A DNA stretch of 64,000 nucleotides from Bacilli bacterium (GTDB lineage Bacteria > Bacillota_I > Bacilli_A > RFN20 > CAG-826), in contig JALCDB010000004.1 in the NCBI GenBank assembly GCA_022641095.1, positions 92,773 to 156,772 of the forward strand. The letters are read 5' to 3'. The notes under the pieces were generated by a model. It was not told the origin of the DNA and ran no database searches. It saw only the letters and a program-made list of their open reading frames with translations. Numbering within the stretch: the stretch's first letter is position 1; every line of letters starts with the position of its first letter. Positions 1-64,000 of this stretch are shown piece by piece. Both the position numbers and the translations under genes were made by a program.

Positions 1-973
1 AGGCAATCCCGACAAGAACGTTAAAATCAAAAAGTCCAAACCATCGCCTGTAACCTATGATTACGGGGATGAGCGTTTAAGCAATATCGAGAAAGACCGC
101 GATATTTTCTATCATCAGTATAAGAAAAGCAATATTTGGAAATACAGCGTCTCCGCCTTTTGCATCGCCGTTATCATCATCGGTTACGTCTTGCCGCTTT
201 CTATTGAGGCGTGGAAGAGTTATCAAATGCCAATCACTCTCTCCGTTCTTGCCGCCGGCGTCCTCGGACTTGGCATTTTCAGTTACGTTTCCCGCAAAAA
301 GATCGAAGTCAAGATGAAAGACTACTTCCATAAGTTCTACGAGAATACGAATGCTTACGTTTTTTCGAATCCGGAAGTGAAGAACTTCGCCGGAGCGGTG
401 GAAGACAAACTGCCGACCGAGATTTTCAACGCTGCCGGTCTTTATAAGGACGTGACGCAGGTTGGGAGCCGTGCCTCCTATCAGTTTGACTACAAGGGCC
501 TTGGCTGCGCCATTAGCGACGCCGCCGGGCAAACCAGAGGCAAAAAGGGCGCTTTAAACACCGTTTTCGTAGGAAAATTCGTGCAGGCCCCCAATACCTA
601 CAAGGGTGGGGCTTGCATAGTTTATCTTAAGGGCAACAAGCGGGCGCTTCCTCCGACGGCTTTAGGCGATTACAACCTTATCGAAGACCATCGTGACATG
701 GTGGTGTATGGCGAAACCGGCGCCAAAAGAGCCTTAACGAAGAAAGTTCGCGCCGCCATCGCAAAATTCCAGACCAATGATACTCTTTGCGATATGGCCA
801 TATCCATCAAAGAGGGTCAAACCTACATAGCGCTTGGCTATGAGGACACTCTTATGGTGCTTCCTATGGACAAACCGTTCAACCCGACTCCGACCATGCA
901 GTATAAGGGCGATATGGCCAAGGTCTTTAACTTAATCGGCGCTTTGAACTTCAAAGAATCCGAGAAAAAGTAA
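1..973 (+). CDS. Membrane protein with two N-proximal helices, 5' end missing (DUF3137-like layout)
   Basis: The frame is open from the first complete codon at base 2 to TAA at 971-973, with no convincing start, so the gene begins left of the window; 323 residues are visible. A charged, Lys/Asp-rich leader is followed by two hydrophobic segments at visible residues about 48-65 and 77-95, then RKK and a soluble domain of about 225 residues that probably lies in the cytoplasm. Two helices followed by a mixed alpha/beta domain with a VFVGKF-type strand and a late IKEGQTYIAL-type strand resemble DUF3137 membrane proteins, whose function is unknown. The family match is from memory of the pattern and is tentative. 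A terminator follows immediately. Confidence 0.75.
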   Translation, partial: GNPDKNVKIKKSKPSPVTYDYGDERLSNIEKDRDIFYHQYKKSNIWKYSVSAFCIAVIIIGYVLPLSIEAWKSYQMPITLSVLAAGVLGLGIFSYVSRKKIEVKMKDYFHKFYENTNAYVFSNPEVKNFAGAVEDKLPTEIFNAAGLYKDVTQVGSRASYQFDYKGLGCAISDAAGQTRGKKGALNTVFVGKFVQAPNTYKGGACIVYLKGNKRALPPTALGDYNLIEDHRDMVVYGETGAKRALTKKVRAAIAKFQTNDTLCDMAISIKEGQTYIALGYEDTLMVLPMDKPFNPTPTMQYKGDMAKVFNLIGALNFKESEKK

Positions 974-991
974 AAGGCTTTTATTGCTGGC

Positions 992-1020
992 AAGGGGTGG
1001 TTTCGATCCACCCTTTTATT
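992..1020 (+). terminator. Intrinsic terminator after the first gene
   Basis: GGGTGG (995-1000) pairs with CCACCC (1008-1013) around a 7-base loop; flanking A-T and G-T pairs extend the stem and a T-rich run follows. It lies 20 bases past the stop codon of the upstream gene. Confidence 0.75.
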
Positions 1021-1109
1021 TTTATTGGGGAATAAACATAAAAGAATTTTCTTCTCTCGTTTATAATAAGAAAGAAGGACCGCTGACGAGTGGCGGTATC
1101 TAGAATTCA

Positions 1110-1676
1110 ATGGACGAAAGCAACGGATCGAAAAGGTTCTTTAAATGGATTATCGTGCAAGCCTATAAGCACGACGGTCTTTTGCATCGGCAGTGGAGCC
1201 CTGCCTACTTGGTTGAGGAAACGGAAGATTATTGGGCTTTGGCTTCAAGAGCAAGTTTGGTGACGGAAAACGATGGTCGGCGTTGGATGACCAAAGAGCA
1301 TGCCATCTTTGTTCTATTTAAAAAAATGTGGCTTAACGTTATCTGCATGATGAAGGAAAACGGTCTTGTTTTTTACGCGAACATTGCGAGCCCCACGATC
1401 ATGGACAGGGGCGTTCTGAAGTACATCGATTATGATTTGGACGTGAAACTCTTCCCCGATCAAACGATGAAGGATCTTGATGAACTGGAATTCGAGCGGC
1501 ACATTTTGACTTACGGATATTCGCCTGAATTATCCGCGGCCATCAAAAGGAGTTTCGCCGAAACAAAAGAGATGATGCGAGAGAAGTCATTTCCGTTTAG
1601 CGTACCAGTAGTGAATGTACTTTTTACTAAATATTTAAATGAGAACCAACCATTCAGACCTAGTTTGATCCGTTGA
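1110..1676 (+). CDS. ntdP: Nucleoside tri- and diphosphatase NtdP (DUF402 family)
   Basis: A 188-residue protein that aligns by eye along its length with Bacillus YgaC/NtdP. Shared blocks are the N-terminal YKHDGLLHRQW, the central VTENDGRRWMTKEHAI, WLNVICMMKENG and the acidic KYIDYDLDVKLFPD, which carries the carboxylates expected to bind metal and nucleotide phosphates. Members hydrolyse nucleoside tri- and diphosphates in the cytoplasm; the exact in vivo substrate is not settled. An N-terminal extension of about 7 residues relative to Bacillus is seen. A TATAAT box lies at 1062-1067, about 42 bases upstream, but no good Shine-Dalgarno site precedes the ATG. Its 3' end overlaps the convergent reductase gene by 17 bases. 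Confidence 0.88.
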   Translation: MDESNGSKRFFKWIIVQAYKHDGLLHRQWSPAYLVEETEDYWALASRASLVTENDGRRWMTKEHAIFVLFKKMWLNVICMMKENGLVFYANIASPTIMDRGVLKYIDYDLDVKLFPDQTMKDLDELEFERHILTYGYSPELSAAIKRSFAETKEMMREKSFPFSVPVVNVLFTKYLNENQPFRPSLIR

Positions 1677-2565
1677 TTGAATCGATGGCGATTTCCGCCT
1701 CTTTCATGCCGGGTGCGATTCGCTTTTTGTAGTTGGGGTTATACAGGCAATCTCCGATGACGTAAATCCGTTTACGGGCGCGCATATTGCCATCCGTCAC
1801 GACGCCGAAACCTGTTGAGGTCAACGGGAGCCCGAATGTGGTTGGGCTGGGGATTTGGCCGTAATTGACCAAAACATAGTCACACGGAATCGTGATCAAA
1901 CTTGAATCAGTGACGTTTTTAATTGTAATTTCTCGGCAAAACCCCCCTTTTTCGGTTATTTTAAAGGGTATATATGGCAGATGGATATCGAGTTTGCAAT
2001 CCTTGATGGTTTCGGGGTTGCCACGGAATTCCATCCTTCGGTGCACAAGGGATACGTCGGACGATAGCCTCGAAAGTTGCTTCGCCCAGTCGAGGGCGCT
2101 ATCGCCGCCGCCGAAGATAACGACCCGCTTGTCTTTCATAAGACTCGGATCCTTAAGGGAGTAGAGAATATTCGAGCATTTGCTTTCGTTCTCGAGCCCT
2201 AAAGGACGCGGTTTATGAAATCCTAATCCAGTTGCAACAATTACAAAATTACCTTCGAACTGCCCTCGTTTTGTTTCCAAAACGATCCCTTTGTCTTTTT
2301 CGTTGATTCCGGTGACCTCGCAACTAAGGGTGCAGTTGTTCTTGTCGAGTCCGTTGACGAGTGTTTTGACAACCTCCTCGGCTGGCATCGGAGGATAAAG
2401 AGGCACGTCGGCGACCTCTTTTTTCGGATAAAGATTGGCTGGTTGTCCGCCAAGGTGGTTTTCGGCCTCGAAAAGATGGTAAGGGATCTTTTTAATTTCG
2501 AGGAGGTTGGCCGCGTATAAACCGATCGGCCCCCCGCCGACGATTAGGATTCGTTTTTGTTCCAT
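1660..2565 (-). CDS. Ferredoxin/flavodoxin-NADP+ reductase, thioredoxin-reductase-like (YumC type)
   Basis: A 301-residue two-dinucleotide-domain flavoprotein. The FAD-binding motif GGGPIGLYAA is near residue 10, the ATG-type motif ATGLGFHKPR near 110, and the NADP-binding GGGDSALDWA near residue 150. A C-terminal IGDCL motif closes the FAD site. The redox-active CxxC of true thioredoxin reductases is absent between the domains, which points to the type 2 ferredoxin-NADP reductase family that moves electrons between NADPH and ferredoxin or flavodoxin. Length is slightly below the usual 330 residues. The gene is divergent from tsaE. No Shine-Dalgarno precedes the ATG, and a TATGCT box sits only 11 bases upstream, so the transcript may have almost no leader. 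Confidence 0.85.
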   Translation of the reverse strand: MEQKRILIVGGGPIGLYAANLLEIKKIPYHLFEAENHLGGQPANLYPKKEVADVPLYPPMPAEEVVKTLVNGLDKNNCTLSCEVTGINEKDKGIVLETKRGQFEGNFVIVATGLGFHKPRPLGLENESKCSNILYSLKDPSLMKDKRVVIFGGGDSALDWAKQLSRLSSDVSLVHRRMEFRGNPETIKDCKLDIHLPYIPFKITEKGGFCREITIKNVTDSSLITIPCDYVLVNYGQIPSPTTFGLPLTSTGFGVVTDGNMRARKRIYVIGDCLYNPNYKKRIAPGMKEAEIAIDSINGSN

Positions 2566-2566
2566 A

Positions 2567-2599
2567 GAAGTATGTTAGCATACTTCGAGGTGGTATAAT
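2567..2599. promoter_or_regulatory. Divergent promoter with an operator-like inverted repeat
   Basis: A perfect 8-base inverted repeat, GAAGTATG (2567-2574) and CATACTTC (2579-2586) with a 4-base spacer, lies immediately upstream of a TATAAT box (2594-2599) that reads toward tsaE. It covers the expected -35 region of tsaE and, on the other strand, the -10 (TATGCT) of the reductase gene. A bound regulator could therefore act on both genes. Which protein binds is unknown. Confidence 0.55.
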
Positions 2600-2630
2600 T
2601 TGTCGCACCCGATTTTGGGAGGCGTTTTTT

Positions 2631-3092
2631 ATGAGATATACCTTCGTATCGAAAAGCAAAGAGGAAACAAAAAAGCTTGGGGCTTTCTTGGCTCCGATGT
2701 TCAAGCCTGGCGATGTGGTTTTGCTTAAGGGCGACCTAGGAGCCGGGAAAACGACCTTGACCAGTGGGGTGGCCAAGGCCTTGAAGGTTCAAGACGACGT
2801 GATTTCCCCGACTTTCAATATCATGAAATGCTATTTTAAGGGGACGCTTCCCCTTTATCACATCGACGCCTATCGACTCGAGAATCAGAACATCGAACTG
2901 GGGCTTGACGAATACATCGAAGGAGATGGCGTTTGTTTTGTGGAATGGCCGCAGTTCATCGGTCCGTTGCTGCCGGAGGAAACGTTGTCGATTACCCTCA
3001 AAAACGTTGGTGATGACAACCGCGAGATAACTGTTGAGGGCGATTCGAAACGTTATGAGGAAATGGTCGCGGCCGTGAAAGGAACATTTTAG
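2631..3092 (+). CDS. tsaE: tRNA t6A biosynthesis ATPase TsaE
   Basis: A 153-residue P-loop ATPase of the size usual for TsaE (YjeE/YdiB). The Walker A motif GDLGAGKTT is at residues 34-42, followed by SPTFN at the conserved threonine switch, YHIDAYRL, and the acidic VEWPQF block near residue 105. TsaE works with TsaB and TsaD to put threonylcarbamoyl on A37 of ANN-decoding tRNAs. GGGAGG precedes the ATG by about 8 bases, which fixes the start. It heads a four-gene operon: TsaB starts one base after its stop codon. Confidence 0.95.
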   Translation: MRYTFVSKSKEETKKLGAFLAPMFKPGDVVLLKGDLGAGKTTLTSGVAKALKVQDDVISPTFNIMKCYFKGTLPLYHIDAYRLENQNIELGLDEYIEGDGVCFVEWPQFIGPLLPEETLSITLKNVGDDNREITVEGDSKRYEEMVAAVKGTF

Positions 3093-3093
3093 T

Positions 3094-3690
3094 ATGTACG
3101 CTCTTTTGTTGGATTCGTCGAACAAAAACCTATCCGTCGGCCTTGCCTTGGATGGCAAGTTGGTCGATCGGACTTCCTACGAGGCTTGGCAAAAGCAAAG
3201 CGAACTTCTCGTCGATGAAATCGACAAGACTCTCGTTAGAAACAAAATCGGGCGGAAGGACATTGGCTCAGTCGTGGTTTCCAAAGGGCCCGGAAGCTAC
3301 ACCGGTGTCAGAATCGCCATGTCGGTGGCGAAAACCATGTCTTTCGCCCTTGGCGTTCCTTTGTATCTCGTTTCCTCTTTGCAGGTTCAAGAAGTTGCGG
3401 GCAAGCCAACCATCTGCCTTATGAACGCCCGCAGCAAGCGAAGCTATATTGGTGTTTATAGAGATGCGGAATGCCTGCTGGAAGACACCGTCATCGAGAA
3501 TCAAGATGTCCTTGAATACATTAAAAACCACCCCGATTACGAGGTTTCCGGAGAACTCAGCCAACTTGGCTTGGAAGACAAGCCAGGCGATATCCTCGGG
3601 AATCTTCTGAAAGCCGACGTTCCGGCGAACCTATGCGATGAGCCGCTTGCGGCTAAACCCGTGTACCTAAAAGACACATATCAAGTATGA
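3094..3690 (+). CDS. tsaB: tRNA t6A biosynthesis protein TsaB
   Basis: A 198-residue ASKHA-fold protein with the family signature GPGSYTGVR at residues 65-73 and the N-terminal LLLDSSNKNLSVGL strand pair. TsaB is the non-catalytic partner that dimerises with TsaD and recruits TsaE. The C-terminal part is shorter than in Bacillus, as is common in compact genomes. It sits one base after tsaE, and its stop overlaps the start of rimI (ATGA), so translation is likely coupled. Confidence 0.93.
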   Translation: MYALLLDSSNKNLSVGLALDGKLVDRTSYEAWQKQSELLVDEIDKTLVRNKIGRKDIGSVVVSKGPGSYTGVRIAMSVAKTMSFALGVPLYLVSSLQVQEVAGKPTICLMNARSKRSYIGVYRDAECLLEDTVIENQDVLEYIKNHPDYEVSGELSQLGLEDKPGDILGNLLKADVPANLCDEPLAAKPVYLKDTYQV

Positions 3691-4151
3691 ATCTCAAAGG
3701 CTGCAAAGTCAGAAAAATGAAGGAGACGGACGTTCTTGCGGTGGCGAATCTCGAATCAGCCTGCTTCTCCGCCCCTTGGCCTGAGAAAGAGATCCGTTAC
3801 GAGATTGGCGAAAACCCCTGCGCGAAAGTCTATGTGGCCCTTAGCAAAACCGGAGACGTTATCGGTTACATTGACTTCATGATTACCTTCGACAGCGCTA
3901 CCGTCTCCCGGCTCGCGGTCGCCTCCGGCTATCGACGCCAAGGCATCGCTCAAGCCTTGCTCGACGAAATGGTGATCGTCTGCAAGAAACAGCGGGAACC
4001 GGTCGAGTGGATCACTCTTGAGGTGAGGGGAAGCAACGGGCCCGCCCGAAAGCTTTATAAGAAAAACGGGTGGGACGAAATAACCGTGAAAAAAAGCTAT
4101 TACGACGACGGCGAAGATGCCATCTATATGGTAAGGAGTATCATTGTATGA
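3687..4151 (+). CDS. rimI: Ribosomal-protein-alanine N-acetyltransferase RimI (GNAT)
   Basis: A 154-residue GNAT enzyme. The acetyl-CoA pyrophosphate loop reads YRRQGIAQ after the strand VSRLAV, and the C-terminal LEVRGSNGPARKLYKKNGW block is characteristic of RimI, which acetylates the N-terminus of ribosomal protein S18. Some bacterial RimI proteins have a broader range of targets. The position between tsaB and tsaD is the classical Firmicute arrangement. The start overlaps the tsaB stop and the stop overlaps the tsaD start, both as ATGA. Confidence 0.9.
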   Translation: MNLKGCKVRKMKETDVLAVANLESACFSAPWPEKEIRYEIGENPCAKVYVALSKTGDVIGYIDFMITFDSATVSRLAVASGYRRQGIAQALLDEMVIVCKKQREPVEWITLEVRGSNGPARKLYKKNGWDEITVKKSYYDDGEDAIYMVRSIIV

Positions 4152-5164
4152 GCAAAATCCTAGCAATCGAATCGAGCTGCGACGAGACCGCCGTGGCCAT
4201 AACCGACAATGGCAAGCTGTTGGCCAATGTCGTTTCTTCGCAGGTCGCGGTTCACGTCAAGTACGGCGGCGTAATGCCTGAGATAGCTTCGCGTCTCCAT
4301 ACCGAGAACATCACCGTGTGCCTAAAGGAGGCGCTTGATCAGAGCCATCTTAGGCTTGAGGACATAGACGCTTTCGCGGTTACCCGCGGTCCGGGCCTCA
4401 TTGGGTGCCTGCATGTTGGCATGCAAGCGGCCAAAACCTTGGCGATGCTATTTCATAAGCCCCTTATCCCGGTTCACCATTTGGCGGGTCACATATATGC
4501 GAACGAATACGTGGGGCAGTTCGCCTTTCCGCTTCTTTGCGTCGTCGTGAGCGGAGGCAACACCGAATTGGTCCTCATGCGCGGCGACCTCGATTTTGAG
4601 ATCGTCGGCGAGACGAAGGACGACGCCGTTGGCGAGTGCTACGATAAGGTCGCGCGCGTGTTGGGTCTTCCCTACCCAGGCGGTTTGCCGATCGATCAGC
4701 ATGCCAAATTGGGTCAGCATAGCTATAAATTGCCGGAGCCTTTGGCCGGCAAAGGGACTTTGGACTTTTCATATAGCGGACTCAAGACTTCGGTCATCAA
4801 TTTGGTGAACAGCCTCAAGATGAAAGGCGAAGAGGTGAACGTCAATGACATGGCCCGCAGTTTTCAGGACGTCGCGATTGGGATGATTCTCGACAAGGCG
4901 ACGAAAGCCGCGCTCACTTATGGCGTGAAACAAGTGGTTCTCGCCGGCGGAGTCAGCGCGAACAGCTATCTCCGCGCCCAAATGAAGCAACGGCTTGAGG
5001 GGACTGGCATCGATTTGATAATCCCACCCCTTTGGTGCACGACCGATAATGCGGCCATGATCGCCAAAGTGGCGGAACACCTTTATAGAGAGAAGGTGTT
5101 CGCCCCTTTGACGCTTGGGGTCGACCCAAATTGGCGGATCAGCGATTTTCGCCACTTTGATTGA
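4148..5164 (+). CDS. tsaD: tRNA N6-adenosine threonylcarbamoyltransferase TsaD
   Basis: A 338-residue catalytic subunit of the t6A enzyme. It begins IESSCDETAVAI, carries the metal-binding HHLAGH (histidines at about 111 and 115), SGGNTEL, and the C-terminal GGVSANSYLR and CTDNAAM blocks. The frame is open 26 codons further upstream, but that extension lies inside rimI and is basic and unlike the family; the ATG at 4148, overlapping the rimI stop, gives the standard N-terminus. A terminator follows 24 bases after the stop, so this ends the tsaE-tsaB-rimI-tsaD operon. Confidence 0.96.
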   Translation: MSKILAIESSCDETAVAITDNGKLLANVVSSQVAVHVKYGGVMPEIASRLHTENITVCLKEALDQSHLRLEDIDAFAVTRGPGLIGCLHVGMQAAKTLAMLFHKPLIPVHHLAGHIYANEYVGQFAFPLLCVVVSGGNTELVLMRGDLDFEIVGETKDDAVGECYDKVARVLGLPYPGGLPIDQHAKLGQHSYKLPEPLAGKGTLDFSYSGLKTSVINLVNSLKMKGEEVNVNDMARSFQDVAIGMILDKATKAALTYGVKQVVLAGGVSANSYLRAQMKQRLEGTGIDLIIPPLWCTTDNAAMIAKVAEHLYREKVFAPLTLGVDPNWRISDFRHFD

Positions 5165-5187
5165 GTTTTGCCGAGATTTCATAGCGG

Positions 5188-5222
5188 AACGGCTTCGTTT
5201 TCTTGAAGTCGTTTCTTTTTTC
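5188..5222 (+). terminator. Terminator of the tsa operon
   Basis: AACGGCTTC (5188-5196) pairs with GAAGTCGTT (5205-5213), 9 pairs including one G-T, with an 8-base loop and the T-rich tail TCTTTTTTC. Confidence 0.8.
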
Positions 5223-5431
5223 GTCGGCAAGAAAGTTGTGTTGAGTCCGCTTTTTTAAATGGCAAGGGCCACCGAGTTCCAAGGCCATGTTCGGCTTTTC
5301 TCCGCCTCCCCTTTTGCACCATTGATGGGGATCTCTGAACGCGAAAGCCAGCTCACGTTTCCTTTTCAAAGCTCATGGCTAGGATATCAACGGAGGCTTG
5401 CGGAAAGGCAAACCATATTTGGCAAACGCAG
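5223..5431. other. Unassigned intergenic segment between two terminators
   Basis: About 210 bases lie between the tsa terminator and the terminator of the converging lipoprotein gene. A 76-codon minus-strand frame crosses it (TTG start at 5369) but runs back over the tsaD end and has no ribosome site. Short complementary GGCC-containing blocks near 5265-5285 suggest local folding. No known RNA family was recognised. Confidence 0.4.
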
Positions 5432-5471
5432 GAAAAGAAAAAGGTTTTGCCGAATCTTTCGCAAAACCTTT
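5432..5471 (-). terminator. Terminator of the lipoprotein gene
   Basis: On the minus strand AAAGGTTTTGC and GCAAAACCTTT (5440-5450 with 5461-5471) form a perfect 11-pair stem with a 10-base loop, followed by TTTTTCTTTTCC. It lies 17 bases beyond the stop codon at 5488. Confidence 0.88.
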
Positions 5472-5487
5472 ATCGCTTTTCAGCGTT

Positions 5488-6204
5488 CTATTCGATTGGG
5501 TTGAACTCGATGCTGGTAAAATAGACGGCTCGCGAGCCGTCGCCTCCGTCGGTGTCGCCATCGTTGGCTATGGTGAGGTAGTTCACCGCTTCGGAGAACG
5601 TGAAAGTCTGAGTGAAAACTTTGTAGTCCGTGCTGGACGCGACGAAACTTTTCGTTTGGGCGCCGCCGGAGGCCTTGGCTGCCATGGGATGGCTTTCCTC
5701 GCCCCAGTAAACCGATTCAATCGGGGCGACGGCGTTATAATCCGATGTTTTGTCGAGATAGGTCAATCTGACCGTTTTGACGGGGAAGGCGGTGGCATTA
5801 TAGATGGCGCCGGTCGCTTTGCGTCCTTGGATGACGTCTAACTTTATGCCATCGATGGCGTTTCCATTCGCGTCATACGGATTCTGGTTGCCGGCCATTA
5901 TGTCGTCCATCCCGAAAACGATGTCGCCAATCGTCGCGGTGGCACCAACCGGATAGGTGTTATTTTCCTTGTCCGGGGCATCAGACGGCATGAAGGAAAC
6001 GTTTTTATAGACGGTCTGTTCCGAAGAGGAAAACGACGAACTTGACTCCGAAAAACTGGAGGAATCGTCGTTTGAAGACACTACTGGCAACGACGTTTCG
6101 CTCGAGTTCGGCGCAACTGAGCTTCCGCTAGCGGAAGAAGCGTTCCTACAGGCGGCGAGGACGAATATGGCCACCGGCAATACGATAATGCCCTTTTTGT
6201 TCAT
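5488..6204 (-). CDS. Secreted lipoprotein with Ser-rich linker and C-terminal beta domain
   Basis: A 238-residue protein of unknown function. It has a short signal sequence ending in the lipobox LAAC (cysteine about residue 19), so it should be lipid-anchored on the outer face of the membrane. Residues about 22-65 are a Ser/Glu/Asp-rich flexible linker. The remaining 170 residues look like one all-beta domain ending in VYFTSIEFNPIE. GGAGGT lies 6 bases before the ATG. A promoter of form TCGACA-17-TATGGT reads into it. The gene stands alone between tsaD and asnS. The secreted protein at 58543-59142 ends in a similar strand (YTLTSVTFNY), so the two may share a fold. Confidence 0.85.
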   Translation of the reverse strand: MNKKGIIVLPVAIFVLAACRNASSASGSSVAPNSSETSLPVVSSNDDSSSFSESSSSFSSSEQTVYKNVSFMPSDAPDKENNTYPVGATATIGDIVFGMDDIMAGNQNPYDANGNAIDGIKLDVIQGRKATGAIYNATAFPVKTVRLTYLDKTSDYNAVAPIESVYWGEESHPMAAKASGGAQTKSFVASSTDYKVFTQTFTFSEAVNYLTIANDGDTDGGDGSRAVYFTSIEFNPIE

Positions 6205-6225
6205 AAATGAACCTCCATGAGTTCA

Positions 6226-6254
6226 ACCATACGCGAGTTGGCATAATGTGTCGA
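6226..6254 (-). promoter_or_regulatory. Promoter of the lipoprotein gene
   Basis: On the minus strand, TCGACA (6254-6249) and TATGGT (6231-6226) are separated by 17 bases and lie just upstream of the GGAGGT ribosome site. Confidence 0.5.
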
Positions 6255-6273
6255 GCCAAAACGTAAGATGGCC

Positions 6274-6321
6274 AAATCCTTCTAAGGATTTAGGGAAATT
6301 GGGTCAAACGTGGTTTATACT
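6274..6321 (+). promoter_or_regulatory. asnS promoter with upstream inverted repeat
   Basis: A TATACT box at 6316-6321 lies 27 bases before the asnS start. Upstream is a perfect 8-base inverted repeat with a 2-base spacer (AAATCCTT at 6274-6281, AAGGATTT at 6284-6291), placed where it would touch the -35 region. No T-box leader is present. Confidence 0.5.
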
Positions 6322-6348
6322 AACCTCGCCGTCATTGAGGATTAACTT

Positions 6349-7734
6349 ATGCAAGAGAAAGCCGTGTCCATCCGTTCGCTCTACGAAGCGTTTGCTTCGG
6401 GAGAAGGTTTTCCCGCCAACCGGGAAGTGATCGTCGAAGGCTGGGTCAAGACCAATCGCAACAGCGGCAAAGTCGGTTTCATCGAACTTCATGACGGGAC
6501 CTGTTTCAAGAATCTTCAACTCGTCTACGGCGCCGACATGAAGGGTTTCGACGCGATCAGCCATTATAGCCTCGCTTCGGCCATCGAGGCCAAGGGCGTT
6601 CTGACCCTTACCCCGGGCATGAAACAGCCTTTTGAGCTTCAGGTCGAGAAAATAAGGCTTTTGGGTGGGGTCGCCGATGATTATCCGCTTCAGAAAAAAC
6701 GGGCCTCATTCGAGTTTTTGCGCGATATGGCCTACCTAAGGCCGCGCACCAACACGTTCGACGCCGTGTTCAGAGTCCGTTCCGTCCTTGCCATGGCGAT
6801 CCACACCTATTTTCAGGAGCACGGCTTCGTTTACGTCCACACTCCGGAAATCACCGCCAACGACGCCGAGGGGGCCGGTCAGGTCTTCACCGTGACGACC
6901 GATGCCAAAGACCCCATCAACGATTTCTATGGGCGTCGGGCTTCCCTTACCGTTTCGGGCCAGCTTCATGTCGAGGCTTTCGCGATGGCCTTCAAGGACG
7001 TTTACACGTTCGGGCCCACTTTCCGCGCCGAGAAGAGCAACACCCCACGTCACGCCAGCGAATTCTGGATGATCGAGCCGGAACTTGCCTTCGCCGATCT
7101 CGACGACGATATGGATTGCATCGAGGATTCGATCAAATTCTGCATCCGTTACGTGATGGAAAAATGCCCGGACGAGATGGATTTCTTCGAAAAATGGATT
7201 GCCCCCGGGCTTAAAGCGAAACTCAACGACGTCCTCAACAAGCCTTTCCGTAAGATGGAATACACCGAAGGCATCCGTTTGCTCCAAGAAGCCCTCAAGA
7301 GCGGGCATAAATTCGATAACGACAAGATCGAGTGGGGCATGGATCTGCAGAGCGAGCATGAGCGGTATCTCACCGAGGAAGTGGTGAAGGGGCCGATGTT
7401 CCTCGTCGATTACCCCAAGGAAATCAAAGCGTTCTATATGCGGGAGAACGACGATGGCAAGACGGTCGCCGCCTGCGATTTGCTGGTGCCGGGCGAAGGC
7501 GAGATCGTCGGCGGGTCGCAACGCGAAGAACGCTACGAGGTCCTTAAAGAGAAGATGGAGAAAATCGGAAACGCCAAAGGCCTCGAATGGTATCTCAACC
7601 TCCGCAAATACGGCGGTTGCGTCCATAGCGGCTTTGGCATTGGATTCGATCGCCTCCTTATGTATATCACCGGCGTCGCCAACATCCGCGATACCGAGCC
7701 TTACCCTCGGACGTCCAATAACTTAAAATACTGA
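6349..7734 (+). CDS. asnS: Asparaginyl-tRNA synthetase
   Basis: A 461-residue class IIb synthetase. An N-terminal OB-fold anticodon-binding domain (residues about 20-110, starting VIVEGWVKTNRNSGK) is followed by the catalytic core with motif 2 at FRAEKSNTPRHASEFW and motif 3 at GFGIGFDRLLMYITG, then the AsnRS-type ending VANIRDTEPYPRT. The sequence after motif 2 (EFWMIEPELAF) fits AsnRS rather than AspRS. It charges tRNA-Asn in the cytoplasm. Because a GatCAB amidotransferase is also present, GatCAB here probably serves mainly tRNA-Gln. GAGGA lies about 10 bases before the ATG. Two small genes follow closely. Confidence 0.96.
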   Translation: MQEKAVSIRSLYEAFASGEGFPANREVIVEGWVKTNRNSGKVGFIELHDGTCFKNLQLVYGADMKGFDAISHYSLASAIEAKGVLTLTPGMKQPFELQVEKIRLLGGVADDYPLQKKRASFEFLRDMAYLRPRTNTFDAVFRVRSVLAMAIHTYFQEHGFVYVHTPEITANDAEGAGQVFTVTTDAKDPINDFYGRRASLTVSGQLHVEAFAMAFKDVYTFGPTFRAEKSNTPRHASEFWMIEPELAFADLDDDMDCIEDSIKFCIRYVMEKCPDEMDFFEKWIAPGLKAKLNDVLNKPFRKMEYTEGIRLLQEALKSGHKFDNDKIEWGMDLQSEHERYLTEEVVKGPMFLVDYPKEIKAFYMRENDDGKTVAACDLLVPGEGEIVGGSQREERYEVLKEKMEKIGNAKGLEWYLNLRKYGGCVHSGFGIGFDRLLMYITGVANIRDTEPYPRTSNNLKY

Positions 7735-7735
7735 T

Positions 7736-7876
7736 ATGAGCGAAGAGAAGAAAGAACTGAATCCCGAAGAGGAAAAGGCCCTGTCCCGCAAACGGGTTTT
7801 CTTTGGCGTCGTTATAATCGACGTCGTTTTGGCGATTCTTATACTATGGGCCATCGTTGAGCTCTTCGTTGGTTGA
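7736..7876 (+). CDS. Small single-pass membrane protein (46 residues)
   Basis: A short open frame one base after the asnS stop. The protein starts MSEEKKELNPEEEKALSRKR, a highly charged segment, and continues with one hydrophobic helix (about residues 22-44). Charge distribution predicts the N-terminus inside the cell. No known family was recognised. Its stop lies 2 bases before the next ATG, so it is probably translated with asnS and the MBL-fold gene. Support comes from the tight packing and the clear membrane-helix pattern. Confidence 0.6.
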   Translation: MSEEKKELNPEEEKALSRKRVFFGVVIIDVVLAILILWAIVELFVG

Positions 7877-7878
7877 CG

Positions 7879-8520
7879 ATGGTCAAGACGTTTGCCTCAG
7901 GAATCCGTTACGTCGCGGGTGAGGAATCGTTTTTTTGCCCCAATCTTTACGTTATAAGCGGGAGCGGCGGGAGCCTTCTTATCGACGTGACCAACCAATC
8001 GTCGCATCTTGAAGAGGCTCTCTCTATTGCCGAAAGGGGTGGACATCCCTTTTCGGTCGCGCTCACCCATTTCCATGCCGACCACATTTCCGCGGTCGCC
8101 TCTTTGCCCAAAGGGGTTCGCCTCTATTGCAGCAAGAACACGGCCCGTCACTTGCCCAAAGGGTTGCCAAACCCCATCACGATCGTCTCGAGCGGAGCCG
8201 AAGCGATCCTGCCTTTAGGGGAAGCCGCCGCCAAGCTCATGGCCGCCCCTTCGCTTCATAGCAAAGGCTCAATGGACATCCTTTATGAAAAAACCTTATT
8301 CGTTGGGGACGCGCTGGGGTCTCGGGAGAAAAACGGCGTTGCGTACTACAATCGCGAAATCGCGGTCGAAATGGAAAAATTCTATCGCGGATTGGAGTTC
8401 AGGGAGGCCGTTCAAGCCCATCCCAGGACTCGCGCTTTGAAGAAAGACGAACTCATGGTGTATCTCCATGAGCTGGTAAAATACGGTTTCTCGGAAGCGT
8501 TGGAGGAAAAATACCTTTGA
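7879..8520 (+). CDS. Metallo-beta-lactamase-fold hydrolase
   Basis: A 213-residue MBL-fold protein. The metal motif THFHADH (HxHxDH) is near residue 60, a further histidine occurs in PSLHSKGSM, and the bridging aspartate in LFVGDALG. The usual histidine-rich final motif is weak, though AHPRT near the end may supply it. Substrate cannot be read from sequence; relatives include glyoxalase II-like and lactonase enzymes. A TTG two codons earlier is possible, but the ATG at 7879 is preferred. It ends flush against the stop of the convergent gene at 8521 with no intergenic base. Confidence 0.8.
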   Translation: MVKTFASGIRYVAGEESFFCPNLYVISGSGGSLLIDVTNQSSHLEEALSIAERGGHPFSVALTHFHADHISAVASLPKGVRLYCSKNTARHLPKGLPNPITIVSSGAEAILPLGEAAAKLMAAPSLHSKGSMDILYEKTLFVGDALGSREKNGVAYYNREIAVEMEKFYRGLEFREAVQAHPRTRALKKDELMVYLHELVKYGFSEALEEKYL

Positions 8521-9237
8521 TTATTTGGCTTTGGGGTCGACTGGTTTGGCTGACTCGCCAGGCTTGATAGGCATTTCGCTTGGATTGAGCGGGCGGCCAT
8601 AAGCGTCGGTGCCGATATGGTCATAGTAATTGTAACCTTTTAACGACACCTTGAAGACTTCCTTGCCGATGCGCCGGAGATAGACGAAACGGCTGAAGTA
8701 ACCTTGGATGACGATAATGTAATACGTCACCGCGACCATCACGAGCGGGCAAAGGATATAGGAAGGCCAGAAGGACAGTTGGGGAGCCGGTGAGATAACG
8801 GGCGGCCAATCGATAAGGACGTTTTTGAGGCCCCAGAAGTTGCTATAGGTGGCGTTCTTGAAATCGAAAAGGAAGAACAAAGTGCCGAATTCGCCCCAGT
8901 AGTCGCGGCCCCATTGGCCACTCACGCCGGCATAGATAAGATAGAAAAGCAGACCCACGAAGCCAATGGTTAGGGGCGCGGCCGCTTTTTTGACGAGAAG
9001 ACGATTGTTCTTTTGGGTGGCAAGTTTTTTGAAATGGACGGGGTCGCTCACGATTCGGTAACGGACGAGTTCCCCCATTTGCTGATCGATGACGTCGGCT
9101 TGGAGTTGGCTCACTTTGCGGATGGCCATGCCAACGAGCCCGATGATGATGAAGAAGAGCAGCAAAATTATAAGCAGGATGATGAGCATCCGCGTGTCGT
9201 TCTCGCTCATGGTGACGTTAAGAAAGGCTTTCATCAT
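8521..9237 (-). CDS. Integral membrane protein of unknown function, last gene of a three-gene operon
   Basis: A 238-residue protein. It has a strong N-terminal helix (LIILLIILLLFFIIIGLVG, residues about 18-36), a cytoplasmic segment, then two or three further helices around residues 85-105 and 155-178, and a hydrophilic C-terminus ending in Pro/Lys. No conserved catalytic motif was seen and no family recognised. Its ATG overlaps the stop codon of the gene before it (ATGA), so the two are coupled. With the Pro/Asn-tailed membrane protein and the YybS-like protein upstream it may form one membrane complex; that is inference from operon structure. Confidence 0.75.
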   Translation of the reverse strand: MMKAFLNVTMSENDTRMLIILLIILLLFFIIIGLVGMAIRKVSQLQADVIDQQMGELVRYRIVSDPVHFKKLATQKNNRLLVKKAAAPLTIGFVGLLFYLIYAGVSGQWGRDYWGEFGTLFFLFDFKNATYSNFWGLKNVLIDWPPVISPAPQLSFWPSYILCPLVMVAVTYYIIVIQGYFSRFVYLRRIGKEVFKVSLKGYNYYDHIGTDAYGRPLNPSEMPIKPGESAKPVDPKAK

Positions 9238-9818
9238 TCATCGTCCTTTCCGTCGTCCATTTTTGAGATGTCGATGATAGAGACCGTTTTCGTATCGATT
9301 TTTTTGGTTTGCGGGATCTCAGGCCGCTCCCTTCCTTGCTCGTCTATGTGGTGAATGGGGATGCCGGGGGTTTGCTGGGTTGACATGTCGATAGAATTCG
9401 CCTCGGGGTTATTGATCTGCGGGTTGGGCTTAAAGAAGCCGTTCGCATCGATCGGCCCGTTGTTGGGAGGGAGTTTGTTGGCATTGGGGGCACCGGCGGC
9501 GGGGCCGTTGCCGGTGTAATAATTCTGCTGAACATAGACGGTCGAGGGACCAGCTGGGGCGGAAGGGGCCGGAGTCGGAGTGCCATTAGGATGGGCCAGC
9601 ATATCTATTTGGGCGGCCCTTATTTCATCTTTTTTCAAATCTTCGGGGAAAGGGGCGAAAAACTTCTTGCCACGGAAAAACCTTATGGTCCCCTTGAAGA
9701 AAACAGCGGAATATAGGCCGAGGCAATAAAGCCCATAGATGACAAGAACCGCCAATTCAAGCGGCAAAAGCAGGAAGTAGAGGAGTCCGAGGGCGAAGTT
9801 TTTCAAAAACTTACTCAT
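9234..9818 (-). CDS. Membrane protein with low-complexity Pro/Asn-rich tail
   Basis: A 194-residue protein. One long hydrophobic region (residues about 8-42, LGLLYFLLLPLELAVLVIYGLY onward) would make one or two helices. A basic patch (RFFRGKK) follows, then about 120 residues rich in Pro, Asn, Ala and Gly that look disordered, and an acidic end (KMDDGKDDE). The basic patch places the tail in the cytoplasm. Disordered tails of this type often serve as docking regions, but no partner can be named. It is coupled to the downstream gene by ATGA and lies 10-15 bases after the YybS-like gene. Confidence 0.72.
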   Translation of the reverse strand: MSKFLKNFALGLLYFLLLPLELAVLVIYGLYCLGLYSAVFFKGTIRFFRGKKFFAPFPEDLKKDEIRAAQIDMLAHPNGTPTPAPSAPAGPSTVYVQQNYYTGNGPAAGAPNANKLPPNNGPIDANGFFKPNPQINNPEANSIDMSTQQTPGIPIHHIDEQGRERPEIPQTKKIDTKTVSIIDISKMDDGKDDE

Positions 9819-9825
9819 GGTTAGT

Positions 9826-10731
9826 TCATTCTAGCGCGCGCGGGGCCTTAAACGAAAGCCTGACTATTAAAGAGGGGATGGTTAGGGCCGTCGTGACGAT
9901 ACCTCCAAGCAGCAGTCCGGAATAGCTTGGCATTTTTTGGTAAAGAAAGGCGAAAGCCATCCATCCGGCGGCTAGAAACAACCCCAGCATGAGGTAAGTC
10001 CAAGCGGGAAGCTTCCGAAAATACGCCAGCAAGGAATAGATGGTGAAGAAAATGGCGGCTACGAGGAAGCAATAACCAAGCGAAATCTCGGCAAAAGCCA
10101 ATCCGATCGCAATCATTGAGAAGGAAAGGGACAGGATGTCGTAAACCCAGGAATAGAGTTGCCAATCATTGGTTTTGATTCCAAAGTCGGAAAGAAGGGG
10201 AACGCTTATGATGTTGGACAAAAGAACCTCGACGAGAGAGTAAAGAAGAATGAGGCTGGGAACGAAATACGGGAAGGCGGCGTTGCTCGATAATCCCAAG
10301 GCCGTCGTGAGGAAGGCGATGAAATCGACGCCGCTCACGAGCTTAATGAGCGGAAGGGCGGCGTAGTTGAGACCCATTTCGGCAAGGGCGCATAAGAATA
10401 TAAGCAATGCGGACGGGAAGCCTTTCTTGAGCAAAAATCCGTATAGCGTTCCGACGATGGTGGCCGGAATGATATAGAAGAGGGTCGCCGCGATGTCGTA
10501 AGCGGTTACCCCTAATGACAAAGCCACCGCGGCCACAAGGTAAACCAAAATGTAGCGATCTTCGCAAACGATGACCGTAAGGGCGCTCACGAGAGGCAAA
10601 AAGACGATAACGAACAGCGCCGATAGCGGAACTAATGTGCTGAGGGTCGCCATCACGGCGTCCACGGCGCACATTAGGCCAACGAAGGCGAGGTTCTGCG
10701 CGGAACCGGTCCGTCGTTTGAAGAGCTTCAT
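9826..10731 (-). CDS. Polytopic membrane protein resembling YybS / ECF S-component (DUF2232-like)
   Basis: A 301-residue protein with about eight predicted helices. The beginning (FVGLMCAVDAVMATLSTLVPLSALFVIVFLP split over two helices) has the small-residue-rich first helix typical of ECF transporter S-components and YybS proteins. YybS is widespread in Firmicutes and poorly understood; ligand unknown. The frame continues 22 codons upstream, but a GATAAT box ends exactly 6 bases before the ATG at 10731. That hexamer would lie inside the extension, so 10731 is preferred and the mRNA may be leaderless. It is the first gene of the three-gene membrane operon. Confidence 0.72.
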   Translation of the reverse strand: MKLFKRRTGSAQNLAFVGLMCAVDAVMATLSTLVPLSALFVIVFLPLVSALTVIVCEDRYILVYLVAAVALSLGVTAYDIAATLFYIIPATIVGTLYGFLLKKGFPSALLIFLCALAEMGLNYAALPLIKLVSGVDFIAFLTTALGLSSNAAFPYFVPSLILLYSLVEVLLSNIISVPLLSDFGIKTNDWQLYSWVYDILSLSFSMIAIGLAFAEISLGYCFLVAAIFFTIYSLLAYFRKLPAWTYLMLGLFLAAGWMAFAFLYQKMPSYSGLLLGGIVTTALTIPSLIVRLSFKAPRALE

Positions 10732-10821
10732 GCTTTCATTATCCCCATTTACCCATCTTTTGGCGCATAGAAAAAAACTTTTTCGGTTCTTTTCCAAGAA
10801 TCGGGTCTATCCAATTGGTGA

Positions 10822-10925
10822 GGGGGCTTCTCTTTCCCCCCGTTTCCATACGCGAGAGGGAAGAGAAGAGGCCGAGGCAAGGCTAGCCACGGCTCGCCCC
10901 CTTTCGTCGCTCCCTGAGGCGTAAA
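10822..10925. other. GC-rich intergenic region with competing hairpins
   Basis: CTTCTCTT (10827-10834) pairs with AAGAGAAG (10861-10868), and after a one-base bulge CCC (10836-10838) pairs with GGG (10858-10860). The GGGGG run at 10822-10826 could instead pair with CCCCC at 10836-10840, so two folds exclude each other. No U-run follows on either strand. It lies between the divergent YybS-like gene and pcrA. Function not established. Confidence 0.35.
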
Positions 10926-10963
10926 TCGGCCTGTCAAGTCTTTATCGCCATCCATAGGAAGGG

Positions 10964-10984
10964 TATGCTTAACTTGCAGTTAAG
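10964..10984 (+). promoter_or_regulatory. pcrA -10 box and overlapping 7-base inverted repeat
   Basis: TATGCT (10964-10969) is the likely -10. CTTAACT (10968-10974) and AGTTAAG (10978-10984) form a perfect inverted repeat with a 3-base spacer. Its 3' arm overlaps the AAGGAA ribosome site (10982-10987), so the hairpin could hide the site or the DNA could be an operator. Confidence 0.45.
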
Positions 10985-10995
10985 GAACCTCGCTT

Positions 10996-15286
<4,291 letters not shown>

Positions 15287-15355
15287 TTAGCCACCATGGC
15301 TCGCCTTGAAAAGCGCGGGCCTTTTCTCGTTTTCGGGGCCGTATTGGCTTTCGTG

Positions 15356-15373
15356 TACCACTCATAAGTGGTA
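15356..15373. promoter_or_regulatory. Operator-like inverted repeat upstream of gatC
   Basis: TACCACT (15356-15362) and AGTGGTA (15367-15373) are perfect arms with a 4-base spacer, 30 bases before the gatC start. Arm length and spacer resemble the repeat upstream of tsaE, but the sequence differs. A TAATCT box begins in its right arm. Confidence 0.4.
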
Positions 15374-15402
15374 ATCTAGTAAACGGAACGAGCAGTAATC
15401 AC

Positions 15403-15699
15403 ATGAAAACAATCACCATGGATGTCCTCAAGGATGCGGCGAATCGTTTGCTCTTCGACATGTCCGAGGATGAGTACAAAACGTTGTACGAGGAATTTCG
15501 GATTTTGACGAAACAAATGGAGACGATCGGCAAGATCGAGGGGCTTGAGGAGTACCCCCCGATGACTTTCCCTTTCGACTGCAGCACGACATATCTGCGT
15601 GAGGACGTGGCCGAAAAGCCCCTCCCCCGCGAGGAAGCCCTCGCCAACGCGGGCAGCAAGCAAGACAACCAAATCAAGTTGCCGAAGGTGGTCCTATGA
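15403..15699 (+). CDS. gatC: Asp/Glu-tRNA amidotransferase subunit C
   Basis: A 98-residue protein of the size usual for GatC. The N-terminal helix contains the typical LLFDMSEDEYKTLYEEFRIL pattern, and the C-terminal part has the EDVAEKPLPREEALANA block (ReD-x-PLpReE-x-L-x-NA), which wraps around GatA. GatC stabilises the GatA-GatB complex. An alternative start 5 codons downstream (MDVLKDA) is possible. Its stop overlaps the gatA start (ATGA). Confidence 0.93.
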   Translation: MKTITMDVLKDAANRLLFDMSEDEYKTLYEEFRILTKQMETIGKIEGLEEYPPMTFPFDCSTTYLREDVAEKPLPREEALANAGSKQDNQIKLPKVVL

Positions 15700-17165
15700 G
15701 TCATTTGGATTCGTCCATCAAAGACATCCACGCGGCCCTTGTGGCGAAGGAAATCACCCCTCTTGAGTTGACCGAGGAAGCCCTCAAGCGGGCTCACGAA
15801 GACAAAAGCAACGCGTTCGAGATGATTTGCGACGAGGAGGCAAAGGCCTTCGCGGCCACCTTGACCGAGCCGGAGGCGGATAACCCCCTTTGGGGCATCC
15901 CCTACGTCGCGAAAGACAATTTCTCCACCAAAGGCATCGAGACGACCGCCAGCAGCGACATCCTAACTGGCTATGTCCCGGTTTTCGACGCCACGGTCAT
16001 AAAAAAGCTCAAAGCCGCCAAAGCGGTCATGATCGCCAAATCCACACTCGATGAGTTGGCGATGGGCGGGACCGGAACGACGGGGCATAAAGGCAAGACC
16101 TATAACCCCAACGACCCGAGCCATGGGCGCATGATCGGCGGATCCAGCTGCGGCAGCGCGGCCGCGGTGGCCGAGGGCGTGGCGCCTTTCGCCTTAGGGA
16201 GCGACACCGGGGACTCCGTCCGCAAACCGGCTTCTTACGCGGGCCTCGTGGGCATGAAACCCACGTGGGGGAGAATCAGCCGCTACGGCCTTTTCCCGTT
16301 TGCCCCTTCGCTCGACCACGTCGGCTATTTCACCCGCGACGTTTACGGGGCGGCCGTTTTGTTGGACGTTTTGGCGGGGCGCGACCTTCATGATGGCACG
16401 AGCAGCGAAAAGCCCGTGGAGAAATACGAGGCCGACCTTGATAGACCCGTCAAAGGGATGAAGGTCGCCATCCTCAAAGATATCGTCGACTCCATAACCG
16501 ACAAAGGGCTGCGGCGGCATTTCGACGCTTCCGTGAAGGCTCTCGAGGGCGAGGGCGTGACGGTGGATTACGTCGGATTCGGCCGCGACCTGCTTTCCTC
16601 TCTCTACGCGACTTATATCGTCATCAGCTGCGCCGAGGCGACCAGCAATGACGCCAACCTCGACGGCATCAAATTCGGGCCTTTCCGCGGCGGGAAGACC
16701 TATCAGGAAGTCATGTACAACGCGCGAACCAAAGGCTTCAGCGAGTTCATCAAGCGCCGATTCGTCATCGGCTCCTATTGTCTGATGCGCGAGAACCAGG
16801 AAGAGCTCTTTCTGCGGGCCCAACGGAACCGGGCCAAAATCGTCGAAAAAGTGAACGCCATTTTGAAGGATCACGATTTCATCTACGTTCCCGCCGCTCC
16901 GGGCGTGGCCCCTCTTTTCACGCAGGTCAGCGACAAGTTGAGCGACGAGTATCTTATGGCCGACAACCATCTGTGCCTTGGCAATTTCGCGGGGCTGCCC
17001 TCCATAACCTTGCCCCTTTGCTACGAAAACGGGCTTCCCATCGGGGTCAATTTCATGGGCCGGGCCTTCGAGGAGAGAAAGCTCTTCCAGATGAGCGCCG
17101 CCTTCGAGCGCCTCTCGGGCTTGGCCGAGACTTCCTCAAGCGACAAGAAGGAGGCCAGATTATGA
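15696..17165 (+). CDS. gatA: Asp/Glu-tRNA amidotransferase subunit A
   Basis: A 489-residue amidase-signature enzyme that releases ammonia from glutamine. The catalytic lysine lies in AKSTLDELAMG, and the Ser-cisSer pair in the glycine/serine-rich stretch GGSSCGSAAAVAEG (about 148-161) with the nucleophile in GSDTGDSVRKPA. The family usually reads GGSSGGSAAA and SDTGGSIRQPA, so C and D replace two glycines here; both positions vary in relatives. GLVGMKPTWGRISRYG completes the signature. Start and stop overlap gatC and gatB respectively as ATGA. Confidence 0.96.
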   Translation: MSHLDSSIKDIHAALVAKEITPLELTEEALKRAHEDKSNAFEMICDEEAKAFAATLTEPEADNPLWGIPYVAKDNFSTKGIETTASSDILTGYVPVFDATVIKKLKAAKAVMIAKSTLDELAMGGTGTTGHKGKTYNPNDPSHGRMIGGSSCGSAAAVAEGVAPFALGSDTGDSVRKPASYAGLVGMKPTWGRISRYGLFPFAPSLDHVGYFTRDVYGAAVLLDVLAGRDLHDGTSSEKPVEKYEADLDRPVKGMKVAILKDIVDSITDKGLRRHFDASVKALEGEGVTVDYVGFGRDLLSSLYATYIVISCAEATSNDANLDGIKFGPFRGGKTYQEVMYNARTKGFSEFIKRRFVIGSYCLMRENQEELFLRAQRNRAKIVEKVNAILKDHDFIYVPAAPGVAPLFTQVSDKLSDEYLMADNHLCLGNFAGLPSITLPLCYENGLPIGVNFMGRAFEERKLFQMSAAFERLSGLAETSSSDKKEARL

Positions 17166-18592
17166 ATTTCGAAGCGGTCATCGGCTTGGAGATCCACGTC
17201 GAGCAAAAAACCGAATCCAAGATGTTCTCCGCGGCTCCCGACGGCTTCAGCCGCGAACCCAACACGGAAATCGCCCCTCTTGACATGGGGTTCCCCGGCA
17301 CGATGCCGGTGGTGAACAAGCAAGCGGTCATCAACGCCATCCGAGTGGCTAGCGCCTTGCACATGAAGATCGACCACACCCTTTATTTCGACCGGAAGAA
17401 CTATTTCTACAGCGACTTGCCGAAAGGCTTTCAGATAACGCAGCAGAACCGGCCGATTGGCAAAGGCGGATACGTCGATATCGAGACGCCCGGGGGCCCT
17501 CGGCGCATCGGGATCGAGCGGATCCACATGGAAGAGGATACCTGCAAGCAACTTCACTTCCTCGACTACACGCTTCTGGATTACAATCGGGCGGGCGTCC
17601 CGCTCGTCGAGATCGTCTCGCTTCCGGAGATGCATAGCGGCACCGAAGCCATGAAATACGCCGAGGCGATCCGCAACATCGTCGTCTACAGCGGGACTTC
17701 CGACGGCAAGATGGAGGAAGGGTCCTTGCGGTGCGACACCAACGTCAGCATCCGCCCCATCGGGCAAAAGGAATTCGGCACCAAAGTCGAGATCAAGAAC
17801 ATCAACTCCTTCAAGAATATCGAGGGGGCGATCGATTACGAGATCAGCCGCCAATCGAGGCTTCTCCTTTCGGGCGAGAAGGTGCGTCAGGAAACGCGCC
17901 GCTACGACGAAGCCAGCGGGAAGACCATCCTCATGCGCGTCAAGACCGACGCGGTGGACTACAAGTATTTCTGCGAGCCGAACATCACCCCGATCAAACT
18001 GAGCGACGGCTTCATCGAGGAGGCCATCGCGACCTGCCCCGAACTTTACGAAGCCAAGAAGGCCCGTTATCTCAAAGCCGGTTTATCGGCGACCGACGCC
18101 GACATCATCCTGAGCGATCCCAAGATGGCCGCTTATTACGAGGAAGGGGCCTCCAAGGTCGCCTCGGCCAAGGATTTCGCGAATTTCCTGATCGTCGAGA
18201 TCAACGGATATCTCAACCGTTCGGGCGAAACCATCGGCGACCTCACGCTCAAACCCGCCGTTTTGGCGGAGATCGTCCTCCTTCAGGAGAAGGGTGGCCT
18301 TTCGCACAAGCAATGCGCGGACATCCTTAACAAGGTTCTCGCCGAACCGACGCTCACCCCAACCGAGGCCAAAGACGCCCTTCATATCGTCGCCCAGGTA
18401 TCGGATTCCGGGGCCATCATGGCTTTCGTGAATCAGGTTTTGGCGGCCAACCCGCAGTCAATCGCCGATTTCAAGGCGGGCAAGGACCGGGCCCTTGGCT
18501 TCCTCATGGGCCAAGTGATGCGTCTCTCTCGTGGCAAAGTCAATCCGGCCGAGGCGAGCAAACTCCTCGCCGCCGAGCTCAAAAAGAGGTAA
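17162..18592 (+). CDS. gatB: Asp/Glu-tRNA amidotransferase subunit B
   Basis: A 476-residue GatB. It begins with the conserved VIGLEIHVEQKTESKMF, has the kinase-like core with DYNRAGVPLVEIVS and LRCDTNVSIRP, and ends in the YqeY-like tail domain (VLAANPQSIADFKAGKDRA) that contacts tRNA. It phosphorylates the misacylated Glu-tRNA-Gln (or Asp-tRNA-Asn) and amidates it with ammonia from GatA. The frame is open 128 codons further upstream, but that part is read out of frame through gatA; the ATG overlapping the gatA stop is the true start. Confidence 0.97.
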   Translation: MNFEAVIGLEIHVEQKTESKMFSAAPDGFSREPNTEIAPLDMGFPGTMPVVNKQAVINAIRVASALHMKIDHTLYFDRKNYFYSDLPKGFQITQQNRPIGKGGYVDIETPGGPRRIGIERIHMEEDTCKQLHFLDYTLLDYNRAGVPLVEIVSLPEMHSGTEAMKYAEAIRNIVVYSGTSDGKMEEGSLRCDTNVSIRPIGQKEFGTKVEIKNINSFKNIEGAIDYEISRQSRLLLSGEKVRQETRRYDEASGKTILMRVKTDAVDYKYFCEPNITPIKLSDGFIEEAIATCPELYEAKKARYLKAGLSATDADIILSDPKMAAYYEEGASKVASAKDFANFLIVEINGYLNRSGETIGDLTLKPAVLAEIVLLQEKGGLSHKQCADILNKVLAEPTLTPTEAKDALHIVAQVSDSGAIMAFVNQVLAANPQSIADFKAGKDRALGFLMGQVMRLSRGKVNPAEASKLLAAELKKR

Positions 18593-18596
18593 CCCC

Positions 18597-19511
18597 ATGG
18601 AAAAAGAAGCGAACGAATTGCTCGAATGGCTCAAGAAGGCGGCTCAGTACGAGCTCCCTAACTACGACCAGTTCCCCCACGTGCCCCTTTACATGGAGCA
18701 GGTGGTGGGTTACATCAACGAGGTGTTCGCCCCACTTTCGAACGACGAGAAAAAGGAACTCACTTCCTTCATGGTCAATAACTACGTGAAGGCCAAGATG
18801 ATCCCCGAACCCGAAAGGAAGAAGTACCGCGAGAACCAATTGGGTTACCTTATCGCCATCACGGCGCTCAAGAACACAATGTCGATGTCGGAGATTTCGC
18901 TCCTCATGGAACTTGACAAGTCCATTAAGGAGGACAGTCCCCATGGCGTCTACGACTCTTACCGTTCGGCGAGCCAGGAAATCCTTTCCTCGCGCTCAAA
19001 GGAGACGGAGAAGAAGGTCGAGGCCATCATCTCCGCGTTCAAGGAAGAGACGGTCACGGACGAAAAAGGCGCGGCGGAGAAACTCAAGAAATCGCTGGGG
19101 TTATTGGCCCTCCGCATGGCGATCGAGTCGGTCACTTACAAACTCATCGCCGACATGATGGTGGATTCCTTGGCCAAGGCCCTTCATGACGAGAAGGCCT
19201 ATAATTATGAGAACACCCCGGGCCACCACGAAAGCAAACGCGAGCTGAAGATCGCGAAGGCTCAGGCCGAGCGTCTCGCCGCGGCGAAGGTCGCCCAGGA
19301 GCGGAAAGCGGCCGAAGAGGCCCGCAAAGCCGCCGAAGAGGCCCGCAAAGCCGCCGAAGAGGCCAAAAGGAAAGAGAACGAGGAGAAACTCGCGGCCGAG
19401 AAGAAAGCCAAAGAGGAGGCCCTAAAGAAAGCCCAGGCCGCCGCGAAAAGGAAACCGGCGAAGAAAGCCGTGAAGGCTCCCGCGCCGAAGAAAGGCAAGA
19501 AAGCCAAATGA
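18597..19511 (+). CDS. Unknown helical protein with Ala/Glu/Arg heptad repeats and a basic, histone-H1-like tail
   Basis: A 304-residue protein, not recognised. Residues 1-205 are soluble and mostly helical (LLEWLKKAAQYELPNYDQ; LTSFMVNNYVKAKMI). Residues about 215-285 form a highly charged coiled coil containing AEEARKA repeated as 7-residue units, encoded by exact 21-base DNA repeats. The last 20 residues are Lys/Ala/Pro-rich (KPAKKAVKAPAPKKGKKAK), like histone-H1-type tails that bind nucleic acid. The start at 18597 lies 4 bases after the gatB stop; its own stop overlaps galE (ATGA). Co-transcription with gatCAB and galE is likely. A nucleic-acid or ribosome-associated role is inference from the tail. 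Confidence 0.75.
   Translation: MEKEANELLEWLKKAAQYELPNYDQFPHVPLYMEQVVGYINEVFAPLSNDEKKELTSFMVNNYVKAKMIPEPERKKYRENQLGYLIAITALKNTMSMSEISLLMELDKSIKEDSPHGVYDSYRSASQEILSSRSKETEKKVEAIISAFKEETVTDEKGAAEKLKKSLGLLALRMAIESVTYKLIADMMVDSLAKALHDEKAYNYENTPGHHESKRELKIAKAQAERLAAAKVAQERKAAEEARKAAEEARKAAEEAKRKENEEKLAAEKKAKEEALKKAQAAAKRKPAKKAVKAPAPKKGKKAK
19311..19364 (+). repeat. In-frame 21-base tandem repeat
   Basis: Two identical 21-base units (19311-19331 and 19332-19352) and a third that matches for its first 12 bases encode AEEARKA heptads in the coiled coil. Exact DNA identity suggests recent duplication or slippage; copy number may vary between strains. Confidence 0.85.
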
Positions 19512-20530
19512 GTCTGAAACGGATTTTGGTCACGGGCGGGCTCGGCTTCATCGGAAGCGAGACCGTCATCGCCCTGCTTAAGGAAGGCTACGAGCCGATC
19601 GTCGTCGACGATTTATACAACGCCAAAGAGGTGGTCCTCGACCGCATTGAGACCATCAGCGGGCGTCACCCTCTTTTCTATAAAATCGATTGCTGCGACG
19701 AGAGGGCCCTTGAGGCCGCGTTTAAGGAAAACGAACTCGACGCGGTCATCCATTTCGCCGGGTACAAGGCCGTGGGTGAATCCGTCGCCAAGCCGACAAA
19801 ATATTACTCCAACAACCTTGGGAGCGCGTTGACGGTTCTTAGGCTTTGCAACCGGTATCGCATTCATAGCATTGTCTTTTCCTCCTCCGCGACCGTGTAC
19901 GGGGTTCCGGAGCGGGTTCCTCTTTTCGAGACCGATCCTCTTCGCGACGCGACCAACCCCTATGGCGAGACGAAGGTCATGATTGAGCGGATCCTCCGCG
20001 ACGCCGCGAAAGCCGATCCGACGCTCAACGTGGCGTTATTGCGTTATTTCAATCCGATCGGGGGGCATCCTTCCGGTCTTTTGGGCGAAGATCCCAATGG
20101 CATACCCAATAACCTCATGCCGTACATCTGCCAGGTGGCGGTCGGCAAGTTGCCGTATCTGCGGGTTTACGGCGACGATTACAAGACGCCGGACGGCACC
20201 GGGGTTCGCGATTACATCCACGTCGTGGATCTCGCGGAAGGCCATGTGGCGACCTTAAAGAAACTGGAAAAGGACCCCGGCCTCGTCGTCTATAACCTCG
20301 GAACCGGCAAAGGAACGTCGGTGCTTGAGCTCGTGCGGGCCTTTGAAAAGGCTAACGGCATCGAAATACCCTATAAGATCGAGGCCAGGCGGCCAGGCGA
20401 CGTCGACATGAACTACGCCAACTGCGACAAAGCCTTTAGGGAACTGGGCTGGAAAGCCCGCCTGACGATCGAGGACGCCTGCCGCGACGCCTATAACTTC
20501 CAGAAGAAGAACCCCAACGGGATTGAATGA
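19508..20530 (+). CDS. galE: UDP-glucose 4-epimerase
   Basis: A 340-residue extended SDR. The NAD-binding motif GGLGFIGSETV is near residue 10, SSSATVYG holds the catalytic serine/threonine region, and NPYGETK is the Tyr-x-x-x-Lys pair. RYFNPIGGHPSGLLGEDP and YIHVVDLAEGH match GalE closely. It interconverts UDP-glucose and UDP-galactose (and perhaps the N-acetyl forms), supplying galactose for the polysaccharide locus further downstream. Translationally coupled to the preceding gene. It is the last core gene before the accessory block. Confidence 0.95.
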   Translation: MSLKRILVTGGLGFIGSETVIALLKEGYEPIVVDDLYNAKEVVLDRIETISGRHPLFYKIDCCDERALEAAFKENELDAVIHFAGYKAVGESVAKPTKYYSNNLGSALTVLRLCNRYRIHSIVFSSSATVYGVPERVPLFETDPLRDATNPYGETKVMIERILRDAAKADPTLNVALLRYFNPIGGHPSGLLGEDPNGIPNNLMPYICQVAVGKLPYLRVYGDDYKTPDGTGVRDYIHVVDLAEGHVATLKKLEKDPGLVVYNLGTGKGTSVLELVRAFEKANGIEIPYKIEARRPGDVDMNYANCDKAFRELGWKARLTIEDACRDAYNFQKKNPNGIE

Positions 20531-20538
20531 ATAAGTTG

Positions 20539-20552
20539 ACAATACGTATTGT
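20539..20552. repeat. Perfect 14-base palindrome at the core/accessory boundary
   Basis: ACAATACGTATTGT is fully self-complementary and sits in the 36-base gap between the convergent galE and TOPRIM genes. With no loop it is a poor RNA terminator and looks more like a protein-binding or recombination site. Confidence 0.45.
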
Positions 20553-20566
20553 TTCGTCTCTGGTTT

Positions 20567-21295
20567 TTAATACTGAATTTCGTCGATTTTATCGTTTTTG
20601 ATTTTCTTCAAGACATAAGCGATATTGGAAGTGAGTTTGTTCGCCGCTTCGCTAAGACGGTGATTTAGGTACATATTCTCTTGTTGGAAAACCGTATCGA
20701 TGTTTTCAAGGACGAAACGGAAATCGGCCTCTTTGTCTTTCGGGTCGATTCCGAAGTTCTCCTTGAAAAGATGAAGGACGAAGCGTTCCTTTTTCCCGTT
20801 TTCGGAAGGGAAATAGTCGTTTTCGATAATCTCCTTTTCGTGAGGGGCGATCAAATCCCGATACGATCCTTTGCGGGCCAATAGCAGGAACAGTTCGATG
20901 GCGGGATTGGTGAAACAAAGGATCATATCCGATGTTTTGCGTTGCTTGATCTTATCGATTTCCGTTTGATCGTTTTTGGCGACGTCAAGATCGAAAACGA
21001 TGAGAACTTTGTCGCGTTCGCACTTGAAGCAGCCCTTGGGACCGCAATTGTCCCGTATGAATTTCAGAGCGATGTCGATCATGGCAAGAGGCGAGGTCCT
21101 ACCGATGTCGTTTCCGGTTTTCCTCAAAGGCCGGAAACGGACTGGCACGTTTTTGAAAAGCGTTGTGTTGGCGATTAAAGGGTTGATGAGGGAAACCTCC
21201 GTGTTGAGTCCCTCGTACAGCAGAAAAATGGTCCGAAGGGCGTCCTTTCGTGGCTGAGGTCTAATAAGATCATTCTCAATCAGCAGGGGCGTCAC
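20567..21295 (-). CDS. RloB-like TOPRIM nuclease-type protein, partner of the upstream ATPase
   Basis: A 242-residue protein with RloB/OLD-type TOPRIM features: the metal-binding glutamates in LLYEGLNTE (E28, E33), the DxD pair in VLIVFDLDV (D102, D104), and the family block CFTNPAIELFLLL near 128-139. TOPRIM domains of this type cut nucleic acid (tRNA in PARIS AriB, DNA in OLD). Start is GTG at 21295, 20 bases inside the ATPase gene, with AAGAAGG upstream, so the pair is translationally coupled. Such ATPase + RloB pairs are known as AbiL-, RloA/B- and PARIS-like phage defences. The assignment to a particular type is not possible by eye. Confidence 0.78.
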   Translation of the reverse strand: MTPLLIENDLIRPQPRKDALRTIFLLYEGLNTEVSLINPLIANTTLFKNVPVRFRPLRKTGNDIGRTSPLAMIDIALKFIRDNCGPKGCFKCERDKVLIVFDLDVAKNDQTEIDKIKQRKTSDMILCFTNPAIELFLLLARKGSYRDLIAPHEKEIIENDYFPSENGKKERFVLHLFKENFGIDPKDKEADFRFVLENIDTVFQQENMYLNHRLSEAANKLTSNIAYVLKKIKNDKIDEIQY

Positions 21296-22616
21296 CTTCG
21301 AAGGCCTTCTTCCCGTTCTCGGGGATTTTACGGAATACGCCCTTAAGGAACATCGCGGGCAAATTGCTGTCGGTGGTGGTGTTGAAATCGGTCAAAGGAT
21401 AAATGGCGGACACGCCATACATATCCTTTTCCGTGAAGTATATCTCGTCGCGGCGAAGCGAGGTTTTCATGAAGGCTGGATAATGAGTCGTGAAGATAAA
21501 CTGGGTGTCCTGCTTTTTCGTTTCCTGATCGAAGAAACGGAGAATGTATTCCGAACTTGATGGATGCATGCTTCGTTCCAATTCGTCCACGCAGTAGGTC
21601 TTCTTGGCGTTTTTGTTCGAGAAATAGGACATTAGGATGATGAATTTTTTGGTGCCTTCGCTTTCGTCGAGAAAATTGAACCAGGTTTTTAGGTAATGGT
21701 GCTTAAGGCGGAGGGTTTCGCATTTATAGGTCGTTTCGGGATCCTTGCTGAAAAAAAGGTAATTGTTCTCATAGGTTACCATGACGATGAGGCCTTTGGC
21801 TCGCTCAAGGTGGGCGATGATGTCCTGAATGACGGGGCCGGGGATCATTTTGTTGATGTCCTCATTCGGGATTCGAATTAGTTCAATATTCTCGATGCTT
21901 GGGTCGAATTTTTGCGTGTAGGCCGTGATGCGGCTTAAGTCTTTGTCTTGGATGTACACCATATTAGTGGAGGCGGCCCCAAGGATCACAAGGTCGTTTT
22001 TGAAGAAGGAATAGGCGCGTGAAAGATGATTGTAGAGGTCGCTCCCGCGTATCGCTTTGTCCGCTCCGTTGATGTAATTGAGGAACGAGTGATTGCGCAT
22101 AAGGCGGTTGAGTTGTTTATAGCCGTTTAGGAAAATGGCAAAAATCGGTTTGTCGTTCTTGTTCATCATGGCTTCGTTTAAGCCGTTTTTCAGCGAATAG
22201 ACCGTTTTGCCATGGATTTCCTTCGTTCCCACGATATTCAGATATTCGTTTGTGATGGCAAAAGAAGGGAAGGGAACCGTCTTTTTGATGAATTCCAAGC
22301 CATATTGATAAATGAAGCCTTCTTCTGAGAAAACCATCTCGATGAAAGAAGGGATTCCTTCGTTCTCCTTGAACGCGAAGTCGGTTTCCGTCAAGACGTT
22401 ATAGCCAACGAACATTTTAATGAAATTGGCGGCTTTGAGAATATTCGTTTTCCCACTTGCGTTATCCCCGTATATTCCCACGAATTTCAGAACGTTGATG
22501 CGGCCGATGGCCCGTTCGTGTTCCGGATGGCGGTTGATTTTGGACGTCGATGTCAGAAGAATCGTATTTTCGTCCTTATACGAACGGAAATTCTTGATCG
22601 TCATCTTCATAAGCAT
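21276..22616 (-). CDS. AAA15/AAA21-type ATPase, sensor partner of the RloB-like gene
   Basis: A 446-residue ABC/SMC-like ATPase. It begins MTIKNFRSYKDE, the usual first strand. Walker A GIYGDNASGKTNIL is at residues 47-60, Walker B YCVDELERS late in the chain, and the switch histidine in FIFTTHYPAFM. A large insert between the Walker motifs is typical of AbiLi and AriA. The start at 22616 is chosen because GAGGAT lies 7 bases upstream and a clear promoter (TTGATG-17-TATACT) lies just before it; the frame itself is open for a further 70 and more codons. Role by analogy: sense a phage trigger and release or activate the TOPRIM effector. Confidence 0.85.
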   Translation of the reverse strand: MLMKMTIKNFRSYKDENTILLTSTSKINRHPEHERAIGRINVLKFVGIYGDNASGKTNILKAANFIKMFVGYNVLTETDFAFKENEGIPSFIEMVFSEEGFIYQYGLEFIKKTVPFPSFAITNEYLNIVGTKEIHGKTVYSLKNGLNEAMMNKNDKPIFAIFLNGYKQLNRLMRNHSFLNYINGADKAIRGSDLYNHLSRAYSFFKNDLVILGAASTNMVYIQDKDLSRITAYTQKFDPSIENIELIRIPNEDINKMIPGPVIQDIIAHLERAKGLIVMVTYENNYLFFSKDPETTYKCETLRLKHHYLKTWFNFLDESEGTKKFIILMSYFSNKNAKKTYCVDELERSMHPSSSEYILRFFDQETKKQDTQFIFTTHYPAFMKTSLRRDEIYFTEKDMYGVSAIYPLTDFNTTTDSNLPAMFLKGVFRKIPENGKKAFEGDAPAD

Positions 22617-22872
22617 GGAACGTATCCTCGTTTCATCGATAGTATAGCGGCCCTCTGAATCGTCATCAATACAAAAGTCTTTATTTATTGCAAAGTTCGT
22701 CAAATGTTTATTTAAATTTACGTTTGTATTAAAAACATTCGATGAAATCTTTTCTTTTTCGCTTTCAATATCCTTCGTAATTAATTCCTCATCATAATAT
22801 AGAAGTGAAGCCCAATTTCGTACCAACGAGTTTAGGATCCATTTAAGTGAGGTAACAACGGCAGGATATTAG
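22617..22872 (-). pseudogene. Coding-like open stretch upstream of the ATPase, without a start codon
   Basis: In frame with the ATPase, the minus strand is open from a TAA at about 22872 to the ATPase start, about 80 codons. The translation has normal protein character (LKWILNSLVRNWASLLYYDEE split by charged helices) but no ATG or GTG; only a TTG at 22826. The ATPase promoter lies inside its downstream end. It could be a remnant of a longer or fused gene, or chance in AT-rich DNA. Confidence 0.3.
22641..22669 (-). promoter_or_regulatory. Promoter of the ATPase-TOPRIM pair
   Basis: On the minus strand TTGATG (22669-22664), 17 bases, TATACT (22646-22641). The expected transcript would start about 18 bases before the ATG and include the GAGGAT ribosome site. 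Confidence 0.65.
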
Positions 22873-22905
22873 CGTTACAATACATGTACGCGAGGTATCA
22901 CACAC

Positions 22906-23808
22906 ATGGAACAATTTTCCGTTAGTCTTTCCAATGGTCGTGCCCTTTTGGGCGTCGCCTACAAAGCCGAAGGAAGCAAAAGGAACCTTCTTATCATGAC
23001 GGGCATGAACGAGCATGCGACCCGTTACGAGGATTTGGCCAAATTCCTTAATACCAAAGGATTCGACGTTTACGTGCTAGATGCGGTCGGTCAAGGCCTT
23101 AACGCCCCGAAGGTCGAGGACCAGGAGAAGTGGTGGGTCGGCGCCTTCGACGACAACGTCATCGCGGCCAACATTAAAATCGAGGAACTCAAGAAGAAGA
23201 CCAAACTGCCGACGAGCATCATGGGCCACTCCATGGGATCGTTCATGGTCCTCCGCTACTTGGAGCTTTTCCCGAATACCGTCGCTTCGGTCATCGAGTG
23301 CGGATCCAATGGACCTGCGCATGGCAAGATGAAGATGGCGTATAACCTTTCGAAGATTCTCGTCAACAAGAAGAACTGGGACAAGCCATGCAAGACTTTG
23401 ACCAACGCCGGGTTGGGCGCTTATGCCAAAGCGGTTAAGCCCAGGAAGACGGATTTGGACTGGCTCTCTTATAACGAAGACAACGTGAATAAATACATCG
23501 CCGATCCCTATTGCGGGCATGAAGACACGGGCGGCTTCTGGCACGAGTTCCTGAAGGGCATGTCAAACATGTATTCAAAGAAGGAGTTGGCCAAAGTGTC
23601 CGGCAAGGAGAGAATCCTCGTCATATCCGGGCGCGACGACCCGGTAGGCGAGATGGGCAAAGGCCCAGTCAAACTGGCCGATATGTACAAGAAAAAGGGC
23701 TGCGAGGTTGAACTTCACGTCTATGAAGGCATGAGGCACGAGGTTCACAACGAAAAAAAGCATCAAATCGTTTATGACGACATCGCGAAGTTTCTCTTAG
23801 CGAAGTAA
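22906..23808 (+). CDS. Alpha/beta hydrolase, monoacylglycerol-lipase/lysophospholipase type
   Basis: A 300-residue serine hydrolase of the Hydrolase_4 family. The nucleophile elbow GHSMGSF is near residue 107; the acid is probably in SGRDDPVG near 245 and the histidine in MRHEVHNE near 280. Relatives release fatty acids from monoacylglycerols or lysophospholipids. It carries no signal peptide, so it is cytoplasmic. It is GC-rich like the core genes although it lies between two defence-type pairs. A TACAAT box at about 22874 and GAGGT about 10 bases before the ATG support separate transcription. Probably a host gene around which the defence pairs were inserted; an effector role is possible but unsupported. 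Confidence 0.85.
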   Translation: MEQFSVSLSNGRALLGVAYKAEGSKRNLLIMTGMNEHATRYEDLAKFLNTKGFDVYVLDAVGQGLNAPKVEDQEKWWVGAFDDNVIAANIKIEELKKKTKLPTSIMGHSMGSFMVLRYLELFPNTVASVIECGSNGPAHGKMKMAYNLSKILVNKKNWDKPCKTLTNAGLGAYAKAVKPRKTDLDWLSYNEDNVNKYIADPYCGHEDTGGFWHEFLKGMSNMYSKKELAKVSGKERILVISGRDDPVGEMGKGPVKLADMYKKKGCEVELHVYEGMRHEVHNEKKHQIVYDDIAKFLLAK

Positions 23809-24152
23809 TCAATAAACAACAAACAAGGGTTACCATTTGGTGGCCTTTTTTGTGTTTAATTCATTTGAAAATTGAGCGTCGGTATGAGAATACAATAATT
23901 GAAGTTTGTTATTTAGTAACGACTTCTCGGTGTCGTTTTGAATTTTGCGTCATGTTTTTGGTCTAAGCCATGGAATTTGATTGCTTTTGAGGCCTGAAGG
24001 AAGGCTTATAAACAGAAAAAGTGTTTAAAATGCGTGGGACCTTCTGTCGTTTTTTTGCCATATCTATTAATGAAAGGGTTCGAAACTGGGAGAAGACGGC
24101 AAGGATGCTTAGCAAAACGCTCTAATCCAATTTACGCTTATATGTTAATTAG
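23809..24152. other. AT-rich intergenic region after the hydrolase
   Basis: Contains a weak terminator-like stem at 23842-23866 (AAGG and TTACC against GGTGG and CCTT, then TTTTTT). No gene was found in the remaining 290 bases. Confidence 0.5.
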
Positions 24153-24181
24153 TTGCAGTTAAACGTAATGAATTGTATAGT
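24153..24181 (+). promoter_or_regulatory. Promoter of the second ATPase-TOPRIM operon
   Basis: TTGCAG (24153-24158), 17-base spacer, TATAGT (24176-24181), followed by AAGGAG and an ATG at 24204. Confidence 0.65.
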
Positions 24182-24203
24182 TGATTCGTAAGGAGCGCCA
24201 ACC

Positions 24204-25472
24204 ATGATTTTAAGTATTTCGATGAGCAATTATCGCGTTTTCTCGGAGAAAGTGACTTTGGATTTGTTGAGTCACTCTAATTCTCGTAGATTAGCCAGCA
24301 ATCTCATATCGAACGGGAACTTCAATATCGTGAAGTCGGCCGGTATATATGGAGCCAACAACTGTGGCAAGACGTCTTTCTTGAGCGGAGTCTCCACAAT
24401 CAAACGAGTTTTGTTGGGCAAGCAGGAATTCGATCCGGTGCCAAACCTATTCACTGGCGACCCCGTATCATCGTTTTCCATCGCCTTTCGTAACAGCGGC
24501 AGTGAATCGTGGCACGAGTACTCCTTTGCTTTTGATTCTAGGCGAGGCATCTTCAGCAAGGAGAAGTTGATTGCTTTTGGCAAAGACGCCTCGAACCACC
24601 GCCACGAGAGAATAATTTTCGAAAAAAATGTCGATGGTAACGTTTATTCATTGTTTGGCGAAAGAAGCAAAGACACCTTGTCGCTAGTTTCGTCTTCGTT
24701 GCCTTTGATGTATGCCTTATCTGACGCCAACGAGAAGGTGAAGAAATACCGAGGCGAACTTTTTGCCGCAGGATCGTCCATCGAGATTATTTCGATGTAC
24801 AACATCCCTTTTGATAAGACCATTGGCGTTCTTAAGGGAACGGACAAAACCAAAAAGGACGCAATCGTCTCCTTCGTTAAGAACGCCGATTTGTCGTTGA
24901 ATGATTTGTCGTATGAGCCTAACGCCAAAGTCAATATCAGCGACGAGAAAGGTCGAGACATTAGTGAGAATGCGTTGCGAATGGCTCCTGGCCTGGAAGA
25001 CCGAGCCAAACTTTTTAGCACCTATATGGGCAAGAAAGTCCCGAGTCTCGTTTTCGACTCGACGGGAACCAAGAAGATCGAAGCCTTGTCCTCTTACGTT
25101 TTGGAGGCATTAACCGAGGGCAAAACCCTTTTCGTCGATGAACTTGACAGTGGGCTTCATTTTCGGCTCACCAGGGCCATCGTTTCGCTTTTTAACAACA
25201 TTGGCAACGAAAAGGGCCAAATGGTGTTCACGACACATGACGTGATGTTGCTCAACACGAAGCGGCTGATGAGAAAAGAACAGATTTGGTTTATCGAGAA
25301 AAACAAGGACGGAGCGGTGGATTTGTATCCGTTGTCGAGATTTACCGCTGCCGATGGGACAAGAGAGACGAGTGACCTCATAAAGGAATATAGCCGAGGC
25401 GACTTCAGCTACATTCCAAATCCGGATTTCGTCGATTCGCTTATTAAGAGCCTTCCAAAGGATAGTAAATGA
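24204..25472 (+). CDS. AAA15/AAA21-type ATPase of a second defence-like pair
   Basis: A 422-residue ATPase with the same plan as the one at 21276-22616. It starts MILSISMSNYRVFSEK, has Walker A GIYGANNCGKTSFL at residues 47-60 (the same position), signature-like STGTKKIEALSSY, Walker B TLFVDELDSGLH near 308-319, and the switch histidine in MVFTTHDVMLLN. Identity outside these motifs looks low, so the pairs diverged long ago or arrived separately. AAGGAG lies 6 bases before the ATG. The stop overlaps the next gene (ATGA). Role by analogy with AbiLi/AriA: trigger sensing and control of the TOPRIM effector. Confidence 0.85.
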   Translation: MILSISMSNYRVFSEKVTLDLLSHSNSRRLASNLISNGNFNIVKSAGIYGANNCGKTSFLSGVSTIKRVLLGKQEFDPVPNLFTGDPVSSFSIAFRNSGSESWHEYSFAFDSRRGIFSKEKLIAFGKDASNHRHERIIFEKNVDGNVYSLFGERSKDTLSLVSSSLPLMYALSDANEKVKKYRGELFAAGSSIEIISMYNIPFDKTIGVLKGTDKTKKDAIVSFVKNADLSLNDLSYEPNAKVNISDEKGRDISENALRMAPGLEDRAKLFSTYMGKKVPSLVFDSTGTKKIEALSSYVLEALTEGKTLFVDELDSGLHFRLTRAIVSLFNNIGNEKGQMVFTTHDVMLLNTKRLMRKEQIWFIEKNKDGAVDLYPLSRFTAADGTRETSDLIKEYSRGDFSYIPNPDFVDSLIKSLPKDSK

Positions 25473-26089
25473 TGGACGACGCAATGAGGGTTCATTTTGT
25501 TTGCGAGGGAGCCGAAGAGATTTGTTTCATCGACTCGCTAACGAAGGTTGGAGCTTTCGATGGCGCTTATAAGATTAGCCGGGAAGACGCGCATGGGGCT
25601 GGCAATATCCCCATCGTTTTCGATCAAGCCTTTCAGAACTTCGATTATGATGCCGTGTTCGTTATTTTGGATGTCGATTGCACGTCCAATGGGACTTATA
25701 AAGACACTATGGCCAAACTTGAAACCACCTTAGGTTTTTCGGCACGGCAAATCGTTCTTTTTACGAATCCTTGCACTGTTCAATTGTTTTTGGCGTCTAG
25801 GTCTGATGGTGTGTTGCCTAGCCAATCCAAGAATTCGTTCACGAAGTACTTCAATACGTTATGGAACGGCGGGCACAAACCCTATGCCGCGCATGCGTAT
25901 CAGCTCGAAAAACTTAAAGCCGAATTCTCTTTATCAGATTATGAGGCGATGATGAAACGGATAAAGACATATTCAACCAAACCGGAAGATTTGCCTAGCA
26001 CTTCAGCACATTTCTTTCTATCGGAATTCAGACAATCGAACACTAAATGGTCAGAAGGCATCATGGATAATAAGAAGAGGTTATTCTAA
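25469..26089 (+). CDS. RloB-like TOPRIM protein of the second pair
   Basis: A 206-residue TOPRIM protein. The catalytic residues are E13 and E17 in VCEGAEE and D68, D70 in VILDVDCT; FTNPCTVQLFLA (98-109) matches the FTNPAIELFLLL block of the other TOPRIM gene. This conserved trio defines the RloB-like family. It is presumed to be the nuclease effector. It is coupled to the ATPase by ATGA overlap and is followed 2 bases later by a membrane-protein gene, giving a three-gene operon. Confidence 0.8.
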   Translation: MMDDAMRVHFVCEGAEEICFIDSLTKVGAFDGAYKISREDAHGAGNIPIVFDQAFQNFDYDAVFVILDVDCTSNGTYKDTMAKLETTLGFSARQIVLFTNPCTVQLFLASRSDGVLPSQSKNSFTKYFNTLWNGGHKPYAAHAYQLEKLKAEFSLSDYEAMMKRIKTYSTKPEDLPSTSAHFFLSEFRQSNTKWSEGIMDNKKRLF

Positions 26090-26091
26090 TT

Positions 26092-26799
26092 TTGTTTGGC
26101 AAAGTTATGAAACAGTTTTTTCTTGATTTGTGGACTTTACATGGGTTGATTGGAAAGGTTTGCGACCTGTTTTTGGTCACTATTTTTCTTGTTGCGCTAA
26201 TCGGGATTCCTTTTGGAATTACTCATTTCCTAATTCGTGATGCGGTTGTGGGAACCAACTATTTCCTTGGCGAGAGCGCCCCACTGCATGATGCAAATTA
26301 TCTAGTAAGAGTATTAGAAGTATGGTCTTCTTCATCCGTGGCCATCATCAGCAAGGATGGTTCTTTCGCTGTAAAAGAAGGAAATTTTGTCAACGCCAAA
26401 TTGAGAGTCGGGCAAAACGCCGAAAGCATGTTAAAGGATCATGAGTTTGATTGCGATGATTTTAAGCTGAAGGATCATACGGGAATGTACGTTCCGATGG
26501 GCGATATTCTTGAAGCCGTTGGTTGGGACGGAATAGACATCCATTTCGATGAATCAGCCGGTGGTCATGTTATGAGCTCTGCTGATTTCCCCACTAAGAA
26601 AGCAATCAAGGATTATTCTTTTGTTGGAACAAAGGTCGGAGCCGGTGAAGCGTTTTCCTTTTCGGTATCGTTCGCAATGGAAGAAGGGTATCAAGTCGAA
26701 GATGAACTGATGGTTTTGGAGTGCGATTTCTATATTGGTAGCATTGGCTATAAGCAGGGAACGGACATTGTTCTCTTGCCAAGGCCGGCCTCTTTATAA
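26092..26799 (+). CDS. Single-pass membrane protein, third gene of the second defence operon
   Basis: A 235-residue protein of unknown family. One strong helix (residues about 23-48, VCDLFLVTIFLVALIGIPFGI) is followed by about 185 mostly polar residues with a beta-rich look and no cysteines in a conserved pattern. The TTG at 26092 is 11 bases after AGAGG and 2 bases after the TOPRIM stop; an ATG five codons later (26107) is the alternative. Spacing says it is translated with the ATPase-TOPRIM pair. AbiL- and PARIS-type systems usually have no membrane gene, so it could be an added effector, an anchor, or an unrelated passenger. Confidence 0.65.
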   Translation: MFGKVMKQFFLDLWTLHGLIGKVCDLFLVTIFLVALIGIPFGITHFLIRDAVVGTNYFLGESAPLHDANYLVRVLEVWSSSSVAIISKDGSFAVKEGNFVNAKLRVGQNAESMLKDHEFDCDDFKLKDHTGMYVPMGDILEAVGWDGIDIHFDESAGGHVMSSADFPTKKAIKDYSFVGTKVGAGEAFSFSVSFAMEEGYQVEDELMVLECDFYIGSIGYKQGTDIVLLPRPASL

Positions 26800-27239
26800 T
26801 TGTCCGTTATACGTGAAGGCGCCCATGAATGAACGATAGGACGAATATCTTAATGTCCAGCCAGAAACTTAAATCATCATTGGGCATATAAGAAGCCATG
26901 TTTCGCTTTCTCTTTGCGATCGGGTCCGCATGGTCACTTACATGTTATTAAAAGCATTCTCTGATTTTTTGCTTTCGAGGTTATGGTCGTCGCCTCGCTT
27001 TCGTAAACGTTGGTTATTTAGTCTGGTAAGCCTTAATTGGCGTTGAAGAGGACCCTCCAATCGGCATCAAGCGATCAATGATTCTTGTGAATATCCGAAG
27101 CGGCTGGCGTTCGTATCGGGGAAAGTGTTTTATAAGATATCGCGGGGGAAGCCTATGTTAAATATTGGGGGAAGGCTTCATCGACATAAAGAAAACCTGA
27201 TTTTTTAACGAATTTCGTTGGTTTTGACTTAAAAAACTA
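26800..27239. other. AT-rich intergenic region at the start of the polysaccharide locus
   Basis: No gene seen in about 440 bases. It holds a 7-base inverted repeat, GAAGCCT (27148-27154) and AGGCTTC (27173-27179), whose arms also begin as near-direct repeats (GGGGGAAG). Confidence 0.45.
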
Positions 27240-27296
27240 TATAATAGTCGCCTTGATTAATCAGTAATGATAGATTCGAATGCCTCGGTTACTGAT
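27218..27296 (+). promoter_or_regulatory. Candidate promoter facing into the 3' end of the polymerase gene
   Basis: TTGGTT (27218-27223), 16 bases, TATAAT (27240-27245) point rightward although the next gene is on the other strand. Downstream, ATCAGTAA (27260-27267) and TTACTGAT (27289-27296) are perfect inverted arms, the second covering the polymerase stop codon. It may drive a short antisense RNA. Confidence 0.35.
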
Positions 27297-29406
27297 ACCG
27301 CAATGGCACTTTCCGTTTCGTCGCCTTTGCCAGCCTGACCTCGTATTTCGTGTCGAACAAGCACGTGAGGCGCTGATAAAGGTTCTCGACGTAGGCTTCG
27401 ATGTTCTCGTATGGGGCGAGCATCGTCTGCGACAGCGGCGAGCATATGGCAAACAGCGCCGGCACGGCGAGATCCAGTAAGATCAGCACCATCGCCGCGT
27501 ATGGCTGGTAGTCGTCGGAGGGGATGAGCAGGAAATCCGTCACGCACAGCGAGACGGTCACCAAGGCCGCCTCGATCGAGAAGTATATCGCGCACGAGAC
27601 AAGCAGCGGCTTGAGCCCCGCTTTCCCGTCCAGGGCAACGCTTACGGACAGGAACGCTGCCCAAAGGACGCCGAGGACGATGACGCTGACGAGGTTGCTC
27701 ACGCCGGAGAAGGAAAGGGCTGCGTCCGTGACGAACAAGGCTATGAAGGCGGAGAGAAGGATCGCGAACAGGCGCGTCCTCCCTTTCCCCTTCAGGCCGA
27801 TCAGGAAATGGATGACGAACGGCGAGGCTATGTACATCAGCCCCAACTGGATCGGGAAGAATGGGCTCAGGAAGCCCGCTACGGCGCCGTAGTGGCCATA
27901 GAAAGCCGAAAGGCCTATCGCTATGGCGAAGGCCGGCGTGGCGGCCACGAGGAAGATCTGGGCCCCGCGCAGGGCCTTGCTTCCGCGTTTAGGGCCAATT
28001 AGAACCGGTTTAAGCTCCTTGGCGGTTCGTTTCTCCTTCGTTCCGGGTTTTTTGAGGAGGGCGAGATTAGTCATGAGGGGCATATACGTCATGAACAGGA
28101 GCATCATGTCCTTGGTCTGCATGTTGAGGAAGTTGGTATCCTCGAAGAGCCCATGGAAGAGGACGCAGACGAAAAGGGCCAGCGAAAGCGTGGTCCCGTA
28201 ACGTTTCGCCTTAAGGCATTTGACGTAGCAGAAGACGAAATACGATAGGAGCGCGATATAAAGGGTTACGCCGAGCAACCCCAGACGGCCCAGCACGTCG
28301 AAGAAACCGCTGTGGGCCGATCCGATGCTTGGGGCAAGCCCGTCTATTTGAGAACCCAACAGCCAACTGAAGTTCCAGTCCCCGGTTCCGAACAGGATCC
28401 GAACCGGATCGGAGAATACGAGCGTTAGCAACAGCGACCAGATGTTGGATCGGCTATAGAAGCTCGAAGTCGTTGAGGGGTTCGTCAGATCGTAATAAAA
28501 GGAGAAGTACTGCGATACTTTGCTGAGGAAAGGGACCTTGTCGGCGAGCCCGGAAGGCTTTATGGAGAATAAGAACGAGACCAAAAGGGCCAGAATCGAT
28601 ATTTTGACGATGGAAATCGCGAGGTGGGATTTGAAGGTTTTGACAAGGTTCCACACGAAATAGAACAACGCGAAAAGGATGGAAATGACGAGCGAGGTTC
28701 TGCTTTGGATCAAAAACTGGTTCGCGAGCAAAAACACCCCAACGACCGACCACCACCATCTCCTTGTGTTGGCCGCTAGGAAAAAGGACGAGACCATCGC
28801 AACGAAAACCACGGTGCCGTAAGTGTTGCGGTTGTTCGTGAAGGAAAGAAGATTGGCGTTTATGGAAGAGTTTTGGGGATCGAGGATAACCGCATAGGTC
28901 GAAGTTTCGACGATATAACTATAAATACAGGCGGAAACACCTATGACGAGGCCGCCGAAGAAGTACACGTTCCATTGCCTGACGTTGATCACGCTTTTGG
29001 GCATGATGGCGAACATGACGTAGAAGGCGATGCAGGCCGCGGCCCAGAAGGTCACGTATCGGAAACGGAGATCCGTCGTCAAATGGTACACGCCGCCGCC
29101 GACCGTGAATTCCGGGAAGCAAAACACAGCGACAACGTCAATAACGAACAGCAAAGAGACAAGGGACAGGAAAACCCAGTTCGTTTTGATATGAAAACGG
29201 AATCTCGCCAAATAGAAGACCATCAAAGCCAGAACGACGCACAAAGCGAATGTTAGATAGAATTCCGTGCCACTCATGAGCGTGGTATATACGGGGTCGA
29301 AGAAAGCCACACCCTCTTCGAAGAAAGCCGTAACCACCAAATAAGCAATGGTTACGATCATCATTAATAGGTATGGCGGTTTTTTGGCTTTTGGTGTCGT
29401 TTCCAT
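27289..29406 (-). CDS. O-antigen-ligase/Wzy-type polysaccharide polymerase
   Basis: A 705-residue membrane protein with an estimated 16-18 helices. The first 430 residues follow the Wzy/WaaL pattern: many helices and a large loop after the RTS-containing helix (FLIQSRTSLVISILFALF), with the conserved SAHSGFFDVLGRLGL (ahn-x-yl-x-lgr-x-Gl) block near residue 355. The last 270 residues add about six more helices, unusual for the family, which normally ends near 450. It should join repeat units or attach glycan outside the membrane. The ATG at 29406 is preferred over an upstream TTG, because a GATAAT box ends 8 bases before it. It is GC-rich, unlike the AT-rich genes that follow. Confidence 0.8.
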   Translation of the reverse strand: METTPKAKKPPYLLMMIVTIAYLVVTAFFEEGVAFFDPVYTTLMSGTEFYLTFALCVVLALMVFYLARFRFHIKTNWVFLSLVSLLFVIDVVAVFCFPEFTVGGGVYHLTTDLRFRYVTFWAAACIAFYVMFAIMPKSVINVRQWNVYFFGGLVIGVSACIYSYIVETSTYAVILDPQNSSINANLLSFTNNRNTYGTVVFVAMVSSFFLAANTRRWWWSVVGVFLLANQFLIQSRTSLVISILFALFYFVWNLVKTFKSHLAISIVKISILALLVSFLFSIKPSGLADKVPFLSKVSQYFSFYYDLTNPSTTSSFYSRSNIWSLLLTLVFSDPVRILFGTGDWNFSWLLGSQIDGLAPSIGSAHSGFFDVLGRLGLLGVTLYIALLSYFVFCYVKCLKAKRYGTTLSLALFVCVLFHGLFEDTNFLNMQTKDMMLLFMTYMPLMTNLALLKKPGTKEKRTAKELKPVLIGPKRGSKALRGAQIFLVAATPAFAIAIGLSAFYGHYGAVAGFLSPFFPIQLGLMYIASPFVIHFLIGLKGKGRTRLFAILLSAFIALFVTDAALSFSGVSNLVSVIVLGVLWAAFLSVSVALDGKAGLKPLLVSCAIYFSIEAALVTVSLCVTDFLLIPSDDYQPYAAMVLILLDLAVPALFAICSPLSQTMLAPYENIEAYVENLYQRLTCLFDTKYEVRLAKATKRKVPLRYQ

Positions 29407-29420
29407 GTCATTCAATTATC

Positions 29421-29769
29421 CGACCAGAGGGCAAAACGGACAAGCGCTTATGTTTATGAGCATAACGGGGTGCGAAACCGGAAGCGTCAAATTCGGATCT
29501 TGGCTTCTTTCTCCGATGTGGTTTGACAAGAGTTTTTGTACGTTTTAGGAGGCAAATTAAGAATCTTCAAGGTATGACCAAAACCGTTAAGGAAATTATC
29601 ATTGCAACGCTATATGTCTTTTGGCCAACGATTGCCCATTCTTTGACGATTCTGATCGAGGGAGTTTCTCGTTCGTAGCAACAGACATGAAGGCTTTTAC
29701 GAACTTGCGGCTTGCGCTGACAACTCTTTAAGAACGCGTCACTTTGCTGACAAGGCCAAGCAAACCAGG
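29421..29769. other. Intergenic region upstream of the polymerase gene
   Basis: About 350 bases with no supported gene. A 34-codon frame (ATG at 29575) could make a hydrophobic peptide, but its nearest AGGAGG lies 21 bases upstream. Confidence 0.4.
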
Positions 29770-30390
29770 TTAGCGTCCTCTATCGTATCCAAAAATGCAC
29801 AAAAACGACTTTAAAAAGATTTTGATATCCATTACGAAGCCAAAACGTTGGACGTAAAGGGAATCGAATCTGGCCTTTTCTTTGTAGTCATGGTTCCGGT
29901 GGAGATAGACCTGCGAGTAGCCGCTAAGCCCCGGTCTTACGCAATAAGCGCTGGGGACATACGAATTCCGCTCTTTGACCAAAGCCCCTTCATGTTTGGC
30001 GTCCTGCGAGGGTCGGGGGCCGACGAAGGACATATGACCGGCGAATATGTTGAACAGTTGCGGGATCTCATCCAGAGACGTCTTGCGGATGAAATGTCCC
30101 CATTTGGTGACCATGGCCTCCTGTTCCTCAGGCGTCATGTCGTCGGGGGGAACCTGTTTGGCGTCCACCCTCATGGAACGGAACTTGTAGAGAGTGAACG
30201 GCTTTTGGCTCATTCCCAACCTTTTTTGACGGAAAAGCACGGGGCCTTTCGAGGTACACTTGGAAATTATGGTCAGCAAAAGCAACAACGGCGATAAAAT
30301 GACAATGCCTAAAGTGGAGCCAAATATATCAATGGCCCTCTTGAAGAAAAGATAAGTTTTTTGTCGATTCGTAAACATACTTCTTAACAT
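29770..30390 (-). CDS. Undecaprenyl-phosphate sugar-1-phosphate transferase (initiating transferase)
   Basis: A 206-residue monotopic phosphoglycosyl transferase of the short (PglC/WcaJ-core) type. A re-entrant hydrophobic helix (FGSTLGIVILSPLLLLLT) is followed by GPVLFRQKRLG, LYKFRSMRVDA, RKTSLDEIPQLFNI, MSFVGPRP and VRPGLSGYSQV, the full set of family motifs including the catalytic Asp-Glu of the SLDEIPQ block. It attaches the first sugar phosphate to undecaprenyl phosphate and so starts assembly of the repeat unit. A TATACT box lies 7 bases before the ATG at 30390, suggesting a leaderless message; starts at 30420 and 30378 are alternatives. Confidence 0.93.
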   Translation of the reverse strand: MLRSMFTNRQKTYLFFKRAIDIFGSTLGIVILSPLLLLLTIISKCTSKGPVLFRQKRLGMSQKPFTLYKFRSMRVDAKQVPPDDMTPEEQEAMVTKWGHFIRKTSLDEIPQLFNIFAGHMSFVGPRPSQDAKHEGALVKERNSYVPSAYCVRPGLSGYSQVYLHRNHDYKEKARFDSLYVQRFGFVMDIKIFLKSFLCIFGYDRGR

Positions 30391-31024
30391 TGTTGTAAGT
30401 ATAATTGAAATGCTCTTCAAGATAAAACAAAAGGAAGAAATAGTTGTTTTCGTGTTATTTTGCTGACATTTTTGTCAGTGGAATGCCTAGTTTTGATTGG
30501 ATAATACCTTTTTCAGAATGACAGAATGCATGACCTTTTCTTAAAGCAAATAAAATGTACTACACTTTCTGTGTCAATGTATGTTTTGCCTCTCGGTTGG
30601 GATTGAAGAGAAAATGGGATTACGTTATTTTCCAATTGCTACAAAACCACATGATATGACAAATGTGGAAATTGCTTAGCAGCGGAAACGTTTTCTCTTG
30701 CAAAACTGATTGGGGAATGATTTTTTGACTATTTCGCATATCAGCAAGGCTTTTGTTAAGGAACGCTTTTTGATGGATGCGGTCTTGATTTGCACAAAAC
30801 AAATTTGGACGATGTCAAATGACAAATGGGCGTTTCGGGAGCCCCGCTTCGTTCTTTTAAACTTAGTTTAATCGTTTTCAAAAAGTGTTATTGTCTTTCT
30901 ATGGATTGGATTTCTCAATTTTCTTATTGTGTTGCTTAATGGAAAAATGTGAATTTTGTGTTTCTCGGAGGCGTAATTTGTTGGATCTATTGAATAGGGT
31001 AGTTCTTGACAAAAGGTAGTGTTT
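30391..31024. other. Long AT-rich non-coding region
   Basis: About 630 bases between divergent polysaccharide genes. A perfect 6-pair hairpin CTGACA-TTTT-TGTCAG occurs at 30463-30478. No supported gene. AT content rises sharply here and stays high to about 43,380. Confidence 0.55.
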
Positions 31025-32089
31025 ATGAAAAAACCTAATATTTGTTTTGTTAATCAATCAATGGGAATTGGCGGAAGCAGCAAATTACTTTTTGACATTA
31101 TTTCAACCATTGATCGAACAAAATATGATGTGTCGCTTGTCATCTTTTTTCCAATTATTGACGATCAGTATAGCCAATTGCTTCATATGTCGAATTTGAA
31201 AGTTTATTTGCTTCACAAAAAAAGAACTATTGATTTCGCTTTTTTCAGCGAACTTAAAAAGACAATCAAAATGATTAATCCAGATGTCATAAGTTCACAC
31301 TTGACATGCATTTTTTACTTAAACCTTTTTGTTAATTTTCGGAAAGTGAAGGTTTTCCACACAATCCATAACAAGCCAAATGCTGATTTGCCATGGATTT
31401 ATAGGTTTTTTCTGCACAGAAACATAACAAACGGTAAAATTCATCTAATTGGGTGCTCGGAAGAGGTTGCTCGAGAGGCCTCCGTTTTTTATAAAGTTCC
31501 TGTTGTTGGAATTATGAATGGGGTAAAACTTCGTTCGCCTTCGAGTATTTCAATTCCGAAAAAATATGATTTTGTTTGTGTTGGTCGGTTTTCTATTATC
31601 AAAAGATTTGATGATTTGGTGGAGGCTTTCTTTTTGGTCAAACAAAAAGTGCCATCTGCCACCCTTTGTATATGTGGATATGGTCCTGAACGCAAACGGA
31701 TTATTAGCAAAATAGAGAAACTGTCCCTTTCATCTTCGGTTTTTGTTTTCGGCCCCGATAAGAATGTGAACGAATTATACTCAGAATCTAAGATTTTTTG
31801 TTTGTTTTCGTCTCGTGAAGGGGCACCAATTACAATTCTTGAAGCCATGAACTTTGGATTGCCCATTATTGCGACCAACGTTAACGGAGTAAGAGATTTT
31901 GTCCACGATGGGAAAAACGGATTTTTGTTTGAATGCCAAGATGTTGAAAAAGGTGCCTTGCTGATGAACAAAGTTTTAAGCGATCCCTCATTGTATTTAA
32001 GAATGAGTGAGAATAGTTCTAAAATTATTAAGAATTTTTCCATTCAAAGCACCACTGAAAGGTATCTTAAGGTTTTTGGTTTTTTATGA
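31025..32089 (+). CDS. Glycosyltransferase family 4 (GT4)
   Basis: A 354-residue GT-B retaining glycosyltransferase. The N-terminal nucleotide-fold contains a GIGGSSK loop near residue 14 that contacts the acceptor; the C-terminal half has FVCVGRF near 185, and the sugar-nucleotide site SSREGAPITILEAMNFGLP with its E-x7-E pair near 264-272, then NVNGVRDFVHDG. Donor and acceptor cannot be inferred. AAAGGT lies 7 bases before the ATG at 31025; a GTG two codons earlier is possible. Its stop overlaps the next start (ATGA). Strongly AT-rich coding sequence. Confidence 0.9.
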   Translation: MKKPNICFVNQSMGIGGSSKLLFDIISTIDRTKYDVSLVIFFPIIDDQYSQLLHMSNLKVYLLHKKRTIDFAFFSELKKTIKMINPDVISSHLTCIFYLNLFVNFRKVKVFHTIHNKPNADLPWIYRFFLHRNITNGKIHLIGCSEEVAREASVFYKVPVVGIMNGVKLRSPSSISIPKKYDFVCVGRFSIIKRFDDLVEAFFLVKQKVPSATLCICGYGPERKRIISKIEKLSLSSSVFVFGPDKNVNELYSESKIFCLFSSREGAPITILEAMNFGLPIIATNVNGVRDFVHDGKNGFLFECQDVEKGALLMNKVLSDPSLYLRMSENSSKIIKNFSIQSTTERYLKVFGFL

Positions 32090-33435
32090 GGCAATCAACT
32101 AAAGCAAAAATCAAGGACTCTTGGCAATCTGTTAAGAAACATTTTCATGATTTTTTATCTTCAATTAAGCTTTTTTTTCTTTCTTTGTTTTCTTCTTTCA
32201 AATCAACGTTTCGGACGATATGGTCATATTTCTTGATTGGACTTCAATTTGCTTCGTTGATTTTGGCCTCATTCGCTTTTGCTGGAAATTCTTCAAACGC
32301 GATGTGGGCCTATGCTATGAAAATCCCTGTTATGATATCGGACGGAAATTATGTTTCTTTGCTGTCAACTACCGGAGAAATTGACCGGCACAATTCCGCT
32401 CTTAATTCGCAATATAGGGCATTGGGGTTGTCATTAAACGAGGGCTTGCAATACAATACTTTTTCTTTTTACGTTCCAGTCATCGATGGGAAACAGGCAG
32501 AATTCTCAATTTCAGTTAATTCTGTTTTAGTTGGCGGGTCATCGACATATCCAATTGGCGATTTCTTTCAGTATTATTCCGAAACGGTTGGCGCTGAATA
32601 TTTTTCGGCTTGCCAATTAGCACGGTTTGATACGAGTTCAGTCGGGTCTAATTTTTTGTCTTACTCTTTTTATGGAAAAGACGCTTCTTCAATAATTCCG
32701 ATGAGTTTGGCCGATCAAATGTTGTTGTCTTTAGGGCTTCAAAAAGGTGATTACGAATCTCTTCTTGGCATTCATTATTCGATTAGCGAGGGCGGGAATA
32801 CGTATAATTTTTCGGTTAATAATATCTATTATGAAGATATTGCTTTTGGCGCCAATATTTCAAAGTCGCTTGGCTGCCCTGTAATTACGAATTGTAGTTC
32901 ACTGTTTTCACAATATAATTCCGTTCTTTGCACCGGATTGGTTGTTGACGGAATTTGTTTGGAAAGGGAGATGGAAGCATATTCGAAGGCTTTAGACAGC
33001 GACACCGGCATTTCTTTTTGTTTAGTAAATGATTATGGTTCAAAAACCCCTCTTTCGTTTTCTGACGATATGGAAAATGCGATATTAACTAAAGGCAATA
33101 ATGATTCCGTTTTAACATCTGGGACAAACATTGTGCTTTTTGCGCTCTCATCATTGTCCGTACTTGGGCAATTAGTAACGTTCTATTTTCTGTTGTTTAA
33201 AAATGGTATTAATTCTGTGAAACCTTGTGTTGTCGTTTCTCTATTTGACTTTTTGCAACTCTGTATTTACGAACTTCTGCTCTTTGGCGTTTTCAAAAGG
33301 AGTATTGTTTATTACTATTACAGTAATATTTTCTTCGCAGCAATTGGAGTAATTGTTCCTTTGATCATTTTTGTTTCTTCAATGGTTTTTTTCGGTGCCA
33401 AAAATCAAAGGAGGAATTATGAAAAGAATTGCTAG
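32086..33435 (+). CDS. Membrane protein with one N-terminal helix, large outer domain and C-terminal helices (FtsX/MacB-like topology, no ATPase)
   Basis: A 449-residue protein, not recognised. After a Lys/Ser-rich cytoplasmic start there is a helix (residues about 45-65), a roughly 285-residue domain that should be outside the cell, then three helices (about 345-365, 377-397, 410-430). One helix + large extracytoplasmic domain + three helices is the topology of MacB/FtsX-type permeases, but no ATP-binding partner is encoded nearby and sequence similarity is not evident. It is coupled to the GT4 gene upstream (ATGA) and overlaps the polymerase-like gene downstream by 17 bases. A role in export or chain control is inference from context. 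Confidence 0.75.
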   Translation: MRQSTKAKIKDSWQSVKKHFHDFLSSIKLFFLSLFSSFKSTFRTIWSYFLIGLQFASLILASFAFAGNSSNAMWAYAMKIPVMISDGNYVSLLSTTGEIDRHNSALNSQYRALGLSLNEGLQYNTFSFYVPVIDGKQAEFSISVNSVLVGGSSTYPIGDFFQYYSETVGAEYFSACQLARFDTSSVGSNFLSYSFYGKDASSIIPMSLADQMLLSLGLQKGDYESLLGIHYSISEGGNTYNFSVNNIYYEDIAFGANISKSLGCPVITNCSSLFSQYNSVLCTGLVVDGICLEREMEAYSKALDSDTGISFCLVNDYGSKTPLSFSDDMENAILTKGNNDSVLTSGTNIVLFALSSLSVLGQLVTFYFLLFKNGINSVKPCVVVSLFDFLQLCIYELLLFGVFKRSIVYYYYSNIFFAAIGVIVPLIIFVSSMVFFGAKNQRRNYEKNC

Positions 33436-34633
33436 CCACCTCTTTTATGGATTAAGGTCATCGTTTGCTTCGCTTAAAAGCCTCATTAGAAGAAAAGATT
33501 ATTTTTTCTTGGTTTTTGGCCTTTTGTCTTTCGTTTGGCTGTTTTTTTTGGTTGTTGTTTCGGCAAAACCATTTAATTATATTGCCAATAGTGTGTTTGT
33601 TCTTTTGTTTGTCTTGTCTTTTGTGTTTGCGTTTTTACGGAAAAAAATAGGATTTGAACCATTCGTTTTGTTTTGGTTCTCTTTTATTATCATCTCATTT
33701 GTTATTAACATGATTAATGGTTATCATGGCCTGACTTCATATGCTTCGTGTTTAGTTCCTTTGACCATGTTTGTCTTTGTTCGGTCATGCGATTCAGAGG
33801 AGCGTAATGCGTTTTTGAGGATTATTTACCTTGTCTTTCTCATCTTTTTGTTTTGGTTTTTCATTAGGTATTTTAAAGGCTATGTAATTGAGGGGCTTGG
33901 TATCCATGCTTTGCTTGACAATTACTTTGGCAACCTTGATGGTGTGTCTAATTATTTGGCAATGTCGTTTCTTTTGTCGCTGTTCTTTATTTTAAAAAAA
34001 GATTATTTAGCCGCACCAATTGCTGTTCTTGCTTTGCTTTGCACGCTTTGGACTCAAAGAAGAACAGCGGCAGTGTTCTTAATCATTTTTCTGATTTTGT
34101 TCTTATATAAGCTATTAGCCAAGCACCATGTTGTTTTTTACTTATCCGTTATAGGCGTGTTTGTCGTAATCCTACTCGCTCTATTCTTTTCGGACACACT
34201 TCAAAGCATCTTATCTAGATTAATTGATTCAGACGATGGTTCTGCAAATATGAGATTATTAATGATAATTAAAGGCTTCTATTTTGGTCTTACTGATTTA
34301 TTTAATTCTTTTGGTTTCAATATGCAAACTTCGTTTGTGTATGTTGCTAACCACGATTTTTTCGGTGATGTTGCGTTTTCTTATAGTGGATTTGTTGCTC
34401 TTGCCTTTACGATTATTTCTTTTGCTTGGGGGATTAATGGGTTGCGGGATAAAAGCGAATTTAACTTTTTGACGAACTCCCTATTTTTTATCATTCTTCT
34501 TTTGTTTTTTCTCGGTTCGATTCTTCAAAACAGGATTATTCTCATGTTTATTGGGCTCTTTTATGGTTTTATCGAAAAAAACAAACAAAAAGAAACAAAC
34601 TCGTCAGTTTCTTGTCTGACCATTAATTGTTGA
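33419..34633 (+). CDS. Wzy-like polysaccharide polymerase
   Basis: A 404-residue, very hydrophobic protein with about 11 helices and little sequence between them except a loop of about 60 residues near 280-320 (DTLQSILSRLIDSDDG). The size, helix number and position between glycosyltransferases fit an O-antigen/capsule repeat-unit polymerase, a family with weak sequence conservation. WTQRRTAAVFLI resembles the QSRT-type motif of the larger polymerase at 27289. AAGGAGG lies 4 bases before the ATG at 33419, inside the preceding gene. This is the second polymerase-like gene in the locus, so the cell may make two polymers. Confidence 0.75.
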   Translation: MKRIASHLFYGLRSSFASLKSLIRRKDYFFLVFGLLSFVWLFFLVVVSAKPFNYIANSVFVLLFVLSFVFAFLRKKIGFEPFVLFWFSFIIISFVINMINGYHGLTSYASCLVPLTMFVFVRSCDSEERNAFLRIIYLVFLIFLFWFFIRYFKGYVIEGLGIHALLDNYFGNLDGVSNYLAMSFLLSLFFILKKDYLAAPIAVLALLCTLWTQRRTAAVFLIIFLILFLYKLLAKHHVVFYLSVIGVFVVILLALFFSDTLQSILSRLIDSDDGSANMRLLMIIKGFYFGLTDLFNSFGFNMQTSFVYVANHDFFGDVAFSYSGFVALAFTIISFAWGINGLRDKSEFNFLTNSLFFIILLLFFLGSILQNRIILMFIGLFYGFIEKNKQKETNSSVSCLTINC

Positions 34634-34693
34634 TAATAGCGGCAATGAGTTCTTTTTTTGGGATGCTGATTTTGACTTCGACTATTTTTCACG

Positions 34694-35632
34694 CTAATTG
34701 CAATTGTGATTTTTTGAATTCTTTTTTAGCCAGTCAATCGTTTTCAAGATTCCGGTTTTAAAGTCAACGCTTTGGTGAAAACCAGTTTCACGTGATAATT
34801 TTTGTGTATCGAAAAAATTCAAGTTCATGTCAACGACCGATGTTTTTATTTCTCCAAAACCTGGTTTGATATTGGGATCTACGCAGTCCTTCATATCAAG
34901 AATGAAATACTTTAATTTTTGCGGATTTTCACTTCCGATATAGTATGAAGCGAAAGCCCCCCTCTTGTCACCAACGTAATAAAGCGCCTTTGCGGCGTCC
35001 GATATATAGATAAAATCGTAGAATTGTTCGCCTGAAGAGAATGAGGCATGTTCGCCCTTCAAGAATTTCGTTAATGAGTTGGTAATGAATCCGGGATTTA
35101 GTGTTGGGCCATATACGTTAGAGAGCACGGCTTCAACAAAGTTGATTCCTATTTGAGAAGCGAGATGTTTGGCCAAAAGACAAGCGGCCATCTTGGCCCC
35201 ATAATATGAGGTTCTGCTATTAGGCACTGCGCCATCAATGGCAGAAGAGCTTCGCATGCAATCGTATTCCATTACCGATGATGGATATATAAATGTGTTG
35301 CAGTTTAGTTCTTTTGCGGCTTTAACAGCTTCGCATGCGGAGACAATATTCGATGTTTGCGTTATGTAATCTGCACTTTCTTTCCCAAAAACACCAATCC
35401 AAGCAAAATGGTAAAAGCAATCGAATCCTCTTTCGTTGATTAAATTTGGCAAACTCGATGCTTTTTGTAAATCAAATGGAATAATGTGCAAAAGTGGGCT
35501 TGAAACAAACGAACAAACCGTTCCAGGGAAAACGAGGGCAAACACTTCTACCCCATGATTCAACGCATAATTAGTAAGATTGGTTCCTATAAAACCATTT
35601 GAACCAGAAATAATAATCCTTTTCATTTTCAT
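34694..35632 (-). CDS. NAD(P)-dependent sugar-nucleotide epimerase/reductase (extended SDR)
   Basis: A 312-residue SDR. The dinucleotide motif ISGSNGFIGTNL starts at residue 7, the serine region is YPSSVMEYD and the Tyr-x-x-x-Lys pair is YYGAK. The blocks FYHFAWIGVFG and DFIYISDAAKALYYVG match those of the SDR at 50570-51487 (FFHFAWRGSAG; DFVYIDDVINAFRLIG), so the two are paralogues. Relatives in CDP-sugar pathways reduce or epimerise 4-keto-6-deoxy sugars. It is transcribed opposite to its neighbours. Start could be ATG at 35632 or 35626. Confidence 0.85.
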   Translation of the reverse strand: MKMKRIIISGSNGFIGTNLTNYALNHGVEVFALVFPGTVCSFVSSPLLHIIPFDLQKASSLPNLINERGFDCFYHFAWIGVFGKESADYITQTSNIVSACEAVKAAKELNCNTFIYPSSVMEYDCMRSSSAIDGAVPNSRTSYYGAKMAACLLAKHLASQIGINFVEAVLSNVYGPTLNPGFITNSLTKFLKGEHASFSSGEQFYDFIYISDAAKALYYVGDKRGAFASYYIGSENPQKLKYFILDMKDCVDPNIKPGFGEIKTSVVDMNLNFFDTQKLSRETGFHQSVDFKTGILKTIDWLKKNSKNHNCN

Positions 35633-35769
35633 TGTTAGTTGTTGTTGGCTCCTTATTATAGTAGTCTATGGCTTTTTTCCAAAATTACTTTGAACTTTTG
35701 TTTGTTTTGAAAGCGAAGATCGCTATTGAACCGATTTGAAAAACAGTCTTTCTTTAAAAAGGAGAATGA

Positions 35770-36906
35770 GTGAGAATAGAAACCATGAAAAGAGAAAATG
35801 CCACTGAAAAACCAAGAGTTTTATTGGTTTTTGCTGGCAAAATGGTTTTGGGTGGAATTGAATTCTCGATATTAAATAATTTAAGGAATTTTGATCACTC
35901 CGCCATTACCGTCGATATATTAGAGAGAAGCAAAGAAAAGGGAATGTTCGATGACGAGATCGAGAGTTTTGGCGGGAAAGTTCTTCTTGATTCTGACGAA
36001 GACGATTCATTTTTTGGTCATGCCAAAAAAATGAAGCAAATATTCAAAAAAGGGAATTACTCCATTGTTTATTTTCATACTGACTGTTTCGACTCCACGG
36101 ATGTGTTTTTGTCATTTTTGTTTGGTGTGAGATGTCGGATATTGCATAGTCACAACAACGCAGATCCGTTTTTGAAGAAAAGGCGTCGGATTAAGATGTT
36201 CGTTAATTCGTTTTGTACCAATTATCATTTCGCTGATTCGAAAGAAGCCGGAGAATGGCTTTTTGGTAAACGCCAGTTTACGGTCTTAAAGCCTTCAATT
36301 GATTTGGGTAAATTCGTGTTTTCTAAGGAGAACAGGGAGTTCGTAAGGAAATCTTATGGAATTGCTGATGATGCGTTTGTTGTTGGTTGTATTGGGCACT
36401 TTGTGCCATTACACAAAAATCAGTCTTTTTTGATTGATGTATTTCGTGAGATTGTTGCGAAGAAGCCAAACAGTTACTTGGTTTTCGTTGGTGAAGGTCC
36501 GGAAAAAGAGGAATTAGTTGAAAAAGCTAAACAAACCTCGGACCACATTCTTTTCATTGGTAATTCGATACATATACCAACTTCGTTTTTCTACAGCGCT
36601 TTTGACGTATTTTGCCTTCCGTCTTTTCACGAAGGCCTTCCTTTGGTTGTGATGGAAGCGGTAGCTAATGGTTTGTATTGTGTTAATTCGACAAATGTTC
36701 CGCTTGATCAAGCCTTAAACAAAGAAATATTCCGTTTAGCTTTAAGCGATGGCGTTACAAAATGGGCGAAAACAATAATTGATGTTGGAATGCTGGGTCG
36801 TCAATCAACGGGGTTTGATAATCTTTTATCAAATGGTTATGATGCAAAAGATTCAGCAAACAGACTCCAAGCGTTTTGCCTTGGCCTTTCCAAGAAAAAG
36901 AGATAA
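35770..36906 (+). CDS. Glycosyltransferase family 4 (GT4), EpsF-like
   Basis: A 378-residue GT-B enzyme. It has the acceptor loop VLGGIEFSILNN near residue 31, the HSHNNAD block typical of EpsF/CapH-type transferases, VVGCIGHFVPLHKNQS, FVGEGPEK, and the donor site FHEGLPLVVMEAVANGL with its two glutamates. Translation probably starts at GTG 35770, since AAGGAG lies 5 bases upstream; the ATG at 35785 has no ribosome site. The next gene is convergent. AT-rich. Confidence 0.9.
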   Translation: MRIETMKRENATEKPRVLLVFAGKMVLGGIEFSILNNLRNFDHSAITVDILERSKEKGMFDDEIESFGGKVLLDSDEDDSFFGHAKKMKQIFKKGNYSIVYFHTDCFDSTDVFLSFLFGVRCRILHSHNNADPFLKKRRRIKMFVNSFCTNYHFADSKEAGEWLFGKRQFTVLKPSIDLGKFVFSKENREFVRKSYGIADDAFVVGCIGHFVPLHKNQSFLIDVFREIVAKKPNSYLVFVGEGPEKEELVEKAKQTSDHILFIGNSIHIPTSFFYSAFDVFCLPSFHEGLPLVVMEAVANGLYCVNSTNVPLDQALNKEIFRLALSDGVTKWAKTIIDVGMLGRQSTGFDNLLSNGYDAKDSANRLQAFCLGLSKKKR

Positions 36907-36944
36907 GTCCACTTTTCGCTATATGGGAACAGAATGGATTGCGG

Positions 36945-38075
36945 CTAACAATCTTTTTTGGGAAATCCGTTTTGGGCAAAATATAAAAAAGTTTTTTCTC
37001 GTTCAGAAACAATGATTTTGTTAATCTCAGCCCAATCAAGTTTTGGGTTTTCTTTATTACGCAAGTCAAAACAAGAAATGGGCAATTTGAAAATATTTTG
37101 CAAGTTTGCAAGCCTGTTATCTTTTATTTGTTTTGAATTTGAGTTGAAAGCGGGATCGAAAGAAATAAATGGTTTGTTGAACACTAAGGCAAAAACCGTT
37201 CCATGGAAAGACTTTGAAACCACAAAAGAAGCGTGATCCATCAAGTAAACGAAGTCATACGGGCCGCTGTCAATGTATGTATTTTCCGAATCTGTGCTAT
37301 TTGTTCGTAACGTAACGATAGAAAGGCCAAGACATCTAGCCCTGTTTTTGATTATTTGCTTGATTTCACTGGTTTCGTCCCCCAGCCAATAAACAAGCAA
37401 ATAAGGATTTTTAGCGATATCTTTGGTTTTTGCTGAAATTTTGCCTTCGCAAAGAGAACGCCACTCATCTTTTGTGAGCAAGAAAGCCGGGTCTACGTTC
37501 ACCGATATTTTGGAACTTGTATATTTTTTAATGTCTTCAACGGATTTTCTTTCTCTTACAGAAATGGCATGGAAATGCGAAAGTTCTTGGCAAACTAAAC
37601 GATATTTGTCTATAGAAAGTGGATTGTTGCCAATTGAGGCTGCGTATGTGAATCGTTTTGCAACGGGCGCAAATGATAAAGAGGCCAATACGTCCGGGAT
37701 TCCAAATTGATCACTAAAGACCTGATCACTGCCAACGACAAAAGAATCAAAGTGGTTGTTGGCGATTGCAAGACTGCGAAACGGCATTAAGAGTGACCAG
37801 TTTTTCCTAATGTTCCTATTGAAGAAAACGAATTTCTGGTGGCGGACTAATTCAAATTTGTTTCGTTTTAACAAATGGATTTTCAAATAAGCGACTATAC
37901 TTCGAGAAATATACCCGATTTTATGGTAAAGCGATGGTGGAATGATTGGCCAAAGCGTTTTGCAAACAACGTTAAAACGTTTTTCCAAAAACAAAGATAA
38001 AGCAACGTTTTGAAGTCTGTTTCCGTAATTATTCAAATCGGTTTCGGTAAGTATGCAAACACTGTTTTTCTTCAT
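36945..38075 (-). CDS. Polysaccharide pyruvyl transferase family protein
   Basis: A 376-residue member of PF04230. Seen are the N-terminal LTETDLNNYGNRLQNVAL (NyGd-x-LQ-like), FVVGSDQVFSDQFG (the GSDQVW block), NVDPAFLLTKDEW (DP-hhL) and SKSFHGTVFALVFNKPF (S-x-RlHg-x2-fa). Enzymes of this family add a pyruvate ketal to a sugar, giving the polymer acidic groups, or in some cases act as glycosyltransferases. ATG at 38075 is chosen over a GTG eight codons earlier. These genes often accompany FrhB-like iron-sulfur proteins, and one lies at 40584. Confidence 0.88.
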   Translation of the reverse strand: MKKNSVCILTETDLNNYGNRLQNVALSLFLEKRFNVVCKTLWPIIPPSLYHKIGYISRSIVAYLKIHLLKRNKFELVRHQKFVFFNRNIRKNWSLLMPFRSLAIANNHFDSFVVGSDQVFSDQFGIPDVLASLSFAPVAKRFTYAASIGNNPLSIDKYRLVCQELSHFHAISVRERKSVEDIKKYTSSKISVNVDPAFLLTKDEWRSLCEGKISAKTKDIAKNPYLLVYWLGDETSEIKQIIKNRARCLGLSIVTLRTNSTDSENTYIDSGPYDFVYLMDHASFVVSKSFHGTVFALVFNKPFISFDPAFNSNSKQIKDNRLANLQNIFKLPISCFDLRNKENPKLDWAEINKIIVSEREKTFLYFAQNGFPKKDC

Positions 38076-38625
38076 CACTAATATTCTTGTGCCAAACACA
38101 TGATTGTGGCAAATAAAAGATTGATTGCAAGGTTTCGTTAAGCGGCGATGTTAATGTTTTGTGATTTGAAAAAATTGCCAATTGAAACCTATATTTCAAA
38201 ATAACAATGAATTGAAGGTATCTATAAACAACATTGTTTTTGGTTTTGAAAACGGGGGTATTGATCTTTAATGTGTCTTTGTCTCACAAGCATGGTTATT
38301 TCTTTTCAATTTAAAAACCACCCATAACTTGATCGCTCTTTTTCAAACGAGGCTATTTTTAGTTTTTTCTTGAGGAGGACCGATTATAAGGATCTCAAAA
38401 AGACATTTCAATTTTGAATCCGGAATAACCCAATTTTTAACCGCTTTCTTGAATTAAAGATTGATATTAGAATCGAAATTACGATTTGTTTCTTTTTTCG
38501 TAAGGATCTATGCCTAGAGTTTATGAATAAACGAGCCGCAAGAATCCTTAGGTCGTTCATTTTCAAGTTCCGTAATTGAGCGTTTGTAGTTCAAAACAAA
38601 TTAAGGAATTTTTCCCACTATTCTA
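38076..38625. other. AT-rich intergenic region
   Basis: About 550 bases between divergent genes, with no supported gene or RNA. The flippase promoter begins at its right end. Confidence 0.5.
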
Positions 38626-38647
38626 TATAATGACCTATAAGCAGGAG
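38626..38647 (+). promoter_or_regulatory. -10 box and ribosome site of the flippase gene
   Basis: TATAAT (38626-38631) and AGGAG (38643-38647) precede the ATG at 38651. An earlier in-frame ATG at 38630 falls inside the -10 box, which argues against it. Confidence 0.55.
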
Positions 38648-38650
38648 CGT

Positions 38651-40192
38651 ATGGCGGACTCAATTGCAAAAAAGAAAACTAAAACAAACGTAATATTTGG
38701 AACTGCCTTGGGTGTTTTTTCTTTTTTGCTCAATGTTGTTAGTGGCATCCTTGTTACTAGGGCTATTATTTCCTATTTTGGGAAATCACAATATGGCATT
38801 TATACACTTGCGGAATCCATTGTTTCATTATTTTTGTTAGATTTAGGCATTGGCACAATAATAATGAAGTATTACTGCCAGTACGAGGCCAAAAACGAAA
38901 CGCAAAAGGCGGCTGATTTTCTTGGATTGGTGATGAAAATTTTCATCATTGCCGACCTTGTCATTCTGGTTGCCTTTTTCGTTTTCTATTTTTTGATTGA
39001 TTCGATTTATATCGGTTTGACGAGTGGAGAGAAAGACTCTTTGCGAATTTGTTTTACTATTGCTGCCATGTTCGCTGTCGTTTCTTTTCCATCCAAGCCA
39101 TTTGATGGGGTCTTGGCGGCAAAAGAGGATTTTATTTTTCAAAAACTAGTCGAGATTATCCAAAAACTCCTGTCCGTTGTCGCTTACATTTTAGTTATTT
39201 GCTTAAAACTTAATTTGTATTGGCTTGTTGCTTTAATCGGTTTGTCTAGTTTGTTTTCTGTCATTCTTAAAATTTGGTATGTTTTGCGGAAAGATCACAT
39301 TCGAATAAATTATCGATTTAAACCAGATCGGGCATTTCTTAAAGAAATATTAACTTTTTCCTTGTGGGTAGTAATTTCGTCTTTGTGTTGGACAATTTAT
39401 ACATATCTTTCACCATCTATTTTGGGTATTGTTTGCACCACTGAGGAGATTGCCGTTTTTTCGATTGCGGCTTCCATTTATTCTTATTTGGTTGCATTTG
39501 CTTCCATAACAAATAATTATTTTTTTCCAACAATATCAAGATTGGTTAATTCTGAAAAAACCGGTGAGAAAAGCGGAATAATGAAACTCAGCATTTTCGT
39601 TGGGAAAATTCAGTATTCTGCCGTTTTGCTTCTCCTTGTTGGTTTTGCTTCTTGCGGCTATGAGTTCATTATGGTTTGGATGAAATATGACGCCTCATTC
39701 TCAATCGCTTATGTTGGGATGCTTTTACTTTCTTTTGCGTTGCTAATTTCGATGCCCGGGACAGTTTTTAAATCCGAGATGTATGCTAGGGGATTTGCGA
39801 AGCATCTAGCGTTTGCTCAGATCGTTTCAGTGGTCTTTTTTGTGGTGCTAACGTTTTTGCTTGGTTATTTCTTTGGCTTGCTGGGCGCCTTTATTGGAAT
39901 TGGCTTAGCAAAACTTTTGCGGGTTCTCCTTGAACTTTTCTTTTATCACAAAGATTTAGGAACGAACATAGGGTCTTTATATAAGAAAGTTTGTTTACGG
40001 GAAACCGTTGCTGTCTTGCCTTCCCTGGCTATTGGCTTGCTTCTCCATTTTCTTTTATCGTTTTCCTTTTTAGTTAAATTCTTTATTATCGGATTTTCAG
40101 TTTTATTGTCGTTTGTTTTGCTTTCGTTTTTATTTGGCTTCTCAAAACAGGAAAAAACGGTAATTAAAAACGTCATCGTAAGAAAGCGATAA
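38651..40192 (+). CDS. Wzx-type polysaccharide flippase
   Basis: A 513-residue membrane protein with about 14 helices arranged as in the PST/MOP exporter family. It opens with the conserved pattern of a first helix pair around ISYFGKSQYGIYTLAESI, followed by LFLLDLGIGTIIMKYY, both typical of Wzx/RfbX. It should turn lipid-linked repeat units from the inner to the outer face of the membrane for polymerisation. It is the only flippase found, although two Wzy-like genes exist. Start set by promoter and AGGAG evidence. Confidence 0.92.
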   Translation: MADSIAKKKTKTNVIFGTALGVFSFLLNVVSGILVTRAIISYFGKSQYGIYTLAESIVSLFLLDLGIGTIIMKYYCQYEAKNETQKAADFLGLVMKIFIIADLVILVAFFVFYFLIDSIYIGLTSGEKDSLRICFTIAAMFAVVSFPSKPFDGVLAAKEDFIFQKLVEIIQKLLSVVAYILVICLKLNLYWLVALIGLSSLFSVILKIWYVLRKDHIRINYRFKPDRAFLKEILTFSLWVVISSLCWTIYTYLSPSILGIVCTTEEIAVFSIAASIYSYLVAFASITNNYFFPTISRLVNSEKTGEKSGIMKLSIFVGKIQYSAVLLLLVGFASCGYEFIMVWMKYDASFSIAYVGMLLLSFALLISMPGTVFKSEMYARGFAKHLAFAQIVSVVFFVVLTFLLGYFFGLLGAFIGIGLAKLLRVLLELFFYHKDLGTNIGSLYKKVCLRETVAVLPSLAIGLLLHFLLSFSFLVKFFIIGFSVLLSFVLLSFLFGFSKQEKTVIKNVIVRKR

Positions 40193-40583
40193 AATTTTTG
40201 TCTATATTTTTGATGATTTTTTTAAATGAAAACAATATGTTGTAGAGAATATTTGAATTCGACAATTTTGTATGCAGTTGGATGGCCCTCAAATTTCTGT
40301 CCAACGGACATTAACGTAGACTTGCATCGAACTTTTGTTATGACCCCACGTTCGGTCATTTCGCGGATAAATTAATTCCTGTTTTGTTTTGTCCTTTCCA
40401 TTTAATCGAACGAAATATAGAAGATGCCCACTAAAAAAAGTCGTTTCTTTGGAAGCGCTGGCATCGTGTTTTAACGTTATGTGGTGTTTTCTTTCCTTCT
40501 GTTGCTTTCATTCAAACGCTACAACAAAAAGGATTTGGTGGTAACCTTTAGTATATGCGCATTATTATTTGTTTCTTGATCTT
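40193..40583. other. AT-rich intergenic region
   Basis: About 390 bases without a supported gene, terminator or clear promoter. Confidence 0.5.
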
Positions 40584-41762
40584 ATGGTAAACATAGACTC
40601 AATTTGCAAGGATCAATCGAAATGCTGCGGATGCGGAGCTTGCAGTTTGGCCTGTCCGAAGCACGCCATTTTTATGTCCTATGACAAAAAGGGATTTCTT
40701 CGCCCGACAATCAATAAGGAATTGTGTATCGGATGTCATATATGTGAGAAGGTTTGTCCTATGTCGAATTTTGTTGCAAACCCCCTTTTACCTGTTGATT
40801 GTTACGCGTCTAGAAACAAAGACTTAGCAGAAGTGGCGACATCCAGATCGGGAGCCACATTTATTGCCTTGGCTAATTATTTTATTAACAACGGCGGAGT
40901 TGTCTATGGAGTGACTTTGACGAAAAACGGTGACGTAGTTTATCGAAGAGCGTCCGACAAAAAAGGAATAGACTCTTTCAAAGGATCGAAATACGTTCAG
41001 TCAAATCCAGGAGATTCTTTTTCTAAGTGTCTGGATGACTTACTGAATGGAAAATATGTTCTTTTTACAGGGACACCATGTTACGTTCACGGCTTGCTTT
41101 ATTTTTTAAAAAGCAAAAAAATTTGTACATCAAAACTGATTACTTGCGATATCGTTTGTCACGGGACGCCATCGCCTTTGATTTGGAAACTTTTTTGGAA
41201 CCGACTGAACAAATCAGGACCTGTTACCAGTTTTTCTTTCCGTGATAAAGCACAAAGTGGTTGGCGTTGTTTTGAAGAGTCCTATATCCAAAACGGGGAA
41301 AAACATTTATCGAAAGATTATCAAGGTCCTTGGACAAAAATGTTCTGCTCCCATGATCTTTTTAGGGAATCGTGCTTTTCCTGTCCTTTTACCACTCCGT
41401 ATAGAGAATCCGATTTCACGATCGGAGACTATTGGGGTATAGAGGACAACGCTCCTTATTTCGACGATAACAAAGGGGTTAATTTGCTGCTTGTCCGCAG
41501 TGATAAAGGTCGTATGTTATTGAAGAGGATTGCAGCAAAACTAGAAGTTGTGCCAACGCAATTGAGCACATCGTTGCAGACGCAATTGTGTTGTCCAGCA
41601 AAGAAGAACGTTTCTGAATATGATCAGTTTTGGGATTCGTTTTTTAAGGACAGAGACAAAACGATTTCTAAGTATTTTTTCCCAAATTGTTTTCATAGTT
41701 TTTTTAGTAACTGCAAAAGTTTTGTTAAAAAAGTTTTTGTAAAACTTGGTTTTTCTAAGTGA
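40584..41762 (+). CDS. FrhB-like protein with two 4Fe-4S clusters (F420 hydrogenase/dehydrogenase beta-subunit family)
   Basis: A 392-residue cytoplasmic protein. Two ferredoxin motifs lie at the N-terminus: CCGCGACSLACP (residues about 13-24) and CIGCHICEKVCP (about 48-59). The FrhB N- and C-terminal domains follow, with CYASRNKDLAEVATSRSGAT, FTGTPCYVHGL, CDIVCHGTPSPLIW and a further cysteine cluster (FRESCFSCPFTTPYRESDFTIGDYWG read in pieces). In archaea the family reduces F420; in polysaccharide clusters of gut bacteria it occurs beside pyruvyl transferases and its reaction is unknown, perhaps a flavin-dependent redox step on a sugar. No Shine-Dalgarno is seen; TTG at 40569 is the alternative start. 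Confidence 0.87.
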   Translation: MVNIDSICKDQSKCCGCGACSLACPKHAIFMSYDKKGFLRPTINKELCIGCHICEKVCPMSNFVANPLLPVDCYASRNKDLAEVATSRSGATFIALANYFINNGGVVYGVTLTKNGDVVYRRASDKKGIDSFKGSKYVQSNPGDSFSKCLDDLLNGKYVLFTGTPCYVHGLLYFLKSKKICTSKLITCDIVCHGTPSPLIWKLFWNRLNKSGPVTSFSFRDKAQSGWRCFEESYIQNGEKHLSKDYQGPWTKMFCSHDLFRESCFSCPFTTPYRESDFTIGDYWGIEDNAPYFDDNKGVNLLLVRSDKGRMLLKRIAAKLEVVPTQLSTSLQTQLCCPAKKNVSEYDQFWDSFFKDRDKTISKYFFPNCFHSFFSNCKSFVKKVFVKLGFSK

Positions 41763-41774
41763 AATTCTTCAATA

Positions 41775-42986
41775 ATGGAAGATAAAATGGCAAACAAAGA
41801 GAGTTTAGACGATTCAACGACCGTATTTTATGTTGGCGGGATGTCAAGAGGTTTAAGAGATGATTCTGGAAGTATCTTCTCCGATTCGTTGTTGAGTGGA
41901 ATTAGGCGAGTCTACTCAAGTGTCTATGACCTTCGTTTCATTTTTGGCGGTTGGTGGCCGAAGCACGGGGAACCTCTTTTCGTTCATTCAAAAAAAAGAG
42001 GCATGGACGGGATAAACATATCGTTTTGCAATTTTGTGTTTTTCCGCGATTTTTCAATGTCTAGGAACTTCAAGAGGGCGTTTCGCTCTTTTGTCAGCAA
42101 CCATAAAGATCTTTTCTATCGCAAGATTAATGTCATTGTTACAGAGGCGGATAATATCGGTTTTTTGAAAATATCTAGGAGAATAAAGAAAATTTTTCCA
42201 CTTGCCAAAGTTTGCATAATTGTTCCAGACTTGCCAGGCGCCTCTTATGCCAACAAACGATTTCGTTTTTTCTTTAGGATGTTAAAAAAACTTCAGGCAA
42301 GAATTGTTTATACGCTAACTGGCAAGGTTGCTGATAGTTTTGTTTTCTTTTCTTCTTTCATGGAGCCATTTTACCATAGGTTCAATAAGCCTTTTATCGT
42401 AGAACAAGGCATCGCGCCATGCCAAGAGCCCTCTTCCAAGGCCATCTCCTCTTCCAACTATACTTGTGTGTACACAGGGAAAACAGACGACGATTTATCA
42501 GGAACGGCTCTAATGATTTCGGCTATTCATTTAGTTAAGAAAAGATATCACAACACTAGGCTGCTAATAGCTGGAGATGGCACAAATTCCAGAATTCTTC
42601 GGGGCTTATCGAGCAAAGGGGAAGTTGATTTTTTGGGGAGGGTTTCTTTTCAAGAAGCGTATAAGTTACAGCAAAGTGCAGGAGTTTTACTAATGCTCAG
42701 GAAGAACACAGCAATTATGCGTTACTCTTGTCCATCGAAAATCTTCGCTTATCTTTCTACTGGAAACCCAATTGTTTGTTTTCGACTCGATTCATTTCCA
42801 AATGATTTCAGTGATGTACTGATATTTCCGAAAGACGAATCGAAAGAGTCCGTTGCAAAAAGTATTGAATATGCGTTGTCTTTGTCGAATGAACAAAGGA
42901 AGAAACTACGTGAGAAGAGCCTTCTTTTGTGTGAAAATCGAAGTGCTATTAATGTGGCATCGCGGATAAAGCAGTTGTTCTTATAG
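41775..42986 (+). CDS. Glycosyltransferase, GT4-like
   Basis: A 403-residue GT-B-type protein. The N-terminal half has VFYVGGMSRGLRDDSGSIFS and the interior CIIVPDLPG. The C-terminal half has YTCVYTGKTDD (strand before the donor domain), LLIAGDGTNSRIL, VDFLGRVSFQEAYKLQQSA and the donor-site region SCPSKIFAYLSTGNPIVCF, where S-K-I-F-x-Y-L-S-T-G takes the place of the usual E-x7-E element. This variant resembles transferases acting on lipid-linked sugars. ATG 41775 or 41787 may be used; neither has a strong ribosome site. It begins 12 bases after the FrhB-like gene. Confidence 0.78.
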   Translation: MEDKMANKESLDDSTTVFYVGGMSRGLRDDSGSIFSDSLLSGIRRVYSSVYDLRFIFGGWWPKHGEPLFVHSKKRGMDGINISFCNFVFFRDFSMSRNFKRAFRSFVSNHKDLFYRKINVIVTEADNIGFLKISRRIKKIFPLAKVCIIVPDLPGASYANKRFRFFFRMLKKLQARIVYTLTGKVADSFVFFSSFMEPFYHRFNKPFIVEQGIAPCQEPSSKAISSSNYTCVYTGKTDDDLSGTALMISAIHLVKKRYHNTRLLIAGDGTNSRILRGLSSKGEVDFLGRVSFQEAYKLQQSAGVLLMLRKNTAIMRYSCPSKIFAYLSTGNPIVCFRLDSFPNDFSDVLIFPKDESKESVAKSIEYALSLSNEQRKKLREKSLLLCENRSAINVASRIKQLFL

Positions 42987-43381
42987 ATTTTTTCGTTATT
43001 TCGTATTAAAAAACGCGAAATGTTTTGCGTTCATTTGCGCATTGTCTTTGAGATTATCGTTTTTTATGAAAGATTCCTTGTTAATTTGAGACATATATTA
43101 ACCATATTATGTAATGATTGTCGGTTTGCTTCCTTTTTTCATCGCCGATTTCAAGATTTGTTTTTGTTCTTTGCGAGATATTTGAATGAAAAAAAAGGAG
43201 ATTTGACTTCTTTACCTCGTTTAACACCATGGTAAAAAATGAGTTTAGACTAATTCAAAGCGCAAGGAGAAAGAATAATGTAGACAACTGGATTTGTCTT
43301 TTAAGTCATAAACATACCTTTTAGGTTAGTGTAGTTGTCTTTTTCTTGTGCGATAATCAAACACAGCAATAAAGAGGTGCT
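42987..43381. other. AT-rich intergenic region before capE
   Basis: About 395 bases. A 71-codon frame is present but its composition is poor and it has no ribosome site. AGAGGTG just before 43382 is the capE ribosome site. Base composition changes to core-like at capE. Confidence 0.5.
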
Positions 43382-44395
43382 ATGTCCATGGATATTTTCG
43401 ATAATAGGATTCTTCTTATCACCGGTGGCACCGGTTCGTTTGGCCATGCCGTGGTGAATCGTTTTTTGAAAACAGGCATAAAGGAAATCCGCATTTTGTC
43501 CCGGGACGAAAAGAAACAGGACGATATGCGGAAACGATATCAGAATGACAAGCTTAAGTTCTATATCGGCGATGTTCGCGATTACAACAGCATCGCCGAT
43601 GCCTTCAAGGGCGTTGATTATGTCTTTAGCGCGGCGGCTTTGAAGCAAGTTCCTTCTTGCGAGTTTTATCCTCTGGAAGCCATGAAGACCAACGTGATCG
43701 GATCGAATAACGTCATTTCGGCTTGTGTCGTCAATCATGTCAAGAACGCCGTTTTCCTTTCGACTGACAAAGCGGCTTATCCGATAAACGCCATGGGCAT
43801 TACCAAGGCGTTGATGGAGAAGAATGTCGTTGCTCGTTCCCGTCAGTTGCTTCCTGGTGACACCATACTTTGTCTCACTCGTTACGGCAACGTCATGGCG
43901 AGCCGTGGCAGCGTCATTCCTTTATTTTTGGATCAAATCGCCGCTGGCAAGGACATCACCATTACGAATCCCGATATGACCCGCTTCATGATGACGCTCG
44001 ATGACGCGGTGGATCTTGTGATTTATGCCTTTACGCATGGTCACCAAGGCGATCTTTTTGTTCAGAAAGCGCCAGCGGCGACAATCGATACGTTAGCCAA
44101 GGCTGTTCTTGATTTAACCGGCAATACCGTTGGGATTGAGTACATCGGCACTCGTCATGGCGAGAAGCTTTATGAGACTCTCGTTACGCAAGAAGAGATG
44201 TCTCGCGCCAAAGACGAAGGAACTTTCTTCCGCGTTCCGGCCGATAACCGTGATCTTAACTACGAAAAATACGTTGAAAAGGGCAACCACAAAATCGAAA
44301 TCGCCGAAGCTTATACATCGCATAACACGAAGCGTTTGGATTTGATTGGAATGGAAGCTCAGCTTCGCCGTCTTTCTGAGTTCAAAGATAAATGA
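43382..44395 (+). CDS. capE: UDP-GlcNAc 4,6-dehydratase/5-epimerase (CapE/FnlA type)
   Basis: A 337-residue FlaA1-family SDR. It has TGGTGSFGHAV, SRDEKKQDDMR, the AAALKQVPSCEFYPLEAMKTN block, STDKAAYPINAMGITKALME with the methionine/lysine active site of this subgroup, and LTRYGNVMASRGSVIPLF. It converts UDP-GlcNAc to UDP-2-acetamido-2,6-dideoxy-L-arabino-hexulose-type intermediates, the first step to UDP-N-acetyl-L-fucosamine. AGAGGTG lies about 5 bases before the ATG. It overlaps capF by ATGA. Less AT-rich than the genes to its left. Confidence 0.93.
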   Translation: MSMDIFDNRILLITGGTGSFGHAVVNRFLKTGIKEIRILSRDEKKQDDMRKRYQNDKLKFYIGDVRDYNSIADAFKGVDYVFSAAALKQVPSCEFYPLEAMKTNVIGSNNVISACVVNHVKNAVFLSTDKAAYPINAMGITKALMEKNVVARSRQLLPGDTILCLTRYGNVMASRGSVIPLFLDQIAAGKDITITNPDMTRFMMTLDDAVDLVIYAFTHGHQGDLFVQKAPAATIDTLAKAVLDLTGNTVGIEYIGTRHGEKLYETLVTQEEMSRAKDEGTFFRVPADNRDLNYEKYVEKGNHKIEIAEAYTSHNTKRLDLIGMEAQLRRLSEFKDK

Positions 44396-45498
44396 AATTA
44401 CTAGTCACTGGCAGCAAGGGTTTTATCGGATCTAATCTATATCTTTTTCTTCGTGGCAAGAACCATGAAGTCCTTGAATATGATTTGGGCGTTTCCGACG
44501 AAGAACTAAAACGATCGATCGCCACCTGCGATTTCATCGTTCATTTGGCGGGGATTAATCGTCCCCTCAAACCCGAGGAGTTCATCGATAGCAACGTTAA
44601 TCTAACCAAGAAGGTTTTGGATCTTATCGTTAAAACCGGTTCAAAAGCGCCTATTATCTTTTCCTCTTCCACCCAAGCCGCATTGGACAATCCCTATGGG
44701 AAGAGCAAAAAAGCCGCCGAGGATGAAATCTTCGCCTTCGCTAAAGAGCAAAACCATCCAGTTTATGTCTACCGTCTCTATAACGCGTTTGGCAAGTGGT
44801 GCCGACCCAACTACAACAGCGTGGTTGCTACCTTTTGCAACAACGTCGCCAACGGCCTTCCTTTAAAGATTAACGAAAATGCGCCCGCGATCGATTTCGT
44901 TTATGTCGACGACATAATTTCAGAGTTTTCCAAAGTCATTGAAGGTGGCGTCGAGCCTTCATTGGAAATCAAGTATGTTGAGCCCCACTATTCGGTGAAA
45001 CTGGAAGATATCGCCAACGCTCTTTATTCGTTTAAGAAGAGCCGCGAGAATCTATTTGTCCCTGAACTGAAAGATGGGTTCTACAAGAAACTTTATTCGA
45101 CGTATCTTAGCTATTTGCCCGAGGATCAGTTCGCATATGATCTCAATCCCCACTTCGATCAGCGGGGTTCGTTCACGGAAGTCTTCAAAACCAATGACTT
45201 TGGCCAAGTGTCTGTGAACGTTTCCCATCCTGGCATCACCAAAGGCAACCACTATCACATGTCAAAGAACGAAAAGTACTTGGTGGTGGCCGGCGCTTGC
45301 GAGATTAAGCTTAGAAAAGTCGGAACCGACAAAGTCATTAGTTACACTTGCTTTGGCAAGGATTCGAAAGTGGTTGATATCCCGCCCGGATATACCCATT
45401 CGATAACCAATATCGGCCCCGATGATTCGGTTACGATCATGTGGGCTAACGAGTTATACGATCCGAAAAATCCGGACACGTATTATTTGCCAGTATGA
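44392..45498 (+). CDS. capF: UDP-sugar reductase/epimerase CapF (FnlB type)
   Basis: A 368-residue two-domain protein. An N-terminal SDR domain (VTGSKGFIGSNLYLFL, HLAGINRPLKPEEF, PYGKSKKAAED) is joined to a C-terminal cupin from about residue 245 (DQRGSFTEVFKT, GNHYHMSKNEKYLV, IPPGYTHSITNIG). This fusion is diagnostic of CapF/WbjC: the cupin epimerises and the SDR domain reduces the CapE product with NADPH to UDP-N-acetyl-6-deoxy-L-talosamine. Metal-binding His in GNHYH is present. In Staphylococcus aureus capG follows directly; here an acetyltransferase gene intervenes. Confidence 0.95.
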   Translation: MKLLVTGSKGFIGSNLYLFLRGKNHEVLEYDLGVSDEELKRSIATCDFIVHLAGINRPLKPEEFIDSNVNLTKKVLDLIVKTGSKAPIIFSSSTQAALDNPYGKSKKAAEDEIFAFAKEQNHPVYVYRLYNAFGKWCRPNYNSVVATFCNNVANGLPLKINENAPAIDFVYVDDIISEFSKVIEGGVEPSLEIKYVEPHYSVKLEDIANALYSFKKSRENLFVPELKDGFYKKLYSTYLSYLPEDQFAYDLNPHFDQRGSFTEVFKTNDFGQVSVNVSHPGITKGNHYHMSKNEKYLVVAGACEIKLRKVGTDKVISYTCFGKDSKVVDIPPGYTHSITNIGPDDSVTIMWANELYDPKNPDTYYLPV

Positions 45499-45511
45499 GG
45501 GGGTGTTAAGA

Positions 45512-46072
45512 ATGACATCTTATGATTTTTGGTCAAAACTAGGCTTTGTTTTTTGGAAGTTTTTCCGAGAGCCGGTAATTAGGCACTCCGTTGGCAAGTT
45601 GGGCAAAGACGTCCATTTTTCCAAAGGCTTTTCCGTGGCCGGAATTAAAAATATAGAATTGGGAAATCATGTATTTATCGGAAATAACTGCACCATGTTG
45701 ACGACTAGAGCAAAGATATGTATTGGCGATGGAGTTATGTTTGGTCCGAACGTTGCTGTTGTAACTGGCAATCACAAAATCAACGTTATTGGTAAACCAA
45801 TGTATCAGGTTAGCGATTCTGAAAAATCATCCGTCGACGATGAGGACGTTGTGTTTGACGGAGATAATTGGATAGGTGCTAACGTTTTAATATTGAAAGG
45901 TGTTCATGTTGGGATGGGTTCTGTTATCGCGGCAGGGGCTGTTGTAACTAAGGACGTTGCCCCTTATTCCGTTGTCGGCGGCATTCCGGCGCATCTTATT
46001 AAAATGAGGTTTTCAAAAGAAGAGCAAATAAAACATGAATACCTGCTCTCGAAAACGAAAACGGAGAAATGA
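45512..46072 (+). CDS. Left-handed beta-helix (hexapeptide) O-acetyltransferase
   Basis: A 186-residue hexapeptide-repeat transferase of the maltose/galactoside acetyltransferase group. Repeats run from KNIELGNHVFIGNNCTM through VIAAGAVVTKDVAPYSVVGGIPAHLIKMRFSKEE (read in parts), with the catalytic histidine probably in TGNHKINVIG. It should acetylate a sugar hydroxyl or amine of the polymer. GAGGGGGTG lies about 8 bases before the ATG at 45512; the frame is open 30 codons further but inside capF. It sits between capF and capG, and its codons look more AT-rich than theirs. Confidence 0.88.
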   Translation: MTSYDFWSKLGFVFWKFFREPVIRHSVGKLGKDVHFSKGFSVAGIKNIELGNHVFIGNNCTMLTTRAKICIGDGVMFGPNVAVVTGNHKINVIGKPMYQVSDSEKSSVDDEDVVFDGDNWIGANVLILKGVHVGMGSVIAAGAVVTKDVAPYSVVGGIPAHLIKMRFSKEEQIKHEYLLSKTKTEK

Positions 46073-47199
46073 CTATGGCTAAGTTGAAAGTTATGACCAT
46101 CTTGGGCACAAGGCCCGAGATTATCCGTTTGTCGGAAACCATCAAGGCTTGTGATAAAGCCTTTGATCACATATTGGTTCACACGGGCCAGAATTACGCT
46201 TATGAGCTTAATGGGGTGTTCTTCAAAGAACTGGGATTAAGGAAACCGGACTATACCCTCAACTGCGTTGGCAAGAACTTAGGCGAGACGATGGGCAACG
46301 TCATCAGCAAAACCTATGACCTCATAAGCGAAATCAAACCTGACGCCATCTTGATTTTGGGCGATACAAACTCTGCTCTGTCCGCCATATCGGCCAAACG
46401 CCTTAAATGCCCTATTTTCCATATGGAGGCCGGCAACCGTTGCTGGGATTGGAACGTCGCTGAGATGACCAACAGAACGATCGTCGACCATATAAGCGAT
46501 GTCAATCTCCCTTATAGTCATGTCGCCTATGACAACCTCATTCGCGAAGGCATGCCAGCGAACAGAACATTCATAACCGGCAGCCCGATGAAAGAGGTCA
46601 TCATGGCCCACAAATCCGAAATAGACGCCTGCGATGTCGTCAAACAGATTGGCCTTAAGGACGATGACTACATCGTTGTATCGGCTCATCGCGAAGAGAA
46701 CGTGGACATCGAGGAGAAGTTCAACCGCCTCTATCCCGCTCTTAACAAGATAGCGGACGACTACAAGATGCCTGTAGTGTTCTCAGTTCATCCAAGAACC
46801 CAAAAGCAATTCGACAAGAAGGGGTTTATCCTTTCTAAATACATCCAAGACGACAAACCTTTTGGTTTTTTTGAGTACATTGCCCTTCAGAAACACGCCT
46901 ATGTCGTTCTTAGCGATTCAGGCACCCTTACGGAAGAGTCATCCATCTTGGATTTCCCAGCCGTTCTCAGTAGGACTTCGACCGAAAGGCAGGAAGGCAT
47001 AATTCATGGATCGATAGTTCAGGGCGGAGTTGATTACGAATCGATAAATGAGGCCATCAAAAAAGCCAGGTTCATCCATCGCGAGGGGCCAAAGTTATCA
47101 ATCGTTCCCGATTACGACGTGAATAACGTCTCTGAAAAAGTGGTGAACTTCATAAAAAGGTACATTTCAGTGGTGAACAAAGAAACATGGCTAAGGTGA
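46069..47199 (+). CDS. capG: UDP-N-acetylglucosamine 2-epimerase family enzyme CapG (FnlC type)
   Basis: A 376-residue non-hydrolysing 2-epimerase. It begins VMTILGTRPEIIRLSE and has FDHILVHTGQNY, LGDTNSALSAI, FHMEAGNRCWDWNVAEMTNRTIVDH (in parts), SAHREENVD, and SDSGTLTEESSIL. The EAGNRCWD sequence and length fit CapG/WbjD, which makes UDP-N-acetyl-L-fucosamine from the CapF product, rather than WecB. With capE and capF it completes the pathway. The ATG overlaps the acetyltransferase stop; an ATG at 46075 is also possible. Confidence 0.93.
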   Translation: MTMAKLKVMTILGTRPEIIRLSETIKACDKAFDHILVHTGQNYAYELNGVFFKELGLRKPDYTLNCVGKNLGETMGNVISKTYDLISEIKPDAILILGDTNSALSAISAKRLKCPIFHMEAGNRCWDWNVAEMTNRTIVDHISDVNLPYSHVAYDNLIREGMPANRTFITGSPMKEVIMAHKSEIDACDVVKQIGLKDDDYIVVSAHREENVDIEEKFNRLYPALNKIADDYKMPVVFSVHPRTQKQFDKKGFILSKYIQDDKPFGFFEYIALQKHAYVVLSDSGTLTEESSILDFPAVLSRTSTERQEGIIHGSIVQGGVDYESINEAIKKARFIHREGPKLSIVPDYDVNNVSEKVVNFIKRYISVVNKETWLR

Positions 47200-48227
47200 C
47201 TGTCGTAATACCGGTTTATAATTCTGGGAAGTACCTAAACAGACTTTTTTCGGCTCTTGATGGCCAAACATTCAAAGACTTTTCAGTAATTATCGTTTAT
47301 GACGAGTCATCTGATAATACTTTCGATATTTTGGAATTGAATCAAATTCGTGATTATCCTGTTTCAATTTTGCAAAAGAAAAAGAAAGAAGGGGTTGGCG
47401 CCGCTCGTGATTATGCCATTGATTCCGGTGCAATCAATTCAACTTATGTTTGGTTTTTGGATGCTGACGATTTTCCCCATAAAGACTTTTTGGCAAAAAT
47501 GGTTGCCTCTTCAGAACAAAACAATTCCTCAATCTCAATTTGTGGTTTCAATCGCATTGACGGCGAGAACGGCCATATCATCGCTAGAGAAATGGTCAGC
47601 AATCCAAACTTGGTTTCAAATCTTGCCGATAACACCGTTATTCCGTTAATCAACCCGGCGCCATGGAATAAACTTTTTAGGATGGACGTAATTAAGGATG
47701 CTCGTTTCATCTATCCTGGAGGAACGGGTGAAGACACTTTGTTTTTGTTAAAAGTTTTGCCGAATTGCCGTTCAATTTCTTTTGTTAACGAGGTTTTATA
47801 TAACTATTATGTAAACTTGCAGTCAGCTGTCAGCAATACAAATCAACAGCTTCTTGAGGTAACAAAAAGCGGATACATTGAAACAAAAGTTTTTTTCGAG
47901 ACTCATGGCGAAACGTATGCCCCATTCATGCCTCTTTTAGTGGCTTTTGTTTTTTTGCGTTTGGGGATTGGGGCAACAACCAGGGCATGTTTGACTTCAC
48001 CGAAGGATAAAGCAAAAATTATCAAATCAACGAAGAGCTTTCTTGATTCGAATTTTCCAACTTGGGAAAAAAATCGTTATTGGTCGTTTTCCTCTTGCGT
48101 CAAAAAAGGTTTAAAAGGAATAATGATTTGGCGTTGTCGCTATCTTTATAAAATAGGTCTTTTTGGTATTTTCGTTCGTGAGTATGGGCTATTTTCAAAA
48201 CTTTTTAAAAAAGATATTAGATGGTGA
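47187..48227 (+). CDS. Glycosyltransferase family 2 (GT2)
   Basis: A 346-residue GT-A enzyme. VVIPVYNSGKYLNRLF starts the nucleotide-binding domain, VYDESSDNT follows, GVGAARDYAID is near 70, and the metal-binding DxD appears as FLDADDFPH near 97. PAPWNKLF and GEDTLFLLK are the typical acceptor-side motifs. It probably adds one sugar of the repeat, perhaps FucNAc given its place directly after capG, which it overlaps by 13 bases. AT-rich, unlike capE-capG. Confidence 0.92.
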   Translation: MAKVTVVIPVYNSGKYLNRLFSALDGQTFKDFSVIIVYDESSDNTFDILELNQIRDYPVSILQKKKKEGVGAARDYAIDSGAINSTYVWFLDADDFPHKDFLAKMVASSEQNNSSISICGFNRIDGENGHIIAREMVSNPNLVSNLADNTVIPLINPAPWNKLFRMDVIKDARFIYPGGTGEDTLFLLKVLPNCRSISFVNEVLYNYYVNLQSAVSNTNQQLLEVTKSGYIETKVFFETHGETYAPFMPLLVAFVFLRLGIGATTRACLTSPKDKAKIIKSTKSFLDSNFPTWEKNRYWSFSSCVKKGLKGIMIWRCRYLYKIGLFGIFVREYGLFSKLFKKDIRW

Positions 48228-48728
48228 GCGTTAGTGTCGGCTGTTTAGAAGCGTGAAAAAACGTTTTTTTTCGTCAATTGGCCCACAGATTTTAAGTTCG
48301 TCTTATGCCTTGAATCATTATTAGGCTTAAGACAGTTTGATTGCGCTCTGAATTGCATTGGCGGGAAACTAGATGAAAAAACTATTATGTCAAATTATTT
48401 TGTCTTATTCGGGAAGTCATATTTAACGTCGTTCTTATCCTTTGCGATATTAATTAGGCATTGCCTATTATCTCGTCAAGATGCCTTAACTACCCTATTT
48501 TTCACATGAAAATTGGTTCACTTTATTCACAGGCAAGTGCCAAAAATACCCATCGTGTCAGAATACGGCACCGATTGGGTTTCTATAAAAGGTGCGGAAT
48601 GTATCGAAAGCACATTTCAACGGTGAATAGAGAAGTCTAATTGACGAGTTTCATTTCAAAAATTCTTGTTTTTTTGTTTCAAGTGCTATTGGTTCTTGCT
48701 TTGATTATAATTAGTTTTAGGAGTTTTT
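48228..48728. other. AT-rich intergenic region before rfbF
   Basis: About 500 bases with no supported gene. At its right end, TATAAT near 48704 and AGGAG about 5 bases before the ATG serve rfbF. Confidence 0.5.
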
Positions 48729-49502
48729 ATGAAGTTAGTAATTCTTGCTGGCGGCTATGGAACACGTCTTGGGGAAGCCACTCAACTGAAGCCAAAGCCA
48801 ATGGTTGAAATAGGCGGAAAACCCATTCTTTGGCATATCATGAGTTATTTTTCGAAATTCGGCGTTAATGAATTCATTGTTTGCGCTGGGTATAAGCAAG
48901 AAGTGATTAAGGAGTATTTTGCTAATTACGCTTTGCATAATAGCGATGTGACGTTTGACTTCTCTCGTGGAGGCAAAACGATTATTCATTCTGATGTGTC
49001 CGAACCATGGAAAGTTACTGTTGTCGATACTGGTTTGAATACGATGACTGGCGGTCGGATCAAAAGAATTAAAAACTATGTTGGGAATGAATCTTTTTTC
49101 TTAACTTACGGAGATGGCCTTTCCGACGTAAATATTAATTCTTTATTGGAATATCATAAGAGGAATAAAGGCATTTTGACCATGACGGCGGTTCAACCGG
49201 AAGGTCGTTTTGGCATTATCGATTTCGGGAAAAACGATATCGTGAAAAGCTTTCGAGAAAAGGATTCGGCCGATTCCGGATGGATAAATGGTGGCTTTAT
49301 GGTGGCTGAACCGACTGTTTTTGGTTACATTGCCGGTGATTCTACGGTTTTCGAAAGGGAACCATTGAATGAACTTGCTAATGAAGGCCAATTGTTTGCC
49401 TATCGTCACCATGGTTTTTGGCAGTGCATGGATACAATGCGCGACCATGAAAAGCTTGAATCGATTTGGAAATCTGGGAAAGCGCCCTGGGGGACTTTTT
49501 GA
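48729..49502 (+). CDS. rfbF: Glucose-1-phosphate cytidylyltransferase
   Basis: A 257-residue nucleotidyltransferase. The N-terminus LAGGYGTRLGEATQLKPKPM is the CTP-binding signature of RfbF/DdhA, followed by EIGGKPILWHIM, TYGDGLSDVNI, QPEGRFGIIDF and a C-terminal FWQCMDTMRDHEKLE. It makes CDP-glucose. AGGAG precedes the ATG. It starts a five-gene operon (rfbF, rfbG, SDR, RfbC-like, GT-like) with gaps of 3 bases or overlaps. Confidence 0.96.
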   Translation: MKLVILAGGYGTRLGEATQLKPKPMVEIGGKPILWHIMSYFSKFGVNEFIVCAGYKQEVIKEYFANYALHNSDVTFDFSRGGKTIIHSDVSEPWKVTVVDTGLNTMTGGRIKRIKNYVGNESFFLTYGDGLSDVNINSLLEYHKRNKGILTMTAVQPEGRFGIIDFGKNDIVKSFREKDSADSGWINGGFMVAEPTVFGYIAGDSTVFEREPLNELANEGQLFAYRHHGFWQCMDTMRDHEKLESIWKSGKAPWGTF

Positions 49503-49505
49503 GAA

Positions 49506-50573
49506 ATGCTGGATTTTTACGAGGGCAAGACGGTTTTAGTTACTGGGGATACCGGATTTAAGGGGTCTTGGCTCTGTGAAATTCTTTCTTTGGCTGGGGC
49601 GAAAGTTATTGGTTATGCTCTTCAGCCGCCTACGGAACCCTCTCTTTTTAACATTCTTGGTCTTGCGGATAGAATCACTAGTGTGATTGGCGACGTTCGC
49701 GATTATCGGAAACTGGAAAAAGTCGTTAATGACTATAGACCACAAATTGTTTTTCATTTGGCCGCTCAACCAATTGTGTTGGAATCATACAAAAATCCGC
49801 GCGATACATATGAGATTAATGTTATGGGGACTGTAAATATTTTGGAGGCAATTCGGAAAGCGAATTGCGTTCGTTCGTTTTTAAATGTTACAACTGATAA
49901 GGTTTACGAAAACAAGGATTTCCGGAACCACCCATTTAAAGAAGACGAGAAATTAGACGGTTTTGATCCTTATTCAAATTCAAAAAGTTGTTCCGAACTT
50001 GTCACGCATTCTTATCGGCGTTCTTTTTTTACGAATTCCAATACGGCTATTTCTACCGCTAGAGCCGGTAATGTTATTGGCGGTGGCGATTTTTCAATAG
50101 ACCGAATTATTCCCGATTGCGTGAGAGCTGCGGTTTCGCATCGGCCAATTAAAGTAAGGAATCGCTTTTCAACGCGTCCTTATCAATTTGTCCTAGAGCC
50201 TTTGTTTGCTTATCTTTTGATTGCGGAAAAACAATTCTTCGATGAGTCTTTCTCTGGCTATTATAACATTGGACCTGATTCGGTTGATGCGCTCACGACT
50301 GGTAAATTAGTTCAACTTTTTTGTGATATTTGGGGCGAGGGTTCTGTTTGGACTGATAGTACTATTCCAAATGCCCCCCACGAAGCAGGGTTCTTGTCTC
50401 TCGACAATTCATTAATGAGAAAAGTTTTCGCTTGGGATCCGATTTATCACATTAAGGACGCTATTAGGCTCACCGTTCAATGGTCGAAGGGGTATTACAA
50501 TGATGGGTTGAGTGCGGCAAAAGAAATTACCGACAAACAAATACATGAGTATTCCGCGGTTTTTGGAAAATGA
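49506..50573 (+). CDS. rfbG: CDP-glucose 4,6-dehydratase
   Basis: A 355-residue SDR. VTGDTGFKGSWLCE is diagnostic for RfbG/DdhB, with HLAAQPIVLESYKNPRDTYE, VTTDKVYEN (the Thr-Asp of dehydratases), YSNSKSCSE (Tyr-x-x-x-Lys), RAGNVIGGGDF and RPYQFVLEPLFAYL. It converts CDP-glucose to CDP-4-dehydro-6-deoxyglucose. It overlaps the next gene as ATGA. Confidence 0.96.
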   Translation: MLDFYEGKTVLVTGDTGFKGSWLCEILSLAGAKVIGYALQPPTEPSLFNILGLADRITSVIGDVRDYRKLEKVVNDYRPQIVFHLAAQPIVLESYKNPRDTYEINVMGTVNILEAIRKANCVRSFLNVTTDKVYENKDFRNHPFKEDEKLDGFDPYSNSKSCSELVTHSYRRSFFTNSNTAISTARAGNVIGGGDFSIDRIIPDCVRAAVSHRPIKVRNRFSTRPYQFVLEPLFAYLLIAEKQFFDESFSGYYNIGPDSVDALTTGKLVQLFCDIWGEGSVWTDSTIPNAPHEAGFLSLDNSLMRKVFAWDPIYHIKDAIRLTVQWSKGYYNDGLSAAKEITDKQIHEYSAVFGK

Positions 50574-51487
50574 AGGCAATTGTTACTGGCGCCAATGGTT
50601 TCATTGGTTCCAATTTAATTAAGAATCTTCTCAATCATGGTTACCAGGTTTTGGCGATTGATGTTTGCGAAAAGCCAAAACGAATCGATTTGTCAAATTC
50701 TGGTATTATTTATTATCAGCATTCCGTTGAAGACATTTCATTTTTGACGAAGGTTGTTTCTCATGGCGAATACCCTTTATTTTTTCATTTTGCTTGGCGC
50801 GGATCGGCAGGAAGCGAAAGAGGCGATGAAAAAATCCAATTAGATAATGTTTCACAGGCTGTTAAGTGTTTGCGAACCGCGGCTGAGATTGGTGTGGAAA
50901 AATTTGTTTTTTCCAGTTCAATTGCAGAACTTGAGACTAAAAGGCTCATTTATCAAGACGGAACGGCCCCTGACCCTCATTTTATATATGGCGCCGCTAA
51001 AGCGGCTTGTCATGAGATCATGAAGCCGATTGCCAATTCAATTGGAATTGGACTAGTTTGGACTTACATAACGAATTCATATGGCGTGGGGGATCCAACT
51101 GTTAGGTTTCTGAACACAACGCTCAGGAAGATGATCCATGGCGAAAATATTTCTTTTACTTCAGGCATCCAGAATTATGATTTTGTGTATATTGACGATG
51201 TGATCAATGCGTTCAGACTTATTGGTGAAAAAGGGGTTCCGAATAAAGCCTATTTAATCGGAAGCGGCGAGGCAAAACCGTTAAGGGATTTTCTACAAGA
51301 TGTCATTGATATAGTGAAGCCAAGTTCTGAGATATCTTTTGGTAACGTTCCGTATACTGGCGTTCAGACGCCTTTGGAAGCATTTTCAATCGATTCAATT
51401 TCGAGAGATTGCGGTTTTGCTCCATTAGTTTCGTTTCGTAAAGGCATTAAACTAGTGTACGATTGGCTGAAGGAAACCGAAAAATGA
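50570..51487 (+). CDS. NAD(P)-dependent epimerase/reductase acting in the CDP-deoxysugar pathway
   Basis: A 305-residue extended SDR with VTGANGFIGSNLI, FFHFAWRGSAG, FSSSIAELE, the Tyr-x-x-x-Lys pair YGAAK and DFVYIDDVINAF. It has neither Thr-Asp nor Ser-Ser-Glu at the dehydratase position, so it is more likely a 4-ketoreductase or epimerase. Its place after rfbG and before an RfbC-like epimerase suggests that it reduces the keto sugar made by RfbG. It is a paralogue of the SDR at 34694-35632. Confidence 0.85.
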   Translation: MKAIVTGANGFIGSNLIKNLLNHGYQVLAIDVCEKPKRIDLSNSGIIYYQHSVEDISFLTKVVSHGEYPLFFHFAWRGSAGSERGDEKIQLDNVSQAVKCLRTAAEIGVEKFVFSSSIAELETKRLIYQDGTAPDPHFIYGAAKAACHEIMKPIANSIGIGLVWTYITNSYGVGDPTVRFLNTTLRKMIHGENISFTSGIQNYDFVYIDDVINAFRLIGEKGVPNKAYLIGSGEAKPLRDFLQDVIDIVKPSSEISFGNVPYTGVQTPLEAFSIDSISRDCGFAPLVSFRKGIKLVYDWLKETEK

Positions 51488-52047
51488 CGAAATTTTATTT
51501 TAAAAAATTACCGCTCGAAGGAGCTTTTTTGATTACACCGTTTTCTGCTCCCGATCTTCGTGGATCGTTTATCAAAGATTATTCGAAAGAAGCCTTTATG
51601 CAAAACGGAATCGATTACAATTTGGAAGAGGTTTTTTATACCGTCTCCCATAAAGGGGTAATTAGGGCCATCCATTTTCAAAGAGTGAAACAGCAACCGA
51701 AACTCGTTCGCTGTGTTTCGGGACATGTTTTTGACGTTATCGTTGATTTGCGTCGTGATTCAAAAACTTTTAAAAAATGGATGGGATTTGACCTTACAGG
51801 AGAGAACATGAAAGAGATTCTTGTGCCTGCCGGATTTGGTCATGGCTATCTCGTTTTTGAGGACTCAATCGTATCTTATAAATGCGCTGCAAAGTTTGAT
51901 GGAGAATACGATTCAGGGATTATTTGGAATGATAAAACCCTAAACGTTAGTTGGCCTTTGGACAAATTGGATGGCGCCCCATTGATTCTTTCTGATAAAG
52001 ATAAGCATCTTATGACATTCGAACAATTTTTGCGGGTAAAGTTTTGA
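51484..52047 (+). CDS. RfbC-like sugar-nucleotide 3,5- (or 3-) epimerase
   Basis: A 187-residue cupin epimerase. FSAPDLRGSFIKDY, FYTVSHKGVIRAIHFQR (catalytic His), VRCVSGHVFDVIVDLRRDS, VPAGFGHGYLV and KCAAKFDGEYDSGIIWND are the family blocks. Most relatives act on dTDP-4-dehydro-6-deoxyglucose; the operon here supplies a CDP substrate, and no dTDP genes (rfbA, rfbB) are present in the window. Start at 51484 overlaps the SDR stop. Confidence 0.9.
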   Translation: MTKFYFKKLPLEGAFLITPFSAPDLRGSFIKDYSKEAFMQNGIDYNLEEVFYTVSHKGVIRAIHFQRVKQQPKLVRCVSGHVFDVIVDLRRDSKTFKKWMGFDLTGENMKEILVPAGFGHGYLVFEDSIVSYKCAAKFDGEYDSGIIWNDKTLNVSWPLDKLDGAPLILSDKDKHLMTFEQFLRVKF

Positions 52048-52847
52048 TGGACGATTTGTCAACAGTGATCATCGGGTATGACTCTGACGCGGATATTTGG
52101 CCTGTATTTAATCGTTCTTTTTCCGATCATTGGGCAAACGACCAGTATTCAACGGTCTTTGTATCAATCACTAAAAGAAACCGTGATTTTGCCTTCGGCT
52201 CTGTTACCACCGATGGCGATAAGTCATTTTCTGGTCGTTTGCAAAAAGGATTAGATAGCGTACATGGCGAATTCGTTTTGCTTTTGCTCCACGATTATTG
52301 GCTTTATGACACTCCAAAGTCTTCAGATTTAAACCGTTTCTGCGTTTTTATGAAGGAGAGCAAAGTTGATTATCTTCAGCTCGGAACAATGATGGAAAAT
52401 AAATTGAAAGGAAAAAAGACCTCTTTTCCTGGTTATTGTTTTGTTCCTCCGAAACGTCGTTACCGCTTGAATTTACAGCAAGGCATTTGGAGGAAAAGTT
52501 TTCTTCAAAAACTCATTAGCGAGCATTCGTTTGATTCCACATGGGATTTTGAAGTCTTCTTTATGAACGATGAAAATGGCAAGCGCATATCTGAGAATGC
52601 GAAAGTTTTTTTTCCAATTGGATACACGTTCCCAACTGCAAACGGATTAGAAAAAGGGCAAGTTTGCTATCAAGCTCAAATTAAAATCCCAAACAGTTAT
52701 TTATATCAACTTTCCAGTCGTTCTTTTGAAACAAAAAAAGAATATAAGAAACGTCATCGTTTTGATGGCGTTTCCTTTCCGAATTGGTTACGCAGTTTTG
52801 CCAAATCAATTGGTCGCTTTCTTGGGCGTAAATATTATTCCAATTGA
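52047..52847 (+). CDS. Putative glycosyltransferase (unclassified)
   Basis: A 266-residue soluble protein. The pattern VIIGYDSDADIWPVF, VFVSITKRNRDFAFG, GRLQKGLDSVHGEFVLLLLHDYWL (in parts), then LQQGIWRKSFLQKL and WDFEVFFMND, resembles small glycosyltransferases of enteric O-antigen clusters in which LLLxDD is replaced by LLLLHDYW. Assignment to a numbered family is not possible by eye. The ATG overlaps the stop of the RfbC-like gene (TGATG). Last gene of the polysaccharide locus on the right. Confidence 0.65.
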   Translation: MDDLSTVIIGYDSDADIWPVFNRSFSDHWANDQYSTVFVSITKRNRDFAFGSVTTDGDKSFSGRLQKGLDSVHGEFVLLLLHDYWLYDTPKSSDLNRFCVFMKESKVDYLQLGTMMENKLKGKKTSFPGYCFVPPKRRYRLNLQQGIWRKSFLQKLISEHSFDSTWDFEVFFMNDENGKRISENAKVFFPIGYTFPTANGLEKGQVCYQAQIKIPNSYLYQLSSRSFETKKEYKKRHRFDGVSFPNWLRSFAKSIGRFLGRKYYSN

Positions 52848-53276
52848 TTGGTAACTATAACGAATTTTCTTTCCTTTAACTAGCCCATCTGTCAAATCTT
52901 TTTTGCCGTTTTTCAGCAATGTGCTTAAGCGAATATAAGTACCATTCATGATTAATTCCAGCACCTTATTTATCATTTCTGTTGCCTAACTCCGGTGTAT
53001 CCTATTTTTTATAATTTCAGACTTAAAAACCTAACGCCATTGGCAATGAACATATGGGGAATAGGAAGCGCCTTTGAAAATCCGTGATGTTGAGGCCGTT
53101 CCGCGCATTCCTAAAAAACTTAATATTCGTATTATGGACGAGAAGATAAAACGGTCAACACTATATTTTGGAGAAGGGCTTGATCATCTTGGCAAACTCA
53201 ATTATTGGGGATTGTCACTAAAGTTAAGAAAAGAAGGTTCAGAAGACGTCTTTCAAAATAAAGCATTACAATAATG
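52848..53276. other. AT-rich intergenic region right of the polysaccharide locus
   Basis: About 430 bases. A 66-codon frame from a TTG at 53074 has no ribosome site and no recognisable product; it is not called. AT content falls sharply after about 53,280. Confidence 0.45.
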
Positions 53277-53376
53277 TTGCCAAAGGTGGAGATTGAGCGT
53301 GCGACCACGGCGCGTTGAAGCTATGGGCTTCAGCGGAGTAGGCGTTCTAGGAGTCGCTCTCCTAGTTGGCAATGGA
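53277..53376 (+). ncRNA. Candidate structured RNA with closed multi-helix junction
   Basis: TTGCCAA (53277-53283) and TTGGCAA (53366-53372) close a 96-base region. Inside, a 9-pair hairpin (53313-53321 with 53327-53335, loop TATGG, one G-T pair) and a 7-pair hairpin (CTAGGAG 53347-53353 with CTCCTAG 53359-53365, loop TCGCT) are evident, and GTGG (53286-53289) can pair with CCAC (53305-53308). The second hairpin abuts the closing helix. A perfect terminator follows directly. No known RNA family was recognised. No tRNA T-loop or D-loop consensus is present. Confidence 0.55.
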
Positions 53377-53407
53377 AAAGCACCGATAATAATTCGGTGC
53401 TTTTTTG
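53377..53407 (+). terminator. Strong intrinsic terminator after the candidate RNA
   Basis: AAAGCACCGA (53377-53386) pairs perfectly with TCGGTGCTTT (53394-53403) around a 7-base loop, followed by a T-run. The nearest upstream protein gene ends 530 bases away, so it more likely ends the small RNA. Confidence 0.85.
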
Positions 53408-53604
53408 TATTTCGATTGTTTTGGCAGCTTGATTTCAGCCCCCTCGTTTGCGCGCTAAGAATTGGTTGGCACGTTAAAACTCTTTTTCAAGTTCGTAAAG
53501 TGAAGAGCAACGTTTTTGACTAATCCGCTTGAACTTTGGACGGCATTCCGCGGAAAACGGCGTCCACAAACCATTCGCTCTTCTTTCTTCCTGCGATTTG
53601 GATA

Positions 53605-53610
53605 GATAAT
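53605..53610 (+). promoter_or_regulatory. -10 box six bases before the XRE regulator start
   Basis: GATAAT at 53605-53610, then 6 bases, then the ATG at 53617. Transcription would begin at or next to the start codon. Confidence 0.5.
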
Positions 53611-53616
53611 TAGGTA

Positions 53617-54471
53617 ATGGACAAAGCCAAAGTCGGTAACTTCATTTACTCCCTTCGCAAGGAGAAGCATATTTCTCAGGGCCAACTGGGAATTCTTTTG
53701 GGCGTTACCAACAAAGCGGTCTCCAAATGGGAAAACGGCAACAACCAGCCGGAAGTGGCCATGCTCTATAAGCTTTCGGAAGTGCTAGGCGTAAGCGTCG
53801 ACGAGTTGGCCAAAGGCGAACGTGCTGCCCCCAAAAGCGAGTCTTCTTTGCGGCAAGAGAACGCCGCCCTGACAAAGCGCTTGGCCCAAGCCGAACGCGA
53901 GGAGGCCACATCGGAACGGAAGTTCTTCTTCGTGGATCTTTATCTTTACACCGTGGTGTCGCTGTTCTTCCTGTTCCTATATCTATCGATGTATTCGTTC
54001 ATTAGTTTTGGCGGTGGCTTTTGGCCGAACCTTCTGTCTGGATTAGCCTGTTATTGGATTGTTCCGACCCTTCTTTTCGTGGGGATCGTGACGGGGGCCA
54101 AGCTTCTTGAACGCGTCATCAAGACCACCAGTCCGGTCCTTCCCATCGTCTTATTGACCTTTTTCCCTCTTTCCATCGCCTTCTTCATCACCGCCGGCGT
54201 CGTCCTCTCGATCCCCCTTATGGTCAAAGCCAAAAAAATCTGTTTCAATCCGGCCTACCATTCCTTCGAAAAAGACAAGCCGATCGTCTATAGATACCTC
54301 ATTTCCCTTTTGGCTATTTTTATCGTGGCTGCGTTGACGCTTCTGTTCTTCGGGCTCTATCACGGAACCGATCCCCTTTTCACGCTTGTTTACGTTCCGT
54401 TGCTGTTCTTGTTTTTGGCGGGTGACACCATCGTTTTTGGGGTTTTTGCCTCAAAACGGGGGATTTTTTAG
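53617..54471 (+). CDS. XRE-family HTH regulator with C-terminal membrane domain
   Basis: A 284-residue protein. Residues 1-62 are a Cro/CI-type helix-turn-helix (SLRKEKHISQGQLGILLGVTNKAVSKWE in parts; GNNQPEVAMLYKLSEVLGV). A short coiled coil (LRQENAALTKRLAQAEREEA) follows, then six or so membrane helices from residue about 105 to the end. Membrane-tethered HTH proteins of this type often control adjacent transporter genes and may sense membrane stress. The ABC transporter genes follow 112 bases downstream. No Shine-Dalgarno is evident, in line with a leaderless transcript. Confidence 0.87.
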   Translation: MDKAKVGNFIYSLRKEKHISQGQLGILLGVTNKAVSKWENGNNQPEVAMLYKLSEVLGVSVDELAKGERAAPKSESSLRQENAALTKRLAQAEREEATSERKFFFVDLYLYTVVSLFFLFLYLSMYSFISFGGGFWPNLLSGLACYWIVPTLLFVGIVTGAKLLERVIKTTSPVLPIVLLTFFPLSIAFFITAGVVLSIPLMVKAKKICFNPAYHSFEKDKPIVYRYLISLLAIFIVAALTLLFFGLYHGTDPLFTLVYVPLLFLFLAGDTIVFGVFASKRGIF

Positions 54472-54503
54472 TCGATTCTCGCTCGACTTTTGAAAGTTCT
54501 AGT

Positions 54504-54509
54504 TATAAT
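54504..54509 (+). promoter_or_regulatory. -10 box of the ABC transporter operon
   Basis: TATAAT at 54504-54509; the -35 is poorly conserved. AAGGAG lies at 54568-54573 before the ATG at 54584. The leader of about 65 bases contains a short GGCAA/TTGCC stem. Confidence 0.5.
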
Positions 54510-54583
54510 CGGCACTTTTTGAGGCAACCCTCTTGCCGGCCTTTTCTTTCTGCCTATAGTTGGCCCCAAGGAGAAAACGAAAA

Positions 54584-55333
54584 ATGCGGACTCAGGAATT
54601 GGAAGTCGTCGATCTTAGCAAAAATTACGGGAAAGGTAACGCGCTGACGCAGGCCTTAAAAGGAGTGAGTTTCTCCATGAACGAAGGGGAGTTCCTTTCC
54701 GTCATGGGCCCAAGCGGCAGCGGCAAGAGCACCCTGCTTAACCTAATCGCCACCCTCGATAGGAAAAGCGGCGGGAAGATCGTCATCGGCGGCGAAAGCC
54801 TCGACGATGTGGAGGAGAAGGACCTGGCCAAGTTCAGACGGGAAAAACTCGGCTTCATCTTTCAGGACTTCTCCTTGCTGGACTCCCTTTCGGCCTACGA
54901 CAACATCGCGTTGCCTTTGTGCATCAACAGAATGGATCCCCAAGGCATCAGAGCGGTGGTCACGCGCTTAGCCGAGACGCTTGGGATCGGCGGTCTTTTG
55001 GACAAGTACCCCTATGAGTGCTCCGGGGGCGAGAAATCGCGGATTGCCTCCGCTCGGGCCTTGGCCAATTCGCCCGAACTCCTTTTGGCCGACGAGCCGA
55101 CGGGAGCCCTCGATTCGAAATCGAGTTTGGCTTTGCTGGAGAGCCTTCGGAAGTTCAACGAGAGCAACGGCACCACCATTTTGATGGTGACCCACGACCC
55201 TTTCGCCGCTTCTTTTTCAAGTCGCCTTTTGTTTTTGGAAGACGGCCTCATCAGCAAAGAAATCGTGAGAAAAGGCAGCCGGAAGGAATTCTTCGACGAA
55301 ATCATGGAAATCGCTTCCGAAAGAGGGGAATAG
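54584..55333 (+). CDS. ABC transporter ATP-binding protein (MacB/BceA type)
   Basis: A 249-residue ATPase of the LolD/MacB/BceA class. Walker A GPSGSGKST is near residue 45, the Q-loop FQDFSLLD near 96, signature YECSGGEKSRIASARAL near 147, Walker B LLLADEPTGALD near 165, and the H-loop MVTHD near 205. The usual LSGGQ reads CSGGE. It powers the FtsX-type permease encoded 4 bases downstream, in a mechanotransmission or peptide-detoxification role rather than classical import. Start chosen by AAGGAG; a TTG eight codons upstream is unlikely. Confidence 0.93.
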   Translation: MRTQELEVVDLSKNYGKGNALTQALKGVSFSMNEGEFLSVMGPSGSGKSTLLNLIATLDRKSGGKIVIGGESLDDVEEKDLAKFRREKLGFIFQDFSLLDSLSAYDNIALPLCINRMDPQGIRAVVTRLAETLGIGGLLDKYPYECSGGEKSRIASARALANSPELLLADEPTGALDSKSSLALLESLRKFNESNGTTILMVTHDPFAASFSSRLLFLEDGLISKEIVRKGSRKEFFDEIMEIASERGE

Positions 55334-55336
55334 GCC

Positions 55337-56686
55337 ATGCTTGGCAAACTCGCTTTCAAAGAGGCTAAGCGCAGTCTCTCTTCGTATGGGGTTTTCTTTT
55401 TCAGCCTGACCCTCGCGATCGCGATCTTTTACGCTTTCTCATCCGTCTACCCCCAAATGCTCGCCCTTTTGGACGAGACGCTCGTGGAAAAAAATCTCGC
55501 GAGCCTGTCCGTTTTGGAATCCGCCATGAAGGTCGCCGGTTTTTTCGTGGCCCTCATGTTCATCTTTCTGGTGGGGTATGCCTCAACTTTCTTTTTCAAG
55601 GGGAAAAAGAGGCAAATCGCCCTCTTCCTGATGCTTGGGATGGAACGGAAGGAAGTGGCGGGTATTCAGATTCTTCAGAGCCTTTTGGTCAGCGTGCTCT
55701 CTTTCGTTTCGGGGATCGCGATCGGGATCGGCCTCAGCCAACTCCTGGCTTTGCTGACTTCCTTCACTTTCGCGGGTGACGTTTCCCTTTATCGGTTCTA
55801 TTTCGGAACCGAAGGGTTTCTCGCGACCCTCGTCTTCTTTTTGGCCCTTTTCGTCCTCGTTTCCCTTTTTACCCTGCTCTCGATCGGACGGACTCCGCTC
55901 ATGGAACTCAGTCAAAGCTCCAAAAAAGGTGAGGACAAAGGCGCGGGCTCGCACAAGAAAACGACCATTCTCTTTTTGGTCATCGCCATCGTCCTCTACG
56001 TTGTGGGTTGCGCCCTTATGGTCATCGGTTTCATGGAAACGTGCTTTTGCGTTTTCATTATCGGATCCATCAGCGGCTTTCTCTTCTTTTACAGTTTCAG
56101 TTCGTTATTAAACAACAAGGTTAAACGTTCTAAGGGCTATTACAAGGGCCTCAACCCCTTTGTCTACAAGGAGTTCTTCTCCCGTCTTCATAGCGCTTCT
56201 TTGACTCTGGCGTTTATCAGCCTCACCATCATCCTAACCTTTGTCCTGATGGGTTTGGGGTTCGGGATCCAACTCGGTTACAAAGGCGAGGACAATTGGT
56301 CGGGCTTCTCCTATATCGGTCTGTACATGGGCGGCAGTTTCTTGCTTACCAGCCTTGCGATCCTGGGCCTTCGCCAGGTGAGTGCCACGACCGAGAGCAA
56401 AGACCGCTACCTTTTCTTGGCGAAGTTAGGAGCCAGCCGGTCCGAAATAACGGGGGCCGCCCTTCGCGAAAGCGCCCTTTATTATTTAGCCCCGCTTCTT
56501 TTTGCCTTCATCCCGTCTTTGTGCGCTTCCATCGGAGCCTCTCTTGAAGGCCGAAAATACATGGGAGCCGATTTGTCGGGTGGCATCTTCCTGGCCTTGG
56601 GCATCATCTTGGCGGTTTACCTTCTTTACTACTTTTTCATCGCCCTTAAGGTAAGGAAAATCGTGAATGCCCGAAAAGTTCGTTAG
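55337..56686 (+). CDS. FtsX-type ABC permease, short BceB-like
   Basis: A 449-residue permease with about 10 helices: an FtsX domain of four helices near the N-terminus (with KGKKRQIALFLMLGMERKEV after helix 2), two connecting helices, and a second four-helix FtsX domain with LAKLGASRSEITGA. BceB proteins have the same 10-helix plan but carry a domain of about 200 residues outside the cell between helices 7 and 8; here that loop is only about 25 residues. Substrate recognition must therefore differ. Forms a transporter with the ATPase upstream. Confidence 0.9.
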   Translation: MLGKLAFKEAKRSLSSYGVFFFSLTLAIAIFYAFSSVYPQMLALLDETLVEKNLASLSVLESAMKVAGFFVALMFIFLVGYASTFFFKGKKRQIALFLMLGMERKEVAGIQILQSLLVSVLSFVSGIAIGIGLSQLLALLTSFTFAGDVSLYRFYFGTEGFLATLVFFLALFVLVSLFTLLSIGRTPLMELSQSSKKGEDKGAGSHKKTTILFLVIAIVLYVVGCALMVIGFMETCFCVFIIGSISGFLFFYSFSSLLNNKVKRSKGYYKGLNPFVYKEFFSRLHSASLTLAFISLTIILTFVLMGLGFGIQLGYKGEDNWSGFSYIGLYMGGSFLLTSLAILGLRQVSATTESKDRYLFLAKLGASRSEITGAALRESALYYLAPLLFAFIPSLCASIGASLEGRKYMGADLSGGIFLALGIILAVYLLYYFFIALKVRKIVNARKVR

Positions 56687-56740
56687 AGGATTTTCATCGT
56701 TTTTTTGTTCCGTTGCCTTTCGTAGGCCCGGCGAGAAGGG

Positions 56741-56746
56741 TATCAT
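56741..56746 (+). promoter_or_regulatory. -10 box before the GDP-sugar reductase gene
   Basis: TATCAT at 56741-56746, followed three bases later by GTCG, the same element seen after other -10 boxes here; 37 bases before the ATG. Confidence 0.4.
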
Positions 56747-56783
56747 TGTGTCGTTAGTCCAAAAGGATTCCAGGAAAAGATTC

Positions 56784-57749
56784 ATGAAAGCATACGTGAC
56801 CGGCGCCGGCGGAATGATCGGCAGCCACTTAGTGGAAACTCTTCACCAAAAGGGATACGAAGTCGTCGGATCGTATTTCCATCCGACGGTTGACATAAGC
56901 GACATCGACCAAACCGGGATCCGCCTTTTCGAGCTGGACGTCCGGAACCATCAGACCCTTCTGTCTTGGATCCTCGATTATTTGCCTGATCGCATCTACC
57001 ATCTCGCCGCCCAATCCTTCCCGGTCGTCAGCTGGAAGGATCCCTATTACACGATGGACGTCAACGTCAGTGGGACCGTCGGCCTGTTCGAGGCCATCAA
57101 AGAGGCCAAAAGAATCCATCCCGATTACGACCCTCACGTAATCGTCATCTCCTCAAGCGCCATCTATGGCCAAGCCCTTCAGAGCTATTCGGCCGACAAC
57201 CTCCCGAAAGAGGATTGCCCTTTGCTGCCATTATCGCCCTATGGGGTCAGCAAGGCCGCCGAGGACCTTCTTTGCTATCAGTGCTTCGATAACTTCAAAA
57301 TCAAGGTGTGCCGCGTCCGCCTCTTCAACTGCACCGGCCCCCGCAAAATCGGGGACATCACCGCTGACTTCACGAAGCGCGCCGTTGAACTCGAAAAGCG
57401 GGGCGGCGACAAACTGGTCGTCGGCAACCTGAAATCGACGCGCGCCATCATCGACGCCCGCGACGTCGCCGAAGGCCTCATCGTCCTCGGCGAAAAAGGC
57501 GTGCCTGGGGAAGCCTACAACATCTGCTCGTCCCATATCTTCACGATGGATCACGTGGTGAGTTGCATCGAGAAAGTCACCGGGGTCCACTACGAATTGG
57601 TCCGGGACCCGAAGCTTTTGCGGCCCGCCGACGAGAGGCTTTACGCCGGCGACAGCTCCAAAATAAAAGCCCTCGGCTGGAGCGAGAAACTCGCTTACGA
57701 GGACACGGTGCGCGACATGATCGCCTATTGGAGAAAGAAACTGGCCTAA
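56784..57749 (+). CDS. GDP-6-deoxy-D-mannose reductase-like SDR
   Basis: A 321-residue extended SDR: VTGAGGMIGSHLVETL, YHLAAQSFPVVSWKDPYYT, SSSAIYGQ, YGVSKAAED (Tyr-x-x-x-Lys), RLFNCTGPRK, and a C-terminal LRPADERLYAGDSSKIKALGW. GDP-mannose 4,6-dehydratases carry Ser-Ser-Glu before the Tyr-Gly; here it is Ser-Ser-Ala, and the RPAD-x-GD-x-SK-x-LGW ending matches GDP-4-dehydro-6-deoxymannose reductase. A dehydratase function cannot be excluded. The frame is open 39 codons upstream, but AGGAAAAG places the start at 56784. One base separates its stop from that of the convergent gene. Confidence 0.82.
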   Translation: MKAYVTGAGGMIGSHLVETLHQKGYEVVGSYFHPTVDISDIDQTGIRLFELDVRNHQTLLSWILDYLPDRIYHLAAQSFPVVSWKDPYYTMDVNVSGTVGLFEAIKEAKRIHPDYDPHVIVISSSAIYGQALQSYSADNLPKEDCPLLPLSPYGVSKAAEDLLCYQCFDNFKIKVCRVRLFNCTGPRKIGDITADFTKRAVELEKRGGDKLVVGNLKSTRAIIDARDVAEGLIVLGEKGVPGEAYNICSSHIFTMDHVVSCIEKVTGVHYELVRDPKLLRPADERLYAGDSSKIKALGWSEKLAYEDTVRDMIAYWRKKLA

Positions 57750-57750
57750 T

Positions 57751-58161
57751 TCACTCTTCGTACTGATCCCTAATCACTCGTCGGAACTCGATGAGTGATT
57801 TTTCTTTGTCGGCCATGTCGAAGGCGTAGGGCTTGAATTCCTCGCTCATGATCGCGTAAATCTTCTTCGCGTTGGCCCACACATCTTCGATCTTCTCTTT
57901 CGTCGAGTCGAATATCACTAGGGGCAAAACCCTTAAACCTACGGTCGAGGATCTCCCGAACTCCTTTTTGACCCATGGGTTGGCCTTCTCAATGCTCTCA
58001 AGTCGGCTTTCTCCCGTCATCACGAGGGCCAGAATCCCCTTCTCGCGGAAAACCCCGTCTGTCTTGACCTTGAATCCGTTTTCGCGTAGGAAGGCCGCCA
58101 AAAGGCCCGCAAACGTTTTGTCGACGGAATCGTAGGCCATCGTGATCGTCATGTCCCTCAT
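57751..58161 (-). CDS. Small cytoplasmic protein of unknown function
   Basis: A 136-residue soluble alpha/beta protein, not recognised. It opens MTITMAYDSVDKTFAGLLAAFLRENGFKV in pieces, a strand-helix pattern like a Rossmann-type half-domain, and has LALVMTGESRLESIEKANPWVKKEFG and VLPLVIFD later. A TATAAT box (58173-58168) ends exactly 6 bases before the ATG at 58161. The open frame extends 6 codons through that box, so 58161 is taken as the start and the message is probably leaderless. Confidence 0.72.
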   Translation of the reverse strand: MRDMTITMAYDSVDKTFAGLLAAFLRENGFKVKTDGVFREKGILALVMTGESRLESIEKANPWVKKEFGRSSTVGLRVLPLVIFDSTKEKIEDVWANAKKIYAIMSEEFKPYAFDMADKEKSLIEFRRVIRDQYEE

Positions 58162-58167
58162 GGCTTG

Positions 58168-58173
58168 ATTATA
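58168..58173 (-). promoter_or_regulatory. -10 box six bases before a start codon
   Basis: TATAAT on the minus strand, 6 bases from ATG 58161. Clearest of the leaderless-type promoters in the window. Confidence 0.6.
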
Positions 58174-58542
58174 TAGCATAGGCGAAAGAAAGGGTGCCTT
58201 GAACCAGATTCGTTTTTCTTTCTTGCCGCGTTAGGCGGGCGTAAGCCGAAACATTCGTAATCGAACGCGATACGCGATGGCGAGAATCGGGCGCCGCAAG
58301 GACTATAAAATACGCCTGTTCTTCCCGTGGATTCATCCCCCTCGCGTTAGCGTTTTCGCTAATTGGCTGCAAAACAAGGAACTTGGCTTTTTTGGCATTG
58401 AAAAGCAAAAAGGAAATCGTTGGCACAAAACGTCACGTTTGAATAAGTTAATTATAAGTGCTAAAAAATTTAGATTATGCCACGTTTTTTTCTTAAAACG
58501 CAAAAATAGCGAGTTGTCTGGCGTTTTCAGCGATTTGGGTCT
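58174..58542. other. Intergenic region with no supported gene
   Basis: About 370 bases; GC-rich on the left, AT-rich around 58,440-58,500. No gene, RNA or convincing terminator was recognised. Confidence 0.45.
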
Positions 58543-59142
58543 TCATACGCCGACGCAGTTGTAATTGAACGTGACGCTTGTCAGCGTGTAGCTTTCGTAA
58601 CCATAGAAATAAAACTTGATAAGAGCGCTTGTGCCGGCCCCCTCCGCTACAGACAGAGTTTGACTGCCTGATTCGGTTGATGCCAGCAACTCATTGTTTG
58701 CGCTATCGTATACCGACATCCGGAAGCTGCCGCCATATTCATACGGAATCCCTAACGTGACTTCATAACTCAAACTCGTAAGGCCCTTTACCCCGAAAGA
58801 GGCATTCATTTGGGCTTCGGCGACCGTCAAAGTGGGGGCTGTGCCCCGAAAATAATAGGCGGGGTTGTTGAATTCGACCGTTTGGTAATCCGTGCCCGTA
58901 TAGTCGTTTATGATGTGGATGCGGGTGCCTTCGTTCCCGCTAACGATTTGGTCATATTCGGCATATCCCTCGGTTTGATCCACAACGTAGTTATCGTCCA
59001 CCGGGGTCGAACCGTTGATCGTGAAGGTTTTCGCGGCGTCGGCTCCCGCTAGCTTAAGGCTGTCTTTTTCCGTGACCAAAGACATTAAGGCGATTGCCAA
59101 AATCGCACCCGCACCAATAAAAGCGTAAAACCTTCTCTTCAT
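58543..59142 (-). CDS. Secreted or membrane-anchored beta-rich protein
   Basis: A 199-residue protein with a signal/anchor sequence (MKRRFYAFIGAGAILAIALM, then SL) and no lipobox cysteine, so it is either cleaved and released or stays anchored. The rest looks like one beta-sandwich domain ending YTLTSVTFNYNC. Function unknown. The ending recalls that of the lipoprotein at 5488-6204. A TATAAT box about 29 bases upstream of the ATG (minus strand, in GCTATAATAAGC) gives a short leader with GGGA as a weak ribosome site. Confidence 0.78.
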   Translation of the reverse strand: MKRRFYAFIGAGAILAIALMSLVTEKDSLKLAGADAAKTFTINGSTPVDDNYVVDQTEGYAEYDQIVSGNEGTRIHIINDYTGTDYQTVEFNNPAYYFRGTAPTLTVAEAQMNASFGVKGLTSLSYEVTLGIPYEYGGSFRMSVYDSANNELLASTESGSQTLSVAEGAGTSALIKFYFYGYESYTLTSVTFNYNCVGV

Positions 59143-59242
59143 GCTATTTTCGTCCCACTTATACGCTTATTATAGCAAAACATCGTCTCCAAAAACAGAT
59201 ATTCATGGAATTACGTGATTTTATCGGGACCCCAAATTTCGC

Positions 59243-60505
59243 TTAGGCGAGCCAACCCGTTGCCTTGAACTGCGCGAAAAGGGCCATAAGAGCCAATATC
59301 TCGGGGGTGCCTTCCGCGAGTTTGCCGATCTCGTCCTTGCGAAGGTCGTTCGTGTAGATGTAGTCCATGTAGCCCAGAAACGGTTTCCGTTCCGTTTCCT
59401 CGATGCGCCGCCCCCAGTTGTGATCGAGAAGGAAGCGCGGGGCCGAGGGGTCGTGCCACTGCTCCCGGGTCCGCTCGCGAACTTCGGCCAGGAAATCGTC
59501 GATTCGATACGTTTTGAGATAGTCCATGCCGAGCCAATCGCCCATCAGTTCGATGGCCCAGATATACAATTGAAGGTTACTAGTTGGCTTAGGGCCTTCG
59601 CGCGACAAGGCTTTTATGGTCTTAGGGAGAAGGAAAAGGTTCTCGCGCGCCATCTCAACCACGAATGAGCGGAAGCGGGGCTCCAAAGACTCGTCCTTTT
59701 CGAAAGCGAAGCCCCGCCCCCAGCATTCGCCGAAGGTTCGCGCGGCGTCAAAATACCCCAAATCCATGTTGGCGGCCGTGATCCCGCTGTTGAAGTTCAT
59801 GATGCTCCCGGTGTCGCGGGAGGGCCTGACGGTGGTGACGAGAGGCAGATCCATCAGTTCCGGATGCTGCGGCACTTTTGGGATGGCGTGAAGCAAGACG
59901 GCCACGATTTCCTCGGCCCCCATCTTGAGGGCCAGATCGATTGGCAGATTGTCGTTGTAACCTCCGTCCACATAGCGGTGGCCATGTATCGTGCGGATTG
60001 GGAAAATGGGGTAGCAGGCGCTCGAGGCCAAAAGCCAATCCATGACTTCGTCCTCTTTGCATTTCTTGATGTCGACGTTATGCTGCTTCAGGCCCGGGAA
60101 CGTCGCGGTGGTGACCGCGAACCCGATGGGCGAAGCCAAGACCTTTTGGGGGTCGATCGCGTTTTTCATTAAACCGATAAGTGGCGAGATGTCGACCCCG
60201 CCATTGCGGAGATAGTCCTTGCCTAGAGTCATAAGGCGCGAGAAATTGGCTTTTGTGAAGTTGTCCCACATCCGATCGTCGACGTTGATGCCGTGGCTGA
60301 TGATTTTGTCGGCCGCGACGGTTTTCCATAAGCGCTCGGCGTTTTCGAAATCGCCGCTCACGACGAGTGCCCCATTGATGGCACCAATCGAGGTACCGGT
60401 CACGAGATCGAAGCGATCCAACCCCCGTTCGCGAAGAAATTTCCAGGCCCCGACTTCGTAGGAGCCTAGAGATCCGCCTCCGCAAAGGACCAATGCGCGT
60501 TTCAT
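59243..60505 (-). CDS. Patatin-like phospholipase
   Basis: A 420-residue patatin-family protein. The oxyanion loop is CGGGSLGSYEVG (near residue 8), the nucleophile elbow GTSIGAIN (serine near 40) and the catalytic aspartate in the YVDGGYNDN block near 170. The C-terminal half is longer than the core fold and lacks known domains; no signal peptide, so it acts inside the cell on phospholipids or lysolipids. Start at 60505: a CACAAT box lies 6 bases upstream, and the further 48 open codons are in the gpmI promoter region. Divergent from gpmI. Confidence 0.88.
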   Translation of the reverse strand: MKRALVLCGGGSLGSYEVGAWKFLRERGLDRFDLVTGTSIGAINGALVVSGDFENAERLWKTVAADKIISHGINVDDRMWDNFTKANFSRLMTLGKDYLRNGGVDISPLIGLMKNAIDPQKVLASPIGFAVTTATFPGLKQHNVDIKKCKEDEVMDWLLASSACYPIFPIRTIHGHRYVDGGYNDNLPIDLALKMGAEEIVAVLLHAIPKVPQHPELMDLPLVTTVRPSRDTGSIMNFNSGITAANMDLGYFDAARTFGECWGRGFAFEKDESLEPRFRSFVVEMARENLFLLPKTIKALSREGPKPTSNLQLYIWAIELMGDWLGMDYLKTYRIDDFLAEVRERTREQWHDPSAPRFLLDHNWGRRIEETERKPFLGYMDYIYTNDLRKDEIGKLAEGTPEILALMALFAQFKATGWLA

Positions 60506-60592
60506 AAGAACATTGTGGCAAATGGCGGCCAAGAATAAAAGCCATGGAAGCATCTTTTCGGCCCATTTCCCTGCGGATGGCCGCTTTTGGGT

Positions 60593-60629
60593 TATAATAT
60601 GTCGCCGGTGGGCTAACCGTAAAACGGTT
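60593..60629 (+). promoter_or_regulatory. gpmI promoter -10 and leader hairpin
   Basis: TATAAT (60593-60598) followed by ATGTCGC. In the leader AACCGT (60615-60620) and ACGGTT (60624-60629) form a 6-pair hairpin with a 3-base loop, about 10 bases before the AAGGAA ribosome site. Confidence 0.6.
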
Positions 60630-60656
60630 CGCTCGCGGCAAAGGAACATTCAACAT

Positions 60657-62273
60657 ATGGAACAAAGCAAGAAAAAGACTCCTGTCATCCTCGTCATCAT
60701 GGATGGCTATGGTATCCGCAGCGCCACGCATGGCAACGCGATCGCGCAAGCCAAGAAGCCTAATCTCGATAAATATTTTTCGACTCACCCCTATACCGAA
60801 ATCAACGCTTCTGGCTTAGCGGTTGGGCTCCCCGAAGGACAGATGGGCAATAGCGAGGTCGGTCACCTCAACATGGGCGCGGGCCGGGTCGTCTATCAGC
60901 CGTTGACTCTTATTGCGAAGGCGATTAAGGATGGGAGTTTCTTTAAGAACCCCGAATACCTGAAGGCTATCGAAAACGCCAAAAAGAACCACAAGAAACT
61001 GCACGTCATGGCGCTTACTAGCGATGGTGGGGTCCATTCGCACCTCACTCAAATCCTCGCCATGATCAAGATGGCCAAGATGAACGGCATCGAAAAAGAC
61101 CAGTTTTGCTACCATGCCTTTTTGGATGGCCGCGACGTTTTGCCGCAGTCGTCTGTAGGCTACCTCGACCAGGTCCAGAAGGAAATGGACCTTGAGGGCA
61201 TCGGCCACATCTGCACGGTCGGGGGCCGCTACTATGGGATGGACCGCGACAAGAATTTCGACCGCGTCGACCTCGCCTACCAGGCCATGGTGGCCCGCAA
61301 AGGCGCCTCGTTCGCCGATTACCACGCCTATATCAACAGTGAGTACGCCCGTCTATCGGCTGATGGAAAGTCGGCTTCCGACGAATTCGTAATCCCGGCT
61401 TACGACAGCCGTTACGACGGAGCCATCGAGGACGGGGATTCCGTCATCTTCATGAATTTCCGCCCCGATCGCGCCATTCAGATGTCCACCCTTCTCACGA
61501 ACCCCCGTTATTACGAGAAGCCGCTTAAGGACTCCCAAGGCCACGACGCGTGGAAGAGTTACGTTCCCGATCCGATCCGCCACGACATCGCCTTCGTCTG
61601 CACGATGCACTACGCCGACTACGTGAAGGCCCCGATCGCCTTCGCGATCCCGGTCATCAAAAACGCCTTGGGGCCGTATCTTGCCGATAACGGCTACAAA
61701 CAACTCCGCATCGCCGAGACGGAGAAATACGCCCACGTCACTTTTTATTTCGACGGCGAGGTCGATTACGATGGGATCCACAAGCCGATACTTGAGGGCT
61801 CGCGCCGCGTTCTCATCCCTTCCCCGAAAGTGGCCACTTACGACCTTCTTCCCGAGATGTCGGCCTACAAGATCCTCGACGCGCTCCTCAAGGAACTCGA
61901 CAAGAAGGACCTCGACGTCGTCATCCTTAATTTCGCCAACTGCGACATGGTCGGTCACACGGCCATCATGCCGGCGGTCATCAAGGCCGTCGAGACGGTC
62001 GACGAGTGCGTGGGCAGAATCATCGATTACGTCGATAAGAACGGCGGAACGATTCTTTTGACGGCCGATCATGGAAACGCCGATTGCTGCATCGACGACG
62101 AAGGCCGCCCGATGACCAAGCACACGACGAATCTCGTTCCCTTCTGCGTGAGCGACAAATCGTTCAAGATGCGCGAAGGGTGCGCCCTTTGCGACATCGC
62201 CCCGACGATCCTTTATCTCCTGGGGGCTAAGCAACCCGCCGAGATGACGGGCCGTCCGATCATCTACAAGTGA
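60657..62273 (+). CDS. gpmI: 2,3-bisphosphoglycerate-independent phosphoglycerate mutase
   Basis: A 538-residue iPGM, slightly longer than the usual 510. ILVIMDGYGIR carries the first metal aspartate, GNSEVGHLNMGAGR the catalytic serine, DGRDVLPQS and GRYYGMDRD line the substrate site, FMNFRPDRAIQMS follows, and NFANCDMVGHTA and LTADHGNAD supply the second metal site. It interconverts 3- and 2-phosphoglycerate in glycolysis with manganese. AAGGAA lies about 11 bases before the ATG. The open frame continues 48 codons upstream across the promoter, so the longer start is rejected. A terminator follows. Confidence 0.97.
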   Translation: MEQSKKKTPVILVIMDGYGIRSATHGNAIAQAKKPNLDKYFSTHPYTEINASGLAVGLPEGQMGNSEVGHLNMGAGRVVYQPLTLIAKAIKDGSFFKNPEYLKAIENAKKNHKKLHVMALTSDGGVHSHLTQILAMIKMAKMNGIEKDQFCYHAFLDGRDVLPQSSVGYLDQVQKEMDLEGIGHICTVGGRYYGMDRDKNFDRVDLAYQAMVARKGASFADYHAYINSEYARLSADGKSASDEFVIPAYDSRYDGAIEDGDSVIFMNFRPDRAIQMSTLLTNPRYYEKPLKDSQGHDAWKSYVPDPIRHDIAFVCTMHYADYVKAPIAFAIPVIKNALGPYLADNGYKQLRIAETEKYAHVTFYFDGEVDYDGIHKPILEGSRRVLIPSPKVATYDLLPEMSAYKILDALLKELDKKDLDVVILNFANCDMVGHTAIMPAVIKAVETVDECVGRIIDYVDKNGGTILLTADHGNADCCIDDEGRPMTKHTTNLVPFCVSDKSFKMREGCALCDIAPTILYLLGAKQPAEMTGRPIIYK

Positions 62274-62303
62274 GGGCGCGGAAAACCGCGAGACGCCAAT
62301 GAG

Positions 62304-62356
62304 GCGCTCTCCGATCGCTGGACGGAAACGTTCTCCGAACGGAGGGCGCTTTTTTA
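62304..62356 (+). terminator. Terminator of gpmI
   Basis: GCGCTCTCCG (62304-62313) pairs with CGGAGGGCGC (62340-62349), one G-T pair, and a T-run follows. The 26-base loop can form a smaller inner stem. Confidence 0.8.
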
Positions 62357-62472
62357 CGAGGCATCCCTTCGCGAGACAGGATCGCGAACGCCGCCATCCC
62401 TTTGGTTTCGTTTGACGAACGCGACAGCGCGCCATCGGAAGGATAGGCTTTGCGACTTTATCGGAAAGCAGC

Positions 62473-64000
62473 CTACGAAACCCTGAAGGCCTTGAAGAGA
62501 GCGTACTTGGCGAAATCAACGAGAACCATGAAGGCGAGCCCAATTCCAAGAAGCCCGAACACCAATCGGCATCCTAGAGCCGGGATGATGCCCCCGAAGA
62601 TTCCGATGAAGGTGAAAAGAACCATCGCGGCCAAACTGATGAAGAAAAGCTTTTTGTCGGGGGCCGAGGACCAGAAATGCCTCCGTTCCCGAACGATCAT
62701 GATCCGGAACTGGGTGTTATAAACCAAGGACAGCATCGTGAGCGAGCAAAGCGTCGCGTAATCAAGATGCAGCCAATAGTAGCCAAGGCACACCACTAAG
62801 AGGTCCTCCAAGGCGAAGAGAATGCCAAGCCCCGAGGAGGCTGCGACGATGCTCTTCAGCTTCCACATGTTGGGCGAGGAGTCCGAGACGACGTTGTCGG
62901 TCGCGATCGACATGGTCACGAAATCGTTGGCGAAGACCAAAAGCGACATGCCGAGCAGCGAAATGAGCAACTCCCTGAACCAAAAATAACCGACGGTGAA
63001 GAGAACGACCACCTCGACGACCTTCGTTATCTTGTTGATGACCCACGTGAGCATTCTTTGGTACGTTTGGCGGCTGGTTTTGACGGTGTCCACTATCTCG
63101 CTTAGGCCAGGTCTGGTGAGGACGACGCTCGCGGAGGCTTTGGCCACATCGGTGGCGGAGCTGACGGCGGTCCCGAGTTCGGCTTGCTTAAGGGCGGGGG
63201 AGTCGTTGATGCCGTCTCCCGTCATGCCGACCATGTGACCGGCTTTTTGAAGCAGTTTGACGATTTCGTATTTATCTTCGGGATAGACTTCGGCGAATCC
63301 GTCGCTTCGTTCGACGAGGCTTATCTCTTCCTTTTCCGAAAGGCCCTTCAGCTCGTTGGCGCTATGGATCCTCGACCCGATTCCGACCTCCGAGGCGACC
63401 TCTTTGGCGATGGCCGCGTTGTCGCCGGTGAGCATCAGGCAACGGATCCCCAGCGCTTGGACGTTGGCGATCAGCTTTTCGGAATCGGTCCGTGGAGGGT
63501 CGCTCAAAGCCAAAAGGGCGATTAAACGCACAGGAGCGTTATCGCCATCTTGCCTCGCCAGCGCCAAACTGCGGAACCCCTTCTTCGAGAAGCCCTCGAC
63601 TTCCGACAAGGCCTTTCCTTTTTCCTTTTCGTCGGTTCCATCGCAAAGGCCGATCACGACTTGCGGGGCCCCTTTGATGAGACGGAACGTTCCCTTGCCA
63701 TCGTTTATGATGGCTTCCGTGCGTTTCGTGGCGGGCGTGAAAGGAACGTAGGATATTTGCGAAAGGCTTTGCCCCTTATCGCCTTTTTCTTTAGCGGCCC
63801 CTATCAAGGCGTCGTCGATGGCGTCCTTCTCTTTTGAATTGGACGAGGAAGCCGCCAAAAGCAGCGCTTGGTCACGGCTCACGCCCCCGAAAGCCTCGAT
63901 TGAGGTCACGCTTATTCTGTTTTGGGTGATCGTGCCGGTCTTATCGAAGCAAAAGACGTCGATGGAGGCCGCGTCCTCGATGGAGTCGAGCCGGGTGACG
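62473..64000 (-). CDS. P-type ATPase, IIIA (plasma-membrane H+-ATPase)-like, 5' part outside the window
   Basis: 508 residues are visible; the gene enters from the right edge, and the phosphorylation site DKTGTIT lies within the first 30 visible residues. Also present are the nucleotide-domain block KRTEA, IKGAPQV, LTGDNAAIAKEVA and MTGDGINDSPALKQAELGTAVSSATDVAK (in parts), then six C-terminal membrane helices. KRTEA after TPAT and the sequence FANDFVTMSIATDNV in helix 6 fit the type IIIA proton pumps better than calcium or heavy-metal pumps. It would export protons using ATP. Direct evidence for the ion is lacking. Confidence 0.9.
   Translation of the reverse strand, partial: VTRLDSIEDAASIDVFCFDKTGTITQNRISVTSIEAFGGVSRDQALLLAASSSNSKEKDAIDDALIGAAKEKGDKGQSLSQISYVPFTPATKRTEAIINDGKGTFRLIKGAPQVVIGLCDGTDEKEKGKALSEVEGFSKKGFRSLALARQDGDNAPVRLIALLALSDPPRTDSEKLIANVQALGIRCLMLTGDNAAIAKEVASEVGIGSRIHSANELKGLSEKEEISLVERSDGFAEVYPEDKYEIVKLLQKAGHMVGMTGDGINDSPALKQAELGTAVSSATDVAKASASVVLTRPGLSEIVDTVKTSRQTYQRMLTWVINKITKVVEVVVLFTVGYFWFRELLISLLGMSLLVFANDFVTMSIATDNVVSDSSPNMWKLKSIVAASSGLGILFALEDLLVVCLGYYWLHLDYATLCSLTMLSLVYNTQFRIMIVRERRHFWSSAPDKKLFFISLAAMVLFTFIGIFGGIIPALGCRLVFGLLGIGLAFMVLVDFAKYALFKAFRVS

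Follow-up and report, generated by a model that had tools for sequence, protein, structure and literature searches.

Two gene pairs, each encoding an ABC-like ATPase and a TOPRIM protein, lie back to back within the window, the 64,000-nucleotide stretch of Bacilli DNA analyzed here (Table 1). Pair 1 (A1 and T1) spans 20567-22616 on the minus strand, and pair 2 (A2 and T2) spans 24204-26089 on the plus strand. A prior sequence-only reading placed the pairs at these positions; both are intact, with all four open reading frames (ORFs) open, and the motifs it listed, namely Walker A, the TOPRIM glutamate, DxD, and TNP, are likewise present in both pairs. The genes of each pair overlap, A1 and T1 by 20 bp and A2 and T2 by 4 bp. 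GC content is 0.44-0.46 within the pairs versus 0.58 upstream.

Table 1. Genes at the two-pair locus (window positions).
Feature	Description	Position	Strand	Evidence
galE-like	Epimerase gene bordering the insertion site on the left	19508..20530	+	Genus-genome matches
T1	RloB/AbiLii-type TOPRIM protein, 242 aa, presumed pair 1 effector	20567..21295	-	Pfam RloB, PADLOC AbiLii
A1	AbiLi/RloA-type ABC-like ATPase, 446 aa, T1 partner	21276..22616	-	PADLOC AbiLi, Pfam AAA_21
Hydrolase	Alpha/beta-hydrolase gene (Hydrolase_4), insertion-site landmark	22906..23808	+	Pfam, 129 bits
A2	AbiLi-type ABC-like ATPase, 422 aa, T2 partner	24204..25472	+	PADLOC AbiLi, Pfam AAA_21
T2	Divergent AbiLii-like TOPRIM protein, 206 aa	25469..26089	+	PADLOC AbiLii, Pfam RloB below cut-off
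X	Orphan protein, 235 aa, hydrophobic N-terminal stretch	26092..26799	+	No family match

The orphan gene X starts 2 bp past the T2 stop codon. Profile searches returned no family for X at E <= 0.1, it occurs among the 37 genus genomes only in its own, and the ORFs of the searched loci contained no matches other than its own copies. The membership of X in pair 2 is uncertain. Between 19000 and 29500, no structured RNA reached the Rfam gathering score. Flanking repeats are few, short, and chance-like, and terminator-like sites number 14 versus 9.5 in shuffled sequences. A promoter scan is not used as evidence, since its 7 hits fall below the mean of 10.2 for shuffled sequences.

Pair 1 resembles RloAB

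T1 starts with GTG. Read from the ATG at 22616, A1 has 446 residues; its longest ORF, which begins at a TTG and encodes 516 aa, is an unlikely version of the protein. A1 carries Walker A GDNASGKT at residues 50-57, Walker B at 341-347, and TTH at 376-378. Its profile scores, obtained on the 516-aa ORF, are 217.5 bits for PADLOC AbiLi (PDLC02335) and 85.6 bits for Pfam AAA_21. Because the AbiLi model matches all 14 of 14 control genomes at E <= 1e-3, only strong AbiLi scores count.

T1 possesses E28, E33, a DxD at 102-104, and TNP from 129. It scores 34.9 bits against Pfam RloB (PF13707), above the cut-off of 31.5, and 28.4 bits against PADLOC AbiLii. T1 also has the glutamate of an NPxxE motif, E134, which is invariant in 10 of 10 T1-type proteins. 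In a broader RloB set, a glutamate after NP is kept in at least 90% of 35 sequences.

Pair 2 carries an altered active-site position

A2 is built similarly, with Walker A GANNCGKT at residues 50-57, Walker B at 309-315, and TTH at 343-345; it scores 214.4 bits for AbiLi (PDLC02335) and 82.6 bits for AAA_21. T2 has E13, E16, E17, a DxD at 68-70, and TNP from 99. It falls below the RloB cut-off (14.7 bits versus 31.5), and its AbiLii match is weak (20.1 bits), with a best stretch of 28 profile positions. Among 35 T2-type members, at E <= 0.01, the AbiLii model matches 34, the RloB profile 8, and the OLD-like TOPRIM profile (PF20469) 7; the last matches neither T1 nor T2 at E <= 0.1.

The sequence-only reading had both pairs sharing an FTNP-block plan, and here it needs correction: T2 lacks the glutamate that follows NP in T1 and RloB. 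Specifically, T2 carries NPCTVQ instead of NPxxE, with Val at the RloB glutamate position, and Met, Leu, or Val replaces this glutamate in 78 of 80 readable pair-2-type TOPRIM sequences. Beside the missing glutamate lies a near-invariant Gln, and near-invariant Lys and Tyr residues follow further on. The T2-type branch occurs in Bacillota, Spirochaetota, and others.

The predicted T2 structure is confident (AlphaFold pLDDT 92.6, pTM 0.90). Foldseek comparison of the T1 and T2 models with the PDB gave nothing at E <= 1e-3, and the top-ranked hits are not TOPRIM proteins. For T1 no sensible match emerged; for T2, lumazine synthases ranked first and the OLD structure 6nk8 was a weak third (E 0.019). 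Sequence searches of the PDB yielded no match for T1 and one chance match for A2, and profile searches yielded chance matches for T2 and none for A2.

Judged by its sequence, T2 is a member of a sister branch to RloB. A tentative further reading is that the pair-2 type constitutes a separate, widespread two-gene defence family, whose TOPRIM protein would lack the second-metal glutamate and have a changed chemistry, a changed target, or both. Its chemistry would perhaps be one-metal, and target or chemistry would be unlike those of RloB/AbiLii. Because the T2 branch has dropped one conserved acidic residue, comparing it with its relatives is a natural way to learn how these TOPRIM effectors cut and what determines their targets.

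The two pairs are diverged and separable

A1 and A2 share 24% identity (E 3e-14), which is above chance, and blastp finds no hit between T1 and T2. Profile comparison does link the TOPRIM proteins: the T2 family profile matches the broad RloB set with probability 98.8 (E 6e-17) and the narrower T1-type set with probability 43 (E 2.5e-4). In trees of 51 pairs, one branch parts the rows labelled pair-1-type from those labelled pair-2-type, with support of 100/99 for the ATPases and 100/98 for the TOPRIM proteins. ATPase and TOPRIM genes are co-inherited: all 25 T2-like loci adjoin a pair-2-type ATPase, and 9 of the 10 strong T1-like loci adjoin one of the pair-1 type. In the Lactococcus AbiL pair, the ATPase groups next to the pair-2 type and the TOPRIM protein falls elsewhere, so partners may be swapped deeper in the trees.

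The suggestion that the diverged pairs arrived independently is supported by the concordant ATPase and TOPRIM trees and by the variability of the site in relatives. The alternative once offered was a single two-module system, in which the four genes work only jointly. The ATPase starts do lie only 1.6 kb apart around one gene, 5 of 80 pair-2-type loci are flanked by a second RloA-like ATPase (>40 bits), and in one genome (G046) an RloAB pair lies about 9.5 kb from a pair-2-type pair. However, defence genes commonly cluster, the gene between the pairs is a genus gene, and the pairs are oppositely oriented. Moreover, each pair type is found alone in other genomes, and RloB (38 genomes, three others having been dropped because their RloB hit was in fact the T2-type gene) and the T2 type (24 genomes) co-occur in 3 of 220 family genomes versus 4.1 expected (one-sided Fisher p 0.83). 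Obligate joint function is therefore highly improbable. The pairs look like two complete systems rather than two modules, and they are best read as separate arrivals.

A variable gap between galE and the hydrolase gene

The lipase-like gene noted between the pairs exists, as a Hydrolase_4 member, but it belongs to the genus and usually sits beside galE; on this synteny, the hydrolase was dropped as a candidate third component. It is matched in 31 of 37 genus genomes, and the galE-like gene in 35 of 37, one of them weakly (G010). Both lie on one fetched stretch in 28 genomes, adjacent in most. In 9 of these 28, the galE-hydrolase gap holds cargo. Pair 1 occupies this gap, and pair 2 lies beyond the hydrolase gene. 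Relatives' gaps are near-empty or filled otherwise, and one contains a decayed RloAB pair. For this genus, the gap provides a fixed site at which to seek variable genes of defence and surface function.

Defence, addiction, or housekeeping

The probable explanation, we consider, is that two complete and separate AbiL/RloAB-type abortive-infection pairs arrived independently at the variable edge of a polysaccharide locus, marked by galE and the hydrolase gene. By analogy with their relatives, both pairs would function in defence. The expected enrichment in defence islands received a crude check. From 276 neighbour proteins of pair-2-type loci, 133 were sampled, and 4 that extended beyond the end of their locus were dropped. 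The remaining 129 include CBASS-like, restriction, and Schlafen genes (Pfam, neighbour set only). The excess of PADLOC families over control (165 in the 129 neighbour proteins versus 88 in 121 control proteins) is only a hint, as one protein may match many models, the control was drawn from other genomes, and family content covers the 25 commonest families per set.

Could the pairs instead be addictive toxin-antitoxin modules that mainly stabilize mobile DNA? Of 79 evaluable loci, 18 have a whole ATPase gene with a relic TOPRIM gene or none behind it, as would be expected if the effector is costly. Plasmids carry relatives of the ATPases that are less than 60% identical, although T1 and T2 themselves matched nothing in plasmid searches. 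Nevertheless, inspection by eye recognized no mobility genes among the ORFs near the window pairs, and predicted viral contigs likewise carry pairs of each type. We regard a mainly addictive role as unlikely, while noting that defence and addiction are not exclusive. Slightly less likely still is a non-defence role, for example in DNA repair or stress response. A1 does show a sub-threshold SMC_N match (Pfam, 29.4 bits versus a cut-off of 40), and, in the available part of one report, an OLD-family ATPase from archaea has a cell-cycle role and is apparently not antiviral (PMC12796447). Against such a role stand the patchy presence of the pairs (T1-type in 1 of 37 genus genomes, T2-type in 24 of 220 family genomes), the decayed copy in a relative, and the defence genes among pair-2-type neighbours.

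As abortive-infection systems, each pair would most likely use its ATPase to detect a sign of infection and to control its TOPRIM protein, which, once triggered, would cut nucleic acid and stop growth of the infected cell. By analogy with AriB of PARIS, which is reported to cut tRNA (PMC12409363, in part), we infer that RNA such as tRNA would be a more likely target than phage DNA. The available portion of PMC3985639 describes Fusobacterium nucleatum AbiLii as toxic in Escherichia coli. Restraint by the ATPase is doubtful because, in the same portion, E. coli tolerated lactococcal AbiL genes without toxicity, and the AbiLi of F. nucleatum failed to neutralize its own AbiLii.

Comparison with known systems

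The architecture was at first likened to AbiL, RloAB, and PARIS alike; the first two comparisons hold and the third does not. Like PARIS (AriA/AriB), each pair combines an ATPase with a separate TOPRIM gene, and the AriA model scores 85.0 and 76.8 bits. However, the AbiLi scores of both ATPases are far higher, and PARIS membership was dropped because neither T1 nor T2 matches DUF4435 (PF14491, AriB) in Pfam at E <= 0.1.

Class 2 OLD nucleases, such as that of Burkholderia pseudomallei, share the TOPRIM glutamate and DxD, and T2 resembles them in a second Glu four residues on, but OLD joins ATPase and TOPRIM in one chain. The OLD metal-B glutamate is given as E508 in the accessible part of PMC6755086; T2 lacks an acidic counterpart if the positional matching is right. 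By description, the NetFlax pairs TOPRIM_OLD D44 and D60 with AAA D29 (C. algidicarnis, S. agalactiae) follow the same two-gene plan, and such TOPRIM_OLD/AAA pairs are reported as toxin-antitoxin pairs (PMC10440598, in part).

The pairs fit RloAB (RloA ATPase plus RloB) and AbiL (AbiLi/AbiLii of Lactococcus lactis). We found no statement of the nuclease target or trigger of either in the open-licence literature. T1 exceeds the RloB cut-off and keeps NPxxE, whereas T2 does neither; inspection by eye noticed no restriction gene beside the window pairs. As in AbiL, the AbiLi-type ATPase gene is followed directly by the TOPRIM gene in both pairs. The Lactococcus comparison was made through PADLOC models and two neighbouring genes of Lactococcus phage proPhi7 annotated "abortive phage resistance protein", which score 254 bits for AbiLi and 64.4 bits for AbiLii, the latter unlike the lower AbiLii scores of T1 and T2. 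Taken at the sequence level, assignment of both pairs to the AbiL/RloAB kind is supported.

Two ATPase–TOPRIM Gene Pairs in the Window

The source is a draft genome (1.59 Mb, 88.8% complete), in which the window lies on the 161,518-base contig C4. The sequence-only reading had described two gene pairs here, and both are present where it placed them: all ORFs are open throughout, and in each pair an ATPase gene (A1 or A2) is followed by an overlapping TOPRIM gene (T1 or T2).

Features of the two pairs and their surroundings, in window coordinates
Feature	Positions	Strand	Remark
galE	19508-20530	plus	epimerase gene
T1	20567-21295	minus	TOPRIM gene, pair 1
A1	21276-22616	minus	ATPase gene, pair 1
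Hydrolase	22906-23808	plus	alpha/beta-hydrolase genus gene
A2	24204-25472	plus	ATPase gene, pair 2
T2	25469-26089	plus	TOPRIM gene, pair 2
X	26092-26799	plus	ORF with hydrophobic N-terminal stretch, starts 2 bp after T2
708-aa gene	27289-29415	minus	in many relatives its blastp cluster follows the hydrolase on the plus strand
Low-GC region (0.39)	30000-54000		perhaps a polysaccharide locus; some ORFs glycosyltransferase-like by eye

Both ATPases match Pfam AAA_21 (A1, 85.6 bits; A2, 82.6 bits; cut-off 27). The suggestion that both TOPRIM proteins are RloB-like holds at the profile level for T1 (34.9 bits, above the Pfam cut-off of 31.5) and T2 has only a sub-threshold RloB match (14.7 bits). 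Among PADLOC models, AbiLi scores 217.5 bits with A1 and 214.4 with A2, AriA 85.0 and 76.8, and AbiLii 28.4 with T1 and 20.1 with T2. None of the four proteins has an NCBIfam match above cut-off. All 14 control genomes contain AbiLi-model matches at E≤1e-3, presumably reflecting the ABC-type ATPase, so we use only strong AbiLi scores; the RloB model matches in one of the 14.

Two Lineages, Each a Complete Pair

Relatives of each window pair (pair-1-type and pair-2-type, with T1-type and T2-type TOPRIM genes) also occur as pairs. Searching 224 family genomes with T2 gave matches at 27 places in 23 genomes, and a pair-2-type ATPase lies directly beside the TOPRIM gene in 25 of the 25 T2-like loci listed, one ATPase (L005) being split over two ORFs and some loci being cut by contig ends. 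T1 matched 14 of 279 genomes of the order. Nine of the ten strong matches (E≤2e-15) adjoin a pair-1-type ATPase, and the contig ends there in the tenth; among the four weak ones (E 2e-5 to 1e-3), two adjoin an ATPase and two do not.

In maximum-likelihood trees of 51 pairs (26 rows labeled pair-2-type, 8 pair-1-type, and 17 without a label), one branch parts the labeled pair-2-type from the pair-1-type rows, with support 100/99 for the ATPase and 100/98 for the TOPRIM protein. Because one gene of the pair, TOPRIM or ATPase, served as bait in collecting each row, agreement of the other gene is informative. The two window pairs do not stem from a recent duplication. Several points speak against strict co-inheritance of ATPase and TOPRIM: the Lactococcus proPhi7 ATPase branches beside the pair-2 type (96/91) and its TOPRIM with a viral RloB (96/80), the two trees disagree in their finer branching, and some of the rows have long branches.

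It had also been proposed that the two pairs are modules of one system, and genome counts speak against this. RloB matches occur in 41 of 220 family genomes (34 over cut-off) and T2-type matches in 24. After removal of three genomes in which the RloB model had hit the T2-type gene (G024, G030, and G034), 38 RloB genomes remain, 4 of them below the RloB cut-off. The two types then co-occur in three of 220 genomes (the source genome, G046, and G086) versus 4.1 expected (one-sided Fisher p 0.83), or in 2 versus 3.9 when the source genome is set aside. On the other side, the RloB-type and T2-type loci of G046 lie ~9.5 kb apart on the same contig, and a second RloA-like ATPase flanks 5 of 80 named loci (the best pair-2-type ATPase loci from named genomes), a count that omits a sixth, weak 78-aa fragment at L231.

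The galE–Hydrolase Gap as a Probable Insertion Site

A hydrolase match is present in 31 of the 37 genomes of the genus (20 of the 21 good ones), a galE match in 35, and the two lie on one fetched stretch in 28. Measured between match ends, the gap in these 28 is 20-117 bp in 16, 387-420 bp in 3, and 961-2379 bp in 9. Five genomes could not be joined (no hydrolase match in G002, G013, and G017; different contigs in G015 and G016), and G008, G010, and G034 have no usable match for either gene. Separately, in G004 (L155), the interval spans 18.7 kb of one contig and holds a pyruvate-formate-lyase-like gene among genes that look microcompartment-like by eye.

Ten gap proteins were scanned with Pfam and the remainder named from their blastp cluster. 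The nine filled gaps carry a sugar-transferase-type gene with or without one more ORF (G022, G024, G030), alpha-amylase-type genes (G032, G036, G023), in G035 an iron alcohol dehydrogenase, pair 1 in the source genome, and, in G033 (L148), an ATPase gene broken by a frameshift together with an RloB gene (78.8 bits), oriented opposite to pair 1. Thus, the gap has probably received RloAB-type pairs on two or more occasions. Pair 2, with X, sits between the hydrolase and the gene family that follows it in many relatives, which by eye looks like a polysaccharide-locus gene. Searching the other 36 genomes of the genus turned up no relative of X, which is an orphan. GC content is 44-46% in the pairs, 58% in the upstream genes, and 51% in the hydrolase.

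Spread, Neighbors, and Effector Loss of the Pair-2 Type

An ATPase-alignment scan of named genomes returned at least 277 relatives; the best 80, used here, come from Lachnospiraceae, other Bacillota, Spirochaetes, Ruminobacter, and others. Pfam families listed for 129 sampled neighbor proteins of these loci (25 of 133 families) include ThiF (4), phage integrase (3), DncV-like cyclase (2), AlbA_2 Schlafen (2), and one each of N6 methylase, Schlafen helicase, STALD, and MobA, alongside housekeeping genes. E1-E2 heads the PADLOC list (5/129). The control proteins, run through PADLOC alone, gave one Cas1 and, going by the model names, mostly kinase-, cysteine-desulfurase-, and ABC-type models. In G086, Cas9-like and TIR-like genes, judged by eye from their first residues, follow the pair. 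Together, these neighbors hint that pair-2-type loci reside in defense islands. At L335 (G055), a second ATPase and a short ORF, TOPRIM-like by eye, lie upstream of the pair-2-type pair (9795-11551).

Of the 80 named-locus ATPases (L165-L244), 66 have a called T2-type ORF beside them, five of these ORFs being stubs of 72-115 aa; with the 14 lacking a call, 19 of the 80 loci have an intact ATPase without a whole TOPRIM after it. Among 79 evaluable loci (the sequence of L199 ends too early to judge), the TOPRIM is partial or internally deleted in 12 and leaves no trace in 6, a count of 18 in which selection by ATPase score misses broken ATPases and draft assembly errors may figure. Six more loci, outside these 18, have shortened ORFs (L170, L186, L203, L218, L235, L236). 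Across the 220 family genomes, 22 of 26 pair-2-type ATPases at E≤1e-60 adjoin a T2-type match; of the other four, two lack one (G022:C12, G057:C38) and two stop at a contig edge. TOPRIM losses behind whole ATPases fit a costly effector.

Comparison with Known Systems

We consider it likely that both pairs are abortive-type defense pairs; that their TOPRIM proteins target RNA has, in our estimation, about an even chance. The PARIS ATPase hexamer is reported to hold, then release, a TOPRIM tRNase (PMC12409363). By analogy, the window ATPases may detect infection and release or activate their TOPRIM partners. AbiL evidence on effector restraint by the ATPase is mixed: in one study, Fusobacterium nucleatum AbiLii proved toxic in E. 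coli and its AbiLi brought no relief, and the lactococcal AbiL genes proved non-toxic (PMC3985639). Two TOPRIM_OLD/AAA pairs are reported as toxin–antitoxin pairs (PMC10440598).

T2-type proteins differ from RloB after the NP motif. Motif positions were recomputed from the window proteins, and 85 distinct T2-type hits were pooled from family and named loci (partly overlapping, fragments counted). Of the 80 that are readable at the NP motif, 54 have M at the RloB glutamate position, 23 have L, 1 has V, and 2 have E. The residue that follows is Q in 74 of the 80 sequences and E in one (L217). L033 and L034, which have the glutamate, branch together as sister to the remaining pair-2-type rows. 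T1-type proteins keep the glutamate after NP in 10 of 10. T2-type E13, G14, E17, D68, N100, P101, Q105, K121, and Y139 are invariant or ≥90% conserved in both alignments, D70 in only one. The AlphaFold model of T2 is confident (pLDDT 92.6, pTM 0.90), with strands and helices alternating as in TOPRIM folds; that of T1 is less so (83.7, 0.80). Foldseek returned nothing for T2 at E≤1e-3, ranking lumazine synthases first (E 0.012), the OLD C-terminal region 6nk8 third (E 0.019), and 6njw 34th (E 0.20), and no sensible match for T1.

In Burkholderia pseudomallei OLD, metal A is bound by E400, D455, and D457, and metal B by E404, T506, and E508 (PMC6755086). Matched by position, T2 E13, D68, and D70 would correspond to the metal-A set, E17 to E404, and the lost glutamate to E508. 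Single metal-site changes in OLD are reported to have no clear effect on cleavage, and triple changes to have one (PMC6755086). Cleavage could therefore persist when a single residue of this kind is lost.
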